Source: a virus
Length of the DNA: 58,212 bases
Virus record (IMG/VR): IMGVR_UViG_3300024433_000001
Coordinates: 1 to 58,212 of that record
Reading direction: 5' to 3' (one strand)
In this document: positions 1 through 58,212 of the stretch, piece after piece
How positions within the stretch are numbered: the stretch's first letter is position 1
Layout: each line of letters opens with the position of its first letter
The notes under the pieces: model-generated
Databases searched by the model: none
Seen by the model: the letters and a program-made list of their open reading frames with translations, nothing else
Told to the model about the DNA's origin: nothing
Position numbers and translations under genes: made by a program

Positions 1-127
1 CAAGCGTCTCCCTAGCGTTAGGCAGGACGATCCCGCGCTTTTCGGCCCAGAGCGTATAGGGCGATTTGTATGGATTAAGCCCTAACGCAGTGGCGACTTC
101 CGATGCGCCAATTCCCGCTTGGCGTTC
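1..127. repeat. Terminal direct repeat, left copy
   Basis: These 127 bases are identical to 58086-58212. An exact repeat of this length at both ends of a contig is the usual sign of a circular molecule cut open by an assembler using 127-mers. A reading frame runs unbroken through the join, which supports circularity rather than true short terminal repeats. The non-redundant genome is therefore 58,085 bp. Confidence 0.95.
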
Positions 128-199
128 CTTTATCCATTCCTCTTGTGTGAGCGTCTGGATTCCCAACTCTTTAGACATTTCAATTTCTTTGGCAGACAT
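1..199 (-). CDS. YqaJ-type recombination exonuclease, N-terminal part (gene crosses the circle join)
   Basis: This is the first part of a 326-residue protein whose remainder lies at 57304-58085; codon 67 is split by the join. Reading inward from 199 it gives the family signature around GIGASEVATALGLNPYKSP, followed by a Tyr-Thr-Leu-Trp segment, as in YqaJ/lambda-exonuclease-like phage recombinases. The start at 199 is chosen because AGGAGG lies 9 nt upstream, and the gene follows closely on the small gene at 223-471. Such enzymes resect double-stranded ends 5' to 3' to feed an annealase, here the RecT protein encoded just downstream. Confidence 0.93.
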   Translation of the reverse strand, partial: MSAKEIEMSKELGIQTLTQEEWIKERQAGIGASEVATALGLNPYKSPYTLWAEKRGIVLPNARETL

Positions 200-222
200 T
201 TGACATTGCCTCCTGTTCGGCT

Positions 223-471
223 TTATTTCCGGCTTGTTTTGGGTGGCCTGGAACGGTTCGACACCTTACGCTTTTCCGCTCGTTCGGCTTCCAGGTTCCA
301 GGCCACCACCTGTGTAAATACGCGCGATAATGGTGCGCGGAATACCTTCCTGCATCGCTCTTCCCGGAACGCAATTACATCGCCCGGCTCCAATATCACC
401 ACAAGTCTACGACCCTGATAGTTGTACGAATTCACTGTGCGACGTTTTATCCGTTTACGCAAATCGGTCAT
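223..471 (-). CDS. Small conserved phage protein, function unknown
   Basis: An 82-residue basic protein. The middle (RRLVVILEPGDVIAFREE) resembles a small beta-rich domain seen in many phage proteins of unknown role. The tail is rich in Arg and Lys and may be disordered or bind nucleic acid. It lies 24 nt upstream of the exonuclease start in the early leftward operon, 4 nt after the stop of the small membrane protein. Its Shine-Dalgarno site is modest (GAG with about 7 nt spacing). No function is assigned. Confidence 0.7.
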   Translation of the reverse strand: MTDLRKRIKRRTVNSYNYQGRRLVVILEPGDVIAFREERCRKVFRAPLSRVFTQVVAWNLEAERAEKRKVSNRSRPPKTSRK

Positions 472-474
472 GGC

Positions 475-669
475 TCATCTCTTTTGTTTTAGAATGCGCT
501 TATCCTTATCTTCTTGGTCTTGCGCATATTGCCGCGCGAACTTTCGGGACACAGCCCCGATCTTCATTTGCTTGCGTGTCCGCACACGTGGTGGGCCAAA
601 CAAATATGAGTCAATTGCCCAGACCAGCCCTACGCTCAGAGCGCCAAAGAAAAACCCTAGCCAGAACAT
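475..669 (-). CDS. Small single-pass membrane protein
   Basis: A 64-residue protein starting MFWLGFFFGALSVGLVW, a hydrophobic segment of about 18 residues that should span the membrane. A basic cytoplasmic tail follows (RVRTRKQMK, then an Arg/Lys/Asp-rich end). The start at 669 has GGAGG 7 nt upstream; longer in-frame starts lack this. It overlaps the end of the zinc-ribbon gene upstream by about 59 nt. Small early membrane proteins of this shape can act on host envelope or defence functions, but nothing here decides that. Confidence 0.65.
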   Translation of the reverse strand: MFWLGFFFGALSVGLVWAIDSYLFGPPRVRTRKQMKIGAVSRKFARQYAQDQEDKDKRILKQKR

Positions 670-874
670 AATGTAGCCTCCATCTCCGTAGGAAGGTTGG
701 CAACCACCGCGCAAATGTCTTTATGCCACGCAGCCCCGCCTTGTTTTCCTGCACACATTTCGGACAAGGATGAACCTCGTCAGCCAATGTCCGAAACCGA
801 TAACCACATTCGGAACATATACGGTCTTTGATTTCCCGACCCTCAATCCATCCGTACCACGGGTCCCACTGCAT
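611..874 (-). CDS. Small zinc-ribbon protein
   Basis: About 87 residues. Two Cys pairs (CSECG and CPKC, 17 residues between the pairs) form a probable treble-clef or zinc-ribbon site. The start at 874 (MQWDPWYG) is chosen for the AAGGA site 6-7 nt upstream. It follows directly on the AP2-HNH nuclease gene. The C-terminal 25 residues overlap the membrane protein gene and are Arg/Trp-rich. Function unknown; DNA or RNA binding is the simplest guess. Confidence 0.6.
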   Translation of the reverse strand: MQWDPWYGWIEGREIKDRICSECGYRFRTLADEVHPCPKCVQENKAGLRGIKTFARWLPTFLRRWRLHYVLARVFLWRSERRAGLGN

Positions 875-875
875 G

Positions 876-1913
876 TCAATTCCTTCCTGATTTGGGACTG
901 GGGTCATTACCAGACAACATCTCTTTTTTGAGCTTCTGGTAGCGTGCCACCTCAGCTTTCGCAAAGGTCAGTAGGTTTTTCCCAGTAATCCCGTAACGAT
1001 ACCGGTCACCGGGCATCAAGGTCTTTTTTGCCTTAAGGCACCTATGCTTAACCAAAAGAACAATTTCTGGATAACTACGTTTGAGAATATCTGCCGCACT
1101 GAAAAGGTTGTAAGACTGCTTAGGATCAATGTCGGGTAGGGTGGCAAGGCCCCATCGCACCAAACGAGGCAATCCGATATTATCGTGTTCGTCTGGGAAG
1201 TTCAGATAACAATTGTTGCCCCAGACTAGGCGTGCTGCGGCATCGTAAACACGAGCAGCATCTTCCGCTGTCTTGTGATAGCATAGGGAGAATTGGCGGC
1301 TATTGCGACCACAATAAATGGATGAATGCCATCTTGCCGTAGGTTTATGGAATGCCACGCCCTTGAAGCCCGATATCGAGCCTAGCCGAGGGCCACGTCC
1401 ACCAAGTTTTTGAGAACGGCGGTGTTCGCCAATCAATTTTGGGTTGTGTTTCTCGGGAAAGTTGAGCCAAGCAAACCCACGATATATTTTGCGCGCCGCC
1501 TCATCGTAAGCCATTGCAGCGGCCTTTTCATTATTAAACGTGCCAAGATAACGCGATCCGATATGCACTTCCCACCTATTTAGTTTAACCAGTTTTCTTA
1601 CACCTTTATATTGGCTGCTACGACCGCTATGGGGCGGCGCACTAGCCAACATCTGTCTCATCGAGCCAACTCGGAGGTTGGATTTGCGGTTATCGAGCGT
1701 GTTGCCGTTGATATGATTGACATACCAAGATTTTTTTGCGGCCAAAATCAGGCGGCACATACGGATTTGGCATTCCCCAATGGCACCCATCGCGTAAGGA
1801 ATATCTCTATTCGCCCCCTGCATTCCACAGTGCCATTTGATGCGAGATAGAAGTGGATAATCCTCATCGTCTACAATTGTGGATTTGCCTTGTGTTAAGG
1901 TGATTGTCTTCAT
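876..1913 (-). CDS. HNH endonuclease with two AP2/ERF DNA-binding domains
   Basis: 345 residues. An N-terminal HNH region carries VNHINGNTLDNRKSNLR (about residues 65-81), then two AP2 domains: one at about 98-152 (YKGVRK ... LGTFNNEKAAAMAYDEAA) and one at about 185-240 (FKGVAF ... KTAEDAARVYDAAA). AP2 domains with HNH nucleases mark a family of mobile homing-type endonucleases. The C-terminal 80 residues look like a further helical DNA-binding segment. It sits between the regulator at 1938-2204 and the recombination genes. Whether it is still a mobile element or serves the phage cannot be told. Confidence 0.88.
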   Translation of the reverse strand: MKTITLTQGKSTIVDDEDYPLLSRIKWHCGMQGANRDIPYAMGAIGECQIRMCRLILAAKKSWYVNHINGNTLDNRKSNLRVGSMRQMLASAPPHSGRSSQYKGVRKLVKLNRWEVHIGSRYLGTFNNEKAAAMAYDEAARKIYRGFAWLNFPEKHNPKLIGEHRRSQKLGGRGPRLGSISGFKGVAFHKPTARWHSSIYCGRNSRQFSLCYHKTAEDAARVYDAAARLVWGNNCYLNFPDEHDNIGLPRLVRWGLATLPDIDPKQSYNLFSAADILKRSYPEIVLLVKHRCLKAKKTLMPGDRYRYGITGKNLLTFAKAEVARYQKLKKEMLSGNDPSPKSGRN

Positions 1914-1937
1914 GATACCAAGTTCTCTTTCTCTGGA

Positions 1938-2204
1938 TTAGGCGCGCCAACTGGGTTTACTGCTTCCGTTGGCAATCCGTTCATATTCCGTTGGCAATCC
2001 GTTCACAAGATCGTCCAGATTGATCCCAAAAACCTGCGCGATAACGTTTAACGCATCGATATCAGGTTTGTTGCGCCCAGCTTCCCAGCGCCATAGGTCG
2101 TGTTCATTGGTTTTTCGACCGGCCTCGCACATTCTGCTGGCAACCTGCACGCGCTCAAACCCACGAGACTCTCGCCATGCTATAATTCGTTGTCCTAGCG
2201 TCAT
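1938..2204 (-). CDS. Cro/CI-like helix-turn-helix regulator
   Basis: An 88-residue XRE-family protein: the helix-turn-helix covers roughly residues 18-60 (VQVASRMCEAGRKTNEHDLW, then RWEAGRNKPDIDALN), followed by the usual FGINLDDL end of the fold. There is no peptidase or dimerisation domain, so it is Cro-sized. The start at 2204 has GGGAG 8 nt upstream; the ATG at 2219 would fall on the predicted transcription start. It is the first gene of the early leftward operon and has its own promoter at 2226-2254. Its targets are unknown; the dyads in the 35-39 kb region are candidates. Confidence 0.88.
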   Translation of the reverse strand: MTLGQRIIAWRESRGFERVQVASRMCEAGRKTNEHDLWRWEAGRNKPDIDALNVIAQVFGINLDDLVNGLPTEYERIANGSSKPSWRA

Positions 2205-2225
2205 ATTTCGTTCTCCCATGACATA

Positions 2226-2254
2226 ATTTTAACAGATTGTGAATGTAAAGTCAA
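2226..2254 (-). promoter_or_regulatory. Sigma70-like promoter of the early leftward operon
   Basis: On the minus strand TTGACT, a 17-bp spacer, then TAAAAT. The predicted transcription start is near 2219, giving a leader of about 15 nt before the regulator's start codon. It faces the recombination and replication genes. Confidence 0.7.
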
Positions 2255-2357
2255 GTAGTTTATTGAACTTTTTGCCCGCCCTAAGCTGGTGGTATGTATA
2301 GACATGCGCAGTCTCCTTATCGCCACACCAAAAAATTCTTAGAAATCTGGAGACATG

Positions 2358-2387
2358 AGGCCCCGGGGAAAGGAGAAACCGGGGCCT
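2358..2387. terminator. Strong GC hairpin between late and early operons
   Basis: AGGCCCCGG pairs perfectly with CCGGGGCCT (9 bp, two further wobble pairs) around a 12-nt purine loop. It lies downstream of the last late gene (2442-2993), where late transcription should end before it runs into the early operon. No U-run follows directly on either strand, so it may be a weak or factor-assisted terminator, or an mRNA-stabilising stem. Confidence 0.5.
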
Positions 2388-2441
2388 TGGTGTGGCAGGA
2401 AGCAGGCGGTGGGGAGGCCGCCTGCCGTAGAAGACATTTGG

Positions 2442-2993
2442 TTAGGTTAGATCGGGGTCGTAAACTGCATATACCTCCATGTGGGTGCTCTCTTTACACC
2501 AACGGTTGAGGTCGGCTGGGCTTGGATGTTTTACAACCATGCGTGGCTCGGCCATCCGCAGGAACTCTGCGGCGCTCTCAGAACAGTAATCCAGGCTGGG
2601 GATGTTCAGCCACCGCAATCGCAACCGTTGGCCCAAAACACCTACCGGATCGTATAGCCGTTTTCTTTTTGGCAACGCGAGTTTGTATTTGATAGCGTCA
2701 ATAATTATCCAACAATCAGTATTTGTCCAGTGTTTACCTCGCCAGAATTTGAGCCGATATTTGCCGCCCAGATACCGATCAATAGACTCTTTATGGTATA
2801 AAACGCCTTGAGTCGCTACCATGCCACGCTCGAACATCCACATGGCATGATTGTAGTATCCAGGCGAACGATTTCTGCTCGTATGCCACTTGATCCGCCA
2901 CGAGATCCAGGATCTGACGTTGTCGGACAACACGAGCAACGGCATATCGACTGCCGGAATGCCAACAACTTCGGTTGTTGTAAGGTATTTCAT
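2442..2993 (-). CDS. Permuted papain-like (YiiX/NlpC-P60 related) hydrolase, probable
   Basis: 183 residues. The order of likely catalytic residues is His first (PGYYNHAMWMF, about residue 49) and Cys later (LDYCSESAAEFL, about residue 137), as in circularly permuted papain-fold enzymes. The segment KRLYDPVGVLGQRLRLRWLN matches the Y-D...G helix seen before the Cys in phage members of this group. Such proteins cleave peptide or acyl bonds in the envelope. It is the last late gene, just after the M15 peptidase, consistent with lysis or cell-wall entry. AAGGGG lies 7 nt before the ATG. Confidence 0.55.
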   Translation of the reverse strand: MKYLTTTEVVGIPAVDMPLLVLSDNVRSWISWRIKWHTSRNRSPGYYNHAMWMFERGMVATQGVLYHKESIDRYLGGKYRLKFWRGKHWTNTDCWIIIDAIKYKLALPKRKRLYDPVGVLGQRLRLRWLNIPSLDYCSESAAEFLRMAEPRMVVKHPSPADLNRWCKESTHMEVYAVYDPDLT

Positions 2994-3155
2994 TCTGTGG
3001 CCCCTTGCAACATAATACAGACCCGTGGCTAGCGCAGTCCAACTGTGGCAAGAGGCCGCAGTTGTCTCTCTGGATGCGGGGACAAGCGAGGTGATGTGCC
3101 ACCAACCATGGGTCTGTATGTCTCGAATTGTGTCATATCCTTTGCCGTTGTCCCG

Positions 3156-3620
3156 TCACAGGCATTGCAAGGCCCCCTTCGGATTTTTCAGCCCTCCATC
3201 TCTGTTATCGGCGTGCACATGTCCATCTTCATAATCGTCTCTTACCCAATCAAAATGATTCCGGGCCGCTTCGCCGACTGCCCGCTGCGGAATGCGGTCG
3301 CCCACCCGAACCACCTTAGCATAGAAATCCATCGCTATTCCACCATGGCCCGGCAGATGCTTCGAGTGCCGCGATACCGGCCCGCCATTGTCCAGCCAGC
3401 CGAACCGCGCGCCAAGCGCCGCATTGTCCGCCCGTGTCCGCGTACCGCTTGTGACGATGATTGCGACCTCTTCACCTTTCAACTGGCAGAGCTCGGCCCG
3501 CACCGCTTCAGCGCTGCGGATAAGCGACGGATGCACCGTGACAAGCCCTTCGCCATTCGCAAACTCGTACAGCCGGAAATGCTCGGACAACGGGAAATCG
3601 TTTGGTCGTTCACCCATCAT
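3156..3620 (-). CDS. Peptidase M15 family endolysin-like protein
   Basis: 154 residues with the zinc-peptidase pattern: SEHFRLYEF at the N-terminus, SGTRT, then His and Asp ligands in SRHSKHLPGHGGIAMDF, and the final HxH in DGHVHAD. This is the M15_3 layout of phage peptidoglycan peptidases, cutting the peptide stem. There is no signal peptide or membrane anchor, so release needs a holin or pinholin. The ATG overlaps the stop of the 8.5-kb gene upstream (ATGA), implying translational coupling. Confidence in the family is high; lysis versus virion-associated use is not settled. Confidence 0.88.
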   Translation of the reverse strand: MMGERPNDFPLSEHFRLYEFANGEGLVTVHPSLIRSAEAVRAELCQLKGEEVAIIVTSGTRTRADNAALGARFGWLDNGGPVSRHSKHLPGHGGIAMDFYAKVVRVGDRIPQRAVGEAARNHFDWVRDDYEDGHVHADNRDGGLKNPKGALQCL

Positions 3621-6600
3621 CTCGTTGTTGACCTTCCTGGACGCGTGAATTGACGGCCCCGAAGTGTTTGGCGACGTTGAGCAACCCCCTCACCCTTAAC
3701 TTTATCGCGTCCCCACCACGTCTCAAGTTTTGTATGTAGTTCCCTAGCCCATTTCTGGCTTTCTTCAACCATCTCACGTTGTGTTGGTGTCAAAAAGTCG
3801 CGCATGAACCGTTTCCGGTCAGTGTCGGATAGTCCGTACAAAGGATCAATATAGAGAAGAGATCGTTTGAAGTTCTCGACAGTGTTTTCTTCACCAACAT
3901 ATTTCTTTTTTGCGGCAAGAAACGCTTTATAGTTGTCGTTGATAGCCGCCCACTTCATGTTGCGGATTTTACTGGGCGGGAAGATCCCCTTCGTTTCTTT
4001 GCCCAAAACCGTTTTACGATAAGCGGTTTTCAACTCCAATGTTGCATAATACGCGTTCAACCTTGGTTGCGATACGCCAATAAAGTTTCGGGCGAAGTAA
4101 TCCGCTTTCACCGTTTCGCCAGTCTGTTTGGCAAGGCCCCTAACGGCCCGAGCCTCTTCCGCTAAACCTAGGAAGCCCGCTGCGGCCTCAATACGGCTAA
4201 TTGCCTTTGGCCGAGTTGGCTCGGGGAACAACCGCATACCTGTGACAACTTCCATCACCGTCTTTACATCGGGACGTATACCGAATACCACCTTTTTGAC
4301 AGGAGCGAGCGCCGCCTGTTTTGCAAGTTCACCCAAAGTGATTTGGTTATTAGCATATTTGGGATAATGCTCTATAATCTCGTTTATACCGAACACTTCA
4401 AGAACGTCGCCCAACGCGCCAGCGCTTCGCAATAGACGGATAGAGCCGTCTGGGTTACGCCCAAAAATAATATGTGGGGTTGCGCGTTCCCAACTGCTAA
4501 GCTCATCTTCTTCATCGGGGAACATTAAATGATTCCAGAACCACATGGCGCCATACAACCACAAAATCCGCGACATTGCTAATGTGCGAAATGCTGTGGT
4601 TGCAACGGTTTTGCCAACCGCTCCGGCTACAGCGCCCGTCTTTTCTTTGGCTTTGCCATAGACATAAGAGTTGCCAATCAACCGATATGTCCGGCCCATG
4701 TTGATTTCCTGCCAACTCCAGAACGGATACCAATGTTGGCGTATGACATCACCAAGTTCTGTCAGGTTTCTATAATCTCCAAGCAAATTGCGCGCCATAT
4801 GGGCTGCTGCAATATCGTCACCCAAATCTCGCCGAAGCGCTTCGACAACCCTTGGGTTTGCGCCACCATAATGAATGAGGTTGCCTTGTTTGAACTGGTC
4901 TCGGTAATAGAGAAAAGCTGCGTGCCGCAAAAGGTTCTCACGAAACATAGTCCATTTTTTTACAAAATCAAAATAATCGCTTACAATAGTCATGGCGTTG
5001 GTTTGTGAAGTATAGAATCGTTTGAATAAAGCCAAATTCTTTATGTCTGGGATTTCTGCGCGGGTCATTGAAGAAGAAATTACACATAGATCACGGGATA
5101 GCTCAAGTTCTTCAGTGATATTCTCGGGGTTACGATAAAATGCCCATAATTGGTCTACCGTAGGGACCACATATCGCGACCGTAATGCGCCTGGCGCCGC
5201 AGCAATGAGAGGATCAAGGTCACCTGTAAAATTACGGGCATTGTAGCCAAGCCCACGCTTGGGGTTCATCAACGTCCATTGTTTCCAATGACCCATAAGG
5301 TTACGCGATATACCACGTTCTACTTCGTTTGCCGTAGGCTTTCCCATCGCATTAAGTTGATGGACGATTTCTGTAGGCAATACCATTGCTTTGTGTGGCC
5401 CACCCATAGCGATCACCGTCTTTATCTGATCTCTGGATAGGCCTGGGAAAATACCGCTGCGTTCCAGATTTTCTACTGCTGCCGCTGGAATTGTATACAC
5501 AGGGAAAAACATGTTGCCGGATACGGATTGCCAGGGTTCATATCCATTGGGGATTAGGTCGTCCCATCCCAGATATTTGTCGCCAAGCCGATCTTGAACC
5601 ATTTTGCGTTTGTCGTTAAGCGCTTTGAAAATGCCTTTTGCCGCAATCCCAGCTTTTTGGTCTCCATACCGCATGATCAGATAGTTGACAAACGAAAACC
5701 ACTGATCCGAACCTGTGTCCAAAGATAGGTCATCTTCTTCAACAACCAAATCATCAAACTCGCCTAGCTCGATTGCACCCTTGTCGTACTCGCGCTGAAT
5801 CATATTTATAAACATCGCCAGCCGCTGACGGTATGGCATGGTTGGGTCCAGTTCCCAGAGTTCGTCGCTTAATTCTACTGCCCTAGCCTTCTCGTCCCTA
5901 TTCAGGCCGCGACCTTCTTCACGTGCTGTTTCCTGAAGCCCCCGGATAGCGCCTCGTAATTGTCTGATCTTTGCTACAACCTTCGGCCCACCAACAAGCG
6001 CCTCGAAGTTCATGGCCTTAGCGCCTGCCTTAAGCTCATCCAACCTATCATATCGGTCGCCGATCATGCGTAACGCTTTTTCTTTCTCGACCTCAACCAT
6101 CGCCTCAACCATCCATTCGCTTTCAGCTTGGATATAATCGGTATTGTAATCGTACTCTTCCGGCAGGCTTTCGCCTTTGACACGTTTTTTCTGGAACCCT
6201 CTTTTCATTCGTCGTAGCTTTCTGCCACCTAACCCACGACGCAATTTGAGCTTTGTCAGGACTTGCTGATGATAATACTGTTTCCGGTCAATTCCTTTCA
6301 GGATGCCGTATTCTTTAAGCATTTCACCAAGTACGTCAAGTAGCCGCTTCCGCTTGTTAAGCGCTTGCTGAATGGCCGGTGAACGCGCAACCGCGTTTCT
6401 AAATGTGATGAGATTTTCTTCAAGTTCTTCTATAGACTCATAACCGGATCGTAACGGTTCGCCAAACTTCCTGACAGACTCGTGCATGTTTAACATTATC
6501 AGATACCATTCAAAGGTGTCTTTTTCTTCAGGCGTTTTGAGGCTGCTTAATACATCAGCGATTTCCTCCTGTGTTTTTAGCAAAAGTTCATCTATACGAC

Positions 6601-9600
6601 CCCTGAACAACCGAAGTACTTCGTTTACAACAGCAAACTCGTCGGTATTGGGCAAGTGCTGATAGGCGCGAGTGGCTCGATGGCCTAACACCCTTAAAGT
6701 TTCTCGGATGCGCTCGGTCATTGTGAGGGTCGTAACGCCGTGCGCCGCTTTTCGCCGTCGTTCAACTTCTGGACTTAACGCTTTAACTGGGAGTTGCTTG
6801 GGACCGTACTCCGGCGGTTGCGATTCCCGAACCACACGACCTTTGACTTCTGCTCCGAAAAAGCGCTCATCTTGCTGATTGGCTTTGGGGCTTAGGATGG
6901 ATGTCATATTGTCCAAGTCGAAACCAGCTAAGATATGACCTTCTTCAAACAAACGGTCCAGGGCTAGTCCGCGATCAGAATCGGCAGTGGGAAACCCATG
7001 AACGCCGATGATGACCCTTGTCGCACCAAATCGACGCGCTTGGCCCCGAAGATAATCCAGGGCGGGCTTATAATGGTTAAAAATCCCGTATGGAACAGAT
7101 TGGATAGCGTTCAACTCATTCCGCGGGTTGCTGTAAAGCACAGTAACTTTATCTGCATCTGTTTCAATAGCCGCAAATATCTTGGCTGTCTGACTTGGCG
7201 TGACATGTTGTTTGCCCAATAAGCCTTGTTCTCGAGCGTACACATCTCCGCGCGCCGATTCTGGAAGCGCAGCAATACCTTGTTCTATAGTCTTATCTCT
7301 GTCTTTGTAACTCAAAAGGTTGTAAGTGTCATGGTCTATGATTATGTGTCCCCGCAAACCTGGAGCATACTGATGATACTGCTCAGTGACAAGGGCATCA
7401 GCGAACGACATAGTAACGTCGCCGCTAGGATGGTTATGGAGAAGATAGTAACCGTCTGCGCCCAACCGCTCGATACGGCGTTTCATGGCCGCGAAATGCC
7501 GCAGGGACGCTGATGGTTTATGCGTGGATGGACGTGCGACAGTAAGCCCAGGAAGCCCGGCAGTCATTCCCTCATGGGCGACAATCCGGTCTCCTTTAAC
7601 ATAAATTATTCGGAAAGTTTCAATCCGAGGATCGCGGTACACTTGAAGAAGGGCCGCCAACTCCCCTATGTCCGCAAACGTCTGGCCTCGGAGATCGATA
7701 CGACCTTTCCGGGCGAGGGTGTCTGTGATTCGAGTTCCGAGCGTAACAACTCCGCCTGTCCTCGGGGTAACACGGCGTCGTGCCGCCCGCTTAGCGGGTA
7801 GTACACCTCGAGCACGTTCGGCGGCAAGGTCCGCGGCTTGAAGTGCGTCAGCAAGGGTTTCTTGCGGGACATATTCAGGCTCCTTTTCATCTATTATAAA
7901 CGGTTTAACAGCAGATTGGTAGTCTTTTTTTGGTTCTTTAACCAAGCCCTGCTCCCCGGGTTTCGGTTCTACGGTTTCCTCATACGCCTCTTTTGGTTCC
8001 GCCCGTAACTGTCCGATAATATCGTCAACGCGCTTTGTACTTTCTTTGTTTTGCTCCAGCACAGCCCGCTGCCGAGTCAGCGCATCAACAGCGCGTTCTT
8101 TGTCGCCATACAAGTCAACAGCTTGTTTTGCGGCCTCATCAAGCGAGATATCCAGCCTGAACAGTTCGCCTTGGGCTTCTACGGCAGGAGCAGGCTTGGG
8201 CGCAACGCCTTTCTCGGCAAGCGTGGGTTTGGCCGACACCACCCCTTCCGGCACCTCGGCAGGTCCCTCAAAATCTCTAACATCGAACAGGTCGGCATCT
8301 GCTTTCCCTGTATCAAACAACTCGCCTCGCGCATGGGCTTTCTCCAAACGTTCCGCTTCAGTAGGCTCAGCCGTTTTACGGGCCTGAACTTTGCGTGGTC
8401 GTATAGGTTCGGCATAACGCTCAACGGAAGCGCGCGCAGGTTTCTTTTTCTCTGCCGCAGCAATTTCAGCTTGTTGCCGCTGAAACTCCTCAAGCGCGTA
8501 TGGATACAGCGGGTTGTCGGCGCGAATCACCTCTTTGACGTTAAGCGACTCAAAATCGGCTACATGCACCGTATCGTCATCTGTCAAATCTTTTCCGCCA
8601 CGGTCGCCAGCGTCCGTTACGCGCCGCCATTCGCCCTGGAAATATAGAAGATCGCCAATGTTAAGTTCCGTTTCGTTGATTTCGTGGGTCGGTTGGCGTG
8701 GCACGCGCTCAATAAAACCTTCGCCCGTAACCTTGGCTTCGGCGCCTACATCCATTATGGTAGACCCAACAAAAAGCGGCCTAAGCTCGCTTGGGTCGGG
8801 ATTGTCGGTTACGGGCAACCCCAGATCCCGCGCTCGAGCAAGGGCCGTATCCCATGCAAACACACCCCCTCGCTGCCAAATGCCTGGCGGTAAACGGCCA
8901 CCAAAATCGTCCACTATATTAAGGCCGGTTGGCGGTTGAATACCCGATTGCCGCATCTCGGCGCGAAACAAACGTAACGGTTCGTTGACTTCTTTGCCTT
9001 TGGGAAGTTTCCGGGGCTTCCTTACCCGTTTGGGTTGTGCGGTAGGTTCCTCGCTAACGATTTCTGCCGAAACAAATATACCTTTATGGCCGGCATTTCT
9101 AACTGCTTGTTCTGCCCCAAACGCTGTTTTTGCGCTAACAGTGAAATGGCGGTCTACATCCTCTGGGACCTTCCTCGGACCAACTGTAACTATCTGGCGA
9201 AGCGTTACATCCCATTCTTGTTCAGCACGAGGCCGAACCTTGCGCTTAGGCTTTTCAGTAGGAACAATAGGCGCGACCAGATCAATGCCAGCCTCATGAA
9301 GTTGGCTGATTTTGCCGCCCGTCAACGGTCCGAAGGCGTCAGATTCTGTAACTTTCCGCCCATCATATTCGCGGACACGCCAACCCTTTCCCCTCATACT
9401 GGTCCATCGCCGGCCCAGTACGCCCAAGGCGCGATTTTTCAGGACAGCTTCGGGCAGTGGCGCTTCAGGCGGCATGGCTTCTTCTGGAACCAATGCCGGG
9501 GGGGCCAATTCTGCTTCAGGGACGGCTTTCTCTGGTTCGGCGGGGCGTTTGCCCTCCGGTACGGATATCGGCACTATGGCGGCCCACCCCTTGTGCCAAT

Positions 9601-12136
9601 TGATATATTTCCTGCCTCCGGCGATTAAACCGGGATCATCCAGCTTTACCCGAGGAATACCCTTTTTGGTGAAATACAATGTTCCACTAATAACGGCGCC
9701 GGCTCCGGTTATGTCTGGAACAACAGCCTCAACCCTATCTCCATTTTTTAGTCCCGCTTTTATTGTTTCCTTTTTCCCAAGCGTAGCACGGCCTTCAAAG
9801 TATTCTTTCCGTTCTTTGTCGCGCACCTTTGCTAGGTTAGGATAAATCTCTTTATACTCATCGCTCGATAGCCATTTGTCCCTACCGCCATATTGGGCTA
9901 TCTTCCCCTTTTCATATATGCCAAACTCTTCTTGCGTCATTTCCCAAGGCTTTTTCTCGCTTACTTGTTCCGATATTTCGGGCACGGCAATCCCCAGACC
10001 CTCAAGGGTTTCTGCCGCGACCGTACTTCCATCACGTTCGCCCCCATGAATTGTAAATAGTGCGAAAGGTTCACCGCCCCCGGGCCGTTCCTGCATACCA
10101 ACAAACTCGGCAGTAGGCTTTGCCTCTTTCTTCGCCTCAACATCAACCGTCTCGCCCTGTAACGCGACAAGCCAATGATGTAACGGATCGAGTTCGATTT
10201 CCCCCTTTTCGGTATCCATTGGAAGGTTAACGTCCGCTTCGCCAACACGTTCTTGTTGTTCCTCCGAGAATCCACCACCGACAGGTTGCTCATGGTCTGA
10301 TATGCGGACCGTGCCCACATATTCGCCTTCTGCGTCCGCAACGTCTATGTACCGCGAACTGTCGCTCCACCCCCTTTTCCCCTGAACGGCAAACCCCTGA
10401 GATTCAATCTCTTTTTCTGTTTTGGCAACAGCGTTATCGTACAACGACGTTAGCCTCTTATATTCGGCAAGTTCTTCTTCTTCCGCTTGTTGTTTAAGAC
10501 GTTCTTCTTGAACCTCTGTTTGGGAAGCCCACAAGTCTTCGTCAATAACATTTTGCCGTTGTGCGCGCGTCAGGGTAGCCCAGTCTTCTCCGCTAAACAC
10601 CGTGATATATGGATCGCCATAAGGATCTAAGGCTGTCAAAGTCGGGTCGGGCGGTTCCCCGATCCTTGCCTTTTCCTCAGCGGGACGAACGGGAGAAACT
10701 AGTTCGCTTGTTTGAGAGGCCACCTCAGCAATATCAGCAGCCTGCTCGTCTGTGATGGTATCATTAAACAAATCATTGAGCTTGTCTATCCGATCATCGG
10801 TGGACATTGAAGATATTTCGCTATCGGGAACACCGAATGCACGCAACGCCTTCTCGATATCTCGTTTGCGATTAGCGTTTCCAGCAAGATATCCAGGAAC
10901 GCTAAGGGCGTATTGTCCGCCGCGCAACACCGACATGGATAACGCCATATCTGGCACTTGTTTTGCAAAGGTGATTGCCGCATCGGGAAGGTTCTGTAAC
11001 CCGACCTTGTTATATTCGTTCTGTAGGTTGCCTAAACCGTTCACAAAGGCCTCTGCGGCTTCCTCGCCAAGGATTTCCCGACCTAACCCCTGGAATCCGA
11101 TAGCGCGATTCAACGCGCGCCACGCTTTACTAACAGCCGGAACACGCGGCACCTTACCCTTTAGTAATTTGATCTTGGCAGCTAACGCTCTGATTTGTGA
11201 TGGGACAAGTTTGCCCCCTGTTTGTCTGAGCGTTTTGGCCCCAGGGATTTTGCTTAAAAGCCGACCTGCCGGAAAACTGCCCATTTCGATATAACGTGTT
11301 ATTGCAGCGCCGCCTGCGGCCTTTACCAAACTTTCAAAAACCTCAGCCCCTTCTTTAGACAACCGCAATTGGCCTTTCTCATCAATGTTAAATTGACCAG
11401 CACGCAGTTCACCAAACCGCGTAACCGCCTCGGCGGCAGTAAACCCCAAAGGACCAAGAGCCATTGAGACCATATACGGCGTCATTTCGTGAGCGCCCAA
11501 TACTGCGGTGGCAGGAATTGTCTCATCTCGCTCAACACGTTCTTTTTGCCAAGCCTTCACTGGTGTAGCATATTGTTTGCTCAACTGATGGAGTGTTTCG
11601 CGTGCGCCAAGACGTTCGGGCTCGTTACGGGCGCCTGACACCATAAACCGACTAGCAAGTTTCCGAATGTTGATGTCGGACAAGGGATTCATATAAAGTT
11701 GATTGCCCAACCTGAAATCAGACAACTTCTCGATTTCCGCCTTACCAGTATCAAGATTGCCATATCTGGAGGCATAGGCCAAGTCTTGCCGATTCGTCCA
11801 CCAATTCAGAGGGCTGGTCTTTGCCAGAGTAGCCACAAACCCAGGTATCTCTGGGCCGCCGATTTCTTCCCCAGCACGTCTGACACGTTCGCCAATGCCA
11901 ACAGGGGGCAATACGGTTTGCGGGGCTAGTCCAGGGACGGTTTGGCCCATAGGGGTTTGTTCTGCTGTCGGCTGTTCGAGTAGCGCCGTTGGCGCTGACA
12001 CTGGTTGTCCCGTATGCTTCCCGATAAAGACATCGGGATCAAACCCGGATTCCCCGTGGGCGTCCAGGAAAGCGTCTGGATCAAAGATGGGCTGCTTTGT
12101 ATGAGACTTTATAAAAGCGTCTGGGTCAAAAGGCAT
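3617..12136 (-). CDS. Large polyvalent protein with RadC/JAB domain, probably ejected with the DNA
   Basis: 2839 residues, the largest gene. The N-terminus has three repeats of FDPDAF/FDPDVF ending in His. Around residue 1560 is a JAB/MPN metal-site motif HNHPSGD within a RadC-like domain (about 1480-1640). Residues of about 2290-2500 resemble the LPD38-type domain of large polyvalent proteins (NLLGDYRNLTELG ... PFWSWQE), and a hydrophobic stretch follows near 2540. Charged, low-complexity linkers join the modules. Such proteins are carried in podovirus virions and injected, where they are thought to counter host defences. The second ATG (12136) overlaps the previous stop and has GGAGG 6 nt upstream. 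Confidence 0.85.
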   Translation of the reverse strand: MPFDPDAFIKSHTKQPIFDPDAFLDAHGESGFDPDVFIGKHTGQPVSAPTALLEQPTAEQTPMGQTVPGLAPQTVLPPVGIGERVRRAGEEIGGPEIPGFVATLAKTSPLNWWTNRQDLAYASRYGNLDTGKAEIEKLSDFRLGNQLYMNPLSDINIRKLASRFMVSGARNEPERLGARETLHQLSKQYATPVKAWQKERVERDETIPATAVLGAHEMTPYMVSMALGPLGFTAAEAVTRFGELRAGQFNIDEKGQLRLSKEGAEVFESLVKAAGGAAITRYIEMGSFPAGRLLSKIPGAKTLRQTGGKLVPSQIRALAAKIKLLKGKVPRVPAVSKAWRALNRAIGFQGLGREILGEEAAEAFVNGLGNLQNEYNKVGLQNLPDAAITFAKQVPDMALSMSVLRGGQYALSVPGYLAGNANRKRDIEKALRAFGVPDSEISSMSTDDRIDKLNDLFNDTITDEQAADIAEVASQTSELVSPVRPAEEKARIGEPPDPTLTALDPYGDPYITVFSGEDWATLTRAQRQNVIDEDLWASQTEVQEERLKQQAEEEELAEYKRLTSLYDNAVAKTEKEIESQGFAVQGKRGWSDSSRYIDVADAEGEYVGTVRISDHEQPVGGGFSEEQQERVGEADVNLPMDTEKGEIELDPLHHWLVALQGETVDVEAKKEAKPTAEFVGMQERPGGGEPFALFTIHGGERDGSTVAAETLEGLGIAVPEISEQVSEKKPWEMTQEEFGIYEKGKIAQYGGRDKWLSSDEYKEIYPNLAKVRDKERKEYFEGRATLGKKETIKAGLKNGDRVEAVVPDITGAGAVISGTLYFTKKGIPRVKLDDPGLIAGGRKYINWHKGWAAIVPISVPEGKRPAEPEKAVPEAELAPPALVPEEAMPPEAPLPEAVLKNRALGVLGRRWTSMRGKGWRVREYDGRKVTESDAFGPLTGGKISQLHEAGIDLVAPIVPTEKPKRKVRPRAEQEWDVTLRQIVTVGPRKVPEDVDRHFTVSAKTAFGAEQAVRNAGHKGIFVSAEIVSEEPTAQPKRVRKPRKLPKGKEVNEPLRLFRAEMRQSGIQPPTGLNIVDDFGGRLPPGIWQRGGVFAWDTALARARDLGLPVTDNPDPSELRPLFVGSTIMDVGAEAKVTGEGFIERVPRQPTHEINETELNIGDLLYFQGEWRRVTDAGDRGGKDLTDDDTVHVADFESLNVKEVIRADNPLYPYALEEFQRQQAEIAAAEKKKPARASVERYAEPIRPRKVQARKTAEPTEAERLEKAHARGELFDTGKADADLFDVRDFEGPAEVPEGVVSAKPTLAEKGVAPKPAPAVEAQGELFRLDISLDEAAKQAVDLYGDKERAVDALTRQRAVLEQNKESTKRVDDIIGQLRAEPKEAYEETVEPKPGEQGLVKEPKKDYQSAVKPFIIDEKEPEYVPQETLADALQAADLAAERARGVLPAKRAARRRVTPRTGGVVTLGTRITDTLARKGRIDLRGQTFADIGELAALLQVYRDPRIETFRIIYVKGDRIVAHEGMTAGLPGLTVARPSTHKPSASLRHFAAMKRRIERLGADGYYLLHNHPSGDVTMSFADALVTEQYHQYAPGLRGHIIIDHDTYNLLSYKDRDKTIEQGIAALPESARGDVYAREQGLLGKQHVTPSQTAKIFAAIETDADKVTVLYSNPRNELNAIQSVPYGIFNHYKPALDYLRGQARRFGATRVIIGVHGFPTADSDRGLALDRLFEEGHILAGFDLDNMTSILSPKANQQDERFFGAEVKGRVVRESQPPEYGPKQLPVKALSPEVERRRKAAHGVTTLTMTERIRETLRVLGHRATRAYQHLPNTDEFAVVNEVLRLFRGRIDELLLKTQEEIADVLSSLKTPEEKDTFEWYLIMLNMHESVRKFGEPLRSGYESIEELEENLITFRNAVARSPAIQQALNKRKRLLDVLGEMLKEYGILKGIDRKQYYHQQVLTKLKLRRGLGGRKLRRMKRGFQKKRVKGESLPEEYDYNTDYIQAESEWMVEAMVEVEKEKALRMIGDRYDRLDELKAGAKAMNFEALVGGPKVVAKIRQLRGAIRGLQETAREEGRGLNRDEKARAVELSDELWELDPTMPYRQRLAMFINMIQREYDKGAIELGEFDDLVVEEDDLSLDTGSDQWFSFVNYLIMRYGDQKAGIAAKGIFKALNDKRKMVQDRLGDKYLGWDDLIPNGYEPWQSVSGNMFFPVYTIPAAAVENLERSGIFPGLSRDQIKTVIAMGGPHKAMVLPTEIVHQLNAMGKPTANEVERGISRNLMGHWKQWTLMNPKRGLGYNARNFTGDLDPLIAAAPGALRSRYVVPTVDQLWAFYRNPENITEELELSRDLCVISSSMTRAEIPDIKNLALFKRFYTSQTNAMTIVSDYFDFVKKWTMFRENLLRHAAFLYYRDQFKQGNLIHYGGANPRVVEALRRDLGDDIAAAHMARNLLGDYRNLTELGDVIRQHWYPFWSWQEINMGRTYRLIGNSYVYGKAKEKTGAVAGAVGKTVATTAFRTLAMSRILWLYGAMWFWNHLMFPDEEDELSSWERATPHIIFGRNPDGSIRLLRSAGALGDVLEVFGINEIIEHYPKYANNQITLGELAKQAALAPVKKVVFGIRPDVKTVMEVVTGMRLFPEPTRPKAISRIEAAAGFLGLAEEARAVRGLAKQTGETVKADYFARNFIGVSQPRLNAYYATLELKTAYRKTVLGKETKGIFPPSKIRNMKWAAINDNYKAFLAAKKKYVGEENTVENFKRSLLYIDPLYGLSDTDRKRFMRDFLTPTQREMVEESQKWARELHTKLETWWGRDKVKGEGVAQRRQTLRGRQFTRPGRSTTR

Positions 12137-13713
12137 CATCGGCCTCCAACGATCGCAAGAATTTGTGTTGCACGCGGATCTTGAGGATTCGCCTGCGCCC
12201 ATTCTAAAGCTGCCTGATATTCGGCTAGTGCCGTTGTTGGCACTGGCGCACCTGCAGTTGGTGGCGGAGCCCAACCCCTTTGTGGGGTTTCCGTTACTGG
12301 CGTAGGCTGACTTAATGGTGCTAGATTAGATGTGTCTACGGGCACAACAGATTCGCGTGCAGTTCTTTGGCGATTAGCCCGAAACTGCGGCAACCTGGAT
12401 GTGTTTACGGGCACGACAGATTCAGGTGCAGTTTTTTGGCGATTAGCCCGAAACTCTTGGAATCCAGAAACTATCGCTCTGGTCAAAGGCGGAAGCGCAT
12501 TATGCACCAGTTCAGACCAAGTCCGGGTTTGGGCAGTCGGCGGTGGCAGATTAGTGTCTTCAAACTCACTGGTCTGCGCCAAATCCATAGCGGCTTGAGC
12601 AATCGTTTCCAAAGTGACCCCGTCGGGTAACCCCTGTAATCCATAGAAAGTAAGCGCACTCATGAGCGCATAACCAGCTTCCGTTTCGCGGCCCATTGCA
12701 TCAAAAAATGCAGATGACGGAAGGCCCGTGTATGGAATGAAAATATCCACAAGTTCCCCAAGTTTCCCCGCAGAACCATATTGCTGTAAAGCAGATGGCT
12801 TCACTTGTTCTTCGGACGGGGCTTCTACAAGTTCTGTGTATGCGGGGGTCTCGCCCTTGAACGTAACGGCGCCAAGACCCGTCCCAGGGGTTCCTACAAC
12901 TCGTGGACGCTCGAGGGGTGGGGGAACCAATGTCGTTACCCTTGGGGCCGAAGGTTGAGCTGTAGTCGCCGATGAACCTGGCCTTGGCACGATTGCTTGT
13001 TGGCGCTGAGGCGGCGCAATCTCATAAATACCCGTACTTGGCGTTCCTACAATACGGGGTTGCATAAGTTGTCGTTGGCGATATTGTTGAAGGGCGTCAG
13101 CTTCCTGGCCCCGTAGGCCAAGCAATTGCTGGCGGTATTGTTGATCGCCACGAAGCTCTTGGCCCCGTAGACCAAGCGATTGCTGGCGGTATTGTTGATC
13201 GCCACGAAGCTCCTGGCCCCGCAGACCAAGCTCCTGGCCCCGCAGACCAAGCGATTGCTGGCGGTATTGTTGAAGGGCGGCGGCCTGCTGGCCTTGTAGA
13301 TCAAGTGCCCCTTCAGCGCGCGTTTCCTGTCTACCAAACCGCTGTTCTGCAAGCGCATCTTGGGCCCATTGTCGAATCTGTTCATTTTGCCTTAGTTGTG
13401 CGTTAATCGCATCTTGTTGTATTTGTTGACGCAACTGATAACCCAACACAGTCTGTGCGCGTGCACCCGCCAAACCCCTATCGCGTATCGTTTGGTAATA
13501 TGGCATAAAGTTTCCCTGCCACGCAGGTGCCATACGAGTCAACGCGCCAGCCGTACTAGCGGCAGCACCATATCTTTGGCGGGTGCTCAGACCACGTTGC
13601 CTTTGCCAGTATAATGGCCGGCTTGGCAACGAAGAAAGCGATGTTATGCTACGGCTCGGCCCATATTTGGCCTGGGCGCGGCCCCTTCGTTGTGTTGATA
13701 AACCTAAAGGCAT
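12136..13713 (-). CDS. Gln-rich repeat protein, probable internal virion protein
   Basis: 525 residues. Residues of about 120-220 are a Gln/Arg/Leu-rich tract of repeats built on QQYRQQSLGLRGQEL, predicted helical or coiled coil. Residues of about 430-475 contain a second duplicated unit (FRANRQ ... VVPV(N/D)TS). Pro-rich linkers join a helical C-terminal third ending in ALEWAQANPQDPRATQIL. Its stop overlaps the start of the large polyvalent protein, so the two are probably translated in a fixed ratio and act together, like ejection-protein sets of podoviruses. That role is inferred from position and composition only. Confidence 0.75.
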   Translation of the reverse strand: MPLGLSTQRRGRAQAKYGPSRSITSLSSLPSRPLYWQRQRGLSTRQRYGAAASTAGALTRMAPAWQGNFMPYYQTIRDRGLAGARAQTVLGYQLRQQIQQDAINAQLRQNEQIRQWAQDALAEQRFGRQETRAEGALDLQGQQAAALQQYRQQSLGLRGQELGLRGQELRGDQQYRQQSLGLRGQELRGDQQYRQQLLGLRGQEADALQQYRQRQLMQPRIVGTPSTGIYEIAPPQRQQAIVPRPGSSATTAQPSAPRVTTLVPPPLERPRVVGTPGTGLGAVTFKGETPAYTELVEAPSEEQVKPSALQQYGSAGKLGELVDIFIPYTGLPSSAFFDAMGRETEAGYALMSALTFYGLQGLPDGVTLETIAQAAMDLAQTSEFEDTNLPPPTAQTRTWSELVHNALPPLTRAIVSGFQEFRANRQKTAPESVVPVNTSRLPQFRANRQRTARESVVPVDTSNLAPLSQPTPVTETPQRGWAPPPTAGAPVPTTALAEYQAALEWAQANPQDPRATQILAIVGGR

Positions 13714-13734
13714 GTTTTGTTATCTCCTTTATTG

Positions 13735-14187
13735 TTAATCAGGAACGCCGCTCCTGTTTGTAAACTTCGACATGGGCTGCCAAACAGAGTCGCCCTTGGC
13801 CGCAGTCCATAGTTGGTTATCGCCAGTCCCATTAGTCATAAAACTTGAACTGGCCCAGAACACTATCTTGAAAAACTCAGGAATAGCAGGTAATTTTGCT
13901 ACTGTGTCTATCCTAAAGGCTGCATGTAACCACCAGAAAATCTCGTTTATCCGCTCGGAATTAACTGCGATGTTTCGAGTATTCTGGTTAACCTCGGTCG
14001 CCACATTAGTTTCGGCGGAAACGGCCGGCTCTGCTACTATCCCCGCAGTCGGAGTTTGCGCCAGCGTTTCAACGTTATCCTGTAATTCCTGGATAAGTTG
14101 GCGGGCAACCACATCTGTTACGTCGGTTGGCGCTGTCATGCCGAAGTCTGTCGCCGACTGTCTTCTTTTCCGTTTAATATCAACCAT
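13735..14187 (-). CDS. Putative virion structural protein
   Basis: 150 residues. A polar, helical N-terminal half is followed by a conserved-looking end (GDNQLWTAAKGDSVWQP). It overlaps the long tail gene upstream by 8 nt and has GAGG before its start. Found in tail gene clusters; no specific role can be assigned. Confidence 0.7.
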   Translation of the reverse strand: MVDIKRKRRQSATDFGMTAPTDVTDVVARQLIQELQDNVETLAQTPTAGIVAEPAVSAETNVATEVNQNTRNIAVNSERINEIFWWLHAAFRIDTVAKLPAIPEFFKIVFWASSSFMTNGTGDNQLWTAAKGDSVWQPMSKFTNRSGVPD

Positions 14188-17100
14188 AATCCAACCTCGA
14201 CATAGAAGTTGCCAAGGCCATCTCGTGAATTAGAATTACTGGATCGTCGCTGTTTGGAACAAGGTCAATAATCCACTCTCGCTCAGGTCGTTTTTGGGGC
14301 AGCCTGAAAGCGTCCCCGCTGGCAACTGTTTTTGTAATCTGCAACTGGCCCCCAGCATACAATTTGAGCGTCAGTCCGTAACCATCCGCAAGCACACGGC
14401 CACAAGTGAAACATATGGGCCGAGTTGCGACAACCCGTTTATCCAGCCACGTGAACGGATCTTGTTCATATCGCACCCTCACAAGGCCGCTATTCACCGT
14501 ATATTGCTGACAGCCGATAAACAATAACTCAGAAATCTTACCACAATGTTTGATGTCCAACTGCCAATCTCGCGCATTAGGCAAAGTCACCCCGTCCTCC
14601 AGCTTGTCTTTAAACTTGAACTCTTGACTATCAAGAATTATGATAGGCCCATAATCCGTTCCGTTCGCAGATAGGGTAAGCTGAAGCCCAGTGTAATCCG
14701 ACGCCACTACCCGGCCTACCGAAAAGCTCCCTATATCAGCGAACCGCAATGTCTTGTTCCGCCACGCCAATTGACTGCTGCCATCACGCAACACAAGACC
14801 ATAATTGGGTATGGGGACATATTCTTCGGCGAATATACGGACCTCTTTAACGGTATAATCTACAAGATTTGTGCCTATCGGAACACCGTCATTATAATCT
14901 AAAAACCTGAATTCGACTGCACCACATACCGAACCAATGTTAAGCGCAACCTCGTCCGCGCTATCAATCTGTTTCGTCTGGGAACAGTTAGTATTTCCGT
15001 TAATAAATATCTGCATCCAAAGCGGATATTCTGTGGCTTCGACAGTAGCGCTTCTCAACTTGACCATATCAGGAAATTCGTATTGTGTGTAAAGCCACGG
15101 GGGTATAGCGGCATCGCCACTTGCCCGAACTATGCTGGTCACGGCAACTGACCTTGATGGTATAAGAAACAAATGATCAATTTCGGCGCCACATTGAACG
15201 TCCACCACCCACGCAACCGCTTTAGGTAAAGCGCCTCGTGGAAATTGAAATGGCCGGCCATCAGAAATGGCGTAGGAAAGGTTTGCCTTCTCCCCGTCAG
15301 CATAAAAATCGATTGTGGTGGTGGTGTCGTCGTCGCCGTACCCTTTGGCCCCGAGCACAGCACAAACAAATGTGTTTGGCTTCGGGAAGGCGAAATGAAG
15401 GTTGCGCCAGTTTATTCGGTTACTGAGCGCAATGCCATTTTCGCCGATTACTTGCACCTGTCGTCCAAAAATATGTACGTTAGTGACTTTGGCGTCGTTG
15501 CCGGAAAACTCAAACTCTATTGAGTTGCACGTAGGCGGAACCTTTAACTCAAGGGGGTATTCAACCCCAGACTCTAGAACAATCTCGGCAGTGCCATACT
15601 TGTCTGTGGCCCCATCAAGATAAAGGTTTATAGTCACGGCTCCGCCACCTTCCGTGTTCACCATAAGGCTTGTCAACTCTGTTGGTTCATTGAACTCATA
15701 TCGGGAATACAACCAGGACGGAATTGTCCCAGGGTTGGCAACGTGAATGTCCTTGCCCTGGATCGGTACAGGTTGGCGTGGTAAAAGAATAACACTGTCA
15801 ATTTCTACGCTACTTTCAACATCAACTTCCCATATCGCCGACTCAGGCGCACCTCTGCCGAGTGTGAATAGGTTGCCATCATAAATCTTCAGACCATAGT
15901 CGGTTGTATCGCCATTACCGTACAAATGAAGTTTGATGGGACCATCTTCGGAAGCATCTTCGGGATAACTTGTTGCGCCCACGCTGCCACAAACAAATCG
16001 TCCTTGGTCAGGGAACTTGAATAAACGCCTGCGCCAAGCCGGAGAATTGGTGAGTGTGATACCTTCGCCGCCAATTATCTCGGGTTGGCTGGCAAAGACA
16101 AGAACTTCTGTTACGGCATCATCATTACCCGCAAAATCAAACTCGATTGAACTATGACGGCCATAATCAAGTCGGAGTTCGATGCCGCTAACGATATTAG
16201 TTAATGTTTGGCTTGGCTCAGTGCTTCCATCAAAATAAAGGTTGATCTTTACCACCTTTGAGGCATGAACAATCAGGGAAGTGGGCTCAGCCTGGTCGGC
16301 AAACTCATATCGTTTGACCAACCAGGGTGGAAAGGGACCTGCGTTGATCTCATGAATGTTGCCTGAAACTAACTGCGTTTGCCGAGTAAACAACAAAAGC
16401 TCGTTAACATGTTTTGTCGTATCAACATTGACACGCCAAAATGTTCCGTCAGCCAATGTCCGGGGAAGCGTAAAAAGGGCGCCACTACTTGCATCTTTCT
16501 TGCAACTTACTATCTGCCCCTCGTCAATCGGATCGTCTTTGCCATCGGCATAAAATTTGATTGAGACAGTACCACTGCCCTGAGCTGCTATAGTGCCTGC
16601 AACAAACCTGTCTTTATGGGGAAACTTGAGCCAAATACAACGCCAGAGCAACGTGTTGGCTTCCGTAAGATGCGTGGTAAAGTCAGTAACAGTATGTAAA
16701 ACCCTGTCAAACAACTCTACCCGGCGAATTGTGGTTTCGGCATTCTTGATCTCAAACTGCCACTCGTGCGCATGGGTCAAATCGGACAACCGCACGAAAT
16801 CGTCAGATCCAATTGCGAACTCGGTAAAGTCACCACGGTCGCCTGCTATTCTGAAGGTTATTGCAGGCTCATAACTATCAGCTATAACCCGAACATAATC
16901 GAAAATAGTCTCTTGGTCGAACCAAAATCGTTTTGACCGCCACGTCAGGTTTCCGCCGCTTTTCGCTGAATATGACGTTACCGCATTTAACGTTTCATCC
17001 AGATCAAACCGGAGACCCAAAGTAGTTTCATCGGCATATTGACTTTCAATGAAAATGCTGTTATCCGCAGTCACAGCCTCCATCTTGTCGGGCGACAACG

Positions 17101-18544
17101 TAAGCCACTGTTCCCGGTTGAAGTGTCCATTTGTTACAATCTGCAGCTGGCTGCCCGTTGCGGCGGCAAGGCCATCGTAGGTAGCCCAAAACACTGTCTG
17201 GTTAATTCGGCACAGGGATTTGATGGTCAGCAAACATGCCGTCTCGCTCAATAGATATTTGGTCATGGTCGCTGGGTTCGAGCCTGCAACCCCGAACACT
17301 TTACCTGTTTCGCCTGACCCAACAAACACCAAAATCGTGTTGCCGCTCATAGCTATCGCCTGGACGGTTTGTTGGAAAGGAACCGTGTTTATATCGGGCC
17401 AACTATGAAAACGGTAAAAGTCTGAGAAATGCACCGTCTTTTCGTGAAAGGCTACAGCAAACCCCGCCGGATGAATCAGGCTACCTTTTAGAAATGTCTG
17501 TTTATTCGTATCGTCTGGTCCGGCCCCGGGGTAGTTTCCAAATGGTGGAATAATCTCATTTTGTGTAATAGGCATTGTTTGGGTGAATTGCCAGTGGTCG
17601 GCGTTAACATCGCCAACCAAAAGAAAGTCATCACCACCTGTTTGGGAGCAGTACAACCTGTTTTCGCTGTAGCCCGAACGGGGCGTGTTCAACGCTAAAA
17701 CCTGTCCTGGTTTAATCATAATTCGTGAAGATAACTCGCTTGGGGGGCCTTCTGCGCCAAAGGTTGTTATCAAACTTTGCACGAAATAATAGTGTTTCCG
17801 GCGCGTATCGGCATAGTTCAGGTTGACCTTGAATATCACCCAGGCCGGTTGCGGCCTATAATACATCTGTGGATAATCCCGAACGAAAAAGTCTTGGTCG
17901 TTTCGAGGACCGTAAACGTCGGTTATTTGCCAATGAGCATAAATGTTCCCATTGGCGTCAACAAGAGGTACTTGTTGCGACGGGATTTCGGGATCGGCAT
18001 ATGTTGTCGCCGCAGGAAGGGTTAAGGCAGCATTTGGGCCGCCGTTTGCGGGATCTGCGGAAAAACAGAATTGATATCGCGGCCCTCGCACATAATATGG
18101 GCTGTCGCTCTTTACAAACAGCTGCCGTATTCCCTGATCTATCCATCCCTCAAGGTAAAACCCTTCCTCTGTATACATGGCGACATTCAACGCAAGTTCG
18201 TCTGCTCGAATTAGAGAGACCATCCATGTTCCATCAGAGGCAATAGACGAAACCCAGTCGCGGGCCCAGACCCTTAACCAAGTTTGGGGGTTACAAATAT
18301 AGTTTAGACCCATCTTGGTTGGCGCGTCCGGCTTCTTAATATAACCCACATCGCCCGCGGGCACGCCAGCCAACAAACCGCCGTTACTATCCCGCATGGA
18401 TGCAAACGGCCCCTTTATGTTCAATGGTGTAAGCGCGCCACTGGTAACATCGACATTATGCGCAGTCCACGCCGCACCTTCCGGCAACTGTTCCGCGTTC
18501 AACCGTGGGATCATACCCGTGAACTTGTCAATTCGTATTGGCAT
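14180..18544 (-). CDS. Large tail protein with tandem beta-type repeats
   Basis: 1454 residues. The N-terminal 500 or so (starting MPIRIDKFTGMIPR, with NVDVTSGALTPL) resemble the beta-propeller-like stabilisation or tubular proteins of podovirus tails. From about residue 530 to the end are nine units of about 95-110 residues of two alternating kinds. One begins Trp-Arg and contains FxFPxxxxFVCG; the other begins PxWLYxRYEF and contains a SLxV strand. Each holds a YxDG turn. The repeats look like carbohydrate-binding or Ig-like modules that would project from the tail. AAGG precedes the ATG by 6 nt. Confidence 0.75.
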   Translation of the reverse strand: MPIRIDKFTGMIPRLNAEQLPEGAAWTAHNVDVTSGALTPLNIKGPFASMRDSNGGLLAGVPAGDVGYIKKPDAPTKMGLNYICNPQTWLRVWARDWVSSIASDGTWMVSLIRADELALNVAMYTEEGFYLEGWIDQGIRQLFVKSDSPYYVRGPRYQFCFSADPANGGPNAALTLPAATTYADPEIPSQQVPLVDANGNIYAHWQITDVYGPRNDQDFFVRDYPQMYYRPQPAWVIFKVNLNYADTRRKHYYFVQSLITTFGAEGPPSELSSRIMIKPGQVLALNTPRSGYSENRLYCSQTGGDDFLLVGDVNADHWQFTQTMPITQNEIIPPFGNYPGAGPDDTNKQTFLKGSLIHPAGFAVAFHEKTVHFSDFYRFHSWPDINTVPFQQTVQAIAMSGNTILVFVGSGETGKVFGVAGSNPATMTKYLLSETACLLTIKSLCRINQTVFWATYDGLAAATGSQLQIVTNGHFNREQWLTLSPDKMEAVTADNSIFIESQYADETTLGLRFDLDETLNAVTSYSAKSGGNLTWRSKRFWFDQETIFDYVRVIADSYEPAITFRIAGDRGDFTEFAIGSDDFVRLSDLTHAHEWQFEIKNAETTIRRVELFDRVLHTVTDFTTHLTEANTLLWRCIWLKFPHKDRFVAGTIAAQGSGTVSIKFYADGKDDPIDEGQIVSCKKDASSGALFTLPRTLADGTFWRVNVDTTKHVNELLLFTRQTQLVSGNIHEINAGPFPPWLVKRYEFADQAEPTSLIVHASKVVKINLYFDGSTEPSQTLTNIVSGIELRLDYGRHSSIEFDFAGNDDAVTEVLVFASQPEIIGGEGITLTNSPAWRRRLFKFPDQGRFVCGSVGATSYPEDASEDGPIKLHLYGNGDTTDYGLKIYDGNLFTLGRGAPESAIWEVDVESSVEIDSVILLPRQPVPIQGKDIHVANPGTIPSWLYSRYEFNEPTELTSLMVNTEGGGAVTINLYLDGATDKYGTAEIVLESGVEYPLELKVPPTCNSIEFEFSGNDAKVTNVHIFGRQVQVIGENGIALSNRINWRNLHFAFPKPNTFVCAVLGAKGYGDDDTTTTIDFYADGEKANLSYAISDGRPFQFPRGALPKAVAWVVDVQCGAEIDHLFLIPSRSVAVTSIVRASGDAAIPPWLYTQYEFPDMVKLRSATVEATEYPLWMQIFINGNTNCSQTKQIDSADEVALNIGSVCGAVEFRFLDYNDGVPIGTNLVDYTVKEVRIFAEEYVPIPNYGLVLRDGSSQLAWRNKTLRFADIGSFSVGRVVASDYTGLQLTLSANGTDYGPIIILDSQEFKFKDKLEDGVTLPNARDWQLDIKHCGKISELLFIGCQQYTVNSGLVRVRYEQDPFTWLDKRVVATRPICFTCGRVLADGYGLTLKLYAGGQLQITKTVASGDAFRLPQKRPEREWIIDLVPNSDDPVILIHEMALATSMSRLDYG

Positions 18545-18615
18545 ACTTTACCTTCAAGTCAATATGTTTCAACTGACGATATATCCGCAACATCCACATT
18601 GGCCTTAGTCTATTC

Positions 18616-19005
18616 TTACACAGGATCGGCGATTGCGTCGCTGAACGTAGGCACTGTCACGGTGTTCCCGGAAGTCAACGACTGATTGGCGGCAAGTGTC
18701 GTAACCCACAGCACCTTTGCATTGGCACTATCGCATATCGCGACACAGTTTGCTGTACCAGTGTTTGTAATTGAAATACCGGATTGTTCGGTGACTGTCA
18801 GCTTCCGGCCACTTGGGGCTGCGTTTTCGACAGTATAATCCCCATTCCCATGACCTACAGTCATGTTGTGCTGAGCAAGCATATAGGTTGCGCTCGCTTC
18901 TGTGTATGTCGTGGGCTGGGCGCTGCAGACAAACAATTTGTCGCCATTGTCTGCCATGTACTTCAGAAGAGCGTCCATCACGTCATCATGTACAAACTTT
19001 GCCAT
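18616..19005 (-). CDS. Virion surface or fibre protein, copy 1 of a duplicated pair
   Basis: 129 residues. The middle (FVCSAQPTTYTEASATYML and GHGNGDYTV) is almost identical to the next gene upstream, whereas the N-terminal 20 and the C-terminal half differ. The C-terminal part is beta-rich with a Thr/Ser-rich strand pattern. Located between tail protein genes, it is probably a decoration or fibre-associated protein. Confidence 0.7.
   Translation of the reverse strand: MAKFVHDDVMDALLKYMADNGDKLFVCSAQPTTYTEASATYMLAQHNMTVGHGNGDYTVENAAPSGRKLTVTEQSGISITNTGTANCVAICDSANAKVLWVTTLAANQSLTSGNTVTVPTFSDAIADPV
18831..18945. repeat. Near-identical DNA patch shared by two paralogues (partner 19260-19375)
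   Basis: About 110 bp here match 19260-19375 with only a handful of differences, while the flanking coding sequence has diverged strongly. This pattern fits recent gene conversion or strong constraint on the shared core. Confidence 0.75.
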
Positions 19006-19030
19006 TTTTTGTTTCCTTTCATACAGTTAA

Positions 19031-19435
19031 CTACGGACTATCAGATATCTGCCAAAAAAGGCCTGGCACACTTACTGTGTCAGCGGCGCCAAGCGATTGA
19101 TATTGTATAAGCTCAAACACAACCAACACCTTACCAGCGCCCGCGCTATCGCAAATAGCGACACAAACAGCTAACCCAGGATTTGTAACACCAACCCCAG
19201 GTTGCGCAGCAATCGCTAAAGTGCGGATCATGCCGAACAGAATGAAACCGTCATATACGGTATAATCTCCATTCCCATGACCTACAGTCATGTTGTGCTG
19301 AGCAAGCATATAAGTTGCGCTCGCTTCTGTGTATGTCGTGGGCTGGCTGCTACAGACAAACAATTTGTTGCCATTGTCTGCTACATAGTTCAATGCCGCG
19401 CCAAACAGATCTTCGTGTGACACAGGAAACGCCAT
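19031..19435 (-). CDS. Virion surface or fibre protein, copy 2 of a duplicated pair
   Basis: 134 residues, paralogue of 18616-19005. Both share MxxNG(D/N)KLFVC and SQPTTYTEASATYML, and a common C-terminal Val-Ala-Ile-Cys-Asp-Ser strand. The stretch from about residue 60 to 85 is quite different, suggesting domain-level divergence after a tandem duplication. Function unknown beyond virion context. Confidence 0.7.
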   Translation of the reverse strand: MAFPVSHEDLFGAALNYVADNGNKLFVCSSQPTTYTEASATYMLAQHNMTVGHGNGDYTVYDGFILFGMIRTLAIAAQPGVGVTNPGLAVCVAICDSAGAGKVLVVFELIQYQSLGAADTVSVPGLFWQISDSP

Positions 19436-19440
19436 ATCTG

Positions 19441-19989
19441 TTAACTTTCAACCAACGCGCCAACCAACGCTGACGTATGGATATGACTGGCGTCGTTCGG
19501 GTTAATTGCAAAAAGTTCAACCAAACCTGGGCATGTAGACATAGTCGTGTGGGTTGTTGGGTTGACCACAAGCAAAGAAGCCTGCTGAACTGTTGGAGTG
19601 CTTGAACTATGGGTGTGGCTCGTGTTGTTCATAGCAAGATCCAGCTCGAGCGCAATGCTTGGCGATGAATGTCCGTGGCTTATTGAATCAGGTATGGGCA
19701 ATGACGCGACAGCTTCTGCAATAGAAACTTCTCGGGATGTTTGTGCATGGGTTGTGTTATCTATAGACAAACTGACCCCTATTATCAGGGTTTTCGAGGC
19801 GTATTCAATTGGATATGGGGCAGGCTGGGACGAATCCATTTCTTCATCAGCGACAGGCTCGTATGTCGGTTCGCAGGTATGGGCGTGCCAACAATTGTCG
19901 GGTTGCAACCGGAAATAGGACAGATAAAGTGGGGGGTCGAGTCTTGCGGATAAAACAAGGCTATATACCGATAGTTGATAGTCAGCCAT
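19441..19989 (-). CDS. Fibre-like protein with His-x-His repeats
   Basis: 182 residues. From residue 75 on there are four units of about 25-28 residues, each containing an Asn-(T/A)-(T/S)-His or Ser-His-x-His step (NTTHAQTS, SHGHSS, NTSHTHSS, ASHIHTS). HxH-bearing repeats of this kind occur in phage fibre and spike proteins, where the His pairs may coordinate metal along a trimeric rod. A WHAHTCE segment near residue 33 may be a degenerate extra unit. Metal binding is an inference. Confidence 0.65.
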   Translation of the reverse strand: MADYQLSVYSLVLSARLDPPLYLSYFRLQPDNCWHAHTCEPTYEPVADEEMDSSQPAPYPIEYASKTLIIGVSLSIDNTTHAQTSREVSIAEAVASLPIPDSISHGHSSPSIALELDLAMNNTSHTHSSSTPTVQQASLLVVNPTTHTTMSTCPGLVELFAINPNDASHIHTSALVGALVES

Positions 19990-19992
19990 GTG

Positions 19993-20337
19993 CTATCTCC
20001 CTAACAGAATACGGAGCGCTTGGCCTAAAAAATCTTGGGCTCGTTGTTGGTTTGCCAAGTCGTCACTATCTTCAACCAACGCTGAGGCGCATGTTAACGC
20101 CGCAAGGGCTTGCCGGCTGTCCTCAGCAACCTTCAATGTTGTGCCATTACTCGTTATTTTGGACGGGCTAGACATGGTGCCATCCGATTTAAGGAACAAA
20201 TCCGGGCGCATATCAGCCAAACGCCGCTGTGCGTCGTCCAGATAACCCTGAAGGGTCGAATCGTCCCAACGGTAATTGTTCTGGTCCTGATCGTTCAGAT
20301 TTTGTCGTATCACATCTATTACATCGCCTGCGGTCAT
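19993..20337 (-). CDS. Head-tail adaptor-like protein
   Basis: 114 residues, helical, with LQGYLDDAQRRLADMRPDLFL as its clearest feature. This arrangement matches the DUF6682-type phage adaptor proteins that sit between the neck and tail genes. It follows the 384-residue neck protein and precedes fibre genes, which agrees with a connector role. Confidence 0.65.
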   Translation of the reverse strand: MTAGDVIDVIRQNLNDQDQNNYRWDDSTLQGYLDDAQRRLADMRPDLFLKSDGTMSSPSKITSNGTTLKVAEDSRQALAALTCASALVEDSDDLANQQRAQDFLGQALRILLGR

Positions 20338-20349
20338 ATTGTCGGGCTC

Positions 20350-21504
20350 CTACACAAACTCCGGGATTGTTACTTGCAATGCGCCTGGTCCGCGTCTATC
20401 AAACGTTTCACGTTTGGCTTCGTTCACACCGACGTTGTAACTTTCCAGGTAAAATGCCGCGTTATTGGGGTCAAACCAAAGTTTGGCTGACATTGCTTTC
20501 AACGCGCCGATAGTTCCGTCAACAACCACACGACCCCACCGTTGTAGCAACCAGGTCGGGTAACCCGAACAATCTTCGTCGGGAATCAGCACAACCTCTA
20601 CGTCAATAGGTTCGCCATCTGTCGCAAACACCGGTAAAAGCCGTAGTGTGCCTCCATCTGCCGATACTTTATCGAATCCACATGCGGTACGGGCTACTAT
20701 CGTCCGAAAAGTCCAGTAATCCCCTTGGTCGTGGCCTGTAGTAGCCTCGAATGTGATGGTTATCCCATTGTTCAAGGTCTGTACTGACCCGGTGATTGGT
20801 ACACCTGTGGCGTTCCACGTGGAACCACCGTTATCAGACCATTTGAATGTGTCCGGGGCGCCTTCGGCATCAATCTCGATCTTGTACTGACATCCTGTGG
20901 CACCCGCAAACGCGCCTGTAACCGTTAAATCATTCAGGTTGTTGCCCCCACCGCTACCATTAACAAACGTCGCAGGGCCAACACTCGATGTGCGCGTTTG
21001 TACATTCAACACCCTGCGTACTGATGCGCTGTATGTCGTGATAATGGAATAGTTCTCTTGGTGGGCTGCTGAGGTAAGCGGAGCCAAATCTTCGTGCCAG
21101 ATCTCGCTCTTGACGCAGAAATCGTGTGCGCGTTTGCGTAAAACTTGTTTCATTAAAGGGTCAGGAACCCCGCCCACATAAGGCGCGACCTGTGGTATTA
21201 GGTTGTAAAGGTTTTCGCTCTGGTCTGCGCCCCCCGAGACCGTCCCCTGGAAGTAATACGTTTCGCCGGCGTAAACGATTTCTACATAGTATTCGTAGGT
21301 GAGGTTATCGGCTGGGTCCGTAAATGTATAGCTGTACGCGCCTGTGGACCCTTGGCTCATCACAGTATCATCTGCCACCACCACAGCCTGTGTATCAGTC
21401 CGCCTGGCACCATATGTCCCTGTCGGATCGGATAGTTTGCAGCTTGTCGGATCTACAAGAACGTTATCTACCTTGAACCGTTTCGCTATTGTTGTCTGGC
21501 TCAT
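20350..21504 (-). CDS. Neck/connector protein with an inserted beta domain
   Basis: 384 residues. Residues 1-92 form a beta-sandwich-like N-terminal domain. Residues of about 110-175 (RKRAHDFCVKSEIWHEDL, then YS-type strands) resemble phage neck proteins that bind under the portal. Residues of about 178-268 are an insertion with YKIEIDAEGAPDTFKWSDN and ITGSVQTLNNGI, a module seen as an add-on in many virion proteins. The neck sequence resumes with RLLPVFATDGEPIDVEVVL. Stop-to-start spacing with the adaptor gene is 12 nt. Confidence 0.65.
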   Translation of the reverse strand: MSQTTIAKRFKVDNVLVDPTSCKLSDPTGTYGARRTDTQAVVVADDTVMSQGSTGAYSYTFTDPADNLTYEYYVEIVYAGETYYFQGTVSGGADQSENLYNLIPQVAPYVGGVPDPLMKQVLRKRAHDFCVKSEIWHEDLAPLTSAAHQENYSIITTYSASVRRVLNVQTRTSSVGPATFVNGSGGGNNLNDLTVTGAFAGATGCQYKIEIDAEGAPDTFKWSDNGGSTWNATGVPITGSVQTLNNGITITFEATTGHDQGDYWTFRTIVARTACGFDKVSADGGTLRLLPVFATDGEPIDVEVVLIPDEDCSGYPTWLLQRWGRVVVDGTIGALKAMSAKLWFDPNNAAFYLESYNVGVNEAKRETFDRRGPGALQVTIPEFV

Positions 21505-21525
21505 TTAATCTGTTTCCTCGCGCCG

Positions 21526-21651
21526 TTAGTCCGAACTTTCGTCCTCAAGCGTGAACACATCGTCTTCGAGGATAATATCATGCACAGGACTTTCCGGTTG
21601 CGGCGTTACCCCGAAACCATGCGACAAAATCGATAGCGCATCAACCTCCAT
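21526..21651 (-). CDS. Very small acidic protein
   Basis: 41 residues, strongly acidic at the C-terminus (ILEDDVFTLEDESSD). Its ATG overlaps the TAA stop of the upstream gene as TAATG, so it is probably translated by reinitiation. It fills a gap that would otherwise hold no gene. Function unknown; confidence rests on overlap and reading-frame length only. Confidence 0.45.
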   Translation of the reverse strand: MEVDALSILSHGFGVTPQPESPVHDIILEDDVFTLEDESSD

Positions 21652-22487
21652 TAGCTCTTTACCCTTCCACTACCATTTGTTTGAATTGTCAGCGTAATTA
21701 CCTTTGTTGTATCGTCGTTTGCGTAAAATTCGAGTGTAAGCGGATCGGTTGCCGTCCGAATGACTTTACCGCCTACCAACGAAGAAATTCGTTTCAAAGC
21801 TGTCTGGACATCTAAACTGCCATCAACGATTCCGGCGAGAATTGCGTCCCGGACTTCGTTTGCTGATGGGTCGTTCAAAGCGGCAACTGCGTTCGAGATA
21901 TTAGTTTGGTTGGCGAGAGTGGCATCACCGCCGCTAGGGGCTTGTTCTAAAGCGTTTTGGGTAAACCGATAAACGCCCCCGTCTTGTTCTACAGCCGTAT
22001 CAACTTTATCTGTCACACTCTGAATAGTTGATAGTGCAGCCACATTGGATGCGACGACTTCACCAGAGGCGTTACAGGCCAGTTTGTTGTTTGCGTTTGT
22101 CAACACGGCCCCGCCTATCACGGCAGCAGCCACTGTAGCCCATTCTGTGTCACCATGGGTTTTCAACCCGCCCGCGTCCAGGAAGTCTGTGCCCGCCCCT
22201 TGCCAATATCCGCTCTTTGACCCTACAGCCGGATCGCCTGGCGCTGGCGCCGATCCAACTTGTTGAAATGACACGATAAAATAGGAACCGGCGCTTACTG
22301 CCGGGAAGGTTCCAGTGTACACCCCGCTGGTATCTTGTTCTGTAAGCGTAATGTCGTAGGTGGCCCAATTGGCTTTGGCGTAGGCCTCGAACGCGGAACC
22401 ATTCCAGATATTGCCCGAGCTGTCCCGGACATGAAAGTATAGGGTTTCCCCTGTCCGACCTCGGGCTATCATAATTTCCTGGGCCAT
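21651..22487 (-). CDS. Virion structural protein, modular
   Basis: 278 residues. Residues 1-95 form a beta domain (GETLYFHVRDSSGNIWNG ... SGVYTGTFP) of the kind attached to tail-fibre or baseplate proteins. The centre is Ala/Asn-rich and helical, like fibre shafts, and the C-terminal 45 residues (RTATDPLTLEFYANDDTT) are a further beta hairpin domain. Its ATG overlaps the stop of 22487-22948 by 1 nt. Probable tail or fibre component. Confidence 0.65.
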   Translation of the reverse strand: MAQEIMIARGRTGETLYFHVRDSSGNIWNGSAFEAYAKANWATYDITLTEQDTSGVYTGTFPAVSAGSYFIVSFQQVGSAPAPGDPAVGSKSGYWQGAGTDFLDAGGLKTHGDTEWATVAAAVIGGAVLTNANNKLACNASGEVVASNVAALSTIQSVTDKVDTAVEQDGGVYRFTQNALEQAPSGGDATLANQTNISNAVAALNDPSANEVRDAILAGIVDGSLDVQTALKRISSLVGGKVIRTATDPLTLEFYANDDTTKVITLTIQTNGSGRVKS

Positions 22488-22948
22488 TATATAAACACCC
22501 TTATGTCAGTGATGTACCCGTCTGTGCCGTTATCACTATTCTCAATGTCCGACATGCCTGGGCGAAGATAAACCTGTGCAAACGATATTGAGTTGCTGTC
22601 CAACCCGGGCGGAGACGGGCTTACATTTTCGGCCCCTTGTTTGATGTTCACGCCTGCACCCAACGTAAACTGGACAAGGTCTATCCGATCATTATTCGTC
22701 GGTTTGGTCAGCGTCGGCGTCTCTGTAGCAGCAAGCCGAGCGATCCGTTTTGATATAAAACCCCGAAACGTGCCTACCTCGACCTTCATCGAGGGGGGAT
22801 CTTCTGCAACAACCTGGCCTTCATCGCCATCATTGCGGATCACACCGTCACCGCCGCCCCAAGCCAGCGATAGGATATACTCGAACTCTGGGTTGCTTAT
22901 TTCACATAAAACAAGTGGCATACCAAATCCCTTGTTTACTTGTGCCAT
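22487..22948 (-). CDS. Virion structural protein
   Basis: 153 residues, beta-rich. It contains a Gly-rich turn (WGGGDGV), a segment VxVGTFRGFISKRIARLA, and a C-terminal Asp/Asn-rich stretch ending in YITDIRVFI. It overlaps both neighbours slightly, as expected in a tightly packed tail operon. No family recognised. Confidence 0.65.
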   Translation of the reverse strand: MAQVNKGFGMPLVLCEISNPEFEYILSLAWGGGDGVIRNDGDEGQVVAEDPPSMKVEVGTFRGFISKRIARLAATETPTLTKPTNNDRIDLVQFTLGAGVNIKQGAENVSPSPPGLDSNSISFAQVYLRPGMSDIENSDNGTDGYITDIRVFI

Positions 22949-24291
22949 TCGCTCTCGTGTGGCAACTTCATTTCTAATGTTACGAATTGCCGAATAAATA
23001 ATAGGTTCCCTGACTGCGTGTGCCAGGGAGCTGCTTCAAGATAGTCTCCCCAGGCGCGTACGCCGGAACGTAGATTAAACCAAGCTACCATATCAGGTTC
23101 TGCGGAATTGAGTTGTGGTTGAATTACAATTCTAAAATCGTCTCCGCCCGGCAAAATAACGTTGTGAACGCTTTCTCCTGCCGGTATTGTTGTGGCAGAA
23201 GGGGAAACGGTAGGGTCGCTGTAAGACCCCCTAAATGTTCTGAACAGCATATCTGGCGCCCAGCTTGCTGGCACAAGCTCCTGGCATTGGTCATATCTTA
23301 CAAACTTGAGTTGGGCCGGAATGTCATTATCGCCCCACCAGTTGCCTATTAAGAAATAACGGTTTGTGGCCCAGCAAAAATTCCAATGAAAAAATATGGC
23401 AAATGTAGCATAATACTTTGTTTCTAAACCAACTTGCCCCATAAAAAAAGAGCCGGGAGGCGTGTCAATCCAAACAAGTGGATTTAGAAGTACACGAAAA
23501 GTATAGTCGGCAAGATATTCAAAAATATACTGCCATGTCGGATATATACGATCCACGAGGTATGGACAGCCAGACGAACCATCATGGGATATATTAGGGT
23601 TTATTTTGTCAGGGAACAATGGGCGTAGTTCCGTGTATGGCTGTGGCGGCCACCCCCCGCTTGCGGCGCTTACATACAAACGATCCGAATACTCTGAATA
23701 GGGACTATCGGGATCATATACAGCCCCCTCCGTACCCCACCAACCCTCGAATGGGGACGTAGCAGAAAAAACCCCCACATAATGATCTCCTTCAGTGGTC
23801 GGAGGCCACTCGATCTCTTCGGCAACTGAAGAAATATAGCAAAGATGATCTATAATAGTGCGAATGTCGTAAACAGACTGTTGCCACGACTCGGTTAGGT
23901 TAAAGGCAAACGGATGTGATACAGTTGTTGGCCCAGAATAACTCGTCCCGTCTGCGTCCGCCCACCGATATTGGGTACCGAACTTCGCACCCCCATGTGC
24001 GGCACAGTATTCAATGCTAGTTGTCTTTTCATGTAAAAGTTGTCTTATCATGTCACGCGCGTTTCGGCGACCTAAGAAAAATGCGGTTCCATCATCTTGG
24101 CCTACTAGAGCATTGTTCTCGGGGTTGGCATGCAACCAGCTGAAATCTGTTTTGTCTTGTCCAACAAACTCCCGACGACGATTGATTTCTCTAGCAAGTT
24201 GCGCCCAGATGTCGGATTTCAGCGGCCCCTCGGCACACGGATTTTTCCTTTGGAGCCAGTTCCCTACAGGTGGTAGATATTGTATTGCCAT
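22936..24291 (-). CDS. Virion protein, Trp/Tyr-rich, family unknown
   Basis: 451 residues with unusually many aromatic residues (for example WWGTEG, YPTWQYIFEYL, FFHWNFCWATNRYF). Three Cys are scattered and do not form an obvious metal site. The composition suits a beta-rich, carbohydrate-facing virion component. The next protein downstream overlaps it by 13 nt. No specific role claimed. Confidence 0.65.
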   Translation of the reverse strand: MAIQYLPPVGNWLQRKNPCAEGPLKSDIWAQLAREINRRREFVGQDKTDFSWLHANPENNALVGQDDGTAFFLGRRNARDMIRQLLHEKTTSIEYCAAHGGAKFGTQYRWADADGTSYSGPTTVSHPFAFNLTESWQQSVYDIRTIIDHLCYISSVAEEIEWPPTTEGDHYVGVFSATSPFEGWWGTEGAVYDPDSPYSEYSDRLYVSAASGGWPPQPYTELRPLFPDKINPNISHDGSSGCPYLVDRIYPTWQYIFEYLADYTFRVLLNPLVWIDTPPGSFFMGQVGLETKYYATFAIFFHWNFCWATNRYFLIGNWWGDNDIPAQLKFVRYDQCQELVPASWAPDMLFRTFRGSYSDPTVSPSATTIPAGESVHNVILPGGDDFRIVIQPQLNSAEPDMVAWFNLRSGVRAWGDYLEAAPWHTQSGNLLFIRQFVTLEMKLPHESEWHK

Positions 24292-24292
24292 G

Positions 24293-24544
24293 TTATTTTC
24301 CGCCTGAGACTGCTTCCCTCAGCTTATCCAAGGCTTGCCAGATTCGAGTTATCTCATCTTTGATCTCTGTTAGTTGTCTCTGGGCGCTTTCTTGAAAAAT
24401 CTCAAAAGCCTCTCTTCCTATATATTTTATCCCAGGGTTGTTTTTGTTTTTCCTGGAAGGTACAAGTCTGATAATAGCCGCTGTTATTGGTGCAGAGAAA
24501 GCAAGCATAACTAGACCAACACTTAAGATTGAAGTTGGTTCCAT
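24293..24544 (-). CDS. Membrane-anchored coiled-coil protein, holin or XhlA-like
   Basis: 83 residues. Residues 5-26 (ILSVGLVMLAFSAPITAAII) form one membrane helix, a short basic stretch follows (RLVPSRKNKN), then a coiled coil from about 50 to 78 with heptads. This shape matches small phage proteins that support lysis, though the more usual XhlA-type order is reversed. Together with the two exported proteins upstream it forms a membrane-facing group inside the virion operon. Confidence 0.55.
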   Translation of the reverse strand: MEPTSILSVGLVMLAFSAPITAAIIRLVPSRKNKNNPGIKYIGREAFEIFQESAQRQLTEIKDEITRIWQALDKLREAVSGGK

Positions 24545-24558
24545 TATTGATCCTTTCT

Positions 24559-24906
24559 TTAGGGTTTTGGTATCTCAACTATTTCTTCTTTTGTTATTGT
24601 TTTAATCGCTCTAACAATTTCGGAATCATCTTCCCAACCAGCCATAAAAGCATCCTGCAACCATCGTTTGGCAACTTCTTTCCGTTTTGCCTCATCTAGG
24701 GGCGGTTTCAGAGCCAATTCGATTGCATCTAGTTGTTCTTGGGTCAATAACGATTCTAAAATATGAACTACCCTCACAGCATCTCGATTCATGATCGTGA
24801 TGATTGCTTTTGGATGTTTGAAAGCTGGTGATTCCTGGGCAATCACAACTGTCGACCCTATAGCTATCGGGATAGCCAAAGCAACAAAAAACAGAATCTT
24901 ATACAT
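24559..24906 (-). CDS. Exported small helical protein
   Basis: 115 residues. The N-terminus is a clear signal sequence: MYK, then a hydrophobic run to about residue 18, then an Ala-Gln-Glu cleavage context (VIAQES). The mature part is helical and charged, ending in KEEIVEIPKP. It has no Cys, so it is unlikely to be a lipoprotein. It may be a periplasmic lysis helper or superinfection-exclusion factor; neither is shown. Confidence 0.6.
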   Translation of the reverse strand: MYKILFFVALAIPIAIGSTVVIAQESPAFKHPKAIITIMNRDAVRVVHILESLLTQEQLDAIELALKPPLDEAKRKEVAKRWLQDAFMAGWEDDSEIVRAIKTITKEEIVEIPKP

Positions 24907-24915
24907 TTCCCCTCC

Positions 24916-26244
24916 TCAGTTTACGTCTGTCCATGTTCCATAACTACCAGTAACAACCCAAAATGAATTATTGACGGCGAGTAATGTTACAGTATTTCCA
25001 TGTGTAGAGGATCGAATTGCGTCACCGACAGCGTTTGTTAAACCTAAAATCCTGTCTGCATTGTCAGGATTAACGTCCATATTCTGTATTGCTAAAACAA
25101 CAAAAGTATAAGACATTCCGATAGCTGTACTTGCTTCTGGAAGATTCCAAACGCCTGCGCCGCCCGCTCCTGCATTAGTTTGTACTGTCTCAGTTTCGGC
25201 AATTGAACATGTTTTCCCATCTACATCGTTTACCACTTTCCTTAACATCCCGTAGGCTTCTGCTCCGCCATCTCCATAAATCGTTCCTTCTGCGCACAAA
25301 TTGCCTGTTACTTGTAAACCCCCGTTGATTAGGACTTTGTTGTTTGGATCGAGTGTGATAAGATTTGGATCTGCCGTTGCTCCTATTTGAAGACCATCTA
25401 CAGCAAGGTCGCCGTCCAGTTGCAGGTTGCCCGAGTTGTCAAATCTCCAGATCTCAGTTGATCCGCCATTATAGGCTTTGACCCCGCCAGTGCCGCCCCA
25501 CCGGTTTAGCTGGACGTAACTCGTGCCGCTGGCCATTAGACCCAATATCTGGTTTGTGGCACCGGGGAACAGGGACAGATTCACATTTGTAGGCGATCGG
25601 ATAAATGACCCTAACCCTGAGAAATTGTTGTTAACGCACAATGCCGCAGCGCTTGTATCTATACTAATTGTTCCAGCGTTTATGATGTTGCCGCCGCCCA
25701 CAGTAAGATCACCACCAATAGTCAGGTTTTTGTTCAAATCAAATTCATCGCCCGCCTCGTCCCAGGACAGTTTGGGTGTGCCGGTCACCCCTACAGTTAT
25801 CAGGTCGGCGTTGGCGTCGCCTGTCGGGTCAACGTCAAGGCCGTCTTCGTCAACTTGGAGATATGTCAATTTGGTGGTCTGGCCGATAGCGCTCCCGTCT
25901 ATTGTTAGCTGATCAGCCACGTCGCCGTCATCCCAAGGATGTGCGATGTTAACCCAATCGCCAGTGATGGTCTCTGCTTCGTCAAGCATTCCAATGCTTG
26001 CGGTATCAGACAATGCGTCGCTATTTATCTGAACCCCGCCGATTTTGTAAAGTTTGCCTGTACCGATATCGACGCCACCATCCGTGTTGATCTGGCCGTC
26101 TTTCTCGAAGTCAGCGCCACCGTTAACCGAATCGCCATAGCCCCCACCAACACAAAGTTCCTCAATGTATCGAGGGTTCGACCCTATCCCAACAGAACAT
26201 AGAACAAGACAACTGATTACCAAAATCCTGATATAACGGTTCAT
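24916..26244 (-). CDS. Fibre-like protein with an N-terminal signal sequence
   Basis: About 442 residues from the start at 26244, chosen because GGGAG is 8 nt upstream. Residues 1-22 (MNRYIRILVISCLVLCSVGI) look like a signal peptide. The rest is Gly/Asp/Asn-rich with repeated beta-strand and turn units such as LTIGGDLTVGGG and LQLDGDLAVDGL, as in tail fibres or head fibres. Virion proteins normally lack signal peptides, so either this part is exported before lysis or the segment anchors the fibre in another way. Confidence 0.65.
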   Translation of the reverse strand: MNRYIRILVISCLVLCSVGIGSNPRYIEELCVGGGYGDSVNGGADFEKDGQINTDGGVDIGTGKLYKIGGVQINSDALSDTASIGMLDEAETITGDWVNIAHPWDDGDVADQLTIDGSAIGQTTKLTYLQVDEDGLDVDPTGDANADLITVGVTGTPKLSWDEAGDEFDLNKNLTIGGDLTVGGGNIINAGTISIDTSAAALCVNNNFSGLGSFIRSPTNVNLSLFPGATNQILGLMASGTSYVQLNRWGGTGGVKAYNGGSTEIWRFDNSGNLQLDGDLAVDGLQIGATADPNLITLDPNNKVLINGGLQVTGNLCAEGTIYGDGGAEAYGMLRKVVNDVDGKTCSIAETETVQTNAGAGGAGVWNLPEASTAIGMSYTFVVLAIQNMDVNPDNADRILGLTNAVGDAIRSSTHGNTVTLLAVNNSFWVVTGSYGTWTDVN

Positions 26245-26248
26245 CCGG

Positions 26249-26692
26249 CTATCTCCCTGTCCCGACACGTTCCTCCCGCTCGGATTCGAGTTCTTTCAAC
26301 TGTCTGCGCATACCGTCTACTGTAAGGTCTGGCGGCATTTCATAGCCAAAATGTGTAATGGCATACGCCATCAGCGCCGGGCGTGTCCGCAACCTATCTA
26401 TTGTCGATTTTGTCCGTGGACGGCCACCCAACCGGTTTGTTGGACCGTGGTCGGCTACGGGCTCGGTCTCATGCGATACTTCGGTTGGCTCAACTGCCTC
26501 GATCTCGGGCCCGACATCTGGCCCAGCCTCGGGTTCGCTGTCTACAGACTCTGCGATAACCCGCGTTGAGGGCAAAGGTTCCTGGCCGGTAACCTGATCC
26601 CGCGTTATTTCCTGCATATCATTCTGGGCCGCAAGTTCCGGTGTCCACAGGAATGTCGCTCGGTCGTTTCTCATCAAATATCGCGTTGCCAT
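26249..26692 (-). CDS. Acidic low-complexity protein of the head cluster
   Basis: 147 residues. A short N-terminal domain (MATRYLMRNDRATFLWTP) resembles small phage proteins that begin this way, followed by a long Glu/Pro/Val-rich disordered tract and a basic helical end (MRRQLKELESEREERV). Its place between decoration proteins and fibre genes suggests a virion or assembly role. Confidence 0.6.
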   Translation of the reverse strand: MATRYLMRNDRATFLWTPELAAQNDMQEITRDQVTGQEPLPSTRVIAESVDSEPEAGPDVGPEIEAVEPTEVSHETEPVADHGPTNRLGGRPRTKSTIDRLRTRPALMAYAITHFGYEMPPDLTVDGMRRQLKELESEREERVGTGR

Positions 26693-26731
26693 ATAACCAC
26701 CATCCTTTCGCTACCCTGTAACCAAACCGGT

Positions 26732-27103
26732 TTATCCGATAATCGCCTCAAACGTACCGGATTTCGATGCGCCCCCTGCCGTAACCACAACTTTGATCCG
26801 TTCGCCAGCAACCCAGATGTGACATTCAACGGGTTCGCCTGCCGCAGCGTACAACGATGCCGCACCAGCCGGGTCGTGGGTCGGTTGCCGGGGACAAATA
26901 GCTTTACTAGCGTTTACGTTGTTCTCGGTCCAGACATTTTGCCCTGTCTTGTCTGTGGTAATGGCAAAGTCCACCCCATCGGCAAAATCCACTTTTGTAT
27001 AAGCGATTCTAAGCACCCGCCCTTGCGCGGCAGGGAAATATGCCGTGGCGCCACCGCCGGCAGCCGTTATAACAGAGATCGTATATCGTTCGGGCCTTTC
27101 CAT
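26732..27103 (-). CDS. Putative capsid decoration protein, small beta type
   Basis: 123 residues, beta-rich with little helix: VLRIAYTKVDFADGVDFAI and GERIKVVVTAGGASKSG. The layout is that of small beta-barrel proteins encoded after the major capsid protein. Assigned by position and composition only. Confidence 0.6.
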   Translation of the reverse strand: MERPERYTISVITAAGGGATAYFPAAQGRVLRIAYTKVDFADGVDFAITTDKTGQNVWTENNVNASKAICPRQPTHDPAGAASLYAAAGEPVECHIWVAGERIKVVVTAGGASKSGTFEAIIG

Positions 27104-27135
27104 ACCAAGATCCTTTCACAGTAGTTCAAAGGGAA

Positions 27136-27206
27136 TGCGCCCAAGCACTCAGGGTTCCGTGTGCAGGACAAGGGTCAGTCGTCTTGCATCGTATAGCCTG
27201 GGCGCA
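27136..27206 (-). other. Inverted-repeat element between two decoration genes
   Basis: TGCGCCCA at one end and TGGGCGCA at the other pair perfectly (8 bp) around about 55 nt, inside which GCAC/GTGC can form a second stem. It fills most of the 127-nt gap between 27103 and 27231. It was examined as a tRNA and does not fit. It may be an mRNA structure setting the ratio of neighbouring virion proteins. Confidence 0.4.
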
Positions 27207-27230
27207 ATATCCCGTCGTGCCCGGTTGTGG

Positions 27231-27698
27231 TTAACCGTCAGCGCGGTAGCTGTAACAAGCTGCCGTCACAGTAAGCACAAGCGTAGTCGGATTTCCGGTT
27301 TTGAGCTCGAGGTCAATCACATCAGCGGTCGCGTAAAAGACGCCAGCAGCTTCCTGGTCCGTTGAATCATCGAACACATCGGCTACAGCGCCAGTGCCGC
27401 CGTCGATCCATGTGTCAAGCGCAGTAGCATCGCCAATATCAAAGTCGGTGACTGCCGAATCAGCAACTTCAATATGTGTCCCGACGGTAAGCACTTTCGT
27501 GCCTTTCGGGATATTGAAAAGCTGAAGGATATCAGCGGCCTTAGGCGAATCTGTCTCGACATCACGAGACCAATCGCGCCATTTGGCGAAATTGATCCGT
27601 TTCCTCAAAAACACTAGCCCGCCCGCATGGTCTGGCGGTAGGGCGATAGGCACTGTCACAGAGTCGCCTACTCGCAGGTTAAAAGTTGACACGGCCAT
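27231..27698 (-). CDS. Putative head protein following the capsid gene
   Basis: 155 residues. The sequence alternates strands and polar loops (MAVSTFNLRVGDSVTVPIALP, then a KGTKVLTVGTHIEVADS segment and LELKTGNPTTLVLTVTAACY at the end). It lies immediately after the major capsid gene in transcription order, where decoration or cement proteins are usual. Confidence 0.65.
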   Translation of the reverse strand: MAVSTFNLRVGDSVTVPIALPPDHAGGLVFLRKRINFAKWRDWSRDVETDSPKAADILQLFNIPKGTKVLTVGTHIEVADSAVTDFDIGDATALDTWIDGGTGAVADVFDDSTDQEAAGVFYATADVIDLELKTGNPTTLVLTVTAACYSYRADG

Positions 27699-27743
27699 TG
27701 TATGGCCCTCCTTTCTTGTTGCGATTATCGCAAATGGTTACGG

Positions 27744-28673
27744 TCAGGATGCGCCACGAAGGTACAGATGACCGATCAACGCAGGTTTCACAACTTTGCG
27801 TCCATACGCAACAAGCGCACGGACTTTCTCGCCGAAATCGTCATTGTCCATGAACCGCTCACTGGCCGTAAGCTGGGCTGCAAACGACAACCCGTCCATC
27901 TGACCAAATACAGCATCCCACACCTTGACCGTATCGGTTCCGGTATGGAGATTGTTGGACCCAAAGATTTTGAACCTGTCGATCATCCCGATTCGGCCAT
28001 TACGGATAGGGCTTGTGCTATCGCCAGTCAAGCTAGTGACTTTGATATCACTGTCCTTGATCATCTGCGTGGCCCAAAGGGGAAGCACCATATAGCGACC
28101 ATCGTCGTCAGCATTTTGTTCGTCAAGCACCAATGCCGCATCCAAAACCACCCTGACGGCGTTTGACGCTGTAAGCTGAAGTGGCGCGGTTGCAGCGCCA
28201 AGATTGATATTCCCAGATTCGATACCAGCCGATGCACCCGTGTTGCTTACATGGGCCTGGGCGTAGGTATACGCGAGAACCTCTTTATCAATCTCGATCT
28301 GCACATTCTTGGTGCCATGGGCCATCCACGGCGGGACAAAATCGAACTGGGCCTGTTTTTGGTCAAGCGCGTTTGCGGGAAACGCCCAATAGAAGCCCTG
28401 ATCAATGTTCATCACCACAGTGCCAGGCTCGTTCTTTGTATAAACGAGCTTTTGGCCTTTGATATATTTTCGGACAGGAATATCCGGCATCGTGGGGATT
28501 GTTAGTTTATCCCCATGATTTTTGAACGTTCCTTCATACTTGGTGTTCGCGATCTCGCCAAACACTGTTTTACTGTAAAGTTCAATGTTGAACTCTGCCG
28601 CAAACAGTTCCGGGATCACGCTCCCTGACAGGACTGGGTGTCCTGCCACTATAGGGTACACAGCTTCTGCCAT
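27744..28673 (-). CDS. Major capsid protein, HK97-like fold
   Basis: 309 residues. Features typical of the N4-gp56/P22-related capsid group are present: an N-terminal arm with SVIPELFAAEFNIELYSKTV, an E-loop-like region with KLTIPTMPDIPVRKYIKGQ, and a C-terminal A-domain segment with KVWDAVFGQMDGLSFAAQL. It directly follows the scaffold gene and precedes decoration genes, the standard head-gene order. There is no N-terminal prohead protease domain, consistent with a separate scaffold. Confidence 0.85.
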   Translation of the reverse strand: MAEAVYPIVAGHPVLSGSVIPELFAAEFNIELYSKTVFGEIANTKYEGTFKNHGDKLTIPTMPDIPVRKYIKGQKLVYTKNEPGTVVMNIDQGFYWAFPANALDQKQAQFDFVPPWMAHGTKNVQIEIDKEVLAYTYAQAHVSNTGASAGIESGNINLGAATAPLQLTASNAVRVVLDAALVLDEQNADDDGRYMVLPLWATQMIKDSDIKVTSLTGDSTSPIRNGRIGMIDRFKIFGSNNLHTGTDTVKVWDAVFGQMDGLSFAAQLTASERFMDNDDFGEKVRALVAYGRKVVKPALIGHLYLRGAS

Positions 28674-28745
28674 GGTTCTCTCCTAACGGGCTGCTCCAAA
28701 GATATCGGATATACGGCAGCCTACATCAGGAGAAAACCCCTAGTG

Positions 28746-29855
28746 TCAGGCTACCAACCCTTTCTCTTGGGCTGCCTTGATCCGGTTTCTGATTTCTGTT
28801 GCCCGAGGACCGTTAATGGGGCCGTACACCCCCTTCACGACATCCTGGAGCATGTTTGCCGCTTCAGCGGCGGAGATGGTCGGCTCAGGCGTCCGGGGCA
28901 CATTTGCCGGGGGCCGCGGCATCACCTGAGACGAGACAGATGGGGTTGGCGCGGCAGCTGTAGGGTGAGGTAACGGTTGCGCAACGGGTTGAGTCTCGCG
29001 TTTGAACGTGTTGAAAAGCGTTGCAACAGTATCAACGTTATAATCGGCTTCAGCTTGTTGAAGCATTTCGTTGTGGGTTGCCATCCGCATAACGTCATAC
29101 TGGCCCAACCAATCTTTCCACTCTTCACTTTGATCAATCTCAGACCAATCAGGAACGTGTTGCGACAACTGCTCGAAAAACCGGCGTTTGGCTTGCGCCT
29201 CAAACCGGTCCTCAGCAGGTTTCAACTGTTCCTGCGCGACTTGTTTGGCAACCTCGCGGGCGTCCCGACGAATCATCTGAGATATACTTTCAAACAACTC
29301 TAGCGGAGCAGATTCAATCTGCTCGTTGGTCAGCCCGTACTGGTCGCGTAACGCGTCGTCAGTCAGCAGTTGGTCTTTTGCAATTGTGGTTGGGGCCGAG
29401 GCCGAGGTCGATTGTAACAATCGTTCAACCAAACGTGTCTCAACCGCGGCAAACTGCTCTTCTGCGCGTTTCAACTTTTCTTCTAACTCCTTAACCTTAG
29501 CGGTTTTCCGGGGAAGTTCTTTGTTATACTTCCCCTGAAGCGTATCTAACGCGCTTTTCAACCGTACATTTTGCGCTTCAAAATTATCCTCGTCTCCTAC
29601 TGGTTCTTCAGGCGGCTGGGCCGGTTCTACCCCTTGTTCCGGCGTCGGGCTCGGTTCCGTGGGCGTTGTCTCAGACCCCTGTGCTGGTTCAACAACAGGC
29701 GTCGGACCGCTTTCTGGATGTCCGGTATCCGGTGCCGGTTCGGGGGTAACGTTTCCAGCGTCACCTGTTTCTTGTGCCGTCACAGCTTTCTGGGCGGCCT
29801 CAAACCGTTCCCGTACCTGGGTTGGCACATTGTCCAGTTCAGCTTTTGTTGCCAT
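28746..29855 (-). CDS. Scaffolding protein
   Basis: 369 residues starting MATKAELDNVPTQVRERFE. An acidic Pro/Glu-rich disordered N-terminal third is followed by a long coiled coil (about residues 110-170, EEKLKRAEEQFAAVETRL), a helical segment, then a Pro-rich linker and a C-terminal helix pair (AANMLQDVVKGVYGPING). This composition and its place directly before the capsid gene are typical of phage scaffolds. The start at 29855 is chosen over 29948 because AAGGAG lies 7-8 nt upstream. Confidence 0.8.
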   Translation of the reverse strand: MATKAELDNVPTQVRERFEAAQKAVTAQETGDAGNVTPEPAPDTGHPESGPTPVVEPAQGSETTPTEPSPTPEQGVEPAQPPEEPVGDEDNFEAQNVRLKSALDTLQGKYNKELPRKTAKVKELEEKLKRAEEQFAAVETRLVERLLQSTSASAPTTIAKDQLLTDDALRDQYGLTNEQIESAPLELFESISQMIRRDAREVAKQVAQEQLKPAEDRFEAQAKRRFFEQLSQHVPDWSEIDQSEEWKDWLGQYDVMRMATHNEMLQQAEADYNVDTVATLFNTFKRETQPVAQPLPHPTAAAPTPSVSSQVMPRPPANVPRTPEPTISAAEAANMLQDVVKGVYGPINGPRATEIRNRIKAAQEKGLVA

Positions 29856-30000
29856 CTGCCTATCTCCTTGTGTGGGCCTTGATTCAAGGTGTCCGTGTTT
29901 TATACGGGCCTTGGGCCAAAGTGTCCATAGTCCGGGTATGCCAACCATTCAGGTCTCCGCAAACTCCTATACGGGCCTCTCGGTTGATATACCCTATACG

Positions 30001-30021
30001 AAAAATCCGGCTACAGGCCGG
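30001..30021 (-). terminator. Rho-independent terminator before the scaffold gene
   Basis: On the minus strand CCGGC, loop CTGTA, GCCGG, then ATTTTT. It lies just after the stop of 30033-30599 and about 146 nt before the scaffold start, so it may reduce transcription from the terminase/portal side into the capsid genes. The 5-bp stem is short and read-through is likely. Confidence 0.55.
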
Positions 30022-30032
30022 AGTTCGTGTTG

Positions 30033-30599
30033 TTAGGCCAGTTCAATGTAAACAACAAGAAGGTCTGCCGCAAGCTCCGCAAAATCGTTGCTGCCCGGCG
30101 TCCACGAGATTTCTTCTCCGCCACTGGTAAGGTCGGGCATCTCGGAATATAGGCCACGGTCGTCGGCGTTTGTGCCAGCCACATACATCGACAACAGTAC
30201 GCCGCGCGTGTTTGCCGCATACCAGTTGCTCGTGCCATCAAGCGCAACGCCCGGCCTGACAAGGCCCGCAGCTGCAACAGAAACTGCGTCTGCAAACCCG
30301 TCAGGGTCGTTGCTGCCGGCGCCGTCTGTCCCAATATCAATGGTTTTCGTCGCGCCAGTCGCTTCGACAACGCTGATGTTCAGCAGAACGTCCAGAACTA
30401 TTGCCGTACTTGGCAAGTCCCAGCCCATCTTGTTTTCGGAGACGCCGTCCCCGAACGCAATCGGGATTTTTTTGACCTTGATCTCGGCCCCAACGGCGCT
30501 CAAATCAAGCGTGTTGAGTTCTGCGGCGGTCGCGGTCAGGAGCGTCTCGTTGATAGTCAACTCGCCTACACTGAAATTCGGTCTTTCACCTCTAGCCAT
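30033..30599 (-). CDS. Putative virion protein upstream of scaffold
   Basis: 188 residues. Begins MARGERPNFSVGELTINETLLTA... and has a NAxELNxLD-type segment, followed by a beta-rich part with KTIDIGTDG, DPDGFADAVSV and a Trp-Tyr pair. Similar proteins lie among head genes of many phages and may decorate the capsid. No firm role. Confidence 0.6.
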   Translation of the reverse strand: MARGERPNFSVGELTINETLLTATAAELNTLDLSAVGAEIKVKKIPIAFGDGVSENKMGWDLPSTAIVLDVLLNISVVEATGATKTIDIGTDGAGSNDPDGFADAVSVAAAGLVRPGVALDGTSNWYAANTRGVLLSMYVAGTNADDRGLYSEMPDLTSGGEEISWTPGSNDFAELAADLLVVYIELA

Positions 30600-30618
30600 T
30601 TCGGTTACTCCTTACAGT

Positions 30619-30849
30619 TCATTTTCCTAACGTTTCACGTGGAACGTGGCTCGCAGCGTAAGCCAGAAACTCTGATAGCGCTTGGCAATGACCACGAGCC
30701 ACATCGTCCCCTTCGTCTATCACCCGCTGCGTCTCGATGGCTAAAGACAAAGAAGTCCAATCAAGTATCCTTTGGAAAAGTGGGTTGCCCGACAACTGGG
30801 CCATAGCTTCCAACACCTCTTTGCCAGGCGTCTCATACACTTTCATCAT
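30619..30849 (-). CDS. Small helical protein between portal and head genes
   Basis: 76 residues, wholly helical, with a conserved-looking LFQRILDWTSLSLAIETQ segment. Its start overlaps the portal stop (4 nt). Its position suits a head-assembly factor. Function unknown. Confidence 0.6.
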   Translation of the reverse strand: MMKVYETPGKEVLEAMAQLSGNPLFQRILDWTSLSLAIETQRVIDEGDDVARGHCQALSEFLAYAASHVPRETLGK

Positions 30850-32909
30850 GCAAACCTCGCGGTAGCTTGTGGACCAGCCAACGCTGGCGCCCCACCACCC
30901 ATATCTGGGCCTGGGGCCGGTTCAGGCATCTGGTTTTGCACGTTCTGCTCGAACCGGGCCTTTAACTCTTGGTCGGAAGGCACAACATCTTCAACAGGAA
31001 GATCAAGCCCTTCCGCAGATTTCCGTAACGCTGCCGCACGTCCTTCGATACCCATGATTTGTTGGTCAATGCTGTTTAACGTGCGCGACAAAAACTCTTG
31101 CAACCGCAACTGGGTCTGCTCATGGACAAGTGTCGCCAACACGCCGCGCGGTACGACAAATGCGTCTCCTTTAATGCTGGTATCGTCAAGATATTTCATG
31201 TTCCACGCGAATATCCGTTCAATGGTGGTTTTCAACACATCCTGGTCCATATGCGCTATTACACGTTTGATACCACGTGCGCCCGCAGACATTAACATGC
31301 TCAGACCGGCTGCTGTTTTCCCCGCCCCGCTTATCTGTTCGTTCCCATGAGCGTACCGCGGGATCAGGGTCCGATCATCAGCCTTTTCTTCAAAATGTTC
31401 TGCGGCAGCAATAAGCTCTCCGGTGTGGATGTCTGGTTGGAAAAATTCTATGGGTTTTCCGGCAGTGCTGGCCCGCCGGCTATGCCACTGCCAAATCTTC
31501 CACGGGAACATACGTCTAGGATGTTCGCCAGCTTCTATGCTATCCAGGTCTTGAACAACCTGCGGCCCCGATCCAATTGCCATATTATCAATCAAATGGC
31601 GGTTTGTAGCCGCTGAGTTCTCTTGACAATCGCGCATCTTCTCGGGGAGCGCTTTGCCGTATAAGCTACCTCGGACTTTTGTATAAGCCGTCGCGCTGTA
31701 AGGGCGCCGTTTCAGCGGATCGGCGTTGTCGATCAGGTAAGCAATATGTTCTCCAATCAAAATAGCCGTGATCTCGTAGAAATCGTTGTCGTCATCGACT
31801 TTTATGTCCCAACCGCTAAGAAAGCTGCCCTGGATGCTGCCCCAGACTTCTACTGCGCGGATTACAGCGGTCTTTGCCGATGATCGGTCAGGCGGTTCAT
31901 GACTTTCCAGCCTGGCGCGCTCTTGAACACCTTTCGGGGCGGTGCCAGGCAGGCCGGGCGTGCGGCCCGCGGCGTGCTCGTTCAGGATCGCGTCCAAAGC
32001 CTCTGTGTTCCACCCTTCTGCGCCACGCATCAGGCTCAGATCGGCTGGGTCAAACTCTACCACCTCACAAATATAACTGTCTTGCGGCGTCCGAGCGCTA
32101 GGCGACGGATAAAAGTCAAATGGCGATATACAGGTCCAGGTAGGGATTGCCTCTACCGACACAACAATCTTGTCCCCATCCCATCTCATATGACGCCGTT
32201 GTCGTATTGTAGGCCCTTTGAGGATAGCCAAGGGGAATGTGCAAAGGTCCTGGATAAACTCGTCTAACGCTTCGTAAAAATCCCCTTCCGCAAGTTGATC
32301 TTCGATCCGTTGTTGCATCCGGTCGACACATTTCTGGGCCTGTTTTTGCGCCTCGATCAAGGTTTTGTCGTAAAGGTCTAATACAAACTGCTGGACATCG
32401 GGCGGTGTAACTGGCTCGGGGGCTGCGGGGGACCCGTCTTGGGCCAAGGTTGAGGGTTGCGCAGTACGGGCCGAGAACTCCGCTACCACACGTTCGACAA
32501 CTTCTCTTTGTGCGTTCTCGGGTAGCGACGGGACGGGTGTTGCATGAAGTTTGAAGAATGTGTCCGGCCCCGGATGGCCCATCACATCTTGCATCCAACT
32601 TTCTGCGGTCGAACATTTGGTGTCAGTGATGTTGAAAAAAGTCTGGCACCGGCCTTGCTCTCTGATTTTGGCTAGTTTGTCAGGGTCGTACTCGCCGTCC
32701 CGTTGTCTACGGCATTTGTAAAGCCGGTCTGTTATCCCCATCTCATCCCTGAAAGATACGGCTTGGTTGAACATGTCAAGAAGATGGTTATACAGACCAG
32801 TGCGCGACTCAGGCTCGGTGAGTTTACGCAACTCGTCATAGGTCTTTTGCTGGTCGCGCTCGATGTCAGCGTTGGTCTTGATTAGCGTTGAAGCCGCACT
32901 AAACGCCAT
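30846..32909 (-). CDS. Portal protein, P22-like
   Basis: 687 residues. The N-terminal region (YKCRRQRDGEYDPDKL, then FFNITDTKCSTAESWMQD) and the long size match P22-type portals of podoviruses. A central stretch with ATAYTKVRGSLYGKALPEKM covers the stem and wing. The C-terminal 60 residues are Gln/Pro-rich and probably extend the barrel. The gene follows terminase after a 114-nt gap and precedes head genes. It forms the dodecameric ring through which DNA enters and leaves. Confidence 0.85.
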   Translation of the reverse strand: MAFSAASTLIKTNADIERDQQKTYDELRKLTEPESRTGLYNHLLDMFNQAVSFRDEMGITDRLYKCRRQRDGEYDPDKLAKIREQGRCQTFFNITDTKCSTAESWMQDVMGHPGPDTFFKLHATPVPSLPENAQREVVERVVAEFSARTAQPSTLAQDGSPAAPEPVTPPDVQQFVLDLYDKTLIEAQKQAQKCVDRMQQRIEDQLAEGDFYEALDEFIQDLCTFPLAILKGPTIRQRRHMRWDGDKIVVSVEAIPTWTCISPFDFYPSPSARTPQDSYICEVVEFDPADLSLMRGAEGWNTEALDAILNEHAAGRTPGLPGTAPKGVQERARLESHEPPDRSSAKTAVIRAVEVWGSIQGSFLSGWDIKVDDDNDFYEITAILIGEHIAYLIDNADPLKRRPYSATAYTKVRGSLYGKALPEKMRDCQENSAATNRHLIDNMAIGSGPQVVQDLDSIEAGEHPRRMFPWKIWQWHSRRASTAGKPIEFFQPDIHTGELIAAAEHFEEKADDRTLIPRYAHGNEQISGAGKTAAGLSMLMSAGARGIKRVIAHMDQDVLKTTIERIFAWNMKYLDDTSIKGDAFVVPRGVLATLVHEQTQLRLQEFLSRTLNSIDQQIMGIEGRAAALRKSAEGLDLPVEDVVPSDQELKARFEQNVQNQMPEPAPGPDMGGGAPALAGPQATARFA

Positions 32910-33023
32910 CTAACCGTCTCCTCGAAACAAAAAAACAGGTTCTATGACCCTAATTATCACGGAACCTGTTTTCTACACTATGTCAGTTGTAACAGAAAAT
33001 CGGTTCTTTGTCAAATTAACAGG

Positions 33024-34580
33024 TTATACGGCTGCCGCCCAACCATCTGTCTGCGGCCATGCCGCACCTTCCTGGCGATCCGGTTGGGCGCCCCCAGGGA
33101 ACCCTGTAGACAACCCCAAAAGAGAGTATTGCAAGGCTTCCGCTACATGGCTGTACTCGTTTTTGTCGGGTTCGTCCTTGTACGTGTCGCCCAGAACCGA
33201 TCTGACACGTTTGAATTGGTAGCCGCCGTTGAACCCTTCACGGAGCACAGAGCATCGCGGGTCAAGCTGGTAAGCGGGTTTGCCTCCCACCATCCGCGTC
33301 AACCAGAAGTTCACAGCATCCCGACGCATAACAAGATCCTGGGTCGACGCGCGTTCCGTCAGGATACCCAACCTGTTTAACTCGCCAAGACAGGTCATCT
33401 CGTCTACTTGAGACCGTTGCTGGCCCGATGGGTCGCATCGGCTGATAATCTGCATACCAGAGAACTCTGTCAACAAAGCTGGCCGGACAACATCAGTCAC
33501 AAACTGCTGCAGCCCGCTGTCGGTTGCCACATATTCCCGGATCGTGTTCAACCGGCCCGAGGGCGTTATCTGGCTTATCGTACATGCCGGACTAAGGCCA
33601 AAGTCCCAGCCCAGGTACAATGGCAAACCCTTATAAATCCCTATCGGTTCTTTAGCAACATGAACGCTATCGCGCCAGGTGGCCTCGTACACAGCCCGGC
33701 CTTCGAAAATCGCCCCATATTCGCCTAGCACACGGACGTTGATCCAGTCCTGGTCCTTGCCAGGGATCATCATAAGCCAATACTTGTAGCCCAGCGGCTG
33801 ATTCTGGACGTTTTCGGCCAACGGATTAGCAGAATATGTGCCGTCCGGCTCCCGGATAAGCGCCGCAGGTTGTCCAAAAAACCGCCAGTTGTCGGGTTGC
33901 TCTTGCTCAGCCAGCCTATACCACCAGTGACGAATTGACGGCGGGTTCGTGTCCATGATCACACCGCCCCACGTCGGACCGCCTTTGTTCTTGGCCGGAT
34001 ATCGGTTGACCCTGCCTGTGAGATCGTCCAGGATAGCTTTCGGGACTTCCCGGGCTTCGTTGATCCAGGCGCCGGTCAGCTCGAGACTTTGCAGGTGGCG
34101 GACATCCTTTTCGGTGTCCAGAGCCAGGAATATCACCTCCATATCAATTGTCGTTTTGCCGTCTGCGTGCGGGAACCCGCGCATAGAGGCCGTCAACGGC
34201 GGTGACCATCGAAACGGACACACCCGTTCCGGTATCCATTCTTGCCAGGTTTTGATTGCTGTGGTCCGCAGCTCAGGCGTCGTGTTGCGGATAACCGCCC
34301 AGCGAGTGCGACGCACACCTTGATGGGGCTCTTGCTCGTTTGCCCGCCGGAATATCTCCATCACCATGGCCGCAGACTTGCCAGTGCCAAACGGGCCGCG
34401 CATGCCTCGGACAAACGAGTGATCGGCATGGAACTCTGCCAAAGTCTGGCCGGCGGGGTGGTAGTCGATATATTCGGTCTTTTTGGGCGGGCCGTCAGAA
34501 GACGAGATCTGTCTGACCAGCGAATCAATCAACCGGCTTTTGGCCGTCGTCTTCGAGGACTTCGACACGTGAAGCTCCAT
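33024..34580 (-). CDS. terL: Terminase large subunit
   Basis: 518 residues. ATPase domain: Walker A GPFGTGKSA (about residue 63-71), a Walker-B-like segment LTGAWINEAREV. Nuclease domain: GWDFGLSPACTI with the first acidic residue, SRCDPSGQQRS, and a late HVAEALQYSLLG. This layout is that of headful-type large terminases of P22-like and related phages. It overlaps the small subunit by 56 nt. It drives DNA into the prohead through the portal. Confidence 0.93.
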   Translation of the reverse strand: MELHVSKSSKTTAKSRLIDSLVRQISSSDGPPKKTEYIDYHPAGQTLAEFHADHSFVRGMRGPFGTGKSAAMVMEIFRRANEQEPHQGVRRTRWAVIRNTTPELRTTAIKTWQEWIPERVCPFRWSPPLTASMRGFPHADGKTTIDMEVIFLALDTEKDVRHLQSLELTGAWINEAREVPKAILDDLTGRVNRYPAKNKGGPTWGGVIMDTNPPSIRHWWYRLAEQEQPDNWRFFGQPAALIREPDGTYSANPLAENVQNQPLGYKYWLMMIPGKDQDWINVRVLGEYGAIFEGRAVYEATWRDSVHVAKEPIGIYKGLPLYLGWDFGLSPACTISQITPSGRLNTIREYVATDSGLQQFVTDVVRPALLTEFSGMQIISRCDPSGQQRSQVDEMTCLGELNRLGILTERASTQDLVMRRDAVNFWLTRMVGGKPAYQLDPRCSVLREGFNGGYQFKRVRSVLGDTYKDEPDKNEYSHVAEALQYSLLGLSTGFPGGAQPDRQEGAAWPQTDGWAAAV

Positions 34581-34998
34581 TGGTTATTTGATCAGGCAGC
34601 GGGGGCGGGGTCAGATCAATCCGAAACACTAGCCCTTGACCAGTATGCTCGAGTGTGGCCTGATCCCGATACTTGTTGGGTTTCAGGGCTTTTAGTAGAA
34701 AAATCAGTAGTATGTCGCTGTACTTGCGGATAACCCCAACTTGCTTTTCTTGGCGGAATACCGGTTCGTCCCACCCTTCGAACGCCCGACGCCGCGCCTC
34801 GCCCTCGAGCAGCTCCGTCGCTGTGTCAACCGCATCTTCCCACGCCTCGGCAAACTCGGGATCGTTTTTCCGCCAGGTTTCGAGCGTCCTGCGGCAGACT
34901 GTACAAGCCTGTACCGCCAAGCTCACGTTGCCGGTCCTGGCGAGGTCCTCGAGAAATACTGCCTTCTGGCGTATCTGAGACCGCGTCCTGGCATCCAT
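34525..34998 (-). CDS. terS: Terminase small subunit
   Basis: 157 residues. An N-terminal helix-turn-helix region (AVFLEDLARTGNVSLAVQACTVCRRTLETWRKNDPEF) binds the packaging site, and a helical middle with LLEGEARRRAFEG and LLIFLLKALKPNKYRD follows, the characteristic end of many small terminases. No Shine-Dalgarno precedes the ATG, and a promoter -10 element lies about 7 nt upstream, so this mRNA may be leaderless. First gene of the late operon. Confidence 0.88.
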   Translation of the reverse strand: MDARTRSQIRQKAVFLEDLARTGNVSLAVQACTVCRRTLETWRKNDPEFAEAWEDAVDTATELLEGEARRRAFEGWDEPVFRQEKQVGVIRKYSDILLIFLLKALKPNKYRDQATLEHTGQGLVFRIDLTPPPLPDQITNGASRVEVLEDDGQKPVD

Positions 34999-35004
34999 AC
35001 TGGA

Positions 35005-35034
35005 AGTATAGCATACATTACACGGCTTGGTCTA
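35005..35034 (-). promoter_or_regulatory. Candidate late-operon promoter, extended -10
   Basis: On the minus strand TAGACC, 18 bp, then TGC-TATACT: a good extended -10 with a weak -35. The transcription start would fall at or next to the terS ATG. A weak -35 is usual where a phage activator is needed. Confidence 0.5.
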
Positions 35035-35130
35035 TCGGGGCCGTCTTTGGGCCGGCTACAGGTCGCCTACGGGCCGCCTATAAGTGTGCGCCTGCAGGGA
35101 TATGCCCTGCCACGCTCGGAGGCCAACGCC

Positions 35131-35163
35131 ATACCCTCAAAATACCCTCAAAATACCCTCAAA
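35131..35163. repeat. Three tandem 11-bp repeats upstream of terS
   Basis: ATACCCTCAAA occurs three times without a gap, then degenerates (GTACCCCCGCC). The 11-bp period puts each copy on the same face of the helix. It lies about 130 bp upstream of terS, a place where a pac site or an activator site would be expected. Confidence 0.8.
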
Positions 35164-35227
35164 GTACCCCCGCCATACACCTTCCGTACCACCAAAAGTA
35201 CCATGCCCGTACGTATTTATCTCTTTG

Positions 35228-35249
35228 AAGCCCCTGTTTTCGGGGCTTT
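35228..35249. terminator. Hairpin, possible weak bidirectional terminator
   Basis: AAGCCCC, loop TGTTTTC, GGGGCTT. A short T-run follows on one strand only. It stands between the excisionase-like gene and the late operon. The surrounding stretch 35035-35523 holds no convincing gene. Confidence 0.4.
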
Positions 35250-35488
35250 CCCGCCCCAAATGCGTACGCACTTTTCTCTGCAGGATATGCTAGACGCAGG
35301 TGGATCGACCCCGGAGACCCGCCTTGGTATACTAAATCTGAATAATTTAGTTCCAAATTAGTAGATTCGCAAGTTATTTCGCACGGCAAAGGGGAGCCCG
35401 CCCGCCGGCGGCTATGCGTGACGGAGCCTCCGCAAGGGCGCGTCCAACGACGAAGATTGTTGTGTAGAAAGGAGTTAGAAAAAAGGCA

Positions 35489-35522
35489 TTTCTGCGCAGA
35501 AAGACGCATTTCTGCGGAGAAA
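35489..35522. promoter_or_regulatory. Two dyad operator-like sites 20 bp apart
   Basis: TTTCTGCGCAGAAA (35489-35502) is a perfect 14-bp palindrome. TTTCTGCGGAGAAA (35509-35522) is the same site with one changed pair. Both sit in a 20-bp repeat, exactly two helical turns apart, which favours cooperative binding of a dimeric regulator. They overlap the end of the excisionase-like gene and lie upstream of the late genes. Confidence 0.6.
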
Positions 35523-35523
35523 G

Positions 35524-35748
35524 CTAACGGCGCTGGTATGGGCCGTTGCTTTTGCCGTGCTCATCAACCCATGCAAAGAAATCGGCCTCCGAGATAAGTA
35601 CGCGACCGCCTACGCGCCGAATACAGCGGGAAAAGCCGTTCTCGGCTGCGCAGGAAATCAGCCAGCGCAATCCGCCAATCGAGGGCCACGGGTGATATTG
35701 CGACCACTTCGTGGCCGGGATAAAGCGTGTCTGCCTGTCAGTTTCCAT
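35524..35748 (-). CDS. Excisionase/AlpA-like winged-helix DNA-binding protein
   Basis: About 74 residues. The segment around WPSIGGLRWLISCAAENGF, then CIRRVGGRVLISEADFFAWV, is the pattern of small winged-helix proteins of the excisionase or AlpA type (helix, turn, wing with Arg-Val-x-Ile, recognition of DNA). No integrase was found, so it probably regulates transcription rather than excision. The start at 35748 is 7 nt from GGAGG; 35751 is also possible. It has its own promoter and two dyads at its 3' end. Confidence 0.75.
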   Translation of the reverse strand: METDRQTRFIPATKWSQYHPWPSIGGLRWLISCAAENGFSRCIRRVGGRVLISEADFFAWVDEHGKSNGPYQRR

Positions 35749-35776
35749 CATGTGCCCTCCGGTTGTGCCTGCTCAT

Positions 35777-35805
35777 AGTATACAGCACAGGACAAACAAT
35801 ATCAA
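35777..35805 (-). promoter_or_regulatory. Sigma70-like promoter of the excisionase-like gene
   Basis: On the minus strand TTGATA, 17 bp, TATACT. The start point near 35770 leaves a leader of about 20 nt that contains GGAGG. Confidence 0.7.
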
Positions 35806-35877
35806 CAAGCCGCTAGTGGCGGTCCTGGGCGGGTCTGATCCGCCGACACGGAAGACAGGCCCGATGAAGCAACACGC

Positions 35878-35933
35878 GATATTGCGCCCTCATGGCGAAG
35901 ATTTGCGCCTATAAGCGTGATATTGCGCCCTCA
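35878..35933. repeat. Pair of 15-bp direct repeats
   Basis: GATATTGCGCCCTCA occurs at 35878-35892 and 35919-35933, 41 bp apart, upstream of the excisionase-like gene promoter. It may be a binding site for a regulator acting on that promoter. Confidence 0.6.
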
Positions 35934-36065
35934 ATGAATTGATTCCCCCTAGGTGCATGGAAACGAAATGGAAACGAAAAAGCGCCCAACACCCCTGGGG
36001 ATATTGGACAAAGACAGAAAAAAAGAAACAATACGGAAACAATGCGCCCCTAGCCGGCAGAGAAG

Positions 36066-36266
36066 TCACTTCCCCTTCCGCCTGAAAACCTCAGTTATTG
36101 GCCTGGCCTTAGGGACCTTGTTCTTAGGACGACCAGCACGCCGGATATACTCGTCAAATAATGTTCTGAAACGCAAGTATGCCTCAGAGAATCTGTTGTA
36201 CGCCCCAGCATCCGAGGGCGAGCGCCTCGTGCCGGCTAAATCGCGAAGCAATTGTTTGTCAACCAT
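36066..36266 (-). CDS. Small basic protein, unknown
   Basis: 66 residues, helical, with an Arg/Lys-rich C-terminus (RRAGRPKNKVPKARPITEVFRRKGK). GGAGG lies 5 nt upstream of the ATG. It is transcribed toward the excisionase-like gene. It might bind DNA; no family recognised. Confidence 0.55.
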   Translation of the reverse strand: MVDKQLLRDLAGTRRSPSDAGAYNRFSEAYLRFRTLFDEYIRRAGRPKNKVPKARPITEVFRRKGK

Positions 36267-36659
36267 CGCACCCTCCTCACCTTTTTCTTGCCGACATGAT
36301 ACTCAATCCTACTGCCGGTTGCAAACTCGGCACACAGGGGATCGAGCATCCTGCCGGACAAAAAATGTCCGGCAGGGCCTCTGTGGCCGTCGAGGCCTCG
36401 GTGCTCCCTCAAGGAACTCGGGCGGCGGAGCGTGAGGAAGGGAACTGCAGTACCAGAAGTGGAACTTTAGTGCTGTTTTGGGAACTGCGCAACTGGACGG
36501 GGCACTTTGGCGGTGCAAAAAAGTATTGGCGCAGGCCGGAAAGCCATAAACAGCTGAGAATAAAGCCGTTGCGTTGTTGCAGGTTCCGCGCTCGTGCGAC
36601 AGGTCCGACCGGAACTGCAACAAAACTGCAACAAGCGCCTATCGGATATTGACCGTTAC

Positions 36660-36675
36660 TACCTAACGTTAGGTA
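36660..36675. promoter_or_regulatory. 16-bp perfect palindrome
   Basis: TACCTAACGTTAGGTA is followed by a T-run and preceded by TTGACC at 36649-36654. It can be read as an operator inside a weak plus-strand promoter spacer or as a small terminator hairpin. Confidence 0.4.
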
Positions 36676-36732
36676 TTTTTGTGGCACAGCGTTGCGGTAG
36701 GTCGATCCCAGCACCCATACACCATCATCGAA

Positions 36733-36752
36733 ATGTAAGGTATCGGTTACAT
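36733..36752. promoter_or_regulatory. Operator-like dyad, copy 1
   Basis: ATGTAA-GGTATCGG-TTACAT: 6-bp inverted arms around 8 bp. The core recurs at 36848-36865 with one changed spacer base. A shared arm and spacer in two places suggests binding by one regulator. Confidence 0.5.
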
Positions 36753-36847
36753 TTGGAATCCAGTAGCTATTAAGCCGAAAGGCCTCGTAACCATTGGCGC
36801 GGCAAACTGTTAACTATCATCCGAGGACCTCAAACCACTGGCGTCGG

Positions 36848-36865
36848 TGTAAGGTATAGGTTACA
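36848..36865. promoter_or_regulatory. Operator-like dyad, copy 2
   Basis: TGTAA-GGTATAGG-TTACA, 115 bp from the first copy and identical to it over 17 of 18 positions. Confidence 0.5.
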
Positions 36866-37016
36866 TCCAACACTCGATAAAGTGTCCAGCGCGTGGTGGT
36901 ATTTTGGGGTGGTACTCGGTGGAAACTGCAACAGGGAAGAGGGGCGGGAGGACAAGGTGGGCTGCTGGGCTTAGGCCGCGGCCTTGCGTCACGGTGTGGG
37001 TGCCGACACCTGCCGC

Positions 37017-37046
37017 AATCTCCGGCAATCTCCGGCAATCTCCGGC
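37017..37046. repeat. Three tandem 10-bp repeats
   Basis: AATCTCCGGC three times in a row within the gene-poor region. Short tandem DNA repeat of unknown use. Confidence 0.7.
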
Positions 37047-37127
37047 AAACTAGGACGCCGGCACGCAGAACCGAACCGTAACGCCCCCACCCCGCCGACG
37101 GCCATACGGGCCGTGCCGGCTAAGTCA

Positions 37128-37430
37128 CGGACCGAGCGGCAGGACCCGGCGGTGGGACCGAGCGTTCTAGTAGCCTTCGCCGATCTGCGTCGCAAGCAAT
37201 CGGTAGAGGCCGCCGGTCACGAGCGCGAGCCGAAGGGCGCAACCGACCCTCGCGGCGACAGCCAGGGAAAGAGCGCACAGGTGGAAGGGGTCCACACCGC
37301 CCTGGACGCCGCCGCCCTCGATAAGCATCCGCTTGGCGTGCTAAGTCGCGGACCGAGCGGCACGACGGCCCGGGCGACCGCCGTAGTTAGCCGGCAAGCA
37401 ACATGGCGAGCGCCTCGCGGACCGAGCGGC
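37128..37430. repeat. Three dispersed copies of a 13-bp core
   Basis: CGGACCGAGCGGC occurs at 37128-37140, 37349-37361 and 37418-37430, with partly conserved flanks (taagtc before two copies, acgacgg after two). The copies fall in different reading frames, so the repeat is of DNA or RNA, not of protein. Confidence 0.7.
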
Positions 37431-37548
37431 ACGACGGCGACCCAGCGCACAGCATTATCGTAATCGCGCGACGTGATGCGCTGGTCAAGGACGCACGGGC
37501 GCCGGTGCCCTAGGCCAGGAAGGCCAGCACGCCCCCCTGCCGGCTTGC

Positions 37549-37577
37549 TTGACAAGGACGCCGGCCAGGGCTATACT
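37549..37577 (+). promoter_or_regulatory. Near-consensus sigma70 promoter without a downstream gene
   Basis: TTGACA (37549-37554), 17 bp, TATACT (37572-37577). Transcription would begin near 37584. No start codon with a Shine-Dalgarno site follows before the terminator at 38192. Confidence 0.7.
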
Positions 37578-37583
37578 CCGTCC

Positions 37584-38217
37584 TTGCGTCGCAGTGGACG
37601 AAACTCGGCCCCGCGCCGTGTGGGCCTGGCCTTAGGACTCAGGGCTCAGGGCCCAAGGCCAGAACCCTATATCCGCGGCGCCATGACTATGCTGGGCGTT
37701 GCCGAACAGTTTGAGGGCCGGCAGCGCCCGCATAGTGCCTATCCACCCCAGCGCATACTGGCGCATGAAACCTATAAACCCTTATGTTTCAACAACTTAC
37801 CCTATGCGCGGATACGCCTCAGCGCATACCAGCGCATGAGCGCAAGTACTCATTACCCAACCTCACAGTATAAGCCCCCCGAACTATCATCGGCCCCAGC
37901 TGTTTTGAGGCAAGCGGTCACCGCGTGCGCCTATCTGGCTGATGTGACAAGCCGGCTGGACCGAGCCTGAGTACGTCAAATTGAAGGAACAGCCCGGCTC
38001 GGCTCCCAGACCCGGTCCAAGGCCTAGACACAGCCCGGGGCCAGGGCCCAGACCAGGGCAAAGAACGCGTGTACTTCGCGCCCGCGCCAAAGGCTAAAGC
38101 ACCGCCACGAGTAAGGTTGCGCGGTTTCCAGGCCTCGGCCCAAGAACACGTGTACTTAACGCCCTCCGCCAAAGCCCGGATGCGGCCCAAAACCTACTTA
38201 CGCGTAGGTATTTTTTT
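37584..38217 (+). ncRNA. Candidate structured noncoding RNA, about 630 nt
   Basis: Bounded by the promoter at 37549-37577 and a terminator at 38192-38217. Strong helices are visible: CTGGCCTT (37626-37633) with AAGGCCAG (37655-37662) enclosing GGGC/GCCC; and an 11-bp stem 37694-37704 with 37719-37729. Two copies of a roughly 31-nt repeat (38061-38092 and 38142-38174) with a GTGTACTT core lie near the 3' end. A 95-codon frame from 37682 has no ribosome binding site and looks unnatural. An RNA product is inferred, not shown. Confidence 0.4.
38192..38217 (+). terminator. Rho-independent terminator
   Basis: ACCTAC, loop TTACGC, GTAGGT, A, then seven T. It closes the transcription unit that starts near 37584. 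Confidence 0.7.
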
Positions 38218-38352
38218 CCCAGGGAACATGCGCAGCGCGCCGGCAAACAACCCTTCTGTTTTTCCAAAACTGCGAATTATGATACATATATGAAATCCAC
38301 CCTATCTTATATCTGGACATGTATTACCAGGCAACCAGAGTCTTTTAGCTCA

Positions 38353-38378
38353 AAAACTACCAAAACTACCAAAACTAC
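38353..38378. repeat. 9-bp tandem repeats beside an AT-rich stretch
   Basis: AAAACTACC is present as two full units and one partial unit, followed directly by an AT-rich run (AAATATAAGATATC). The pair of iterons and AT-rich DNA is a common layout of replication origins. Confidence 0.6.
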
Positions 38379-38495
38379 AAATATAAGATATCTAAGGTAT
38401 CTCTAATACACCCTAAACCATATTTGCCACCACTCACCCCCCCCTAACCCCCCTAACCCCCCTTCCCCCCCCGGGGCTGGGCGCCGAGACGCTTT

Positions 38496-38531
38496 AACGT
38501 CAAAACGTCAAAACGTTAAAACGTTTTAACG
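38496..38531. repeat. 8-bp iteron block
   Basis: AACGTCAA twice, AACGTTAA, then AACGTTTTAACG, in register. The last unit is a palindrome. Candidate origin or regulator binding array about 240 bp upstream of the plus-strand promoter. Confidence 0.65.
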
Positions 38532-38664
38532 CCACTATTGAGCTACTGCAGCGATTTCCCGTCGCGGCGGAATCGCCTGAACATGATCCGGTTGACAACT
38601 GCCCTTCGGCCGGGCTACAATAAGATCAATCCGCTGCTGCGGAGGTGGACGGTTCTTGCCGTTG

Positions 38665-38690
38665 GGGCCCATGAGGGCCCTTTTCTATTT
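38665..38690 (+). terminator. Rho-independent terminator
   Basis: GGGCCC, loop ATGA, GGGCCC, then TTTTCTATTT. It insulates the promoter at 38770 from upstream rightward transcription. Confidence 0.6.
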
Positions 38691-38769
38691 CTACAAGAAT
38701 TTCCCTGGGCCAAACCTATCCGTCCATATATCCATACGCGCCATCGGTTTACGGGCCGCAAAAAAAGAC

Positions 38770-38799
38770 TTGACATATGCGGGATATGTCGTGTAAAAT
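38770..38799 (+). promoter_or_regulatory. Strong promoter with an operator in its spacer
   Basis: TTGACA (38770-38775), 18 bp, TAAAAT (38794-38799). Between them GACATAT (38772-38778) and ATATGTC (38784-38790) form a perfect 7-bp inverted repeat with a 5-bp centre, so a bound repressor would block RNA polymerase. It drives the eight-gene plus-strand block. Confidence 0.75.
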
Positions 38800-38841
38800 A
38801 GAGGTAGGTGGACAGGGCAACCAAGGGAGGGTATAAAGCTC

Positions 38842-39342
38842 ATGAAGAATAAGGCAGTAGTAGCAATACGCGGCGGGCGAATAGTCGTGCACGTGCCCAA
38901 CGCGACGGTGCGCAGTGACGGCACTATCTGGTATAGGGGCCGCTATCCCCTGCTTGACAGCGAGGCGGAGGGCGCGCTGCCGGCGGCCGAGGCCGCGCGG
39001 CTTATCAAGGCGGGCAAGCTGGACGATATCCCGGCCTCGATGTACGCTCACATGGGCACGACACAGAGCGGGATGCGGGTGATGTGGTCTGACGACTGGG
39101 ATGCCGAGCGGCGCGCCAAGTACGATACCGAGCATCCGGGCGCCAAGGAGCGCCAAGCGATACGCGCGCTCCTTGCCCAGGCTGAGGACCTGCGCCACCT
39201 CAGTCGTGAGGACAACGCAGGCAGGTACATCCGGCTGACCGTCCGCGCCGCCTTGCGACTATCCGCATGGCGGGAGCAGTATCCCGATGAGGCGCGCGCA
39301 GAGGATATGGCTCGGCTACAAGACCTGGGATTCCTGTGTTAA
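38842..39342 (+). CDS. Plus-strand block gene 1, unknown
   Basis: 166 residues. An N-terminal beta domain (AVVAIRGGRIVVHVPNATVR) is followed by a helical half with many Ala, Glu and Arg (KERQAIRALLAQAEDLRHL, then the C-terminal MARLQDLGF). First gene after the regulated promoter; GGAGG lies 11 nt before the ATG. GC-rich coding unlike the neighbouring minus-strand genes. First-expressed genes in such blocks often target host functions, but no family is recognised. Confidence 0.7.
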   Translation: MKNKAVVAIRGGRIVVHVPNATVRSDGTIWYRGRYPLLDSEAEGALPAAEAARLIKAGKLDDIPASMYAHMGTTQSGMRVMWSDDWDAERRAKYDTEHPGAKERQAIRALLAQAEDLRHLSREDNAGRYIRLTVRAALRLSAWREQYPDEARAEDMARLQDLGFLC

Positions 39343-39372
39343 CTAGGCCAACAACAAAAAGGAGACCGAGTG

Positions 39373-39546
39373 ATGAAGAACGTAAGCTACACGATCGAAA
39401 ACCAGATACTGGTCATCCAAGTCGACCTCAGCAAGCGGTTTGGCCCGTCCAAATCTGGCAAGACGCAGATCATTGCCACGAGCGAGGGCATAGTTGCGCT
39501 CGAGAGCGGGGCCCAGTTGGGCCTCAATGTATTTTGCCGCGAGTGA
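39373..39546 (+). CDS. Plus-strand block gene 2, small protein
   Basis: 57 residues starting MKNVSYTIENQILVIQVDL, with a strand-rich N-terminus and a C-terminal IIATSEGIVALESGAQLGLN. AAGGAG is 8 nt before the ATG. Its first eight residues and upstream leader match those of gene 6 (40726), evidence that one was built from the other. Similar small proteins occur in phages as unknowns. Confidence 0.65.
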   Translation: MKNVSYTIENQILVIQVDLSKRFGPSKSGKTQIIATSEGIVALESGAQLGLNVFCRE

Positions 39547-39553
39547 CAAAATA

Positions 39554-39626
39554 GGCGGGGACTTGCTCCCCGCAGGGCGGCCAGGGTTGGCCGCCGTGTC
39601 GGGAACAAGACCAGAAGGGAGGAAAC
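39554..39626 (+). repeat. Double-hairpin intergenic repeat, copy 1
   Basis: Two stems: GCGGGG with CCCCGC, and GGCGGCCA with TGGCCGCC. A conserved GAACAAGACCAGAAGGGAGG end then supplies the Shine-Dalgarno site of gene 3. Copies 2 and 3 occur at 40291-40367 and 41091-41166. Confidence 0.8.
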
Positions 39627-40079
39627 ATGATAATGACCATACTATCTGCAGGGGCGCTGGATGCGGCTGACACCGATCAGCTGGTTGCGCTAAGGGATGC
39701 CGTGGCGGATGAGCTGGCGCGCCGAACGGGACAGCCCGCCGCCAAGGTGAGGGTGGCGGTCGATTTTGGCGCGTACAACGCGCGCCGCTACGGCAAGCCC
39801 TGGATTGGACGTATAATCGCTTGGCCTGTGGGTGATAAGCCGACGATCACATGGGGTGCCTACATAGGCCGTCACGCATACACCGGCGCCCCTAACGGAG
39901 GCGAGGTAGAGATCATGGCCTATCCCGGCGATATTGTGCGGTGGGGCCAAAAGGACCATCGCGGCCATGACACAGAGGCCCATTGGGGTGTGGTCAACAT
40001 AGACCAGACCATTGCGGAGTTGACCGCTGCCGAGGCGCGGCAGCGGTATGTGGACAAACCGAAAGAGGAGGACGAGTGA
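39627..40079 (+). CDS. Plus-strand block gene 3, beta-barrel-like domain protein
   Basis: 150 residues. A helical N-terminus (LVALRDAVADELARRTGQ) precedes a compact domain with IAWPVGDKPTITWGAYIG, PGDIVRWGQKD, HWGVVNI and the ending LTAAEARQRY. The same domain forms most of gene 6. Proteins with the GDIVRWGQKD pattern are widespread unknowns in bacteria and phages. GGAGG lies 4 nt before the first ATG; the ATG at 39633 is also possible. Its stop overlaps the start of gene 4 (TGATG). Confidence 0.75.
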   Translation: MIMTILSAGALDAADTDQLVALRDAVADELARRTGQPAAKVRVAVDFGAYNARRYGKPWIGRIIAWPVGDKPTITWGAYIGRHAYTGAPNGGEVEIMAYPGDIVRWGQKDHRGHDTEAHWGVVNIDQTIAELTAAEARQRYVDKPKEEDE

Positions 40080-40288
40080 TGACAAAACAAACCAAGGACG
40101 CTCTAAAGGCGGCGCAACTACGGGTGTTGGCAGTACAGCAGGAGCAGCGCGCTGCGGCGCACCTGCGCCAGGCGGCTAAACCCATCTATGCCGGCCAGGA
40201 CGTTATCTGTGCTGACAAGGCGGCGGAATGCCGGGCGTTTGCGGCGCAGAATCGCGCCCAGGCGGATCTGCTTGATCCGCAGCGCTAA
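40079..40288 (+). CDS. Plus-strand block gene 4, small helical protein
   Basis: 69 residues, almost entirely helical and Ala/Gln-rich (LRVLAVQQEQRAAAHLRQA). Its ATG overlaps the stop of gene 3, so the two are coupled. GGAGGACGAG precedes the start as in genes 2 and 6. Function unknown. Confidence 0.65.
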   Translation: MTKQTKDALKAAQLRVLAVQQEQRAAAHLRQAAKPIYAGQDVICADKAAECRAFAAQNRAQADLLDPQR

Positions 40289-40290
40289 TG

Positions 40291-40367
40291 GCAGCGGGGA
40301 GCTTGCTCCCCGCAAGGCGGCTAGGGTTGGCCGCCGTGTCGGGAACAAGACCAGGAAGGGAGGAAAC
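40291..40367 (+). repeat. Double-hairpin intergenic repeat, copy 2
   Basis: Stems GCGGGGAGC/GCTCCCCGC and GGCGGCTA/TGGCCGCC. The C-to-T change relative to copy 1 turns a C-G pair into a T-G pair, so the RNA helix is kept. It ends in the Shine-Dalgarno site of gene 5. Confidence 0.8.
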
Positions 40368-40371
40368 TACC

Positions 40372-40644
40372 ATGAAAACAAAAGAAAAAGTCCGATTCCG
40401 TCTCGGTCCAATCGTGGCTACACCCGGCGCACTCGAGGCCCTGTGCCAGAATAGCGCCAACGGCTTGAAGTATTTACGGCAACACGTCTTGGGCGACTGG
40501 GGCGAAGTCTGCGCTGACGACAAGGAAGCTAACGATCAGGCGCTGATTGACGGCAGTCGACTCCTGAGCGCATACACCCTATCCGATGGCACCAAGCTGT
40601 GGATCATCACCGACGCAGTTATTGACACCCAGGGCAATCGGTAG
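40372..40644 (+). CDS. Plus-strand block gene 5, 'plasmid-related' family protein
   Basis: 90 residues. The pattern LGPIVATPGALEAL, then a His-x-x-GDWGEVC segment, RLLSAY and DGTKLWIITDA is that of a short, widely spread family often annotated as plasmid-related protein, found on plasmids, phages and chromosomes. Its function is not known. GGAGG lies 8 nt before the ATG. It is the best-recognised member of this block and shows the block shares genes with other mobile elements. Confidence 0.8.
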   Translation: MKTKEKVRFRLGPIVATPGALEALCQNSANGLKYLRQHVLGDWGEVCADDKEANDQALIDGSRLLSAYTLSDGTKLWIITDAVIDTQGNR

Positions 40645-40725
40645 GGCACAACCTTGCTACTGCCCGATCAGTATTGATTAGCAAGGGCAACCCATGGCGT
40701 GTTTTGAGCACAAGGAGGACGAGTG

Positions 40726-41175
40726 ATGAAGAACGTGAGCTACACAATCGCAACCGATGAGGCGACCGTCACCTTAGGTGCGGGAACCAAAAACAGACGA
40801 ACAATGATGGAGCAAAGGGTAGTAATCACATGCCGTGATGAAAAGCCTTGGGTTGCGCGTGTAATAAGTTGGCCGATAGACGCTAGGCCAACGATCACGG
40901 GGGGCAGTTATCGGAGCCATCGCGAATATGGTGATGATCTTAACGGCGGGACTGTACAACTTATAGTCTCCCCGGGCGATACCGTGTGTTGGGGTGTAGG
41001 GAACCATCCAGAGACCTATTGGGGTATAGTGCATAGGGGTAAGGGCATTGAGGAGTTGACTGCTGCCGAGGCGCGGCAGCGGTACAATGGCGGCGGGGAT
41101 TTGCTCCCCGCAAGGCGGCCCGCAAGCAGGCCGCCATGTTGGGAGCAAGGCAAACCAGAAAGGAACGGGAAATGA
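40726..41175 (+). CDS. Plus-strand block gene 6, chimera of genes 2 and 3
   Basis: 149 residues. It begins MKNVSYTI like gene 2 and continues with a domain homologous to gene 3 (ISWPIDARPTITGGSY, PGDTVCWGVG, ETYWGIVH, ELTAAEARQRY). Where gene 3 soon ends, this copy reads on through the hairpin repeat, adding a Gly/Arg/Pro-rich tail (NGGGDLLPARRPASRPP). That tail is the translated repeat and is probably a by-product. AAGGAG with 8 nt spacing precedes the ATG. Confidence 0.7.
   Translation: MKNVSYTIATDEATVTLGAGTKNRRTMMEQRVVITCRDEKPWVARVISWPIDARPTITGGSYRSHREYGDDLNGGTVQLIVSPGDTVCWGVGNHPETYWGIVHRGKGIEELTAAEARQRYNGGGDLLPARRPASRPPCWEQGKPERNGK
41091..41166 (+). repeat. Double-hairpin intergenic repeat, copy 3
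   Basis: Stems GCGGGG/CCCCGC and GGCGGCC/GGCCGCC, with a longer second loop than the other copies. It overlaps the 3' end of gene 6 and carries the AAAGGA site of gene 7. Confidence 0.75.
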
Positions 41176-41807
41176 TGAATAGAATTGAAAAGGCTCGACA
41201 AGCACTCGCGCGGTTTGAAGACCGGTTCCGTGCCGAGATCGTTCCCGCCGGCGCGCCGGACCGGCGAAATCTACAGAGGGCGGCTTGTGCCGAGGCCCAT
41301 CAGCGGGCTTGTCTGCCACGGAATATCAGGCGGCGACTCGCCTTGGTGGATGCAATTGGTAGTGCCCGTAAAAGCGAGAGGCTTCGGCAGGCATGGGCGT
41401 TGAGGAAGGCCGAGCCGGGATATCAACTACGGCAAAAAGTGTTCAAAACACTGCGCGCTATGGGGTTCCGGCGGGAGAAGCGCACATCGGGAAAGTCCGT
41501 ATATTATATTCGCGACGGCTATCGGGTCCGAATCAGCGACCATGACGTGCCTGACACGCCGGAACGCGAATACAATTGCCAGAATGGCGGTTTCGGCTGG
41601 GCGCACAGTCCAGACTCACTTGTGATCAATCAGTCTACAACTGAGCTCGACGCGGCATGTTGGCTAGTTGGGGTCCGCTCAAAATTAAGGCGGGGACAGC
41701 TAAGGATAAGAGCGGTATGGCGTTCAGAAAGGAGAGTAAAATATGACAACGATAACGAGCCTGGAAGAATTACTGGTGCTAGAGAAAAAGGGCAAGATTA
41801 TTGTTAA
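41172..41807 (+). CDS. Plus-strand block gene 7, unknown
   Basis: About 211 residues. A basic helical N-terminal part (IEKARQALARFEDRFRAEI) leads to a segment with FRREKRTSGKSVYYIRDGYRVRISDHDVPDTP, a small beta module that recurs in phage unknowns. The last 40 residues are Arg-rich and overlap gene 8 by 65 nt, so the functional protein may end earlier. AAAGGA lies 7 nt before ATGATG. Confidence 0.6.
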   Translation: MMNRIEKARQALARFEDRFRAEIVPAGAPDRRNLQRAACAEAHQRACLPRNIRRRLALVDAIGSARKSERLRQAWALRKAEPGYQLRQKVFKTLRAMGFRREKRTSGKSVYYIRDGYRVRISDHDVPDTPEREYNCQNGGFGWAHSPDSLVINQSTTELDAACWLVGVRSKLRRGQLRIRAVWRSERRVKYDNDNEPGRITGAREKGQDYC

Positions 41808-42444
41808 CGACGATTGCAGGATTGTAGGACATCTTTACGGCGCACTCCCGAACCTGATCGTCGGAGGCAACCTATGGGTTCGAGACGACCTGATCGCCTT
41901 AGGCGGCCTAGCCGTCGGGGACAACCTAATCGCCAAGAGCGGCGAGCTGACCGCCTTAGGCGACCTGACTGTCGGACGCGACCTGATCGTCAAGAGCGGC
42001 GATCTGACCGCCGGACGCGACCTAATCGTCAAAGGCGGCAACCTGACTGTCAAAAGCGGCGACCTGACTGTCGGACGCGACCTGACCGTCAAAAGCGGCG
42101 ACCTGACCGTCAAAAGCGGCGACCTAACCGCCGGACGCGATCTGACCGTCAGGCGTGGCGACCTGATCGCCTTAGGCAACCTAGCGGTCGAGGGCAAGCT
42201 ATGGGTCGGAGGCGACTGGTACTGGTCCCAGATGTCATTGCCCAATGTTGCTGGCACAATGAAACATCATCGCGTATTGCCGGCGCCTTGGCAACGTAGT
42301 TATTGGGCGGATCGCCTTGGCGTCTCCATCCCCGTAAATTGTTACTATGACGCGATTATCGCCGGCCTGGACATTCCCAAGCTACTCCGGCTTCGTAAGT
42401 GGACGCCAACGGAAAGGTGGATACTTAAGTCGTTACAATCTTAA
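41743..42444 (+). CDS. Plus-strand block gene 8, beta-solenoid repeat protein
   Basis: 233 residues. Residues of about 35-150 consist of some 17 consecutive short repeats of six or seven residues on the pattern (G)DLTV(K/G)(S/R), with one hydrophobic pair per turn, as in a regular beta-solenoid. A C-terminal helical cap (ADRLGVSIPVNCYYDAII) follows. Such solenoids act as scaffolds or, in some families, as DNA mimics; no acidic face is obvious here because Lys and Arg alternate with Asp. AAAGGAG lies before the ATG. Strong terminator 13 nt after the stop. Confidence 0.75.
   Translation: MTTITSLEELLVLEKKGKIIVNDDCRIVGHLYGALPNLIVGGNLWVRDDLIALGGLAVGDNLIAKSGELTALGDLTVGRDLIVKSGDLTAGRDLIVKGGNLTVKSGDLTVGRDLTVKSGDLTVKSGDLTAGRDLTVRRGDLIALGNLAVEGKLWVGGDWYWSQMSLPNVAGTMKHHRVLPAPWQRSYWADRLGVSIPVNCYYDAIIAGLDIPKLLRLRKWTPTERWILKSLQS
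41890..42200 (+). repeat. Tandem DNA repeat encoding the solenoid
   Basis: Units related to CGACCTGACCGTC recur at 18-24 bp spacing with almost uniform codon choice. This regularity opens long spurious frames on both strands and would allow length change by slippage. Confidence 0.8.
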
Positions 42445-42456
42445 TGACAGCAGGGA

Positions 42457-42488
42457 ACGGCTGGTAGAGATATCAGCCGTCTTTTTTT
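42457..42488 (+). terminator. Rho-independent terminator of the plus-strand block
   Basis: ACGGCTG (42457-42463), loop, CAGCCGT (42474-42480), then C and seven T. It lies between convergent genes and stops rightward transcription before the early leftward genes. Confidence 0.85.
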
Positions 42489-42496
42489 GTGTCTTC

Positions 42497-42865
42497 TCAC
42501 TTTTTCTGGGCGTCATACATTTCGCGGACGCTTGGCAAAACCTGAGCCAGAAAAGACCCAACATCGTCACAGATTTCGCCATATTGTTCATGCGTCCAGA
42601 AAAAAATCACGTTTGAAAGGCGGCGCGCACAAATATCCGCAGGCTCGAAACGCAACCGGAGCAAAACAGCATCATATTCGAACGCCTCGTGCAATAAACC
42701 AGCCAAGACCCTTCGCCATGCGTGATCTCTGCCAATTAGCATTTTTGCAATGGTTTTATTATCCCAAACCACATAAGAATCTTGTCCCCTACAGAGCGAA
42801 ACCAATACAGGAACGCCGTGTAAAACACCCTTTACGGACTGTTTAACTTTCTTTTTTTTCTTCAT
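42497..42865 (-). CDS. Conserved phage protein of unknown function
   Basis: About 122 residues from MKKKKKVKQ, chosen for AGGAG 8 nt upstream. The C-terminal part (LLHEAFEYDAVLLRLRFEP, then FFWTHEQYGEICDDVGSFLAQVLP) matches a small group of phage proteins with a HExxEx helix and a later His. These could form a metal site, but this is not proven. Last gene of the early leftward operon. Confidence 0.65.
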   Translation of the reverse strand: MKKKKKVKQSVKGVLHGVPVLVSLCRGQDSYVVWDNKTIAKMLIGRDHAWRRVLAGLLHEAFEYDAVLLRLRFEPADICARRLSNVIFFWTHEQYGEICDDVGSFLAQVLPSVREMYDAQKK

Positions 42866-42902
42866 ACAACATACTCCTAATTGGTTCTTTTTGAAGGAAA
42901 AA

Positions 42903-43085
42903 CTACCTTTTCTTTTTTGGTTTTCTGGTTCGTGCTCCAGTCGGGTGCCACCCATGCTCGACGCCGCGCAACAAACTGATCTGTTTTTCGGCCTTTGTGA
43001 GGCTATCGTGCGTGCCCTTCACATCCCCAGTCTGTGTGTTGACCACCTGATACTTCCGACCTCGTTTTTTGATCGTATACGGCAT
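42903..43085 (-). CDS. Small basic phage protein
   Basis: 60 residues: MPYTIKKRGRKYQVVN, then TGDVKGTHDSLTKAEKQISLL and a Lys/Arg tail. This type of small two-strand plus helix protein is frequent in phages and unassigned. AAAGGAG is 7 nt before the ATG. Confidence 0.7.
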   Translation of the reverse strand: MPYTIKKRGRKYQVVNTQTGDVKGTHDSLTKAEKQISLLRGVEHGWHPTGARTRKPKKKR

Positions 43086-43279
43086 TTTAGTCTCCTTTCA
43101 GCCCACAAAAATAGGGGTATTGTCGTTATAATCGTTTCTGGGGCATCCTAGGCCCCTTCCTGGCGAAATCACCCCTTTAAGACATCAAAGCACTTTGGGC
43201 CCCAGATTATTAATCATGGGGCAACCTGAGTACATTTCCTATCATCCTAGGCTACTCTTGCCCAATAGACTTTCCCTTT
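43086..43279. other. 194-bp gap with a small hairpin
   Basis: No gene with a ribosome binding site was found. GGGGC/GCCCC around 7 nt can form a weak stem near 43140-43155. Nothing else recognised. Confidence 0.4.
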
Positions 43280-43492
43280 TCATGTGAGCTTCACGAGATC
43301 ACTCGGTATCCCTATTTTCTTGGCACGCTTTTTCTCACACACTCGGCATCGGACCGTCGTGATGTCCTGATCCGTCCCTCGATACCACGCGAAAAAACCA
43401 AACCGCCATTTCCGGCACAGCGACCGCCGTTTGCGAAAATAGTGTGCACATCGCGCACCATTCGGCCTATACCATCCCTCACGTTTTGTCAC
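43280..43492 (-). CDS. Small Cys-containing protein
   Basis: 70 residues with a GTG start and AAGGAG 7 nt upstream. It has a CRVCEKKR pair near residue 50 and two more Cys near 15 and 26, enough for one zinc site. It overlaps the initiator gene by 14 nt. Small zinc-binding proteins next to replication genes are common in phages; the exact role is unknown. Confidence 0.65.
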   Translation of the reverse strand: MTKREGWYRPNGARCAHYFRKRRSLCRKWRFGFFAWYRGTDQDITTVRCRVCEKKRAKKIGIPSDLVKLT

Positions 43493-44549
43493 GATCGTTC
43501 TCCTTTTTTGGCCGTTGCAGCTTTGCCACTTGCTCCTTCACGAGATCGCCGATACTTACAGGGACTACTTCGTCTTCTGCGCGGTCATCTCCCCGCCTGG
43601 CTACCCGTCGCGCCTGGGCTTCATCTGCCGCTCGCGCCGCCACCATACGCTTGGCCTCTGCCGCCATCTCGCGTCCTGACTTCGGTGGGGCCCCTTTGCC
43701 ACTGTCTACAGCACGCCTAAACCAACGCGCCAGGAACGCCGGCATACCTCCAGCTGTTTTACGTTTCGCCTTATTATCGCGGCACCATTGACGGGCGTAC
43801 CGCGCTTCTTCAAGTACGTCAATCTGCTCGCCAAACGTTTCCCAATACTCATGGGCCTTTTCAAGCGTCAGAACCCATTGCTTTACTTTACTCTGTTTCC
43901 CTTTGCCGGATGTCGGGAAAATAAGCAACGTTTGATCAACATCGTTTGTCGGTGCGGCACGCTTAGAAAAGCGTTCCGTACAAACTTCTCTTCTTAGAGA
44001 AGTAGATCCGGATCCCGGATCCCGGATAGGGGATCCCGGATAGGGGATAGGGGATAGGGGATCCGGATCGCGCGCGCAGGAGACTGGGCCGGTACTGTGC
44101 TTGTCCTGTTCTTGTTCTGTGCTCGTTGCGGCACAAGGGTTTACAGATTTTTCTAAACCCTTCCCAGGCCAGCCCTGGTCTAGCATAGGTCTAGCACTGG
44201 GCGAGTCCGGTGCTGGTATAGTGCTGGCCGGTTCCCGGCTGTGCGGCCACTGGTGTTTTTTGAAGTTCACGACCTGGATGTATCGGCGCTTATTGACTTC
44301 ATACCGCACAATAAACGCCGGGCTTTTGTCGGCGTCGAGCACACGGGCTAGGTTGGTTAACAGCTCCTCTATATTCTCATCATCATAAGGCAAAATCTCA
44401 GCTTTAATGCGTTTTGGTCTGTCCTCGAGCCGCCCTTCGCGGTCTGCCAAAATCCATAAACCCTGGAATAAAATACGGGCGGCAAACGGTTGTTCTGCTA
44501 GGGCCTCGTTTTTAAAAAAGCCTGGTTTCAGGTTTCTTGCGCGCGGCAC
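43479..44549 (-). CDS. Replication initiation protein (phage replisome organiser type)
   Basis: 356 residues, GTG start with GGAGG 8 nt upstream. The N-terminal winged-helix region (MPRARNLKPGFFKNEALAE, LFQGLWILADREGRLEDRP) is the signature of phage replication initiators. A Pro/Ser-rich linker (about 105-195) is followed by a helical region (about 215-290) and a basic Ala/Arg-rich tail. The linker is encoded by eight 7-bp tandem repeats. With no helicase or polymerase gene present, this protein would recruit the host replisome. Confidence 0.8.
   Translation of the reverse strand: MPRARNLKPGFFKNEALAEQPFAARILFQGLWILADREGRLEDRPKRIKAEILPYDDENIEELLTNLARVLDADKSPAFIVRYEVNKRRYIQVVNFKKHQWPHSREPASTIPAPDSPSARPMLDQGWPGKGLEKSVNPCAATSTEQEQDKHSTGPVSCARDPDPLSPIPYPGSPIRDPGSGSTSLRREVCTERFSKRAAPTNDVDQTLLIFPTSGKGKQSKVKQWVLTLEKAHEYWETFGEQIDVLEEARYARQWCRDNKAKRKTAGGMPAFLARWFRRAVDSGKGAPPKSGREMAAEAKRMVAARAADEAQARRVARRGDDRAEDEVVPVSIGDLVKEQVAKLQRPKKENDRDKT
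44010..44065. repeat. Eight 7-bp tandem repeats inside the initiator gene
   Basis: Units GGATCCC or GGATAGG (last GGATCCG) follow one another in exact register for 56 bp. A 7-nt period is not a codon multiple, so the three frames rotate and give a Pro/Ser/Asp-rich linker. Initiator genes of lambda-type phages carry their origin inside the coding region, so this may be the origin or a slippage-prone linker. Confidence 0.8.
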
Positions 44550-44568
44550 GATTCATTCCTCCAATTTT

Positions 44569-45198
44569 TCAATTCTCTTCTGGAAACACCAATGGGGTTG
44601 CTCCATTTCCTACATGTCGTACAATATTAGCGTGCCCCTTCAAGGCTTCTTCTTTTGTGTGATAACGCGCTTCTGCTACTGGAACGTCATACAGTTCGCC
44701 CTTAAACACTATTGTTTCGAAAAGTATCGGAAGCTGGTTTGGCAGGGCATGATCAATGCCCAAGAAGACTGTGGATATTACTATATCACCAACACAATCG
44801 TATGCTATCCGCCGTTGTGCCTGAGATTCGCTGAACCAAACGCCCCATTTTATGACATCTGGTTCGACCCGCGGATTCCCTTGTTTGTCCAACACATACA
44901 TGAAAGCCATATTTGGTTCCCTTTCCGAAACGTTGGTCGTGGGCAGCTCAAGTTGATTGCCTACCTCAACAATCCGGTAATAATGTCCGTGGGATCGTTG
45001 CTTGTGTTCGATACACAAACCCAGGTCTGGCCGCCGTTTCAACTGATAATCAACCTCGGATTTGCGTGTAGAAACCGCTGTGACGTGCGCAAGTTCTGTA
45101 AGAGTCCAACCATCTACCCACTCGCCAAGACGCGCTGTTAACACCCGCAGGACCCGCGCAGGGGCCGTCTGTGGGTTATGTATACTCCCTACGTGCAT
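44569..45198 (-). CDS. Winged-helix protein fused to a conserved phage domain
   Basis: 209 residues. Residues of about 12-70 (PARVLRVLTARLGEWVDGWTL ... VDYQLKRRP) look like a winged-helix DNA-binding domain. Residues of about 100-195 match a phage-wide unknown domain with SESQAQRRIAYD, VISTVFLGIDHALP, LFETIVFKG and a late EEALKGH. The second domain alone occurs in many phages and plasmids. A regulatory role is possible. Lies just upstream of the initiator gene. Confidence 0.65.
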   Translation of the reverse strand: MHVGSIHNPQTAPARVLRVLTARLGEWVDGWTLTELAHVTAVSTRKSEVDYQLKRRPDLGLCIEHKQRSHGHYYRIVEVGNQLELPTTNVSEREPNMAFMYVLDKQGNPRVEPDVIKWGVWFSESQAQRRIAYDCVGDIVISTVFLGIDHALPNQLPILFETIVFKGELYDVPVAEARYHTKEEALKGHANIVRHVGNGATPLVFPEEN

Positions 45199-45253
45199 TG
45201 CTCTCTTTCCTCCATTGGCGATATCGTCACATTTCTAAAGTGTTGACAAGGCA

Positions 45254-46036
45254 TCATCCAACTCCTAAGGGATACTCACGCAGCCGCAGATCCTCCGGCC
45301 ATTCGCCGAGGTCTCGCGATAACCGCCCATCAATCCGAAGCTGTTTGATAAACAACGGTACATGGAACTCGTTACATTGATTTTTGATACCTCGAACCCA
45401 ATTAAGTTCTGTTGGTCGTGCCCGTGGGCCAGATTCGCAGCCGACAATTACCCAGTCTAATAGCTCAATAACGGGTATGCAGATACCGGGCTGCTCTTTG
45501 AATACTACGATACGGGTAAGATCAATAGGGCCCAATAATGGCTCACACGACACAAATAGGACACGAGATCGCATCTCCAGCAAGTGCGGTATCCGTTCAA
45601 TGGCGGCATTGTGGTTCTCGACACTTGCGCCAAGCCAGATATTAGGCAGCGGCCATGATGGTAGCGTAGATTTCATTCGCTCGGGCCGTTTCGTCAACAC
45701 CAAAAATTTATGCCGATGGCAACAGCTCATCATCCTGACTATTTCAGCGATGGTTCCCGGGGCGACGTTTTCGTGAAAAAGATCGCTCATGGAGCAGACA
45801 AAGACACGTCGAGGTTTTTGCCAACCTAGCGGCCGTTCGAGACGATCTGGATGGTAGGTTACGCGGAAAGGATCGTCCTTGGGGTAGCCGAACCGGCCCC
45901 GTAGCCGTTGGGCCAAGCGTCGCGCATAACAGTTGTCGCAACCGGGCGTACCTGCATGTGAGCAGCCCGTTATCGGGTTCCAGCTTTCTCCCTTTGTGCC
46001 GTCTGGGTTTTGGACCCACTCTATATCTGTCGGCAT
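45254..46036 (-). CDS. DUF5131 / Gp37-Gp68 family protein
   Basis: 260 residues. Typical family start IEWVQNPDGTKGESWNPITGCS followed by a Cys cluster (GCSHAGTPGCDNCYA), RPLGWQKPRRVFVCSMSDLF, KRPERM, WLGASVEN, and the ending segment PLFIKQL. The family is found in phages and integrative elements and resembles radical SAM enzymes; its substrate is not known. A G-rich site precedes the ATG by about 7 nt. Confidence 0.9.
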   Translation of the reverse strand: MPTDIEWVQNPDGTKGESWNPITGCSHAGTPGCDNCYARRLAQRLRGRFGYPKDDPFRVTYHPDRLERPLGWQKPRRVFVCSMSDLFHENVAPGTIAEIVRMMSCCHRHKFLVLTKRPERMKSTLPSWPLPNIWLGASVENHNAAIERIPHLLEMRSRVLFVSCEPLLGPIDLTRIVVFKEQPGICIPVIELLDWVIVGCESGPRARPTELNWVRGIKNQCNEFHVPLFIKQLRIDGRLSRDLGEWPEDLRLREYPLGVG

Positions 46037-46092
46037 TTGATTTTCCCCCCGTCAATTCATTTTGTTAATTTCCAAATGACGCATCTCGGCCA

Positions 46093-46200
46093 CTACGGGC
46101 CTATCCAGGTTTGTATCAAGTACCGAAAACCGCCTGCCAACCCAAAACCGGCATATAGGCAAAAAATCACCCAAAGTATTCTCCAAAGCATCTTTTTCAT
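46093..46200 (-). CDS. Very small membrane protein
   Basis: 35 residues, MKKMLWRILWVIFCLYAGFG then a Gly-rich end, with one hydrophobic helix. AAAGG lies 6 nt before the ATG, and the start is 4 nt after the stop of 46204-46359. Below usual annotation length; supported by ribosome binding site, spacing and hydrophobicity. Confidence 0.5.
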   Translation of the reverse strand: MKKMLWRILWVIFCLYAGFGLAGGFRYLIQTWIGP

Positions 46201-46203
46201 AAT

Positions 46204-46359
46204 TTACCTTTCCTTCTCTGTGGCTCTTGGAATATTCGGTGGGCGTAATTTTCGGGAACAGGCATTACACAAGACAGGGAAACCGTGCGGGTTTTCAAAG
46301 TAAACGTAACAACACGAACAGCAAAGCCCTACGGGCATATCCTTGGCAATAGTATTCAT
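46204..46359 (-). CDS. Very small Cys-rich protein
   Basis: 51 residues with two Cys pairs (CCSCC and CNAC, 14 residues apart), a probable zinc knuckle. AAAGGAG lies 7 nt before the ATG. The preceding gene stops 1 nt upstream of its ATG. Function unknown. Confidence 0.6.
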   Translation of the reverse strand: MNTIAKDMPVGLCCSCCYVYFENPHGFPVLCNACSRKLRPPNIPRATEKER

Positions 46360-46542
46360 TTATCTGCTCCTTTCATCCTCTTGGCGGCAATGGTAGTGGT
46401 TCGGGATCGCCTTCCGCGTACCTTTACAAACCGCTACCGCGCCGGCCACTCCTGCCATTACTACCAAGACGAGCAAACCTGCATTTATCAGGCGTAACAC
46501 CATCAGGATTTCCTTTAGGACCTCTACAGCAGTGACCTCCAT
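46360..46542 (-). CDS. Small membrane protein with a tail derived from a gene relic
   Basis: 60 residues starting MEVTAVEVLKEILMVLRL, then a membrane helix (INAGLLVLVVMAGVAGAVAV). AAAGGAG lies 6 nt before the ATG. The last 20 residues are read out of frame through DNA that, in another frame, encodes the C-terminus of the Ala-rich paralogues, so the tail is probably accidental. Confidence 0.6.
   Translation of the reverse strand: MEVTAVEVLKEILMVLRLINAGLLVLVVMAGVAGAVAVCKGTRKAIPNHYHCRQEDERSR
46374..46431 (-). pseudogene. Relic of the Ala-rich protein family (C-terminal end)
   Basis: In the relic frame the minus strand reads YAEGDPEPLPLPPRG and stop, matching the ends of the genes at 47814-48422 (YAEGDPEPLPLPPRE) and 46801-47379 (YAEGDPEPFTLPPRE). 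The rest of this copy is missing. It shows a third family member once lay here. Confidence 0.75.
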
Positions 46543-46595
46543 TGTTTTCTCCTTTCTACTCCGCCCGTACGTAGAACGCACGGCGAAACTTAAGA

Positions 46596-46799
46596 TTAGG
46601 ATTGTTCTGTTTCCCGTAACCCTATCCCTTGTTCTAGTTCCTCTAGCTCCTGCTCAAGTTGTTCAATTCTAGCATTCGCCTCATCTACGGCGTTGCATAA
46701 GTACCAGATAATCTCTTTTGCCTTTATCCCGTCTGTATTCGCAAGGCGCGAAACATCAAAACGTCCCCTGATCCTAATAGTATCAATGTTGTCTATCAT
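46596..46799 (-). CDS. Small coiled-coil protein
   Basis: 67 residues starting MIDNIDTIRIRGRFDVSRLA, with a C-terminal coiled coil (ARIEQLEQELEELEQGI). The ATG is immediately after the stop of the Ala-rich gene, suggesting coupling. No function assigned. Confidence 0.6.
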   Translation of the reverse strand: MIDNIDTIRIRGRFDVSRLANTDGIKAKEIIWYLCNAVDEANARIEQLEQELEELEQGIGLRETEQS

Positions 46800-46800
46800 C

Positions 46801-47379
46801 CTATTGCTTCTTTCGTTCTCTCGGTGGCAGCGTGAACGGTTCAGGATCACCTTCTGCATAATCCAACACCCACAGACATTGCCAATCTTGTTCAGCCTCG
46901 GCGGCATTGGTGGCATAAGTAGAGATAGTGCGGGCATAAGTAGGATCGGCGATGGCCTTGGCGGCATAGCTGGCGGCAATAGCAGCATGATGGGCGGTAA
47001 TGTTGGAGGCATGGGCGGCGGCAATTTGAGCATCATCGGCTGCGATATTTACTTTCGCCAGGGTGGTTTTATTTTCACCACGAAGATATTGACGGGCAAC
47101 CACAATCGCTGTGCGTGGAGCTAGTCCCTCTGGGTGTGTCGTCTCGTAAACTGGCAACACATGGGCTGCAATGCCTGTAAGCAGCCACCGTAGTTTGGTT
47201 ACGCCCAGCATGTCTGAGTGCAGCCCCACACACAGAAAGTCCGTCAAGTTGTCTAGCATTGACCGCTTGTCCCAAAGTCCGCGCAAGTCCAGGCCATCAC
47301 CTACTATCTCGTGGACTCGCGACTCAGAATACTTTGGAGAAGGAGTGTGAGACATGATCCATTTAGTTGTGATTAGCAT
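46801..47379 (-). CDS. Ala-rich duplicated protein, copy 2
   Basis: About 192 residues from MLITTKW; AAGGA is 9 nt upstream. The N-terminal domain (YSESRVHEIVGDGLDLRGLWDKR, then a Leu-rich helical part) is shared with 47814-48422. The C-terminal part is an Ala-rich helical repeat region (ADDAQIAAAHASNITAHHAA) followed by the conserved end DYAEGDPEPFTLPP. No family function recognised. Confidence 0.7.
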   Translation of the reverse strand: MLITTKWIMSHTPSPKYSESRVHEIVGDGLDLRGLWDKRSMLDNLTDFLCVGLHSDMLGVTKLRWLLTGIAAHVLPVYETTHPEGLAPRTAIVVARQYLRGENKTTLAKVNIAADDAQIAAAHASNITAHHAAIAASYAAKAIADPTYARTISTYATNAAEAEQDWQCLWVLDYAEGDPEPFTLPPRERKKQ

Positions 47380-47425
47380 TTGCCATATTCCTTTTCTGTG
47401 TGGGCTTGTAGCTAAGCTCTTACCA

Positions 47426-47800
47426 TCAATATATCCACTGTCGAGCAATCTCACATAAAGCCACGAAAACAGAATCCTTATCGCGTTCGAGTTGTCCAAG
47501 GTCGGCATAAGGTACGAGGTCAGGATGTGTTTTCGCCTCTCTGTTATACACCTTCCCATAAACCCAACCCATTGTATAATACGCCTGCATCCAATTATCG
47601 TGTAACTCTTCCGGCGATCCCGATCGGTTGTCTCCACACTGTCGCTCGATCACATCACAAAACTGCTCTTTGAATGGCTCCTCTCTCTCGCTAAAAAGAA
47701 CAGGTACGATAGGGGCGTTTGCTGCTTGAGCTGCAAGCCTGGCAGCGTCGTAGACAAATTGTGCTCGTCTCTCAGTTAATGTTGTCATTATCTGTTTCAT
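47426..47800 (-). CDS. Unknown helical protein between the Ala-rich copies
   Basis: About 124 residues from MKQIMTTLTERRAQFVYDAA. It has a helical first half and a C-terminal ALCEIARQWIY. The start follows a GGAG site. Its place between paralogous genes suggests it was duplicated or carried with them. Function unknown. Confidence 0.65.
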   Translation of the reverse strand: MKQIMTTLTERRAQFVYDAARLAAQAANAPIVPVLFSEREEPFKEQFCDVIERQCGDNRSGSPEELHDNWMQAYYTMGWVYGKVYNREAKTHPDLVPYADLGQLERDKDSVFVALCEIARQWIY

Positions 47801-47813
47801 GTGTTTGCTCCTT

Positions 47814-48422
47814 TCATTCTCTTGGTGGCAACGGTAATGGTTCAGGGTCGCCTTCCGCATACTCCAGCGTCCGCAGACACTGCCACTCCCGTTCGGCATT
47901 GATCCTAACAGGGACATAGGTGCCATAGGCACTAGGCCCAGTTATGGCATAGGCGGCATAGGCGGCAGCGCTAGTGACGTGGGCGGCATCGTCGACCCCG
48001 GCAGTAGCATAGGCGACATTGGCGACGGCAATACCAGCGGCGCGAGCGGCGGTAGCGGCAACGTCACGGGCAACGGTATAGGCGGCATCGGCAGCGGGAT
48101 AAACTTGTTCTATCCCAATTTCACCTAGAAGGTATTGTCGAACCGTTACAATCGCGGCACGGGGGGCGTCCTGTGTCGGACACGCCGCCTCATATATCGG
48201 CAACGCACGGACCGCAATGTCTGTCCCCAACCAGCACAGTTTTGGGGTAGATAGCACCCGAAGCGCCACCAAGAGGAAATCCTCCAAACTATCTAACATC
48301 TGCCGCTTTTCCCACAGCCCGCGCAGGTCCAGGCCGCTGCCTAAAATATCACGGACGCGCGACTCAGAATAACAACCTAGGCCCAGTTCGCAGCCCACAA
48401 TCCGGTCAGTTGTGATTAGCAT
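47814..48422 (-). CDS. Ala-rich duplicated protein, copy 1
   Basis: About 202 residues from MLITTDRIVG. N-terminal part YSESRVRDILGSGLDLRGLWEKR and a Leu-rich helical middle match copy 2. A long Ala-rich segment (ARDVAATAARAAGIAVANVAY and following) precedes the shared end YAEGDPEPLPLPPRE. The Ala-rich segment looks like a solenoid of short helices or a membrane-active stretch. Function unknown. Confidence 0.7.
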   Translation of the reverse strand: MLITTDRIVGCELGLGCYSESRVRDILGSGLDLRGLWEKRQMLDSLEDFLLVALRVLSTPKLCWLGTDIAVRALPIYEAACPTQDAPRAAIVTVRQYLLGEIGIEQVYPAADAAYTVARDVAATAARAAGIAVANVAYATAGVDDAAHVTSAAAYAAYAITGPSAYGTYVPVRINAEREWQCLRTLEYAEGDPEPLPLPPRE

Positions 48423-48476
48423 TATCTCCCTTTCTCCTTTCGGTTTCTGCACAGTATCCACGGCATGCTGGTTTTT

Positions 48477-48683
48477 CTAACTGCTTGACTTTCCCCTCTG
48501 GTTCTTCTTATTTGATTGTAGGAAAACGATACTTTTCTCAAGTTCGAGAATCCTGTCTGCTTGCTCAACGATCTCGGCTTCGTCGATTTCAAGTTGTTCT
48601 TCTGCATCAGCGAGATCCGCTTCCAAAATCTCTATTTCCCTTATGGCTGATTCTAATGACTTATATTGATCCTGTTCAAACAT
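48477..48683 (-). CDS. Small acidic coiled-coil protein
   Basis: 68 residues, nearly all one coiled coil (REIEILEADLADAEEQLEI and on), ending in a polar tail. AAAGGA lies about 9 nt before the ATG. Could mediate oligomer formation with a partner; none is identified. Confidence 0.65.
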   Translation of the reverse strand: MFEQDQYKSLESAIREIEILEADLADAEEQLEIDEAEIVEQADRILELEKSIVFLQSNKKNQRGKSSS

Positions 48684-48703
48684 CTTTTGAATTCCTTTAA
48701 GGG

Positions 48704-48961
48704 TTAAAGTTTTTCCAGATGAGCAAGGACCTCATCCAAACAATCAAAAACCTGCATAACCTTTGCTGATAGTCTAGGTATATATCCTGCCGGAGGCGGA
48801 TCATCCTTTGGGAAAATTTTGGTTTCTGGCGCCGACCCAAGTAATTCGGTCTCCTTCTCGATAGTAACATCCACAAGTTTTTGCGCATAATTTGTTAGGT
48901 TTATCAGCTGCATTTCAAGACCCTCAAAGGGACTCTGTTTGGCCTGTTCAGATGCTGACAT
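48704..48961 (-). CDS. Small helical protein, unknown
   Basis: About 85 residues from MSASEQAKQSPFEGLEMQL. AAGGAG is 9 nt upstream; an upstream in-frame TTG is less likely. It is helical with an Asp/Pro loop (KDDPPPAGYIPRL). No function recognised. Confidence 0.65.
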   Translation of the reverse strand: MSASEQAKQSPFEGLEMQLINLTNYAQKLVDVTIEKETELLGSAPETKIFPKDDPPPAGYIPRLSAKVMQVFDCLDEVLAHLEKL

Positions 48962-49053
48962 TTTTACTTTCTCCTTTTTCGGACTCGATACCGACCCTGG
49001 GCACTTTATTGTAGTGCGTGTCCCTTCACGCCGCACAGGCCCACAAAACTGAT

Positions 49054-49323
49054 TCAACGGTCAATGGGTTCCACTAAGTTAATACGGAAAAGGTCCGGGA
49101 CCAACTCATCTGCAATCCGCTTTTCCAGCATATCAAGCACCCATTGAGTTACCTGAATGCCTTGGGGGGTAATAGAACATTGAGTTTTGGGTATCCAAAC
49201 AGGATAAAGAAATTCCCTGACCCAGGCAAAACTCTTTGTCTTTCGATGCCGATAATTAGCCGAAACCAGCAAATACTTTTTAGTTTCATTCTCTACAGAG
49301 GCATGGCTCAGTGTTTGTTTCAT
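49054..49323 (-). CDS. Paralogue of the 56131-56400 protein
   Basis: 89 residues, MKQTLSHASVEN, then LLVSANYRHRKTKS, FLYPVWIPKTQC and PQGIQVTQWVLDMLEKRIAD. It shares most of its length with the gene at 56131-56400, including the AAAGGGG-type leader and both Trp-Ile-Pro-Lys motifs. Short beta-rich head and a C-terminal helix. Function unknown. Confidence 0.75.
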   Translation of the reverse strand: MKQTLSHASVENETKKYLLVSANYRHRKTKSFAWVREFLYPVWIPKTQCSITPQGIQVTQWVLDMLEKRIADELVPDLFRINLVEPIDR

Positions 49324-49341
49324 ATGTTTGCCCCTTTCTTT

Positions 49342-50250
49342 TCATTTAGGCTCGACGGCCCCGCAAGTTGTAGGGTTATGGTCATCACAAGCGTTTCGGT
49401 TACGCGGGGCCGCCAAGAACAAGTCCAGTGTTTCTTTTGGCTCGTATTCAAAATCGTTAAATGGAATATGCTCGAACCACCGCAAGCGCGAATAATACCG
49501 CATCATTCGTTTTAATTCTCTGTCGGTCCACCCTGGGGCCACATAACTATCTTTAGAAAGCGCATCAAGTGGCTGAAACCGCATTGGATTAGGCCGCAAA
49601 TTGAATGAGCGTACCCATTCCAATCGAGACTTTGCGTTTTCCGGATCATCATCAAACCCTATAAGAACATAGATAGAAATATCCGTTAGATTTGCTCGCC
49701 GCGCTGCCTGAATGGCATCAGCAACAATGACTTCGTCTTTGCTCGAATCAAAAGCGAATCGTATTTTGACATGTTGTAACGTTGCCAACAAACCGGCATG
49801 TTGTGACGTAAATAAACCCGCATCTAATCCCTGATTAAAGTCCACAGCCCTAAAAGGCCGAAGGGAATCAATTACACGCTCAAAATGTTTCCAAGATGAT
49901 TCAAGAATGTTGTTGTCACAAATCATGGGCGCAGGTCGCCATGACGATAGTTCGCAAAAGTCCCCCTCAACCTTTGGAACAATGCAATATGGACAACGGT
50001 TTGGACAACCTCGTGTTGTGAAGGTTGCACAAGGATTGTGAAAAAGAATGGGTTCTATTGGTGCCTCTTCTGGCGTTTCGTCAGCCCAAGGCGCGCCTAA
50101 AAGGCTGACGGCTGGACCACCAGCAACAACACGTCCTTGATGTGCTGTTGCAATTATCTTGGCATTGGGCAACAACCACGTAAACGGGACAGATATATAC
50201 AGTGCTTCCCCAATGCGCCACTTAGCTATGTTTTTGTGCCACTGATTCAT
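49342..50250 (-). CDS. Radical SAM protein next to DNA methyltransferases
   Basis: 302 residues. The iron-sulfur motif CPNRCPYC (CxxxCxxC, about residue 89) follows a TTRG strand, then the barrel continues with VDFNQGLDAGLF, KIRFAFDSSKDEV and a YVLIGFDDDPENA. No substrate domain can be named. The start overlaps the methyltransferase stop (ATGA). Neighbouring genes modify DNA bases, so action on nucleotides or DNA is a reasonable but unproven guess. Confidence 0.85.
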   Translation of the reverse strand: MNQWHKNIAKWRIGEALYISVPFTWLLPNAKIIATAHQGRVVAGGPAVSLLGAPWADETPEEAPIEPILFHNPCATFTTRGCPNRCPYCIVPKVEGDFCELSSWRPAPMICDNNILESSWKHFERVIDSLRPFRAVDFNQGLDAGLFTSQHAGLLATLQHVKIRFAFDSSKDEVIVADAIQAARRANLTDISIYVLIGFDDDPENAKSRLEWVRSFNLRPNPMRFQPLDALSKDSYVAPGWTDRELKRMMRYYSRLRWFEHIPFNDFEYEPKETLDLFLAAPRNRNACDDHNPTTCGAVEPK

Positions 50251-51635
50251 TCTTCACCACACGGGGCCGCCGAGGTTTCTGCTTCATGTAGATATATCTG
50301 GCTTGTCCGTTTCCTGGCCATATCACAATATTTAGGGTTAAGCTCGATACCAATAGCGTTTCGGCCAAGCCGCTGCGCTACGAGCAACGTTGTGCCCGAT
50401 CCCACGAAACAATCCAAGACCGTACAGGGAATGGGGGTAGGATAACTGTTCGTAACATCCATACCCCCAAAGTCTATATCGCCACACCCAACACAGTTAC
50501 AAGATGGTTGCCAACCAACTGTTTTCTTTGCGGCACAGTATTCGGCCCCCGCGATTCGGGCTGCTTGTCGCAATAAGGCTAGTCTGCCGACAGAACTACC
50601 GCTTGGATAGGCCGAATGTGTTTCAGCCTTATGCGACGCGGCGCTTTTTTTTACAACACGAATCCAGGGCGATCCACACTTCGGACAACATCCCTTTTCG
50701 CTTGTGCCGGCCTTGATACATCGCTCGACAAGCGCTTGGGGAAAAACGGCAAAGTGACTTTCCGAGAATGGCTCGGTTGGGATGGTCCATACATCACGGA
50801 CATTACGGCCCTTACTGGCATCGCCATAACGCTTCCTTCCGTTGTGTAACCCACCAGTCGTTCGGTTACCAGACTTGAGAAGCCCGAACGTCTTGTGATA
50901 TTCGGTCTCGCGCCGATATTCGCGGTCTGGATAAACAAACGGTTCCCGTATTGAGTCGCCATCCCAAAAATAGGTTGGCGATTTCGTAAGCAGAAATATA
51001 TGCTCATATGACTTTGTTGGCCTATCCGTCACGCTCTCGGGCATTGCATTCGCCTTTTCCCAGATAATGTCTGAGCGCAACCACCAGCCATCGGCCTGGA
51101 GAGCAAGCGCGGCCCTAGCGGGTATCATGCAAAGCTGCTTACGTTTCAGGCCGGCTTGAGACCAATCTGTTTTCGCCATATCATTATCCGTTATTACGGC
51201 TTTGCCGTGACCAGATCCGATGCCCTTTCCGCTCCCTGAATAACTGTCGCCTAGCACCAGCCAGAGCGTGCCATCGTCACGCAGCACACGCCGCACTTCC
51301 TGGAATACTTGAACGAGCTGGTCTACATAGGCCGCCGGTGTTTTCTCAAGGCCAAGTTGTTTGTCAACCCGTCGCGCACCGCATCTGGCGCAAATTTCCT
51401 TGTATCCTTCCTGGGATTGGGCAACTGTCTTTTTGCCTCCCCTTAATGTAGATGATGCGATTTGCGGATTGTTCCTAACCTTGTGGGCACATTCCGAATC
51501 TCCGCCCTCCCACGCCCTAGTACCAAAATCCCGGAGGCCCCAGTAAGGCGGCGAGGTACAAACGGTGTGTATTGATTCCGTCTTCATACCGCTTAATACC
51601 TCCAGGGCATCGCCCTGAATCACCTCAATGCTCAT
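50247..51635 (-). CDS. DNA methyltransferase, beta class (N4-cytosine or N6-adenine)
   Basis: 462 residues. Motif IV TSPPYWGLRDFG is near the N-terminus and motif I DCFVGSGTTLLVAQRLGR near the C-terminus, the beta-class order. A Cys-rich insert (CARCGARR, and CPKCGSPWIRVVKKS ... CNCVGCG) may bind zinc. The central part (DNDMAKTDWSQAGLKRKQL) probably covers target recognition. The target base cannot be told from sequence; the WGLRDFG form is frequent in phage solitary methylases. Overlaps RusA by 4 nt. Confidence 0.9.
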   Translation of the reverse strand: MSIEVIQGDALEVLSGMKTESIHTVCTSPPYWGLRDFGTRAWEGGDSECAHKVRNNPQIASSTLRGGKKTVAQSQEGYKEICARCGARRVDKQLGLEKTPAAYVDQLVQVFQEVRRVLRDDGTLWLVLGDSYSGSGKGIGSGHGKAVITDNDMAKTDWSQAGLKRKQLCMIPARAALALQADGWWLRSDIIWEKANAMPESVTDRPTKSYEHIFLLTKSPTYFWDGDSIREPFVYPDREYRRETEYHKTFGLLKSGNRTTGGLHNGRKRYGDASKGRNVRDVWTIPTEPFSESHFAVFPQALVERCIKAGTSEKGCCPKCGSPWIRVVKKSAASHKAETHSAYPSGSSVGRLALLRQAARIAGAEYCAAKKTVGWQPSCNCVGCGDIDFGGMDVTNSYPTPIPCTVLDCFVGSGTTLLVAQRLGRNAIGIELNPKYCDMARKRTSQIYLHEAETSAAPCGEE

Positions 51636-52093
51636 TCTGTCAATTCCTCAATCCGAATCCATGCGCCAGGCGGAGTATCATCGTGCGCATAGAACTTTGA
51701 CGTATCGCCAGTAACGGCCAGCGAATCGTCACGCCATATTGCAGCCTCAGTCAGCGCATCCTGCAAGTTCCTAAGCAACTTGTCCCGGTCCAGCCGTCGA
51801 AAAGCAATTGGATATGGCGGCGCAGACTTTTTCAGGTTAGCCTTATTTTTCCCCGTACCATAATGGGTTTTAGGGCGCGGGATGTAGAACGTTACGTCTA
51901 ACCGTACAGCGTTCTCTATAGGAGGTCCTTGGTATGCTTTCTGTGCGGCATATTTGACGCATTCTCGCCATTCCCCGGACCGCGGCGAGCTTTCCTTGGT
52001 GATAATACGGCCCGTTTTACTATGCAGAAAACTCACCTTGCTACCACTCGGATGCGGGAGTCCTCGTACAAAAAATTCAATCGTTTTGCCCAC
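51632..52093 (-). CDS. rusA: RusA-type Holliday junction resolvase
   Basis: 153 residues with a GTG start. The family pattern is clear: IEFFVRGLPHPSGSKVSF, then PDKL-type core as RRLDRDKLLRNLQDALTEA, and DDSLAVTGDTSKFYA with the acidic residues that bind metal. It cuts four-way junctions left by recombination or replication. Placed with the SbcC-like ATPase, YqaJ and RecT genes, it completes the recombination set. Confidence 0.9.
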   Translation of the reverse strand: MGKTIEFFVRGLPHPSGSKVSFLHSKTGRIITKESSPRSGEWRECVKYAAQKAYQGPPIENAVRLDVTFYIPRPKTHYGTGKNKANLKKSAPPYPIAFRRLDRDKLLRNLQDALTEAAIWRDDSLAVTGDTSKFYAHDDTPPGAWIRIEELTE

Positions 52094-52141
52094 TATGATC
52101 CCCAGAAATCTATATATGAAGTTCGACCTGGTTATTTGCGC

Positions 52142-54085
52142 TCATGCTGTTTTTCCCTTCCCGACAAAACTACAGTTGCCATCGTTTATCCAAACTACGC
52201 CCGTAGGCCGCATCGCCTTGGTCAACTGATCAATATCCGGCTCCTGACGAAGACCCCATGCGCCGGCCAGAATAATGGTCCCATATTCTGCAAAAGCAGT
52301 TTCAAGTTGTTGAAAAATGATGGGTTTGAACTTCCCGTCTAGTCCATCAAGATCGTCAATCAATACGATTCCGTTATCTGCAAACGCTGTAGCAACCGCG
52401 ATCTGCGTAAGGGCTTGCTCACCTTTTGACGCTTGGGCGACAGGACGTTTTGCGGCGCCAGTATGCCCCAACATTACTGTTACGGTTTTACCACCAACAT
52501 CAACAGCCAATTCGTACCCATAAGCTCGAAGTTGTTCGTTGCACCGTTTCTCGAATATCCCGAGGTCGTCGACCATGAACTTCTTGAACAATGCGCCATC
52601 ATGCAAAGCGTTCACAGCCCAGTCCAAGTGAGATTTCTCGGCCCCAAGATCGGCCAAGTGACTTTGATGTTGCCCGAACTCCTTCAACAAGGATAGCGCC
52701 TTTTCAACATCAAGGCCATGTCTGATGCGTTTGTCCAATTTGTCTATCTCAACCTCGATATCTTCGCGTGAACGGTTAGAACATGGTATCAGCGCGGCGA
52801 GTTGTTTCAGTTCCGGGTGTGCTTCACGAAGGTCAGCCGCAAGTGGCCCAAGTTTCTCGTAAACGGCTTCGACTTCTTGGACAGCCTTTTTGCGCAACGC
52901 GTTTCTGTCCTCAATAAGCTGGTTAAATGTGTGCTCCCGATCCAGAAGCGTCCCAAGTTTCGTATTTGCTTCTGCAATTGTATCATCCATAGGAGAAAGC
53001 AGCTCTTTCCGGGCCTTCTCCCCAAGCCGTCTTTTACATGTTGGACATATAGCCCCATCAGCCAATTTGGCGCGTTGCGTCTTGGCTTGGTTCAATATGT
53101 TCTCTGCTTGGGCGCTTTGCCCATGCAGATCAGACAATTTGTCACCCAATTCTTTTATCTCGGCTCCGCAAGCCTCTTGTTCTCTTTCGAGTGAATCCAC
53201 TTGGGTTTGGAGCGGCGCAATTTTGTCCTCGATCTTCGCAATGCGATCTCTTACCTCTGCGCGTTTAGCATCAAGCCGATCTGCCGTCATCCCGCCCTCA
53301 GAAAGGCGGCCCCTTTCCTCGAGCAACGCATCTCGTTCTGCGCTAATAACACGAATCCGATCCCGGACATTAGACAAATCTGCGACATTCAGGGGCGTAC
53401 CATTGGTCGAGCAGGGGATTTCCGTGGTCTCTAGCTCGGCAATCTTGGTTTCAACCATCTTGATATCCCTGTTGATATCTGTTCGTCTCGTGTAGGCCGC
53501 TTGTCCGATAGATTTCAGACTTTCGAGGGAATCGAGCCCAGGCCATTGCTCAAGCCATTTCGCGTGGTCCCCAGCCGTAGCCATTAACTGTTTTCGGTCA
53601 ATATCGCCTACCAACATTTCTGACAAGACATCTCCAAGCTCTTTTGATGTGACATATGTCTTGGGGTTGCCCGCACATTCGGCATGTCGCGAGTTGGCGC
53701 CGATATAGTCCCAGAACATTCGCCGTACCTCGCGAGGATCGCCGGCAAACTTGACGCGGTTGTGTTTGTCAAACACCGTGACCGCAGCGTGGCCGGCTTT
53801 GATGGTCATTGACATGGTCAACTGCTCGCATTGTTTGCCATTCAGGGTCAGCCCAACCTCGACTGTGGCTTCCTTACCGTGGTCGCCTACTAAATCCAGA
53901 TTTTTGAGCCGATTGCCGTTTACATCGAACACACGACCCCAGATCAACATTCGTATAGCCTGAATCAGGCTGCTTTTACCAGCGCCGTTCAACCCCGTCA
54001 GAAACAGTCCTGTCGGTAGATTTTCCAATGTGGCAGATTCAATTCCGCGAAAGTTTTTGATCTTCACGTTGTCAATCGTAACCAT
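52142..54085 (-). CDS. SbcC/Rad50-like ATPase
   Basis: 647 residues. Walker A GLNGAGKSS at about residue 32-40; a long coiled coil interrupted near residue 345 by CPTCKRR, a zinc-hook CxxC; signature and Walker B (IVLIDDLDGLDGK, about 570-582) at the C-terminus. This is the architecture of Rad50/SbcC-type DNA-end ATPases. No SbcD/Mre11-type nuclease gene is nearby, so it may use a host partner or work alone. The start has a GGGG site about 10 nt upstream. Confidence 0.88.
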   Translation of the reverse strand: MVTIDNVKIKNFRGIESATLENLPTGLFLTGLNGAGKSSLIQAIRMLIWGRVFDVNGNRLKNLDLVGDHGKEATVEVGLTLNGKQCEQLTMSMTIKAGHAAVTVFDKHNRVKFAGDPREVRRMFWDYIGANSRHAECAGNPKTYVTSKELGDVLSEMLVGDIDRKQLMATAGDHAKWLEQWPGLDSLESLKSIGQAAYTRRTDINRDIKMVETKIAELETTEIPCSTNGTPLNVADLSNVRDRIRVISAERDALLEERGRLSEGGMTADRLDAKRAEVRDRIAKIEDKIAPLQTQVDSLEREQEACGAEIKELGDKLSDLHGQSAQAENILNQAKTQRAKLADGAICPTCKRRLGEKARKELLSPMDDTIAEANTKLGTLLDREHTFNQLIEDRNALRKKAVQEVEAVYEKLGPLAADLREAHPELKQLAALIPCSNRSREDIEVEIDKLDKRIRHGLDVEKALSLLKEFGQHQSHLADLGAEKSHLDWAVNALHDGALFKKFMVDDLGIFEKRCNEQLRAYGYELAVDVGGKTVTVMLGHTGAAKRPVAQASKGEQALTQIAVATAFADNGIVLIDDLDGLDGKFKPIIFQQLETAFAEYGTIILAGAWGLRQEPDIDQLTKAMRPTGVVWINDGNCSFVGKGKTA

Positions 54086-54111
54086 TGGTCAATAACCCCT
54101 ATCTTGCGGCG

Positions 54112-54717
54112 TTATATATGACAAACCTCTTTTAGCTTTACTGTGTCCATATCCCAAGGCATTACCAATGCGCCAATACGCCATTTGCCCCCCGATTTTA
54201 TTTCAAAGATTAGCGGGTGCAACAACAAGTTAGCTGGGCGGGTCCCTAACCATCTGCCGCCCTGGTCTGTGAACAACTGGATATAATCGAGACTTACAGC
54301 CAAAAGCGTAAAGAAATCTTTGGGGTTGTGATTCCGAAGTAGGCGCACAAGAATGTCCGCGTTATCGGGGTCCGATACCGGGTTTACTAAGTCAACAAAT
54401 TCAAGAACACAATAATCTTTGTACCGAAGACGAACGGACCGCATTAACTCTGTTATTGTAATTGGGCGGGTCGGCATTTTCGCCTTTTGACCAAACTTGA
54501 ATCCCCCACAATGGTCATAGCTGAATCGGCCACGGGATATGGCCTTTCGGAACTTCGGTGCGGTAAACGTCACCGGCAAATAATGGGTGTCAATAAGCCA
54601 ATGTCTATTTGTCAACCGACGCCCATCAAAGTATGTCTTATACTCTAGCTTGTTTATCCGCGTTTTTAGCACAATTGGTTTTCTTTCTATCTTCACCGCA
54701 CTGTTTGTAGCCATCAT
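54112..54717 (-). CDS. Unknown protein upstream of the SbcC-like gene
   Basis: 201 residues. Beta-rich with KTYFDGRRLTNRHWLIDTHYLPV and a C-terminal GGKWRIGALVMPWDMD. GGAGG lies 7 nt before ATGATG. It overlaps the 3' end of the methyltransferase second frame by 80 nt. No metallophosphoesterase motif, so it is not an obvious SbcD replacement. Confidence 0.65.
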   Translation of the reverse strand: MMATNSAVKIERKPIVLKTRINKLEYKTYFDGRRLTNRHWLIDTHYLPVTFTAPKFRKAISRGRFSYDHCGGFKFGQKAKMPTRPITITELMRSVRLRYKDYCVLEFVDLVNPVSDPDNADILVRLLRNHNPKDFFTLLAVSLDYIQLFTDQGGRWLGTRPANLLLHPLIFEIKSGGKWRIGALVMPWDMDTVKLKEVCHI

Positions 54718-55918
54718 TCAACAACCTCCATGCTGCCGCAGCCACTGCCGGAACCTGCCCATTGCCAAGGGCTTTAAGTCGGTCCACGCGATGGGCTATT
54801 TTCTGTGCAACACGAGGGATGGCAGCCTCCCAGGTTCCCTCCAGCCAAGCCGCTCTGCCGTATGATGGATAAATCTGTGGCACCAGATGCACAGGGTCTG
54901 CAAGTTCTCCAGCCTTATGTTCTTGTGATTTCCGTCGAGGTGGTGTGTCTGAAGTCGCCGTTTTATTCCACAAGCCTCGCAACTCTTCTTGCGATATTTG
55001 CTTGCCCGCCACAGCCAACCCGACTTGGATAAAGATTTCCTTGTGTTCGCACACGAAAGAGTGCAGTACTTTCGCCTCTTCCAAGCCCCCCAATCCTCCA
55101 GGCGCGTTCCGAACCTCTTGCGCCGCATCATTTTGCCGCATGTTTGGCACCGTTTCGGTTTTTCCACCTTTCGCCGCATGGGCTTCTCCTTGCCTGAACC
55201 CCCTAAGCCACTTGCTAAACGATAGCACGTTCATGGGGTCTAAGCAAGTCCAAAATTGCGGCCAGCCCATCAAAAGTTCGACCCACTCGGGATTCAACTG
55301 GCCCTTCTCGCCCGTCGCACGCTCCATCTGCTTGCGGAACTGACCACTTATCTGGCCATGCGTTTGTGGCCCTTCGCCCCCCACATTCGGGGTCGGGAAC
55401 GTCCGCCGGGTCGGTGTCCCACCAATGGATTTCCTGACAGCATCGTTCAGGGTGAAGGTCCGTTGCGGGTTGATTCGCCCCGGGTGTTGCCCGTATCTCT
55501 TGCCCTGTCCCGCGTCTGGCGTCAGCCACATGTGTACCGCCGTGCCGAGCTTGGGCGTTGATACCTTGCCCCCCGCTTTGCGCTTCTGAAAATTCGCGTC
55601 CCCGTCCGTCAGGGCCGTACTTCTCGGACTCGGCCATAATCCACAGCCTATTTCTCCGATGTGGCGCTCCCAACTCGGCTGCCGATAGACAACGCCATCG
55701 AGCATCATACCCGCTTTCGGCCAGGTCTCCGAGTATTTGTCCGAAATATCCGTGACTCCCGGCAAGCAGGTTTGGGACGTTCTCCAAGAATACGTATTGT
55801 GGTCGTACAATGCGAACCACTGCAATTGTTTCGGGCCACAGGTTTCGTTTGTCTGTCTCGCCTCTCCGGTTACCGGCACAGGACCAGGGTTGGCAGGGGA
55901 ATCCTGCCGTAAGGACAT
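54638..55918 (-). CDS. C5 methyltransferase second subunit (recognition part and motifs IX-X), alternative frame
   Basis: 426 residues from an internal start (55918) that has AAGGA 7 nt upstream. From the start it resembles the phage family with TYSWRTSQTCL, SETWPKAGMM, GLWPSP and LNPEWVELLMGWP; its end RVDRLKALGNGQVP and the helix after it are motifs IX-X of C5 methyltransferases. It overlaps the catalytic subunit's gene by 704 nt in another frame. Two-polypeptide enzymes of this kind are known (M.EcoHK31I, M.AquI). Here the stretch between about residues 246 and 374 is occupied by an HNH gene in the third frame, making this subunit longer than expected. Confidence 0.7.
   Translation of the reverse strand: MSLRQDSPANPGPVPVTGEARQTNETCGPKQLQWFALYDHNTYSWRTSQTCLPGVTDISDKYSETWPKAGMMLDGVVYRQPSWERHIGEIGCGLWPSPRSTALTDGDANFQKRKAGGKVSTPKLGTAVHMWLTPDAGQGKRYGQHPGRINPQRTFTLNDAVRKSIGGTPTRRTFPTPNVGGEGPQTHGQISGQFRKQMERATGEKGQLNPEWVELLMGWPQFWTCLDPMNVLSFSKWLRGFRQGEAHAAKGGKTETVPNMRQNDAAQEVRNAPGGLGGLEEAKVLHSFVCEHKEIFIQVGLAVAGKQISQEELRGLWNKTATSDTPPRRKSQEHKAGELADPVHLVPQIYPSYGRAAWLEGTWEAAIPRVAQKIAHRVDRLKALGNGQVPAVAAAAWRLLNDGYKQCGEDRKKTNCAKNADKQARV
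54796..55179 (-). CDS. HNH endonuclease nested in the methyltransferase locus
   Basis: 127 residues. Zinc-type pairs CQTCG and CTLSC, then CEACGIKRRLQTHHLDGN, NLQTLCIWCHRFIHH: a complete treble-clef HNH nuclease. AAGGAG lies 6 nt before the ATG. It uses the third minus-strand frame, entirely inside the gene of the second methyltransferase subunit, ending just before that subunit's motif IX. It is therefore probably an inserted homing-type nuclease whose DNA is also read through by the host gene. Confidence 0.85.
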   Translation of the reverse strand: MRRKVEKPKRCQTCGKMMRRKRFGTRLEDWGAWKRRKYCTLSCANTRKSLSKSGWLWRASKYRKKSCEACGIKRRLQTHHLDGNHKNIRLENLQTLCIWCHRFIHHTAERLGWREPGRLPSLVLHRK

Positions 55919-56138
55919 CAACCATTCCTTGATAGATTTCAGCGCATCCGTTTTCGATGAACGCACGCACATTACCGAAAATAGGCGCATCAGTAAGCAA
56001 TCCATCTTCGATCCGTTGTGCAATAACTTTTTGGCAAAAGCAGTCAATTTCTACGTAGCCTATCGTTGTCCAACCCAACAAATGTTGTGTGGCGAGCAGT
56101 CCGCCCCCTGCGCCACTGAATAAACTAAGCTCATACAT
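55215..56138 (-). CDS. C5 cytosine DNA methyltransferase, catalytic subunit
   Basis: 307 residues. Motif I LSLFSGAGGG (4-13), motif IV GFPCQPWS with the catalytic Cys at about 82, motif VI ENV (119-121), motif VIII GAPHRRNRLWIMA (about 160-172). The following 130 residues lack motifs IX and X, which are found in the overlapping frame. The start at 56138 is chosen because motif I must begin within a few residues; the Shine-Dalgarno site is weak and overlaps the previous gene. Confidence 0.88.
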   Translation of the reverse strand: MYELSLFSGAGGGLLATQHLLGWTTIGYVEIDCFCQKVIAQRIEDGLLTDAPIFGNVRAFIENGCAEIYQGMVDVLTAGFPCQPWSCAGNRRGETDKRNLWPETIAVVRIVRPQYVFLENVPNLLAGSHGYFGQILGDLAESGYDARWRCLSAAELGAPHRRNRLWIMAESEKYGPDGRGREFSEAQSGGQGINAQARHGGTHVADARRGTGQEIRATPGANQPATDLHPERCCQEIHWWDTDPADVPDPECGGRRATNAWPDKWSVPQADGACDGREGPVESRVGRTFDGLAAILDLLRPHERAIV

Positions 56139-56400
56139 CCTCTGTTTTTTCCACTTCGATACCGACAACGGCATAACCGAACTTGTCTGCAATCCGCTCT
56201 TCTAATTTTTCGAGCATCCATTGGGTTACTTGAATGCCTTGACGGGTTACAAAACAGTGGCTTTTGGGTATCCAAATAGGATAAAGACACTCCTCAACTT
56301 TGGCAGAGTTCTGTGTCTCCCGATACCAATAGTTGACTGAAACCAGCAAACCCTTTTCAGTCTCATCCTCCACAACGGCATCAGTTAATGTCTGTTTCAT
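56131..56400 (-). CDS. Paralogue of the 49054-49323 protein
   Basis: 89 residues from MKQTL, with AAGGGGG 9 nt upstream, matching the start of its paralogue. It shares LLVSVNYWYRETQ, CLYPIWIPKSHC and RQGIQVTQWMLEKLEERIADK with it. Located between RecT and the methyltransferase. Function unknown; two copies in one phage suggest a dosage or specificity role. Confidence 0.75.
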   Translation of the reverse strand: MKQTLTDAVVEDETEKGLLVSVNYWYRETQNSAKVEECLYPIWIPKSHCFVTRQGIQVTQWMLEKLEERIADKFGYAVVGIEVEKTEDV

Positions 56401-56424
56401 ATTATGTGACCCCCTTGTCGCCAA

Positions 56425-57282
56425 CTAAAACAATTCGTCCTTCATGGAATCATCGTTCTCCACCATCACCGATTCTGGTTCAGATGTTGCTTGTTCCGGC
56501 TGATCTGTAAGCTCGGGTTCGGGCAGAACCTCCGTAGTTTGGGTATCAAACTCCGTATCGGAACTTTGGTTCAAATCGGGCTGTCCCGACCCAAGCTGCT
56601 TCTCCAGATCCTCGAGCGTTGTAGGCGCATCAAATGGCTCATGGACTTCTTCTGCTACAACATCAATAGCTGCCGGCAGATCCCGGGCCTCTTCGGCGAT
56701 GTAAAGTCCTTTCAGCAAGTCAGGAAACGTGTCACGCAAGCAGAATCCACGTGGTCGGTAACGTAACATACGTTTTGGGTACGTAACCCAAGGTGTCGGT
56801 TGCCCAGTTTTCCCTGTTTTGCCCCAAAGCCCCGCCAGCTTGGCGTCTGCAATACTAAACTCAACCCTTACTGGTTTATCACGGCCTTTCCGTTTGGCTT
56901 CACAAACACCCCTGAAATCGTCATTCGGATACTCGCCCTCATACCATTCGTTGATATACTCGCAAAGGGGTGACGCCTCACAAAGGCCCTTTGCGGCATC
57001 GCCCCATACCGAAGGCCGACCGTTTATAACCGCAATGTTTTGTATACTTTGCATCGGAAGAAGCCCGATCTCGGCCCCCATCTGGATTGCGATAAGGACG
57101 CTCTCGGGCCGTTCCATTTGCTTGGGCGCGAAACCAGAAGCGACTACGTATTGGGCAAATCGATACATTGTACTCAAACTTGTTAGTTGTAACCCACGAG
57201 ACCCCGCCGCTATAAGCGCCTTTTCATTCGGCAGATTCTCTTTTGTCTCGCTTGGTTTAGGCATATCTACTTTTACAGCCAT
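56425..57282 (-). CDS. recT: RecT-family single-strand annealing protein
   Basis: 285 residues. Core signature: IQMGAEIGLLPMQSIQNIAV, INGRPSVWGDAAKGL, then TPWVTYPKRMLRYRPRGFCL and FPDLLKGLYIAEEA. The last 75 residues are acidic and probably disordered, as in many RecT proteins, where the tail can bind SSB. GGGAG lies 8 nt before the ATG. It anneals strands resected by the YqaJ exonuclease encoded just upstream. Confidence 0.95.
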   Translation of the reverse strand: MAVKVDMPKPSETKENLPNEKALIAAGSRGLQLTSLSTMYRFAQYVVASGFAPKQMERPESVLIAIQMGAEIGLLPMQSIQNIAVINGRPSVWGDAAKGLCEASPLCEYINEWYEGEYPNDDFRGVCEAKRKGRDKPVRVEFSIADAKLAGLWGKTGKTGQPTPWVTYPKRMLRYRPRGFCLRDTFPDLLKGLYIAEEARDLPAAIDVVAEEVHEPFDAPTTLEDLEKQLGSGQPDLNQSSDTEFDTQTTEVLPEPELTDQPEQATSEPESVMVENDDSMKDELF

Positions 57283-57303
57283 GGTTGTCGTCTCCCTTAA
57301 CGT

Positions 57304-58212
57304 TTACTTGCCCACCTTCAACTTGCGCAAGACTCTAAACTGACTATCTTTTTGCTCGAATGGAATGTCCGTTGTAACCAAACGGTCAAGGTATTCATCC
57401 GCAACCGTGATTTTTCCTTTGCGCACTTGCGTTTTGAGGCTATACCGGACATTGCCAAACTCGCCAAATGTCGCATCGCCGATTTGTTCCTTGAACCAAT
57501 TCTCTAGCTCGATCTTCTCGGTCTCGAGCTTTTTCAGCATTGCCTTGATCTCGATTAGCCGTTTGTCCTGATTGACCGTATCAGACGATAAAGTTGCCGT
57601 GGCGCCGTTATCGTTCGGGTGTAGTAGGCATAACGTTTCCTTCGTTGATTTCGACCCGTCTACTGGCGGCGCAGTGCCGGTCTGAACCCGGTCCCAGAAT
57701 CGTTTAAGATGCTCCACGACCTTGAACAACAACCCATCCTGCCGATCAAAGTCTCGAGTGAAAAAGTCGCGGTTGCCAATCAAACCAGCTACCGACCCCC
57801 ATTTAAGGTTCAGAATCAACATCTGCGCCTGATTTTGAACTTGGTGGTGTAATGGCACAGACCCACCCCTCCAGTCCTTTGCGCTAAACTGACCAGAAGT
57901 CTTTAACTCGAGCGCGCCAAACCCTCGTTTACCGTCGTAAACAATCCTGTCGGGCGTACAAAACAGAAAATCCCAATCCGTACTTCTGCGGAATGCGAAC
58001 TCTCCAGGATCGTGTGTCCGCCGTCCCGTTTCGTCCTCGTAAAGCGTGGTAACAATTGGTTCCAAAAGGTGGCCCAACCGCATTGCAAGCGTCTCCCTAG
58101 CGTTAGGCAGGACGATCCCGCGCTTTTCGGCCCAGAGCGTATAGGGCGATTTGTATGGATTAAGCCCTAACGCAGTGGCGACTTCCGATGCGCCAATTCC
58201 CGCTTGGCGTTC
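57304..58212 (-). CDS. YqaJ-type recombination exonuclease, C-terminal part
   Basis: This is the continuation of the gene that starts at base 199; bases 58086-58212 repeat 1-127. The catalytic core is visible: an Asp in the WDFLFCTPD segment and a Glu-x-Lys in ALELKTSGQ, the PD-(D/E)xK pattern of this nuclease superfamily. The last third has a predicted coiled coil rich in Glu and Lys, around the IKAMLKKLETEKIELENW region. It sits immediately upstream of RecT, the classic exonuclease plus annealase pair of phage recombination modules. An annotation stopping at the window edge would wrongly start it at an internal Met (58083). Confidence 0.93.
   Translation of the reverse strand, partial: ERQAGIGASEVATALGLNPYKSPYTLWAEKRGIVLPNARETLAMRLGHLLEPIVTTLYEDETGRRTHDPGEFAFRRSTDWDFLFCTPDRIVYDGKRGFGALELKTSGQFSAKDWRGGSVPLHHQVQNQAQMLILNLKWGSVAGLIGNRDFFTRDFDRQDGLLFKVVEHLKRFWDRVQTGTAPPVDGSKSTKETLCLLHPNDNGATATLSSDTVNQDKRLIEIKAMLKKLETEKIELENWFKEQIGDATFGEFGNVRYSLKTQVRKGKITVADEYLDRLVTTDIPFEQKDSQFRVLRKLKVGK
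58086..58212. repeat. Terminal direct repeat, right copy
   Basis: Exact second copy of bases 1-127. It should be counted once when the genome is closed. It lies within the 5' part of the exonuclease gene. Confidence 0.95.

Follow-up and report, generated by a model that had tools for sequence, protein, structure and literature searches.

A predicted promoter-to-terminator unit without a convincing protein-coding frame in the control region of a bacterial virus

The window analyzed here is a 58,212-base linear virus record (IMG/VR IMGVR_UViG_3300024433_000001, positions 1 to 58,212), and the host of the virus is bacterial. Most genes in the record run leftward, including those for a portal or head-tail protein, the major head protein, replication initiation, and recombination. 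A stretch of about 2.6 kb without a well-supported gene (36267-38841) separates two small leftward frames, which form its left border and have no match in Pfam or PHROGs, from a small set of rightward genes. The RNA unit proposed at 37584-38217 is thus placed between the packaging (terminase) genes and the rightward set. The flanking genes are as follows.

33024-34580, leftward: terminase large subunit
34525-34998, leftward: terminase small subunit
35524-35751, minus strand: small leftward frame, 75 amino acids, good ribosome-binding site
36066-36266, minus strand: small leftward frame, 66 amino acids, good ribosome-binding site
38842-42444, plus strand: rightward genes behind promoter P3, then a strong terminator with its hairpin at 42456-42481

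The rightward set has several features of its own. The proteins encoded at 39627-40079 and 40723-41175 (plus strand) form a paralogous pair, 38% identical and without a usable family match. Relatives of the pair occur in three other viral contigs (3 loci, best 39%), and the related gene at L033:8004-8375 is likewise rightward and adjoins leftward phage genes. The gene at 41743-42444 (plus strand) contains a long tandem array and bears a weak likeness to DUF5649, below the Pfam cut-off; this match and the below-cut-off match for 39627-40079 were set aside. Three copies of an element lie between rightward genes on the plus strand (39548-39632, 40288-40376, and 41085-41178). Each comprises two adjacent stem-loops, GCGGGGA..TCCCCGC and GGCGGCC..GGCCGCC, followed by a partly conserved stretch and then a ribosome-binding site; the loop of the second stem differs in the third copy. 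This element might control or protect each cistron. Its 19-nt core has no exact match among the viral contigs.

The unit itself opens with a promoter-like site, and its start and extent are given below.

37549-37577, plus strand: promoter P1, TTGACA-17-TATACT, 11 of 12 consensus bases
37553-37560 and 37579-37586: arms of an 8-bp perfect inverted repeat across P1, operator-like
37584-38217, plus strand: proposed untranslated RNA of about 634 nt, with a putative start 7 nt past the -10 element

The first-pass annotation had named P1 as the promoter, and the site is indeed present: a plus-strand site with at least 11 of 12 consensus bases arose in just 1 of 1000 dinucleotide-preserving shuffles of 37001-38217. 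Across the whole window, there are three promoter-like sites of at least this quality, P1, P2, and P3, all on the plus strand and all within 37549-38799. Shuffled windows (n = 30) average 0.4 such sites, as compared to the three that span about 1.25 kb here, and none arose on the plus strand across 200 shuffles of 36267-38841. The P1 unit belongs to a larger control region with two further strong promoter-like sites. An 8-bp perfect inverted repeat like that over P1 appeared in 9 of 1000 shuffles of 37540-37600. Its left arm starts at the end of the -35 element and reaches into the spacer, ahead of wherever an RNA could plausibly begin, and the repeat is therefore best read as operator-like DNA rather than as an RNA stem; it suggests control by a DNA-binding protein. 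Two further sets of motifs occur upstream of P1. The sequence TGTAAGGTATNGGTTACA, which has near-dyad symmetry and is operator-like, is present in two copies (36734-36751 and 36848-36865), a number reached in 0 of 100 shuffles. A motif around CGGACCGAGCGGCA is present in three copies (37119-37145, 37340-37366, and 37409-37435) embedded in DNA of about 69% GC. An exact match of an upstream-of-P1 motif in a Cellulosimicrobium cellulans contig, with no more than pieces of 23 and 26 nt shared, was taken as chance.

The signals at the end of the unit and beyond it are listed next.

38192-38217, plus strand: predicted intrinsic terminator, 6-bp stem, 6-nt loop, T7
38351-38470, plus strand: C-rich, G-poor stretch, Rho-site-like, 50 C and 4 G
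38437-38472, minus strand (template strand of rightward transcription): G-quadruplex motif
38592-38621, plus strand: promoter P2, TTGACA-18-TACAAT, at least 11 of 12 consensus bases
38628-38692, plus strand: three-hairpin unit, 65 nt, last hairpin terminator-like, small-RNA-like, folding z -2.97
38770-38799, plus strand: promoter P3, TTGACA-18-TAAAAT, at least 11 of 12 consensus bases
38772-38790: inverted repeat GACATAT-5-ATATGTC in and around the P3 spacer, operator-like

The hairpin with seven T that had been described at the end of the unit is present as ACCTAC-6-GTAGGT followed by ATTTTTTT, with a folding energy of -7.6 kcal/mol, though it is middling among the 24 hairpin-plus-T sites of the window, several of which are stronger. 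Region 33000-41000 holds 11 terminator-like sites versus 8.4 in shuffles, so this terminator alone is unsurprising; it looks genuine, is of middling strength, and by itself does not exceed chance. The C-rich stretch is the most extreme C-rich, G-poor 120-nt window on either strand of the contig (10-nt steps). The quadruplex motif, which overlaps its end, is made up of four G runs of 6-8 bases each, with TTA, TTA, and AA between them, and is telomere-like. Two quadruplex motifs with runs of at least three G are found in the window, and this is the only one with runs of at least five. Both elements lie between the terminator of the unit and P2, where either is possibly a second stop against readthrough.

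Only 1 of 200 shuffles folds as well as the 65-nt three-hairpin unit, and P2 together with this unit constitutes a second, smaller RNA candidate. Within the P2 unit, GGAGGTG stands 8 nt ahead of a 46-codon frame that begins with TTG (38656-38796). The inverted repeat at P3 is of a type found in 4 of 1000 shuffles of 38760-38830, and P3 itself lies about 40 nt ahead of the first rightward gene, which starts at 38842. Antisense pairing to 42 phage translation starts shows no excess for either unit, with 26 of 40 shuffles pairing as well as the P1 unit and 13 of 40 as well as the P2 unit (two of the 42 translation-start windows, 40373 and 41173, are one base off).

P1 could also be an extra promoter for the rightward genes, with 37584-38841 forming a long leader whose regulated terminator is read through conditionally, much like antitermination in lambdoid early operons. 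The common orientation of P1, P2, and P3 ahead of a first gene that begins at 38842 is consistent with such an arrangement. So are two strong stem-loops near the 5' end, a layout that recalls the put RNA of HK022 (PMC9378689). However, P3, with its own operator-like repeat, makes a leader from P1 unneeded, and two terminator-like hairpins and the C-rich/quadruplex stretch intervene before the first gene. We consider this arrangement rather unlikely, if credible.

The internal features of the unit on which an RNA reading would depend are its hairpins and repeats.

37626-37662, plus strand: hairpin with an 11-bp near-perfect stem, 10 of 11 paired, arms 37626-37636 and 37652-37662
37686-37736, plus strand: strongest local hairpin of the unit, predicted
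37741-37768 and 37812-37839, plus strand: direct repeat, two 28-nt copies 71 nt apart, 82% alike
37803-37828, plus strand: hairpin with 10-bp arms, 90% complementary
38056-38094 and 38137-38175, plus strand: direct repeat, two 39-nt copies, best self-alignment score 25

Of the two helices cited in the first-pass annotation, the 11-bp near-perfect stem at 37626-37662 stands; the 8-bp stem has an arm inside promoter DNA and does not. The 634-nt plus strand folds better than most of its shuffles, with z values of -2.5 (20 shuffles, one as good), -3.9 (60 shuffles), and -3.35 (0 of 100 shuffles as good); control stretches of the same length (n = 20, 20 shuffles each) range from -3.4, reached by one of them, to 1.5. 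The complement of the whole unit, with z values of -4.7 and -4.6, folds as well as or better than the plus strand. Because the complement also beats its shuffles, folding by itself does not fix the strand of the RNA. The halves of the unit differ. On the plus strand, the 5' half reaches z -3.75 (0 of 200 shuffles as good) and the 3' half z -1.75 (9 of 200 as good), with the opposite strand of the 3' half favored (z -2.6). A 150-nt window from 37650, which covers the strongest hairpin, gives z -3.8 on the plus strand versus -0.5 on the minus strand. The noncoding DNA just upstream of P1 is richer in GC and gives z -1.05 (12 of 100 shuffles as good). The folding excess starts at the unit and is absent from the repeat-bearing DNA upstream.

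Repeats, of which the first-pass annotation had reported one of 31 nt, are likewise there within the unit, as the 28-nt pair spanning 37741-37839 and the 39-nt pair spanning 38056-38175. The core of the 28-nt repeat is present at least twice in 3 of 100 shuffles, and the self-alignment score of 25 for the 39-nt repeat compares with a maximum of 19 among 60 shuffles. Each 39-nt copy contains a near-palindrome (38061-38076 and 38142-38157), a pattern that alone is not unusual, since 21 of 100 shuffles have as many matches at 3 mismatches. On a wider scale, the 3.84 kb from 35.0 to 38.84 kb hold 9 tandem arrays versus 9-10 in the remaining 54.4 kb, a density about 13 times that of the rest of the window by manual count, together with several paired motifs. 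The arrays and paired motifs fit a control region.

They also fit the proposal that the unit works as DNA, through operators or iteron-like repeats, or as a site of replication or packaging beside the terminase genes, any RNA being incidental. The paired motifs and palindromes within and around the unit, and its position past the terminase small-subunit gene and ahead of the next operon, point the same way. Good folding of both strands is what inverted repeats in DNA would produce, and the short repeats and palindromes that crowd this region could lower the folding energy on both strands without any RNA function. Against this stand the promoter with 11 of 12 consensus bases and the terminator, which frame the unit in the same orientation, and a folding excess that sets in with the unit rather than in the repeat-bearing DNA before it. 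No packaging or origin site is known to us in this stretch, and a purely DNA-level role is, in our estimate, unlikely. If DNA sites alone are present, the finding is an ordinary one.

Coding potential was assessed on both strands. The first-pass annotation saw no frame with a ribosome-binding site, and this is borne out for the plus-strand frames of at least 20 codons that start inside the unit, none of which is preceded by a Shine-Dalgarno match of at least 4 nt. Minus-strand frames in the unit have several weak matches of 4-5 nt, with one GGAGG at a distance of 13 nt. The 3-base power is 0.11 for 37473-37970, the longest plus-strand frame to overlap the unit, and 0.37 and 0.84 for the candidates 37683-37970 (plus, 95 amino acids) and 37632-37766 (minus, 44 amino acids), respectively. 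The eight rightward genes range from 1.3 to 11.4, and two short leftward frames that have good ribosome-binding sites reach just 1.1 and 0.7. Trained on the rightward genes, whose own z values span 1.6-6.8, a codon model scores 37473-37970 at 2.6 and 37683-37970 at 3.2, inside that range. Wrong frames of the plus-strand stretch also score 1.5 to 2.2, so this codon score is not frame-specific. Codon scores trained on the leftward genes are at most 0 in all open frames, for 240-nt windows starting at 37480 to 37960. The repeats are not kept in frame, since the copies are either 71 nt apart or, for the 39-nt pair, best aligned with a gap that sets their ends 82 nt apart versus 81 without gaps. 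An in-frame amino-acid repeat across 38060-38190 was considered as a sign of coding and rejected, the best alignment of the copies being gapped. These data make it unlikely that the unit encodes a protein. An intact or decaying small protein is very improbable, despite the frame-specific score of the short 44-residue frame (z 3.0, likewise within the range of the rightward genes, with -1.3 and 0.9 in the other two frames) and a weak TAAGG 13 nt upstream of it, given the low 3-base power of both candidates, the lack of a Shine-Dalgarno match before the 95-residue frame, wrong-frame scores of 2.1 and 1.5 there, the leftward-trained scores, and the lack of a PHROGs family for the longer frames 37473-37970 and 36984-37463. 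The frame at 36984-37463 (plus strand, TTG-started, 159 codons), upstream of P1, scores frame-specifically in the codon model (z 3.2, against values below 0 in the other frames) but has a 3-base power of 1.5, and is perhaps a decayed gene.

Relatives of the region were sought in several collections. No homologous DNA was found for 36500-39500, or for 37980-38293, among 50,697 phage records, or for 35000-38842 among 72,556 plasmid records. Three exact DNA patterns yielded no relative among viral contigs, a search that detects near-identical copies only and that diverged relatives would escape. The repeat-motif pattern matched one 8.4-kb viral contig with a common 21-nt piece and nothing further at E up to 0.1, and the hairpin pattern matched no viral contig. 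The terminase subunits do have relatives in viral contigs, 10 loci for the small subunit (best 53%) and 15 for the large subunit (best 49%), and their relatives in phage records are below 60%; these relatives are distant. A protein search found no relatives of the proteins at 38842-39342 and 36066-36266, and tblastn of 35524-35751 and 39627-40079 in the phage records returned nothing. By blastn against 25 loci, 34991-42500 had one 33-nt match apiece in L005 and L006 (E 0.47). With 30 loci, a comparison that took in 43 of 44 proteins (one has a length not divisible by three), the best pieces had an E of 0.014, of which the longer two (L033 and L035) fall in the paralogous protein gene. A comparison of 37549-38842 with 24 whole records of relatives (all but L009-L012, L031, and L032) gave pieces at E up to 1 in 6 of them, the best with an E of 0.027, and nothing beyond chance matches.

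We place a discrete untranslated transcript first among the readings: promoter-like sites cluster here, folding rises above that of shuffles where the unit begins, and no frame is convincing. That P1 makes such an RNA of about 630 nt is a proposal that we hold with middling confidence. The sequence features named by the first-pass annotation are confirmed, and the noncoding RNA that it put forward is supported in part on these grounds; the case is weakened by a complement that folds at least as well over the whole unit, a terminator no better than chance when taken alone, a cited stem that falls in promoter DNA, and the lack of a relative in the searches made. Judging from the consensus match, RNA polymerase with a sigma-70-type factor would initiate at P1, and the repeat across P1 may let a DNA-binding protein regulate the promoter. 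The resulting untranslated RNA is predicted to form strong hairpins over its first 300 nt, and transcription would end at 38217, at the hairpin plus T7, with 38351-38472 as a possible Rho or G-quadruplex backstop. The product would most likely be a discrete regulatory RNA from the control region that P1 shares with P2 and P3.

A bolder version is that the unit is the first member of a novel family of large, structured RNAs of phages, about 630 nt long, with long hairpins as a 5' domain and the duplicated near-palindrome as a 3' domain. Its promoter would be regulated, and it would be insulated from the neighboring operon by a triple stop composed of the intrinsic terminator, the Rho-type C-rich stretch, and the template-strand G-quadruplex. 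We regard this version as quite improbable and treat the unit as an unplaced candidate of a known kind, the phage untranslated RNA. To our knowledge, few large untranslated phage RNAs have been found, and most are without a known function. This unit of about 630 nt, with its strong promoter-like site, would be a candidate for a further one, in a phage for which the searched collections yielded no close relative. The control region, with its three strong promoter-like sites, operator-like repeats, and C-rich/quadruplex boundary, offers a testable example of a possible way for a phage to insulate its transcription units.

Among known systems, Rfam gives no match at the gathering score across the whole window and, at E up to 5 within 34900-38900, only two sub-threshold hits to other families, both outside 37549-38217. 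Identity with ROOL or GOLLD was excluded at Rfam's sensitivity, the covariance-model threshold not being reached. The unit nonetheless resembles these RNAs in being a large, structured, protein-free phage RNA of the same size class, here as predicted from sequence. According to PMC12286853, many GOLLD members are longer than 800 nt, ROOL and GOLLD RNAs are often, though not always, near tRNA islands, and their function is described as unknown. The window has no tRNA genes, unlike the frequent tRNA neighborhood in that description. The HK022 put RNA is an antitermination element that acts on RNA polymerase; it is about 70 nt long with two stem-loops and lies downstream of early promoters (PMC9378689). 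The unit shares with it two predicted stem-loops near the transcript start and a predicted sigma-70-type promoter; the likeness is one of layout, and the hairpins here span about 37607-37759 versus about 70 nt for put. Unlike put, the P1 transcript seems to end at its terminator instead of passing through. Prokaryotic small RNAs are typically 50-550 nt (PMC12197685), and the P1 unit, at about 630 nt, is longer than that range. It carries its own promoter and terminator as predicted signals, as in a phage noncoding RNA. Phage small regulatory RNAs are short intergenic promoter-to-terminator units, and P2 with its 65-nt unit would be the best fit to that pattern.

Follow-up and report, generated by a model that had tools for sequence, protein, structure and literature searches.

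Three double-hairpin units in a phage operon, candidate RNA-processing elements in a position where phages with the same gene family carry hammerhead ribozymes

The early genes of phage T7 are separated by RNase III processing hairpins, which are long and imperfect and lie between the genes of a polycistronic transcript. T4-type phages reportedly carry a different repeated element, the promoter/stem-loop cassette (PeSL) described by Arbiol et al., which is found between small accessory genes and is said to aid gene shuffling. The start-associated sequences (SAS) of Cluster K mycobacteriophages are 11-19 copies of a highly conserved 13-bp motif that lies over the SD of many genes, 3-7 bp from the ATG, and is shared between phages; the inverted repeats of ESAS do not support RNA pairing (PMC3203893). 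Hammerhead ribozymes, finally, were found by Perreault et al. (2011) to be clustered in prophages, where they flank single genes or short gene blocks; cleavage was demonstrated for three such arrangements in vitro and for one in vivo. The authors suggest that the hammerheads process long phage transcripts (PMC3088659). Hammerhead and twister ribozymes have common gene neighbourhoods, in which any ribozyme class might occur (PMC10085705).

The DNA analysed here (the window) is a 58,212-base virus record of IMG/VR. Its minus strand carries genes for terminase, portal, capsid, and RecE-like, RecT-like and SbcC-like proteins, and also a single very long ORF of 2885 codons (3617-12274). A plus-strand block at 38842-42444, which we take to be one operon, carries a unit of about 74 nt three times (B1 to B3, Table 1). 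The unit is composed of a hairpin GCGGGGA-loop-TCCCCGC, two bases, a second hairpin GGCGGC(C/T)-loop-GGCCGCC, and then RTGTYGGGARCAAG with a Shine-Dalgarno (SD) site. B1 begins 7 nt after a stop codon and B2 5 nt after one. Among these three leaders, the SD block GAAGGGAGGAAAC is identical in copies 1 and 2 and diverged in copy 3. A repeat search and a covariance model built from the three copies confirm the statement of the preliminary description that each copy holds two GC hairpins followed by an SD site and an ATG. The model scores 98.6 bits for one copy and about 89.6-90.0 bits for the other two, and it detects no fourth copy in the 58,212-base window or its record. The core pattern has three exact occurrences in the window, against 0.09 expected by chance (three mismatches or fewer). 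The unit hairpins are also among the few strong ones, as only 14 in 58 kb have at least 7 perfect pairs and at least 11 kcal/mol.

Table 1. Features of the plus-strand block of the window, and hammerheads in records of the same gene family
Feature	Position	Strand	Remarks
Sigma-70-like promoter TTGACA-18-TAAAAT	38770-38799	+	11/12 consensus match; presumed operon promoter, from its position
Operon gene 1, 166 aa	38842-39342	+	ORF; no Pfam match
Short leader A1 AAGGAGACCGAGTGATGA	39359-39376	+	repeat families D6/D7; precedes gene 39373
Small gene, 57 aa	39373-39546	+	ORF
Unit B1	39554-39626	+	double hairpin; 3' end is the SD (GGGAGG) of gene 39627
B1 hairpin 1	39555-39573	+	GCGGGGA-CTTGC-TCCCCGC
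B1 hairpin 2	39576-39595	+	GGCGGCC-AGGGTT-GGCCGCC
GGGAACAAG	39601-39609	+	alternative partner of hairpin-1 CTTGCTCCC in B1 (long-hairpin form Y)
RRYGKPWI-family gene, 150 aa	39627-40079	+	homologues in 26 IMG/VR loci, by alignment
Short leader A2 GAGGAGGACGAGTGATGA	40062-40082	+	repeat family D7; overlaps end of gene 39627
Small gene, 69 aa	40079-40288	+	ORF
Unit B2	40294-40367	+	double hairpin; precedes gene 40372
B2 hairpin 1	40294-40313	+	
B2 hairpin 2	40316-40335	+	
Small gene, 90 aa	40372-40644	+	ORF
Short leader A3	40712-40729	+	family D6; 88% identity over 42 nt to A1 and first codons of gene 39373
Second RRYGKPWI-family gene, mosaic	40726-41175	+	N-terminus as 39373, body as 39627; last ~30 codons through B3
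Unit B3	41092-41172	+	double hairpin within 3' end of ORF 40726-41175, directly 5' of ATG 41172
B3 hairpin 1	41093-41111	+	
B3 hairpin 2	41114-41135	+	
Gene, 211 aa	41172-41807	+	weak HicA-like match, E 0.018, below cut-off
Last operon gene, repeat-rich, 233 aa	41743-42444	+	ORF, repeats
Intrinsic terminator-like hairpin with T tract	42457-42487	+	closes operon
Type I hammerheads, L061	5954-6042; 6928-7017; 7395-7482		each before a different small gene
Hammerhead_II, L062	5208-5273		
Hammerhead_II, L063	3642-3707		
Hammerhead_II, L066	3312-3375		
Hammerhead_II, L067	4178-4241		
Hammerhead_II, L071	3046-3109		
Hammerhead_II, L051	5727-5792		

Comparison of the copies also bears out that the loops are altered and the stems retained, and that in copy 2 one pair of stem 2 has changed from C-G to T-G. 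Between copies 1 and 3 there are five substitutions at ungapped positions outside the second loop, and all of them spare the 28 paired positions (p = 0.011). Compensatory changes on both sides of a pair are absent from the three copies of this one contig, which counts against the processing reading proposed below; the fold is therefore supported by preservation and not by covariation.

The leaders along the block alternate between a short type, A (GAGGACGAGTGATGA, with an ATGA-type overlap), and the double hairpin, B. Genes and leaders follow one another as 38842, A, 39373, B1, 39627, A, 40079, B2, 40372, A, 40726, B3, 41172, 41743, and the B units therefore divide the operon into four two-gene segments. 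The copies had been described as separating genes, and this applies to B1 and B2. ORF 40726-41175 continues through B3, with its TGA overlapping the next ATG, so that B3 is not strictly a separator. Because B3 is translated through, its fold would compete with ribosomes, which again argues against processing. In the gap before leader A3 (40645-40711) another stem could form (CCTTGCTA / TAGCAAGG), and a short stretch reads in frame as MACFEHKEDE. The last gene (41743-42444) is built of tandem 18-39 nt repeats of the GRDLTVKSGDL type, with a weak match to the DUF5649 repeat that is below cut-off.

Genes 39627 and 40726 belong to a previously undescribed family, referred to here as RRYGKPWI, which is found in 27 other viral records (26 IMG/VR loci and one more) and in three genomes or MAGs of bacteria. 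The members tested gave no match to Pfam or PHROG, and tblastn against GenBank phages and plasmids gave no convincing match. A weak match to TetR_C_14 was rejected, being below cut-off. In seven of the 27 records, a type II hammerhead that passes the Rfam cut-off (Hammerhead_II) is located at most 250 nt 5' of the RRYGKPWI gene. It stands directly before the family gene, between the upstream stop codon and the SD, in L062, L063, L066, L067 and L071, and one small gene away in L051 and the record of L090. Across the 900,586 bases that the 27 records comprise, no further Hammerhead_II passes the cut-off, and no hammerhead above cut-off was found in 43 comparison IMG/VR records, which had been fetched for other reasons and are not a random sample, or in 14 control genomes. 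For seven of 27 versus none of 43, the one-sided hypergeometric probability is 7 x 10^-4, in a non-random comparison that counts near relatives separately. L062 and L063 are near relatives, as are L066, L067 and L071, so the independent lineages number about four. Two further results count against a processing role of the units: most family members in the 27 records are without a recognisable ribozyme, and the folding z-scores for leaders of the family do not fall below those for the remaining leaders of the same loci (p = 0.41). The latter value gives no support to the idea that family leaders are generally more structured; hence structure alone is not the mark of the slot, and ribozymes are.

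The closest match to the window arrangement is seen in L061, an eighth contig, where three double hairpins precede the SDs of small genes 6039, 7014 and 7479, with loops altered and stems largely retained. These copies can be read as type I hammerheads (CCUG-CUGAYGA-hairpin-GAAA-hairpin-UC-CAGG), the core being invariant in all three; the third copy has a single mismatch in each of stems I and II. Their best Rfam score is 16.3 bits, which is below cut-off, and the others are below cut-off or unlisted.

The window thus presents three copies of a structure-forming sequence in a position equivalent to that of hammerheads in phages with the same gene family. We interpret the units as intercistronic RNA elements of one phage operon that occupy a ribozyme slot, and we assign a probability of about 0.5 to their being processing sites. 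The spacers probably cut or insulate the phage mRNA, since relatives of one downstream gene carry hammerheads in the same place; RNA structure and a processing site, both named in the preliminary description, are on this ground the readings that fit best. Each unit would mark the boundary between a two-gene segment and the SD of the next. The long transcript would break, or be protected, at the units, giving each two-gene segment its own mRNA with a defined leader, and the cut might be made by a host nuclease of the RNase III type, specific for double strands, acting on a GC-rich stem, or by the RNA itself. The placement of the units next to SDs, in a block that opens after a promoter-like site and closes with a terminator-like hairpin, is in favour of processing, and we infer transcription as a single unit, folding in the cell and cleavage.

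Like the T7 RNase III hairpins, the units would place a long, imperfectly paired hairpin between two genes of a polycistronic phage mRNA; unlike them, they are a single sequence family in three copies, each with two hairpins, and their cleavage is predicted. The units resemble the prophage hammerhead clusters (PMC3088659) in having several close copies that flank single genes or short gene blocks, in fitting two hairpins into the space between a stop codon and the SD that follows, and in sharing the slot 5' of the RRYGKPWI gene family. They differ in lacking the CUGANGA, GAAA or UH core and the three-stem catalytic junction. The units match ribozyme clusters in position, copy number, spacing and size, without a hammerhead core or a known ribozyme model.

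Relatives of the unit were sought in several collections. No match was obtained in Rfam at the gathering cut-off; with lax filters and E values up to 10, unrelated families alone were matched, by chance and not credibly, which counts against the processing reading. The exact core gave one chance match in IMG/VR, within a coding region. The hairpin-1 pattern gave 18, all of them coding or unrelated hairpins (in L025, for example, a single hairpin between structural genes), and the 3'-half pattern gave nine, mostly from one conserved coding region. GTDB genomes contain no copy of the unit, nor do GenBank phages at the DNA level. The unit is likewise absent from 15 terminase relatives and from the 27 RRYGKPWI gene-family records, all of which are distant relatives and many of which are fragments. 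Two weak covariance-model matches in the former are not in comparable hairpin leaders, and the best one in the latter (L109, 18.9 bits) lies in dense GC-rich sequence that lacks the two hairpins in register. In the collections searched the spacer is thus seen in this record alone, and within the record the gene content between its copies varies, so that half of what the preliminary description would have taken as refuting applies.

A role as translational insulators or leader stabilisers, whereby stable hairpins 5' of the SD would block exonucleases or ribosomes that run on from upstream, and would determine how the following gene is translated, appears unlikely to us. The units always stand directly 5' of an SD and ATG, and copies 1 and 2 share their SD block to the letter, as an insulator would have it. 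They can be likened to a structured form of the mycobacteriophage start-associated sequences, which are repeats with upstream inverted repeats in Cluster K phages (PMC3203893), with similar elements in Microbacterium phages (PMC7302621). In both SAS/ESAS and the window, the repeats are at the SDs of different non-structural genes, with inverted repeats directly upstream; the window differs in its three copies, its two separate hairpins, its preserved stems and its restriction to one contig. The conservation between phages that is seen for SAS/ESAS was not found among the 15 terminase relatives and 27 gene-family records, distant and often fragmentary as these are. Copy 3, however, is in frame within the upstream gene, whose TGA overlaps the next ATG, so ribosomes traverse it, which is the opposite of insulation.

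The preliminary description had also proposed that the repeats could be recombination points for the exchange of small genes. Past reassortment of leaders and genes is in fact evident within the window. The bodies of genes 39627 and 40726 are paralogous, with 50% identity where they align, but the former gene is preceded by leader B and the latter by leader A. A block of 42 nt, comprising leader A and the start codons, is common to 40726 and the otherwise different gene 39373 (88%). The two paralogues split right after a common ...AEARQRY, being followed by a short tail and leader A in one case and by unit B3 in the other. Leaders and genes have therefore recombined in the past, which supports swapping as a past event and not a role of the hairpins in driving it. 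The corresponding explanation, which we regard as doubtful, would have the units serve as short homology blocks at which RecE/RecT annealing of the phage swaps accessory genes, the hairpins being a by-product or marks of replication-linked breaks. It would account for the one gene family under two leaders, for the 42-nt block before different genes and for copy 3 having taken over the 3' end of gene 40726, and the phage does encode RecE-like, RecT-like and SbcC-like proteins. L050 also speaks for it, as three near-identical 40-bp hairpin/SD/start blocks (5954, 6334 and 6821) precede three different small genes there. However, the IMG/VR pattern searches revealed no other phage in which this repeat accompanies different genes, and exchange at the repeat itself is therefore not observed. 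Moreover, a homology block does not need hairpins, but the stems are free of all five substitutions that distinguish copies 1 and 3. The T4 PeSL is alike in being a regulatory cassette that recurs between small accessory genes and includes a stem-loop, whereas the window units contain no sigma-70-like promoter.

Returning to the processing reading, the agent of the predicted cleavage could be the unit itself, as a candidate self-cleaving ribozyme of an undescribed class, which we consider quite improbable. The suggestion derives from the hammerhead slot in phages with the same gene family, the two hairpins, a possible loop-to-tail pairing, and the failure to match any known class; on the letters of the unit, the loop CUUGC could pair with (G)CAAG as a pseudoknot. 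CUGANGA occurs in no unit, a core scanner finds no hammerhead in the window, and RF02276 gives no match at E up to 10. HDV-like, pistol and twister folds were rejected by topology (no P3 hairpin, no conserved core, no Rfam match), and Rfam covariance models of twister, pistol, hatchet, HDV-like and other self-cleaving ribozymes gave no match.

An alternative fold, Y, consists of one long hairpin of 18 to 19 predicted pairs, in which CTTGCTCCC of hairpin 1 pairs with GGGARCAAG 3' of hairpin 2; Y and hairpin 1 are mutually exclusive. The computed energies of the two-hairpin form, of the same form with an outer stem, and of Y are within a few kcal/mol, and the preferred fold varies by copy. In copy 2 an outer stem GGCA/TGTC is possible from 40290. 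A bistable switch of the attenuator or riboswitch type, with a ligand or protein choosing between hairpin 1 and Y, is very unlikely: the two forms differ by about 3 to 5 kcal/mol with a preference that changes between copies, and the Y arm GGGARCAAG is kept, its single change turning a C-A mismatch into C-G, but the Y pair counts are not above those of shuffles, and on the + (transcribed) strand no terminator T tract (U tract in the RNA) follows the stems in any of the three units, contrary to the attenuator of the preliminary description.

The slot 5' of the RRYGKPWI family is recurrently occupied by self-cleaving ribozymes or other repeated structured leaders. It may thus provide a gene-context handle for new classes of ribozymes or processing elements, by the same logic as the work on hammerhead and twister neighbourhoods, and it bears on the question of why phages place self-cleaving RNAs between small accessory genes.

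Several other leaders were noted. L066 (2506) and L067 (3372) each carry, 5' of another gene, an additional hammerhead that is type III-like and has the complete core. Among other members of the family, L046 has four start-associated repeats. The repeated leaders of L057 (5895-5995 and 6851-6951) are promoters (TTGACATTGTGGCCAC with a CTATAAT-like -10) rather than hairpins. A further repeated leader of the family is present in four copies in L048 (3776-3879, 5266-5370, 5896-6003 and 6760-6866) and in one in L047 (5872-6003), and comprises a long hairpin and a second hairpin ending at the SD (TCAGGGG..GGAGTG). Six pairs of the long hairpin are kept through two-sided changes, and this leader may be an undescribed regulatory RNA.

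Follow-up and report, generated by a model that had tools for sequence, protein, structure and literature searches.

Overlapping genes for a probable two-chain phage C5 methyltransferase and an HNH homing-type element read through in a second frame

How can the conserved motifs of one DNA (cytosine-5) methyltransferase come to lie in two overlapping reading frames, and can both frames be at work? The question is raised by a stretch of 58,212 bases (the window), which is an entire viral contig. Within 1.5 kb of its minus strand we found three open frames, each in a different phase. A sequence-only reading had interpreted two of them as a split C5 methyltransferase and had pointed to M.EcoHK31I and M.AquI as known two-polypeptide enzymes. 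The second chain of M.EcoHK31I is encoded in an alternative frame; M.AquI has, as far as we know, neither a 704-bp out-of-phase overlap nor an HNH gene, and to our knowledge very few enzymes of the overlapping split C5 type have been described. The locus probably encodes a two-chain phage C5 methyltransferase whose alpha and beta genes overlap and which carries an HNH homing-type element that is read through by beta.

The alpha and beta frames

The alpha frame runs from an ATG at 56138 to a stop at 55215 (55215..56138, minus strand, 307 aa). Searched separately, as had been proposed as a check, it matched the Pfam DNA_methylase family PF00145 (E=1.2e-33). Motifs I, IV (PCQ), VI (ENV) and VIII are all in this frame, as the sequence-only reading had stated, and together define the catalytic domain of a C5 methyltransferase. 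Motif IV, with the catalytic cysteine, reads GFPCQPW (55884..55904, minus strand) and motif VIII reads GAPHRRNRLWI (55638..55670, minus strand). Compared with PDB profiles, alpha matched M.HhaI (E=2e-34) over motifs I-VIII only, and the rest of the chain is a filler tail. In an AlphaFold2 model residues 1-175 were mostly confident and residues 200-307 had a pLDDT <50. This low-confidence, disordered tail is the part that overlaps the target recognition domain (TRD) part of beta.

The beta frame lies in +1 relative to alpha and is open from a TTG at 56047; from the ATG at 55918 to the stop at 54638 it encodes 426 aa (54638..55918, minus strand). The internal Shine-Dalgarno site claimed for the second start is present as AAGGA (55926..55930, minus strand), 7 nt 5' of the ATG, and the distance from this ATG to the alpha stop is exactly the 704 nt of overlap that had been given. 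An ATG was found at the place of the beta start in 27 of 69 relatives, and a Shine-Dalgarno-like sequence in 18. Along beta the order is a TRD-like region, motif IX, a read-through linker and motif X. The frame carries the IX-like sequence LNPEWVELLMGWP and, as motif X, RVDRLKALGNGQVP. In its own search the N-terminal part of beta matched phrog_1008 and its end matched the C-terminal end of phrog_363, the earlier part of which corresponds to alpha. Motif X in beta is this phrog_363 match. Motif IX was called by pattern, position and constraint, and hhalign against canonical motif IX of four single-chain methyltransferases gave no significant match. The predicted structure of beta was of low confidence (mean pLDDT 56) and its sequence had no match in the PDB; the position of the region points to beta as the seat of the TRD. 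Placing a recognition region and motifs IX-X in the second frame agrees with the phrog_363 match for X and, more tentatively, with the pattern of IX and the position of the TRD; the HNH gene that intervenes had been missed.

When the alpha codons of the window were shuffled synonymously, an open beta frame had p=0.008; the reverse shuffling gave p=0.001 for alpha. A single-sequence search with beta returned only four loci and an alignment query was then used, from which 80 of 440 confirmed viral loci were taken. Most loci were thus gathered via beta, with other phage loci added, and several of the comparisons condition on both alpha and beta being detected. In all 100 loci where both were detected, beta lay in the same +1 frame of alpha, with a median overlap of 723 nt. 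Coliphage N15 gp58, Klebsiella phage Seifer, Paenibacillus phage Shelly and mycobacteriophage Moonbeam are among the overlapping loci. Codon permutation gave p<0.05 for the beta frame in 91 and for the alpha frame in 99 of the 100. The overlap is not a frameshift error and is conserved in about 100 loci, which bears out the proposal of a methyltransferase split over two frames.

Canonical single-chain C5 methyltransferases do occur in distant relatives such as Streptococcus phages, and the second frame could in principle be a sequencing or frameshift artefact of one such continuous gene. The probability of this is negligible, given that the same +1 overlap recurs in all 100 beta-bearing loci, that both frames stay open beyond what synonymous shuffling predicts and that motifs IX and X keep a constant phase and offset. 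A small alpha-first sample also contained canonical single-chain enzymes (Streptococcus phages, Klebsiella phage phiKp_26 and Caulobacter phage CcrBL10), all of them distant; near relatives with one continuous frame, the case named beforehand as speaking against a split enzyme, were not found. The alpha protein of the window had no match among viral contigs, and N15 gp58 had none among E. coli genomes at megablast sensitivity. A search limited to the open literature, which does not prove absence, found no published account of the phage overlap or of the HNH element.

Two annotations touch on this layout. In Stenotrophomonas phage SOVA965 (L001, 1304-2029) only beta is annotated, as DNA-cytosine methyltransferase, and the catalytic alpha frame is unannotated. 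Streptococcus phage MM1 ORF14 (L141:1399-1882), annotated as a putative methyltransferase, probably shadows, in +1, motifs IV-VIII of ORF13, a canonical single-chain enzyme.

Among characterized enzymes, M.EcoHK31I (YGGCCR) consists of two polypeptides with motif IX alone on the small chain and motifs I-VIII, X and the predicted TRD on the large one; in M.AquI, alpha holds motifs I-VIII and beta the distal variable region and motifs IX-X (PMC3404938). The window resembles M.EcoHK31I in its two chains and alternate-frame overlap, and the M.EcoHK31I motif split matches that of most relatives. It differs in having motif X in the second chain, an inserted HNH gene and a TRD that codon constraint puts in beta instead of the large chain. 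In its distribution of motifs over two chains, with X in beta, it is like M.AquI. The comparison with these two enzymes therefore holds for the layout, which is AquI-like by motifs and EcoHK31I-like by overlap, but motif X in beta sets the window apart from M.EcoHK31I. Mycobacteriophages Commander and Obama12 represent the AquI-like phage form, and the 'g55 internal gene' of Paenibacillus phage Shelly, annotated without interpretation, has the same alpha/beta +1 overlap.

Codon constraint along the overlap

Because a near relative of the window was not found, codon rates were taken from other family members, as the divergence at alpha positions 1/2/3 between the members of 26 disjoint pairs. 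The values for motifs I to IV were.157/.091/.365, and alpha is constrained. In the TRD, between motifs VIII and IX, they were.490/.371/.342, a pattern that we read as constraint on beta because alpha position 1 is the wobble position of beta. At IX/X, with.178/.048/.112, both frames are constrained. In finer windows beta took over the constraint from alpha at motif VIII and alpha regained it after ∼16 codons of motif IX; ∼8 codons are constrained in both frames, as RVDRLKA in alpha and GWTDLKP in beta. The second frame is thus conserved among relatives between VIII and IX, as a split enzyme would require.

Counts of stop codons delimit the start of beta. Beta-frame stops numbered 114 against 133 expected upstream of motif IV and 3 against 136 from IV to VIII, and third-frame stops were at expectation (240 against 241). 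The difference between the two sides of motif IV therefore places the beta start near this motif. The first ∼75 residues of beta are translated but mostly dictated by alpha. A candidate role for this N-terminal part as a conserved recognition domain was rejected, since its likeness to Streptococcus phage ORFs and its codon pattern mark it as a shadow of alpha. The earlier impression that both frames read as natural proteins is incomplete in this respect: beta before motif VIII evolves mostly as the +1 shadow of alpha.

The passage of constraint from alpha to beta near motif VIII would also be expected if programmed ribosomal frameshifting at that point produced one fused chain. We consider frameshifting unlikely. 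Beta is stop-free from motif IV and not upstream of it, which independent initiation needs and a shift at VIII does not; a Shine-Dalgarno sequence and an ATG are present for beta; and in most relatives motif X would call for a second shift back into alpha. We therefore favour independent initiation, in which beta would start inside alpha and supply target recognition and motif IX, and alpha would form the catalytic and AdoMet half (motifs I-VIII). The two would then associate like the chains of M.EcoHK31I and M.AquI.

Motifs IX and X and the HNH element

Motif X in the second frame, as in the window, is the exception: most relatives have it in alpha, on top of motif IX in beta. Motif X in alpha begins exactly 38 nt after the beginning of motif IX in beta in 69 of the 75 loci in which both motifs were found. 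In one example, CGGGTGGACCGACTTAAAGCC, the same DNA encodes RVDRLKA in alpha and GWTDLKP in beta. This is a rare clear case of two conserved enzyme motifs sharing the same base pairs.

The window departs from this arrangement. Its 5' IX copy (55215..55297, minus strand) reads LNPEWVELLMGWPQFWTCLDP in beta and, up to the stop, ESRVGRTFDGLAAILDLLRPHERAIV in alpha, the latter being a decayed counterpart of motif X (the sequence of locus L003, for comparison, is RVADGVANRVDRLKAIGNGQV). A good motif X, RVDRLKALGNGQV, is found downstream in the beta frame of a 3' copy (54752..54790, minus strand). Between IX and X, in the third frame, lies an HNH endonuclease ORF of 127 aa (54796..55179, minus strand), preceded by the Shine-Dalgarno sequence AAGGAG (55186..55191, minus strand) 6 nt 5' of its ATG at 55179. 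It matched the HNH endonuclease families phrog_1271, phrog_2255 and phrog_8048 in PHROGs (E down to 1e-9) and has the invariant Cys and His of the HNH/zinc motif. The nine closest relatives of this HNH protein in a first scan of viral contigs were all situated between IX and X of an overlapping methyltransferase. A scan of genome contigs gave none with three HNH queries and 26 with eleven. The HNH family, of 47 loci, is nearly always found in overlapping methyltransferases.

Empty and occupied alleles of one site were found in the pair L071/L021, which share 96% identity upstream and are nearly identical outside the insertion. L071 is empty, with superposed IX and X. L021 has a recoded IX copy, the HNH gene and then a native IX/X copy nearly identical to L071; its motif X has switched from the alpha to the beta frame, and immediately behind the HNH stop its native IX persists as a dead remnant. 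The 3' copies of L092, L094, L095, L147, L219 and the window likewise retain traces of IX in their +1 frame. The window remnant, AWTDLKPLAMGRF (54751..54789, minus strand), lies in +1 of the X frame directly after the HNH stop; the L071/L021 sequence for comparison is GWTDLKPLATDR. Twelve hand-checked elements share the site.

Introns and inteins often house HNH endonucleases, and the ORF might be thought to be removed as part of an intein or a self-splicing intron. This is extremely improbable here. The HNH frame differs from the frames of both chains and a methyltransferase frame is open across the HNH gene, an Rfam search of the region gave no intron match, and instead of an intron boundary the L021/L071 pair shows a recoded duplication at the flank. 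The nearest precedent for an HNH element copying with a recoded IX is provided by fungal mitochondrial mobile ORFs (Allomyces atp6; Glomus atp6, atp9, cox2 and nad3), which replace the C-terminus of a gene (PMC3630166). In both cases an endonuclease ORF comes with a diverged replacement for the gene end and the displaced native end is kept downstream. In contrast to the fungal ORFs, the displaced end here encodes a needed motif in another frame, so that the nuclease gene would also have to be translated as a linker. In our reading, an element made up of a recoded IX copy and the HNH gene was inserted at the superposed IX/X spot. The HNH protein, which would be made from its own Shine-Dalgarno sequence, probably cuts empty alleles so that the element is copied in with the recoded IX, and motif X survives only in the displaced native copy downstream.

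Relocation of motif X left a trace in motif IX. The residue after WVE is W in 83 of 85 HNH-free and in 3 of 12 HNH-bearing loci (p=8e-9, kinship ignored), and L in the window. The W is fixed while the motifs are superposed because its TGG codon forms part of a Val-Ala in alpha; once X has moved, the residue is free. Release from overprinting explains the change more simply than a masked homing site, and the two are not exclusive. How such an overlap becomes resolved can thus be followed in naturally occupied and empty alleles, where the release of constraint is measurable at the W of WVEWLMG.

Other loci depart from the common arrangement. In three HNH-free loci (L010, L043 and L133) motif X is 104-125 nt downstream of IX in alpha, and in a fourth (L015) it is in beta; either duplication sufficed to resolve the overlap there, or an HNH gene was once present and has been lost. 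In L171 (2300-3990) a member of the same HNH family has entered at motif VIII instead of IX/X and is flanked on both sides by the motif VIII sequence GAVDVGAPHRRERIWIV. The family thus has a second site of insertion, located at the other point where alpha and beta hand over. L049 (3709-4132) has a more distantly related HNH gene at the same IX/X place, which suggests independent invasions of the site.

Read-through of the HNH gene

To reach motif X, beta in the window has to cross the HNH gene, and it does so in the HNH -1 frame, which contains no stops in the stretch concerned (54791..55249, minus strand); about 4 were expected (p=0.008). For a wider comparison, loci were collected by HNH similarity alone, those already known were added, and all were classified by the chain that reaches X. 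In 44 of 47 the HNH gene lies in an overlapping methyltransferase and its -1 frame is read through, by alpha in about 29-30 loci and by beta in about 14, the window included; L147 and L219 were assigned by reading. The HNH tree, which lacked resolution, gave two to three changes between alpha and beta read-through. Across the 44 loci the read-through frame had 0 stops against about 229 expected under synonymous shuffling, a sum of per-locus expectations to which three loci identical in HNH and one truncated contig (L158) contribute. Two controls were close to expectation: L222, away from any methyltransferase, had 8 stops (9.4 expected) and L225, where X is supplied upstream of the HNH gene, had 9 (8.0 expected). 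In L226 the other frame is used. The 12 hand-checked elements, among them L049 with its more distant HNH, had 0 stops against 61, each with p≤0.0175. The open read-through frame is selected.

Codon positions of the HNH gene were consistent with a double load, changing at.241/.266/.402. Position 2, which is the wobble position of the linker, is more variable than position 1; in a singly coding gene the order is the opposite (.091 against.157). These data bear on the notion that alpha is the sole real protein, beta a passive +1 shadow and the frame across the HNH gene open by chance. The N-terminal part of beta is indeed largely a shadow of alpha. As an account of the whole frame, however, a passive shadow is very unlikely, since between VIII and IX constraint falls on beta codon positions (alpha position 1 at.49, position 3 at.34), the read-through frame has 0 against about 229 stops with controls at expectation, and HNH position 2 exceeds position 1 (.266 against.241).

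Alternatively, the HNH insertion may have inactivated the enzyme in the window, leaving a decaying methyltransferase with a non-functional beta read-through. The decay of motif X in alpha fits this reading. We nevertheless regard it as rather unlikely, because a well-conserved X lies downstream in the beta frame, no stop interrupts the read-through (p=0.008) and about 14 divergent loci have retained this layout. We prefer a working two-chain enzyme, in which the HNH -1 frame would serve as a linker: a ribosome translating beta would reach X through the HNH gene, and the linker would join IX (or the alpha filler) to X. The enzyme would then consist of alpha (I-VIII) and beta (TRD, IX, linker and X), and beta must tolerate a linker of >100 residues that is the shadow of the HNH gene. 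We infer that the chains assemble into an active methyltransferase with a recognised sequence, and that the HNH protein cleaves empty alleles.

On balance we favour, somewhat less firmly than the two-chain enzyme itself, the view that this HNH family is specialised in doubly coding DNA. It would enter where conserved motifs of two different proteins (IX and X) are superposed and resolve the overlap with a recoded copy of a motif, its own gene would be doubly coding (for the nuclease and for a required methyltransferase linker), and the motif could be moved from alpha to beta. The locus shows that a selfish gene can be selected in its second frame for a host protein, a direct test of the survival of mobile elements in doubly coding DNA, which they can enter without breakage. 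It also shows that a single event can shift the border between subunits. The overlapping layout itself seems widespread in phages, where annotations often give it as a single gene or as a wrong one.

Three further ORFs of the window were noted. A 201-aa ORF (54112-54717, minus strand) overlaps the last 80 bases of beta and matched no known family in Pfam or PHROGs. A second HNH endonuclease (876-1913, minus strand; phrog_99, E=1e-31) belongs to other HNH families than the methyltransferase-borne one. Another DNA methyltransferase (50247-51635, minus strand; phrog_67) has 462 aa that span only ∼230 profile positions, and may contain an insertion or an extra domain.

Follow-up and report, generated by a model that had tools for sequence, protein, structure and literature searches.

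An HNH endonuclease gene that is probably mobile, and probably of the homing kind, lies inside a phage cytosine-5 (m5C) methyltransferase where, judging from its sequence, it resides without an intron or an intein. The window, i.e. the whole stretch of DNA analysed, is a complete IMG/VR virus record of 58,212 bases. The nuclease gene is contained in the second of two overlapping methyltransferase genes, and the same design recurs, always with the same frame offset, in other phage methyltransferases.

Locus organisation and the HNH protein

The features of the locus are given in Table 1. The first subunit, alpha, matches Pfam DNA_methylase (E = 1.1e-33) and is overlapped by the second, beta, in the +1 frame; the match to phrog_363 is split across the alpha and beta frames, with its C-terminal part on beta, which is also matched by phrog_1008. 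As a whole, the motif positions, Pfam and PHROGs give a layout of the M.AquI type, with motifs I-VIII on alpha and the recognition region and motifs IX-X on beta. The start of beta is uncertain, the TTG used here being the earliest possible one in the open frame. As for the names "motif IX" and "motif X", they are what we take to be the textbook labels, and they are backed by another locus (L123), in which RLMGFPD occupies the place of motif IX. In the window, motif IX in beta reads LNPEWVELLMGWP, with its core, LMGWP, at positions 55273..55259 of the minus strand.

Table 1. Features of the split methyltransferase and of the nested HNH gene in the window
Feature	Position	Strand	Remarks
alpha, cytosine-5 methyltransferase subunit	55215..56138	-	motifs I-VIII; without motif X
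beta subunit ORF, 469 aa	54638..56047	-	recognition region, motif IX, HNH read-through, motif X
HNH endonuclease ORF, 127 aa, ATG	54796..55179	-	wholly inside beta; +1 relative to beta
Motif IX segment GQLNPEWVELLMGWP	55259..55303	-	beta frame; upstream copy, presumed functional
Motif X RVDRLKALGNGQVP	54749..54790	-	beta frame; alpha frame in most HNH-free relatives
Duplicated IX/X segment, upstream 60-nt copy	55226..55285	-	from copy comparison
Duplicated IX/X segment, downstream 60-nt copy	54760..54819	-	from copy comparison
Fossil beta tail PIAWTDLKPLAMGRFRQWLRQHGGC*	54718..54795	-	HNH frame, directly after the HNH stop
AAGGAG, Shine-Dalgarno-like	55186..55191	-	7-12 nt upstream of the HNH ATG

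The initial annotation of this DNA had described a complete HNH gene with its own Shine-Dalgarno site inside the second methyltransferase subunit, and the ORF, its PHROG matches and the AAGGAG bear this out. It had placed the gene between the recognition region and motif IX; the actual site is between motif IX and motif X. The three minus-strand frames are indeed all used within about 1.5 kb, as had been proposed, but never all three at one base, since alpha has ended 35 nt ahead of the HNH ATG.

The HNH ORF matches the PHROG families phrog_1271 (E = 1.2e-9) and phrog_2255 (2.7e-8), its matches to Pfam HNH_3 (0.0042) and HNH (0.035) falling under the cut-offs of these families. The zinc cysteines, together with H79, H80, N92 and H101, are invariant across 28 aligned HNH sequences, and the fold was modelled with confidence (pLDDT 91.9). 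A PDB fold search with this model returned nothing at E ≤ 0.001, and a profile search of PDB sequences gave general HNH relatives alone, e.g. the IscB HNH (2.4e-5). With I-HmuI, an HNH homing endonuclease, the protein has in common the HNH catalytic core and a presumed copying into empty alleles; the structure comparison between the two was insignificant (E = 2.2) and, unlike I-HmuI, the HNH of the window comes without a group I intron and its homing role is a presumed one. Concerning beta, a fold model meant to reveal any domain formed by the insert was useless (pLDDT 36.8).

Openness of the host frame

A stop arises in the host frame where an HNH codon ending in T precedes AA, AG or GA. The openness of this frame was assessed by resampling synonymous codons, drawn either from local usage or from the gene's own codons. 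Across the HNH gene, beta has no stop vs. 6.4 expected with local codon usage (P = 0.0006) and 4.1 with the gene's own codons (P = 0.0054); the frame of the second subunit, which had been noted as staying open across the HNH gene, is thus open beyond chance by both nulls. The window and 22 other nested loci were tested, with two of the 23 trimmed at the host's own stop, and each likewise has no host-frame stop, with P ≤ 0.009 for local usage and P ≤ 0.024 for own codons in every case. For more distant, mostly free-standing HNH loci put through the same test, stops were mostly near expectation, with a few low-stop exceptions (L103, L100 and L021). The first of these, from Erythrobacter rubeus (HNH ORF 3120-3710), is distant and non-nested, and has one alternate-frame stop vs. 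7.3 expected (P = 0.002).

Removal of the segment before the protein functions, by an unrecognised self-splicing intron, a ribosomal bypass or an intein-like element, would suit a gene whose location and mobility resemble those of intron- and intein-borne nucleases; the authors of the ShiLan paper, who used RNAweasel, also considered such removal (PMC11855218). For the window such removal is highly improbable. No Rfam intron match, up to E = 5, was obtained within positions 53500-57500, in line with the earlier view that no group I intron surrounds the insertion, no intein/Hint splicing domain was found in beta (Pfam gave no family), and an open, conserved host frame would be needless if the segment were removed.

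Recurrence in phage m5C methyltransferases

Scans with HNH alignments, and with an HMM trained on 21 nested HNHs, found an HNH match in 261 of 273 loci. Among the 70 distinct loci scoring at least 90, a threshold at which nested relatives are favoured because the HMM was built from nested HNHs, 65 have the HNH nested in an m5C methyltransferase, "nested" being defined by the open frame and nine repeated or near-identical loci having been removed by hand before the count. In all 65, the HNH is +1 relative to the host frame (the host being -1 of the HNH), and Pfam DNA_methylase was found in all nine hosts checked. The same design was met in the first search in a second phage contig (L001), and two deposited phages carry it with the HNH unannotated: Staphylococcus phage CUB-EPI_14, inside a 601-aa DNA-cytosine methyltransferase, and Komagataeibacter phage phiKX1. 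The arrangement, which had been called unusual, is no lone case, being carried by 65 distinct loci, and out-of-frame HNHs of this general kind have been published as the ShiLan domain (PMC11855218).

The five non-nested loci were inspected by eye. In L095 (2375-3833) and L123 (838-3219), an HNH of the nested family lies directly downstream of an intact m5C methyltransferase; in L121 and L124 it sits in broken methyltransferases; and in L021 it is downstream of a long ORF whose end is amino-methyltransferase-like. A DNA-level search of deposited phages with the locus returned short or weak pieces only, and scans of viral contigs with single proteins returned few relatives. In a tree of 106 HNHs, with few columns and many forks unresolved, the HNH of the window groups with that of L214 (99/93) and with others that have the motif IX frame as host.

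This distribution bears on whether the methyltransferase is simply dead or misassembled, the open frame arising by coincidence during gene decay or through faulty assembly. We regard that as scarcely credible: the same frame recurs in 65 distinct loci, including the deposited phages CUB-EPI_14 and phiKX1, and the openness is far beyond chance. The absence of motif X from alpha, and the HNHs carried by the broken methyltransferases of L121 and L124, would fit a dead enzyme, but M.AquI (PMC3404938) is an example of a two-part enzyme whose small subunit carries motif X.

Insertion positions and empty sites

Sorting by motif patterns put the HNH before motif X with motif IX in the other frame (22 loci), before motif X with motif IX not resolved (21), between motifs IX and X in one frame (13) or before motif IX (nine), some of these labels being pattern failures (e.g. 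L238, L217 and L115). Within one methyltransferase subfamily, at least three positions were found, namely downstream (L123), before motif IX (L122) and between motifs IX and X (L045, L066 and L073). The insertion position is not unique; the frame offset is.

Relatives of alpha were fetched at 80 loci, and both motifs were recognised by patterns in 33 of them, most of which have no HNH (32 HNH-free loci, some being near copies of each other, and one with a weak HNH). In 26 of the 32 HNH-free loci, the spacing between motifs IX and X is exactly 47 nt. Nearly all of these 26 have motif IX in frame with beta and motif X in frame with alpha, which means that the two motifs overlap, each read in its own frame. 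As judged from HNH presence or absence and from identity comparison, the distribution of the nuclease among divergent methylases is disjunct.

The nearest empty alpha, that of L275, is 67.7% identical to that of the window over 167 aa. Motifs IX and X of the window lie 513 nt apart, which gives a net insert of 466 nt; this being 1 mod 3, motif X has passed from the alpha to the beta frame. The same shift is seen in L208, L238, L215, L204 and L014. Even without an HNH, motif X lies in the beta frame in three loci (L276, L277 and L308), separated from motif IX by 183-276 nt, so the shift needs no HNH in general. HNH-free relatives are thus shorter at this spot, as had been anticipated, the difference being about 466 nt, but the host cannot be called simply intact, motif X being in alpha in most of them and a duplicated, decayed copy having been left in the window. 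Of the initial interpretation as a whole, out-of-frame nesting without intron or intein is retained, and the site, the intactness and the rarity are revised.

A duplication scar around the HNH gene

The fossil beta tail behind the HNH gene, PIAWTDLKPLAMGRFRQWLRQHGGC, corresponds to the beta tail of the empty locus L275, IGWTDLRPLEMDKFRSWLRQHGGC, and the other version of this tail in the window is found in beta, before the HNH gene. Right after the fossil's stop, and 80 nt inside the end of beta, begins the following gene (54717..54112, 201 aa), which has no family match in Pfam or PHROGs.

The register of the two copies was fixed from empty alleles, in which LMG and GN are separated by 41 nt in six of six checked. 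The two 60-nt copies of the window are 45% identical, better than at all 584 other offsets; motif IX survives in the upstream copy and motif X in the downstream one. Over 41 loci, the 60-nt copies flanking the HNH have a mean identity of 42.5% vs. 25.5% at other offsets, and the identity ranks in the top 1% for 23 of them. The downstream fossil retains LMG(W/F/Y) in L238, L204, L206, L013 and L213. With a codon-aware null keeping the motif X protein, the likeness in the window was reached in 0 of 400 cases; over 64 loci, the codon-aware fossil test gave P < 0.05 in 14 and was not significant in 50. An unbiased repeat search of six regions matched the predicted spacing exactly in L206 (480), L201 (462), L238 (454) and L319 (387), and found no repeat in the window or in L013, so that the scar in the window rests on the register-guided and codon-aware tests. 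The simplest reading is that the insertion would have duplicated the IX/X overlap and that each copy kept one duty.

The locus L319 (4182-4668) has a different, weakly matching type of HNH directly behind motif IX, with the alpha frame open. Its HNH is flanked by a 35-nt direct repeat (74%) with a spacing of 387 nt, which offers the clearest view of the duplication.

Mobility and joint descent

HNH and alpha identities were compared on the catalytic region for 54 of the 65 loci, 11 having been dropped as they had no clean motif IV region. The two identities correlate (r2 0.17, 1210 pairs; 0 of 500 permutations as high in a Mantel test), and part of the history is therefore joint descent. Individual pairs disagree in both directions: L204 and L208 are 86% identical in alpha and 56% in the HNH, while the values are 54% and 89% for L205 and L208, and 25% and 64% for L094 and L205. 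Because of this two-way disagreement, a mobile, probably homing nuclease is favoured over a cognate restriction enzyme. An earlier count of 81 out of 263 pairs without an upstream hit was set aside, since the upstream host sequences mixed alpha and beta frames. In L205 (2546-3970), alpha and beta are apparently fused, with motifs IV and X in the same ORF, unlike in L208 and L238, by either a fusion or a frameshift.

PacI has zinc sites. Small zinc-HNH restriction enzymes such as PacI exist (it is named in PMC11855218), and with the strict association of the family with DNA methyltransferases they would be compatible with a nested restriction-modification system, in which the HNH is a restriction enzyme matched to the recognition sequence of the methyltransferase. 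This is very unlikely, as the nuclease does not covary with the recognition region of the methyltransferase. In L045 and L057, a DNA identity of 89.8% is confined to a stretch that begins at motif IX and ends shortly after the HNH; their HNHs are 92% identical and their recognition regions do not align in DNA. Conversely, L204 and L208 share a recognition region that is almost unchanged (by eye), although their HNHs have diverged as given above. A cognate restriction enzyme was rejected on these two observations, namely that near-identical HNHs occur beside recognition regions that are unrelated, and that different HNHs occur beside one that is nearly unchanged.

Selection on the host frame was assessed against stop-free synonymous shuffles. 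The likeness of host-frame peptides exceeded the shuffles with z-scores of 6.9 and 15.2 at HNH identities of 0.3-0.4 and 0.4-0.5, vs. -0.3 and 2.3 for the third (control) frame in the same bins; these scores are overstated because the pairs are not independent, but the contrast between the frames stands. The host-frame excess is small at HNH identities of 0.1-0.3 (z 1.8), and above 0.5 both frames lie above the null (28.3 and 9.5), as expected from shared ancestry.

Such conservation of the host-frame peptide beyond the HNH constraint is also what would be seen if the HNH and its read-through peptide had been fixed long ago and served the methyltransferase, for example by providing a partner nuclease or a linker domain that the enzyme needs, with vertical inheritance and little mobility. 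The tie of this HNH family to m5C methyltransferases (65 nested and, of the five others, two just downstream of intact enzymes and two in broken ones) and the Mantel correlation point the same way. A long-fixed module is nevertheless unlikely, given that identities disagree both ways (L204-L208 and L205-L208), that most alpha relatives with both motifs are without the HNH, that at least three insertion positions occur within one methyltransferase subfamily, and that more distant HNHs are found out of frame in inteins. The mobile, probably homing nuclease remains the preferred reading.

Relation to known systems

Out-of-frame HNHs are established in mycobacteriophage methylases, as the ShiLan domain (PMC11855218, Genes 2025; Gosselin et al. 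2023, PMC9957025), and a 2025 announcement reports a methylase with an out-of-frame HNH in phage Applejack (PMC12613952). The window shares with ShiLan an HNH ORF out of frame within a phage DNA methylase, a stop-free host frame and no intron or intein signature. According to section 3.1 of PMC11855218, the first residues of the ShiLan insert resemble the flank behind the insertion site, which is similar to the duplication in the family of the window. This family differs by its m5C hosts, its other HNH subfamily and its constant +1 offset; it often has a Shine-Dalgarno site, whereas PMC11855218 gives none as detectable for ShiLan, and its scar lies in an overlapping gene pair. The host gene of phage Starcevich, a carrier named in PMC11855218, has TDPPYG and reads as a DPPY amino-methyltransferase, with the HNH ORF at +2 (by eye from the translation); the m5C family is therefore a separate case. 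No description of an m5C-hosted family or of an overlap duplication was found in searches of the openly licensed PMC literature. The m5C family is a separate, wider variant, with a duplication scar, of the published ShiLan-type phenomenon.

Two further kinds of out-of-frame HNH were encountered. L178 (2674-4377) is an N6_N4 methyltransferase with an out-of-frame HNH (host +1 of the HNH), a ShiLan-like type of host. Inteins, for the most part in phage terminase genes, also contain out-of-frame HNH ORFs (L144:2276-4732, L155:133-2601, L152:3-2060, L157:1400-3508 and L164:636-2810, as well as L182, L183 and L186); in these, Pfam Intein_splicing spans the HNH, the host frame then ends intein-like in ...NGILVHNC, and the nuclease frame differs from that of the splicing domain.

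As for the methyltransferase itself, M.AquI and M.EcoHK31I are natural two-polypeptide cytosine-5 methyltransferases, and both layouts are given among characterised enzymes in PMC3404938. The window shares the layout of M.AquI (alpha with motifs I-VIII; beta with the recognition region, IX and X), whereas most HNH-free relatives resemble M.EcoHK31I, with motif X beside motifs I-VIII and motif IX on the other polypeptide. The account of these enzymes in PMC3404938 describes no nested nuclease; in the window, it is the insertion that separates the two layouts.

Expression and proposed mechanism

In 23 of the 65 nested loci, 5 nt or more match the Shine-Dalgarno sequence at positions -18 to -5; at ten shifted control positions, such matches number 2 to 7 of 65. 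Upstream ORFs of 80 codons or more have their stop within 70 nt of the HNH start in 37 of the 65 loci and within 20 nt in 32, and in 15 this stop abuts the HNH start. The Shine-Dalgarno matches and the nearby upstream stops make an internal start or a re-initiation of HNH translation plausible.

In the proposed mechanism, beta would be translated straight through the HNH gene, so that the DNA of the nuclease would also supply beta with a linker of about 130 residues. The nuclease would be started separately from its own Shine-Dalgarno site, perhaps aided by the ribosomes that finish alpha shortly upstream. It would then cut nuclease-free methyltransferase genes in co-infecting phages and be copied in by repair, surviving because the host enzyme would still work as a two-part methyltransferase.

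We put at about even the chances of a broader picture, in which widespread frame-sharing homing nucleases colonise phage m5C methyltransferases. They would enter the frame overlap and duplicate it, each copy keeping one motif, whereby the overlapping pair would be "unzipped" and motif X could switch subunit, from an EcoHK31I-like to an AquI-like layout. The DNA of the nuclease would then be selected in both frames, a parasite encoding a domain of its host protein with no splicing involved.

The long-standing view was that a mobile nuclease can reside harmlessly in a gene only with the help of an intron, an intein or a neutral spacer. The present family would instead persist in conserved enzyme genes by sharing its DNA with the host protein in another frame, and, with its many natural cases, it lends itself to tests of double-frame selection. 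Homing, for its part, can be tested directly on the HNH-free relatives. The insertion also points to a possible way of separating overlapping genes, and to a route by which motifs may be exchanged between the subunits of split enzymes.
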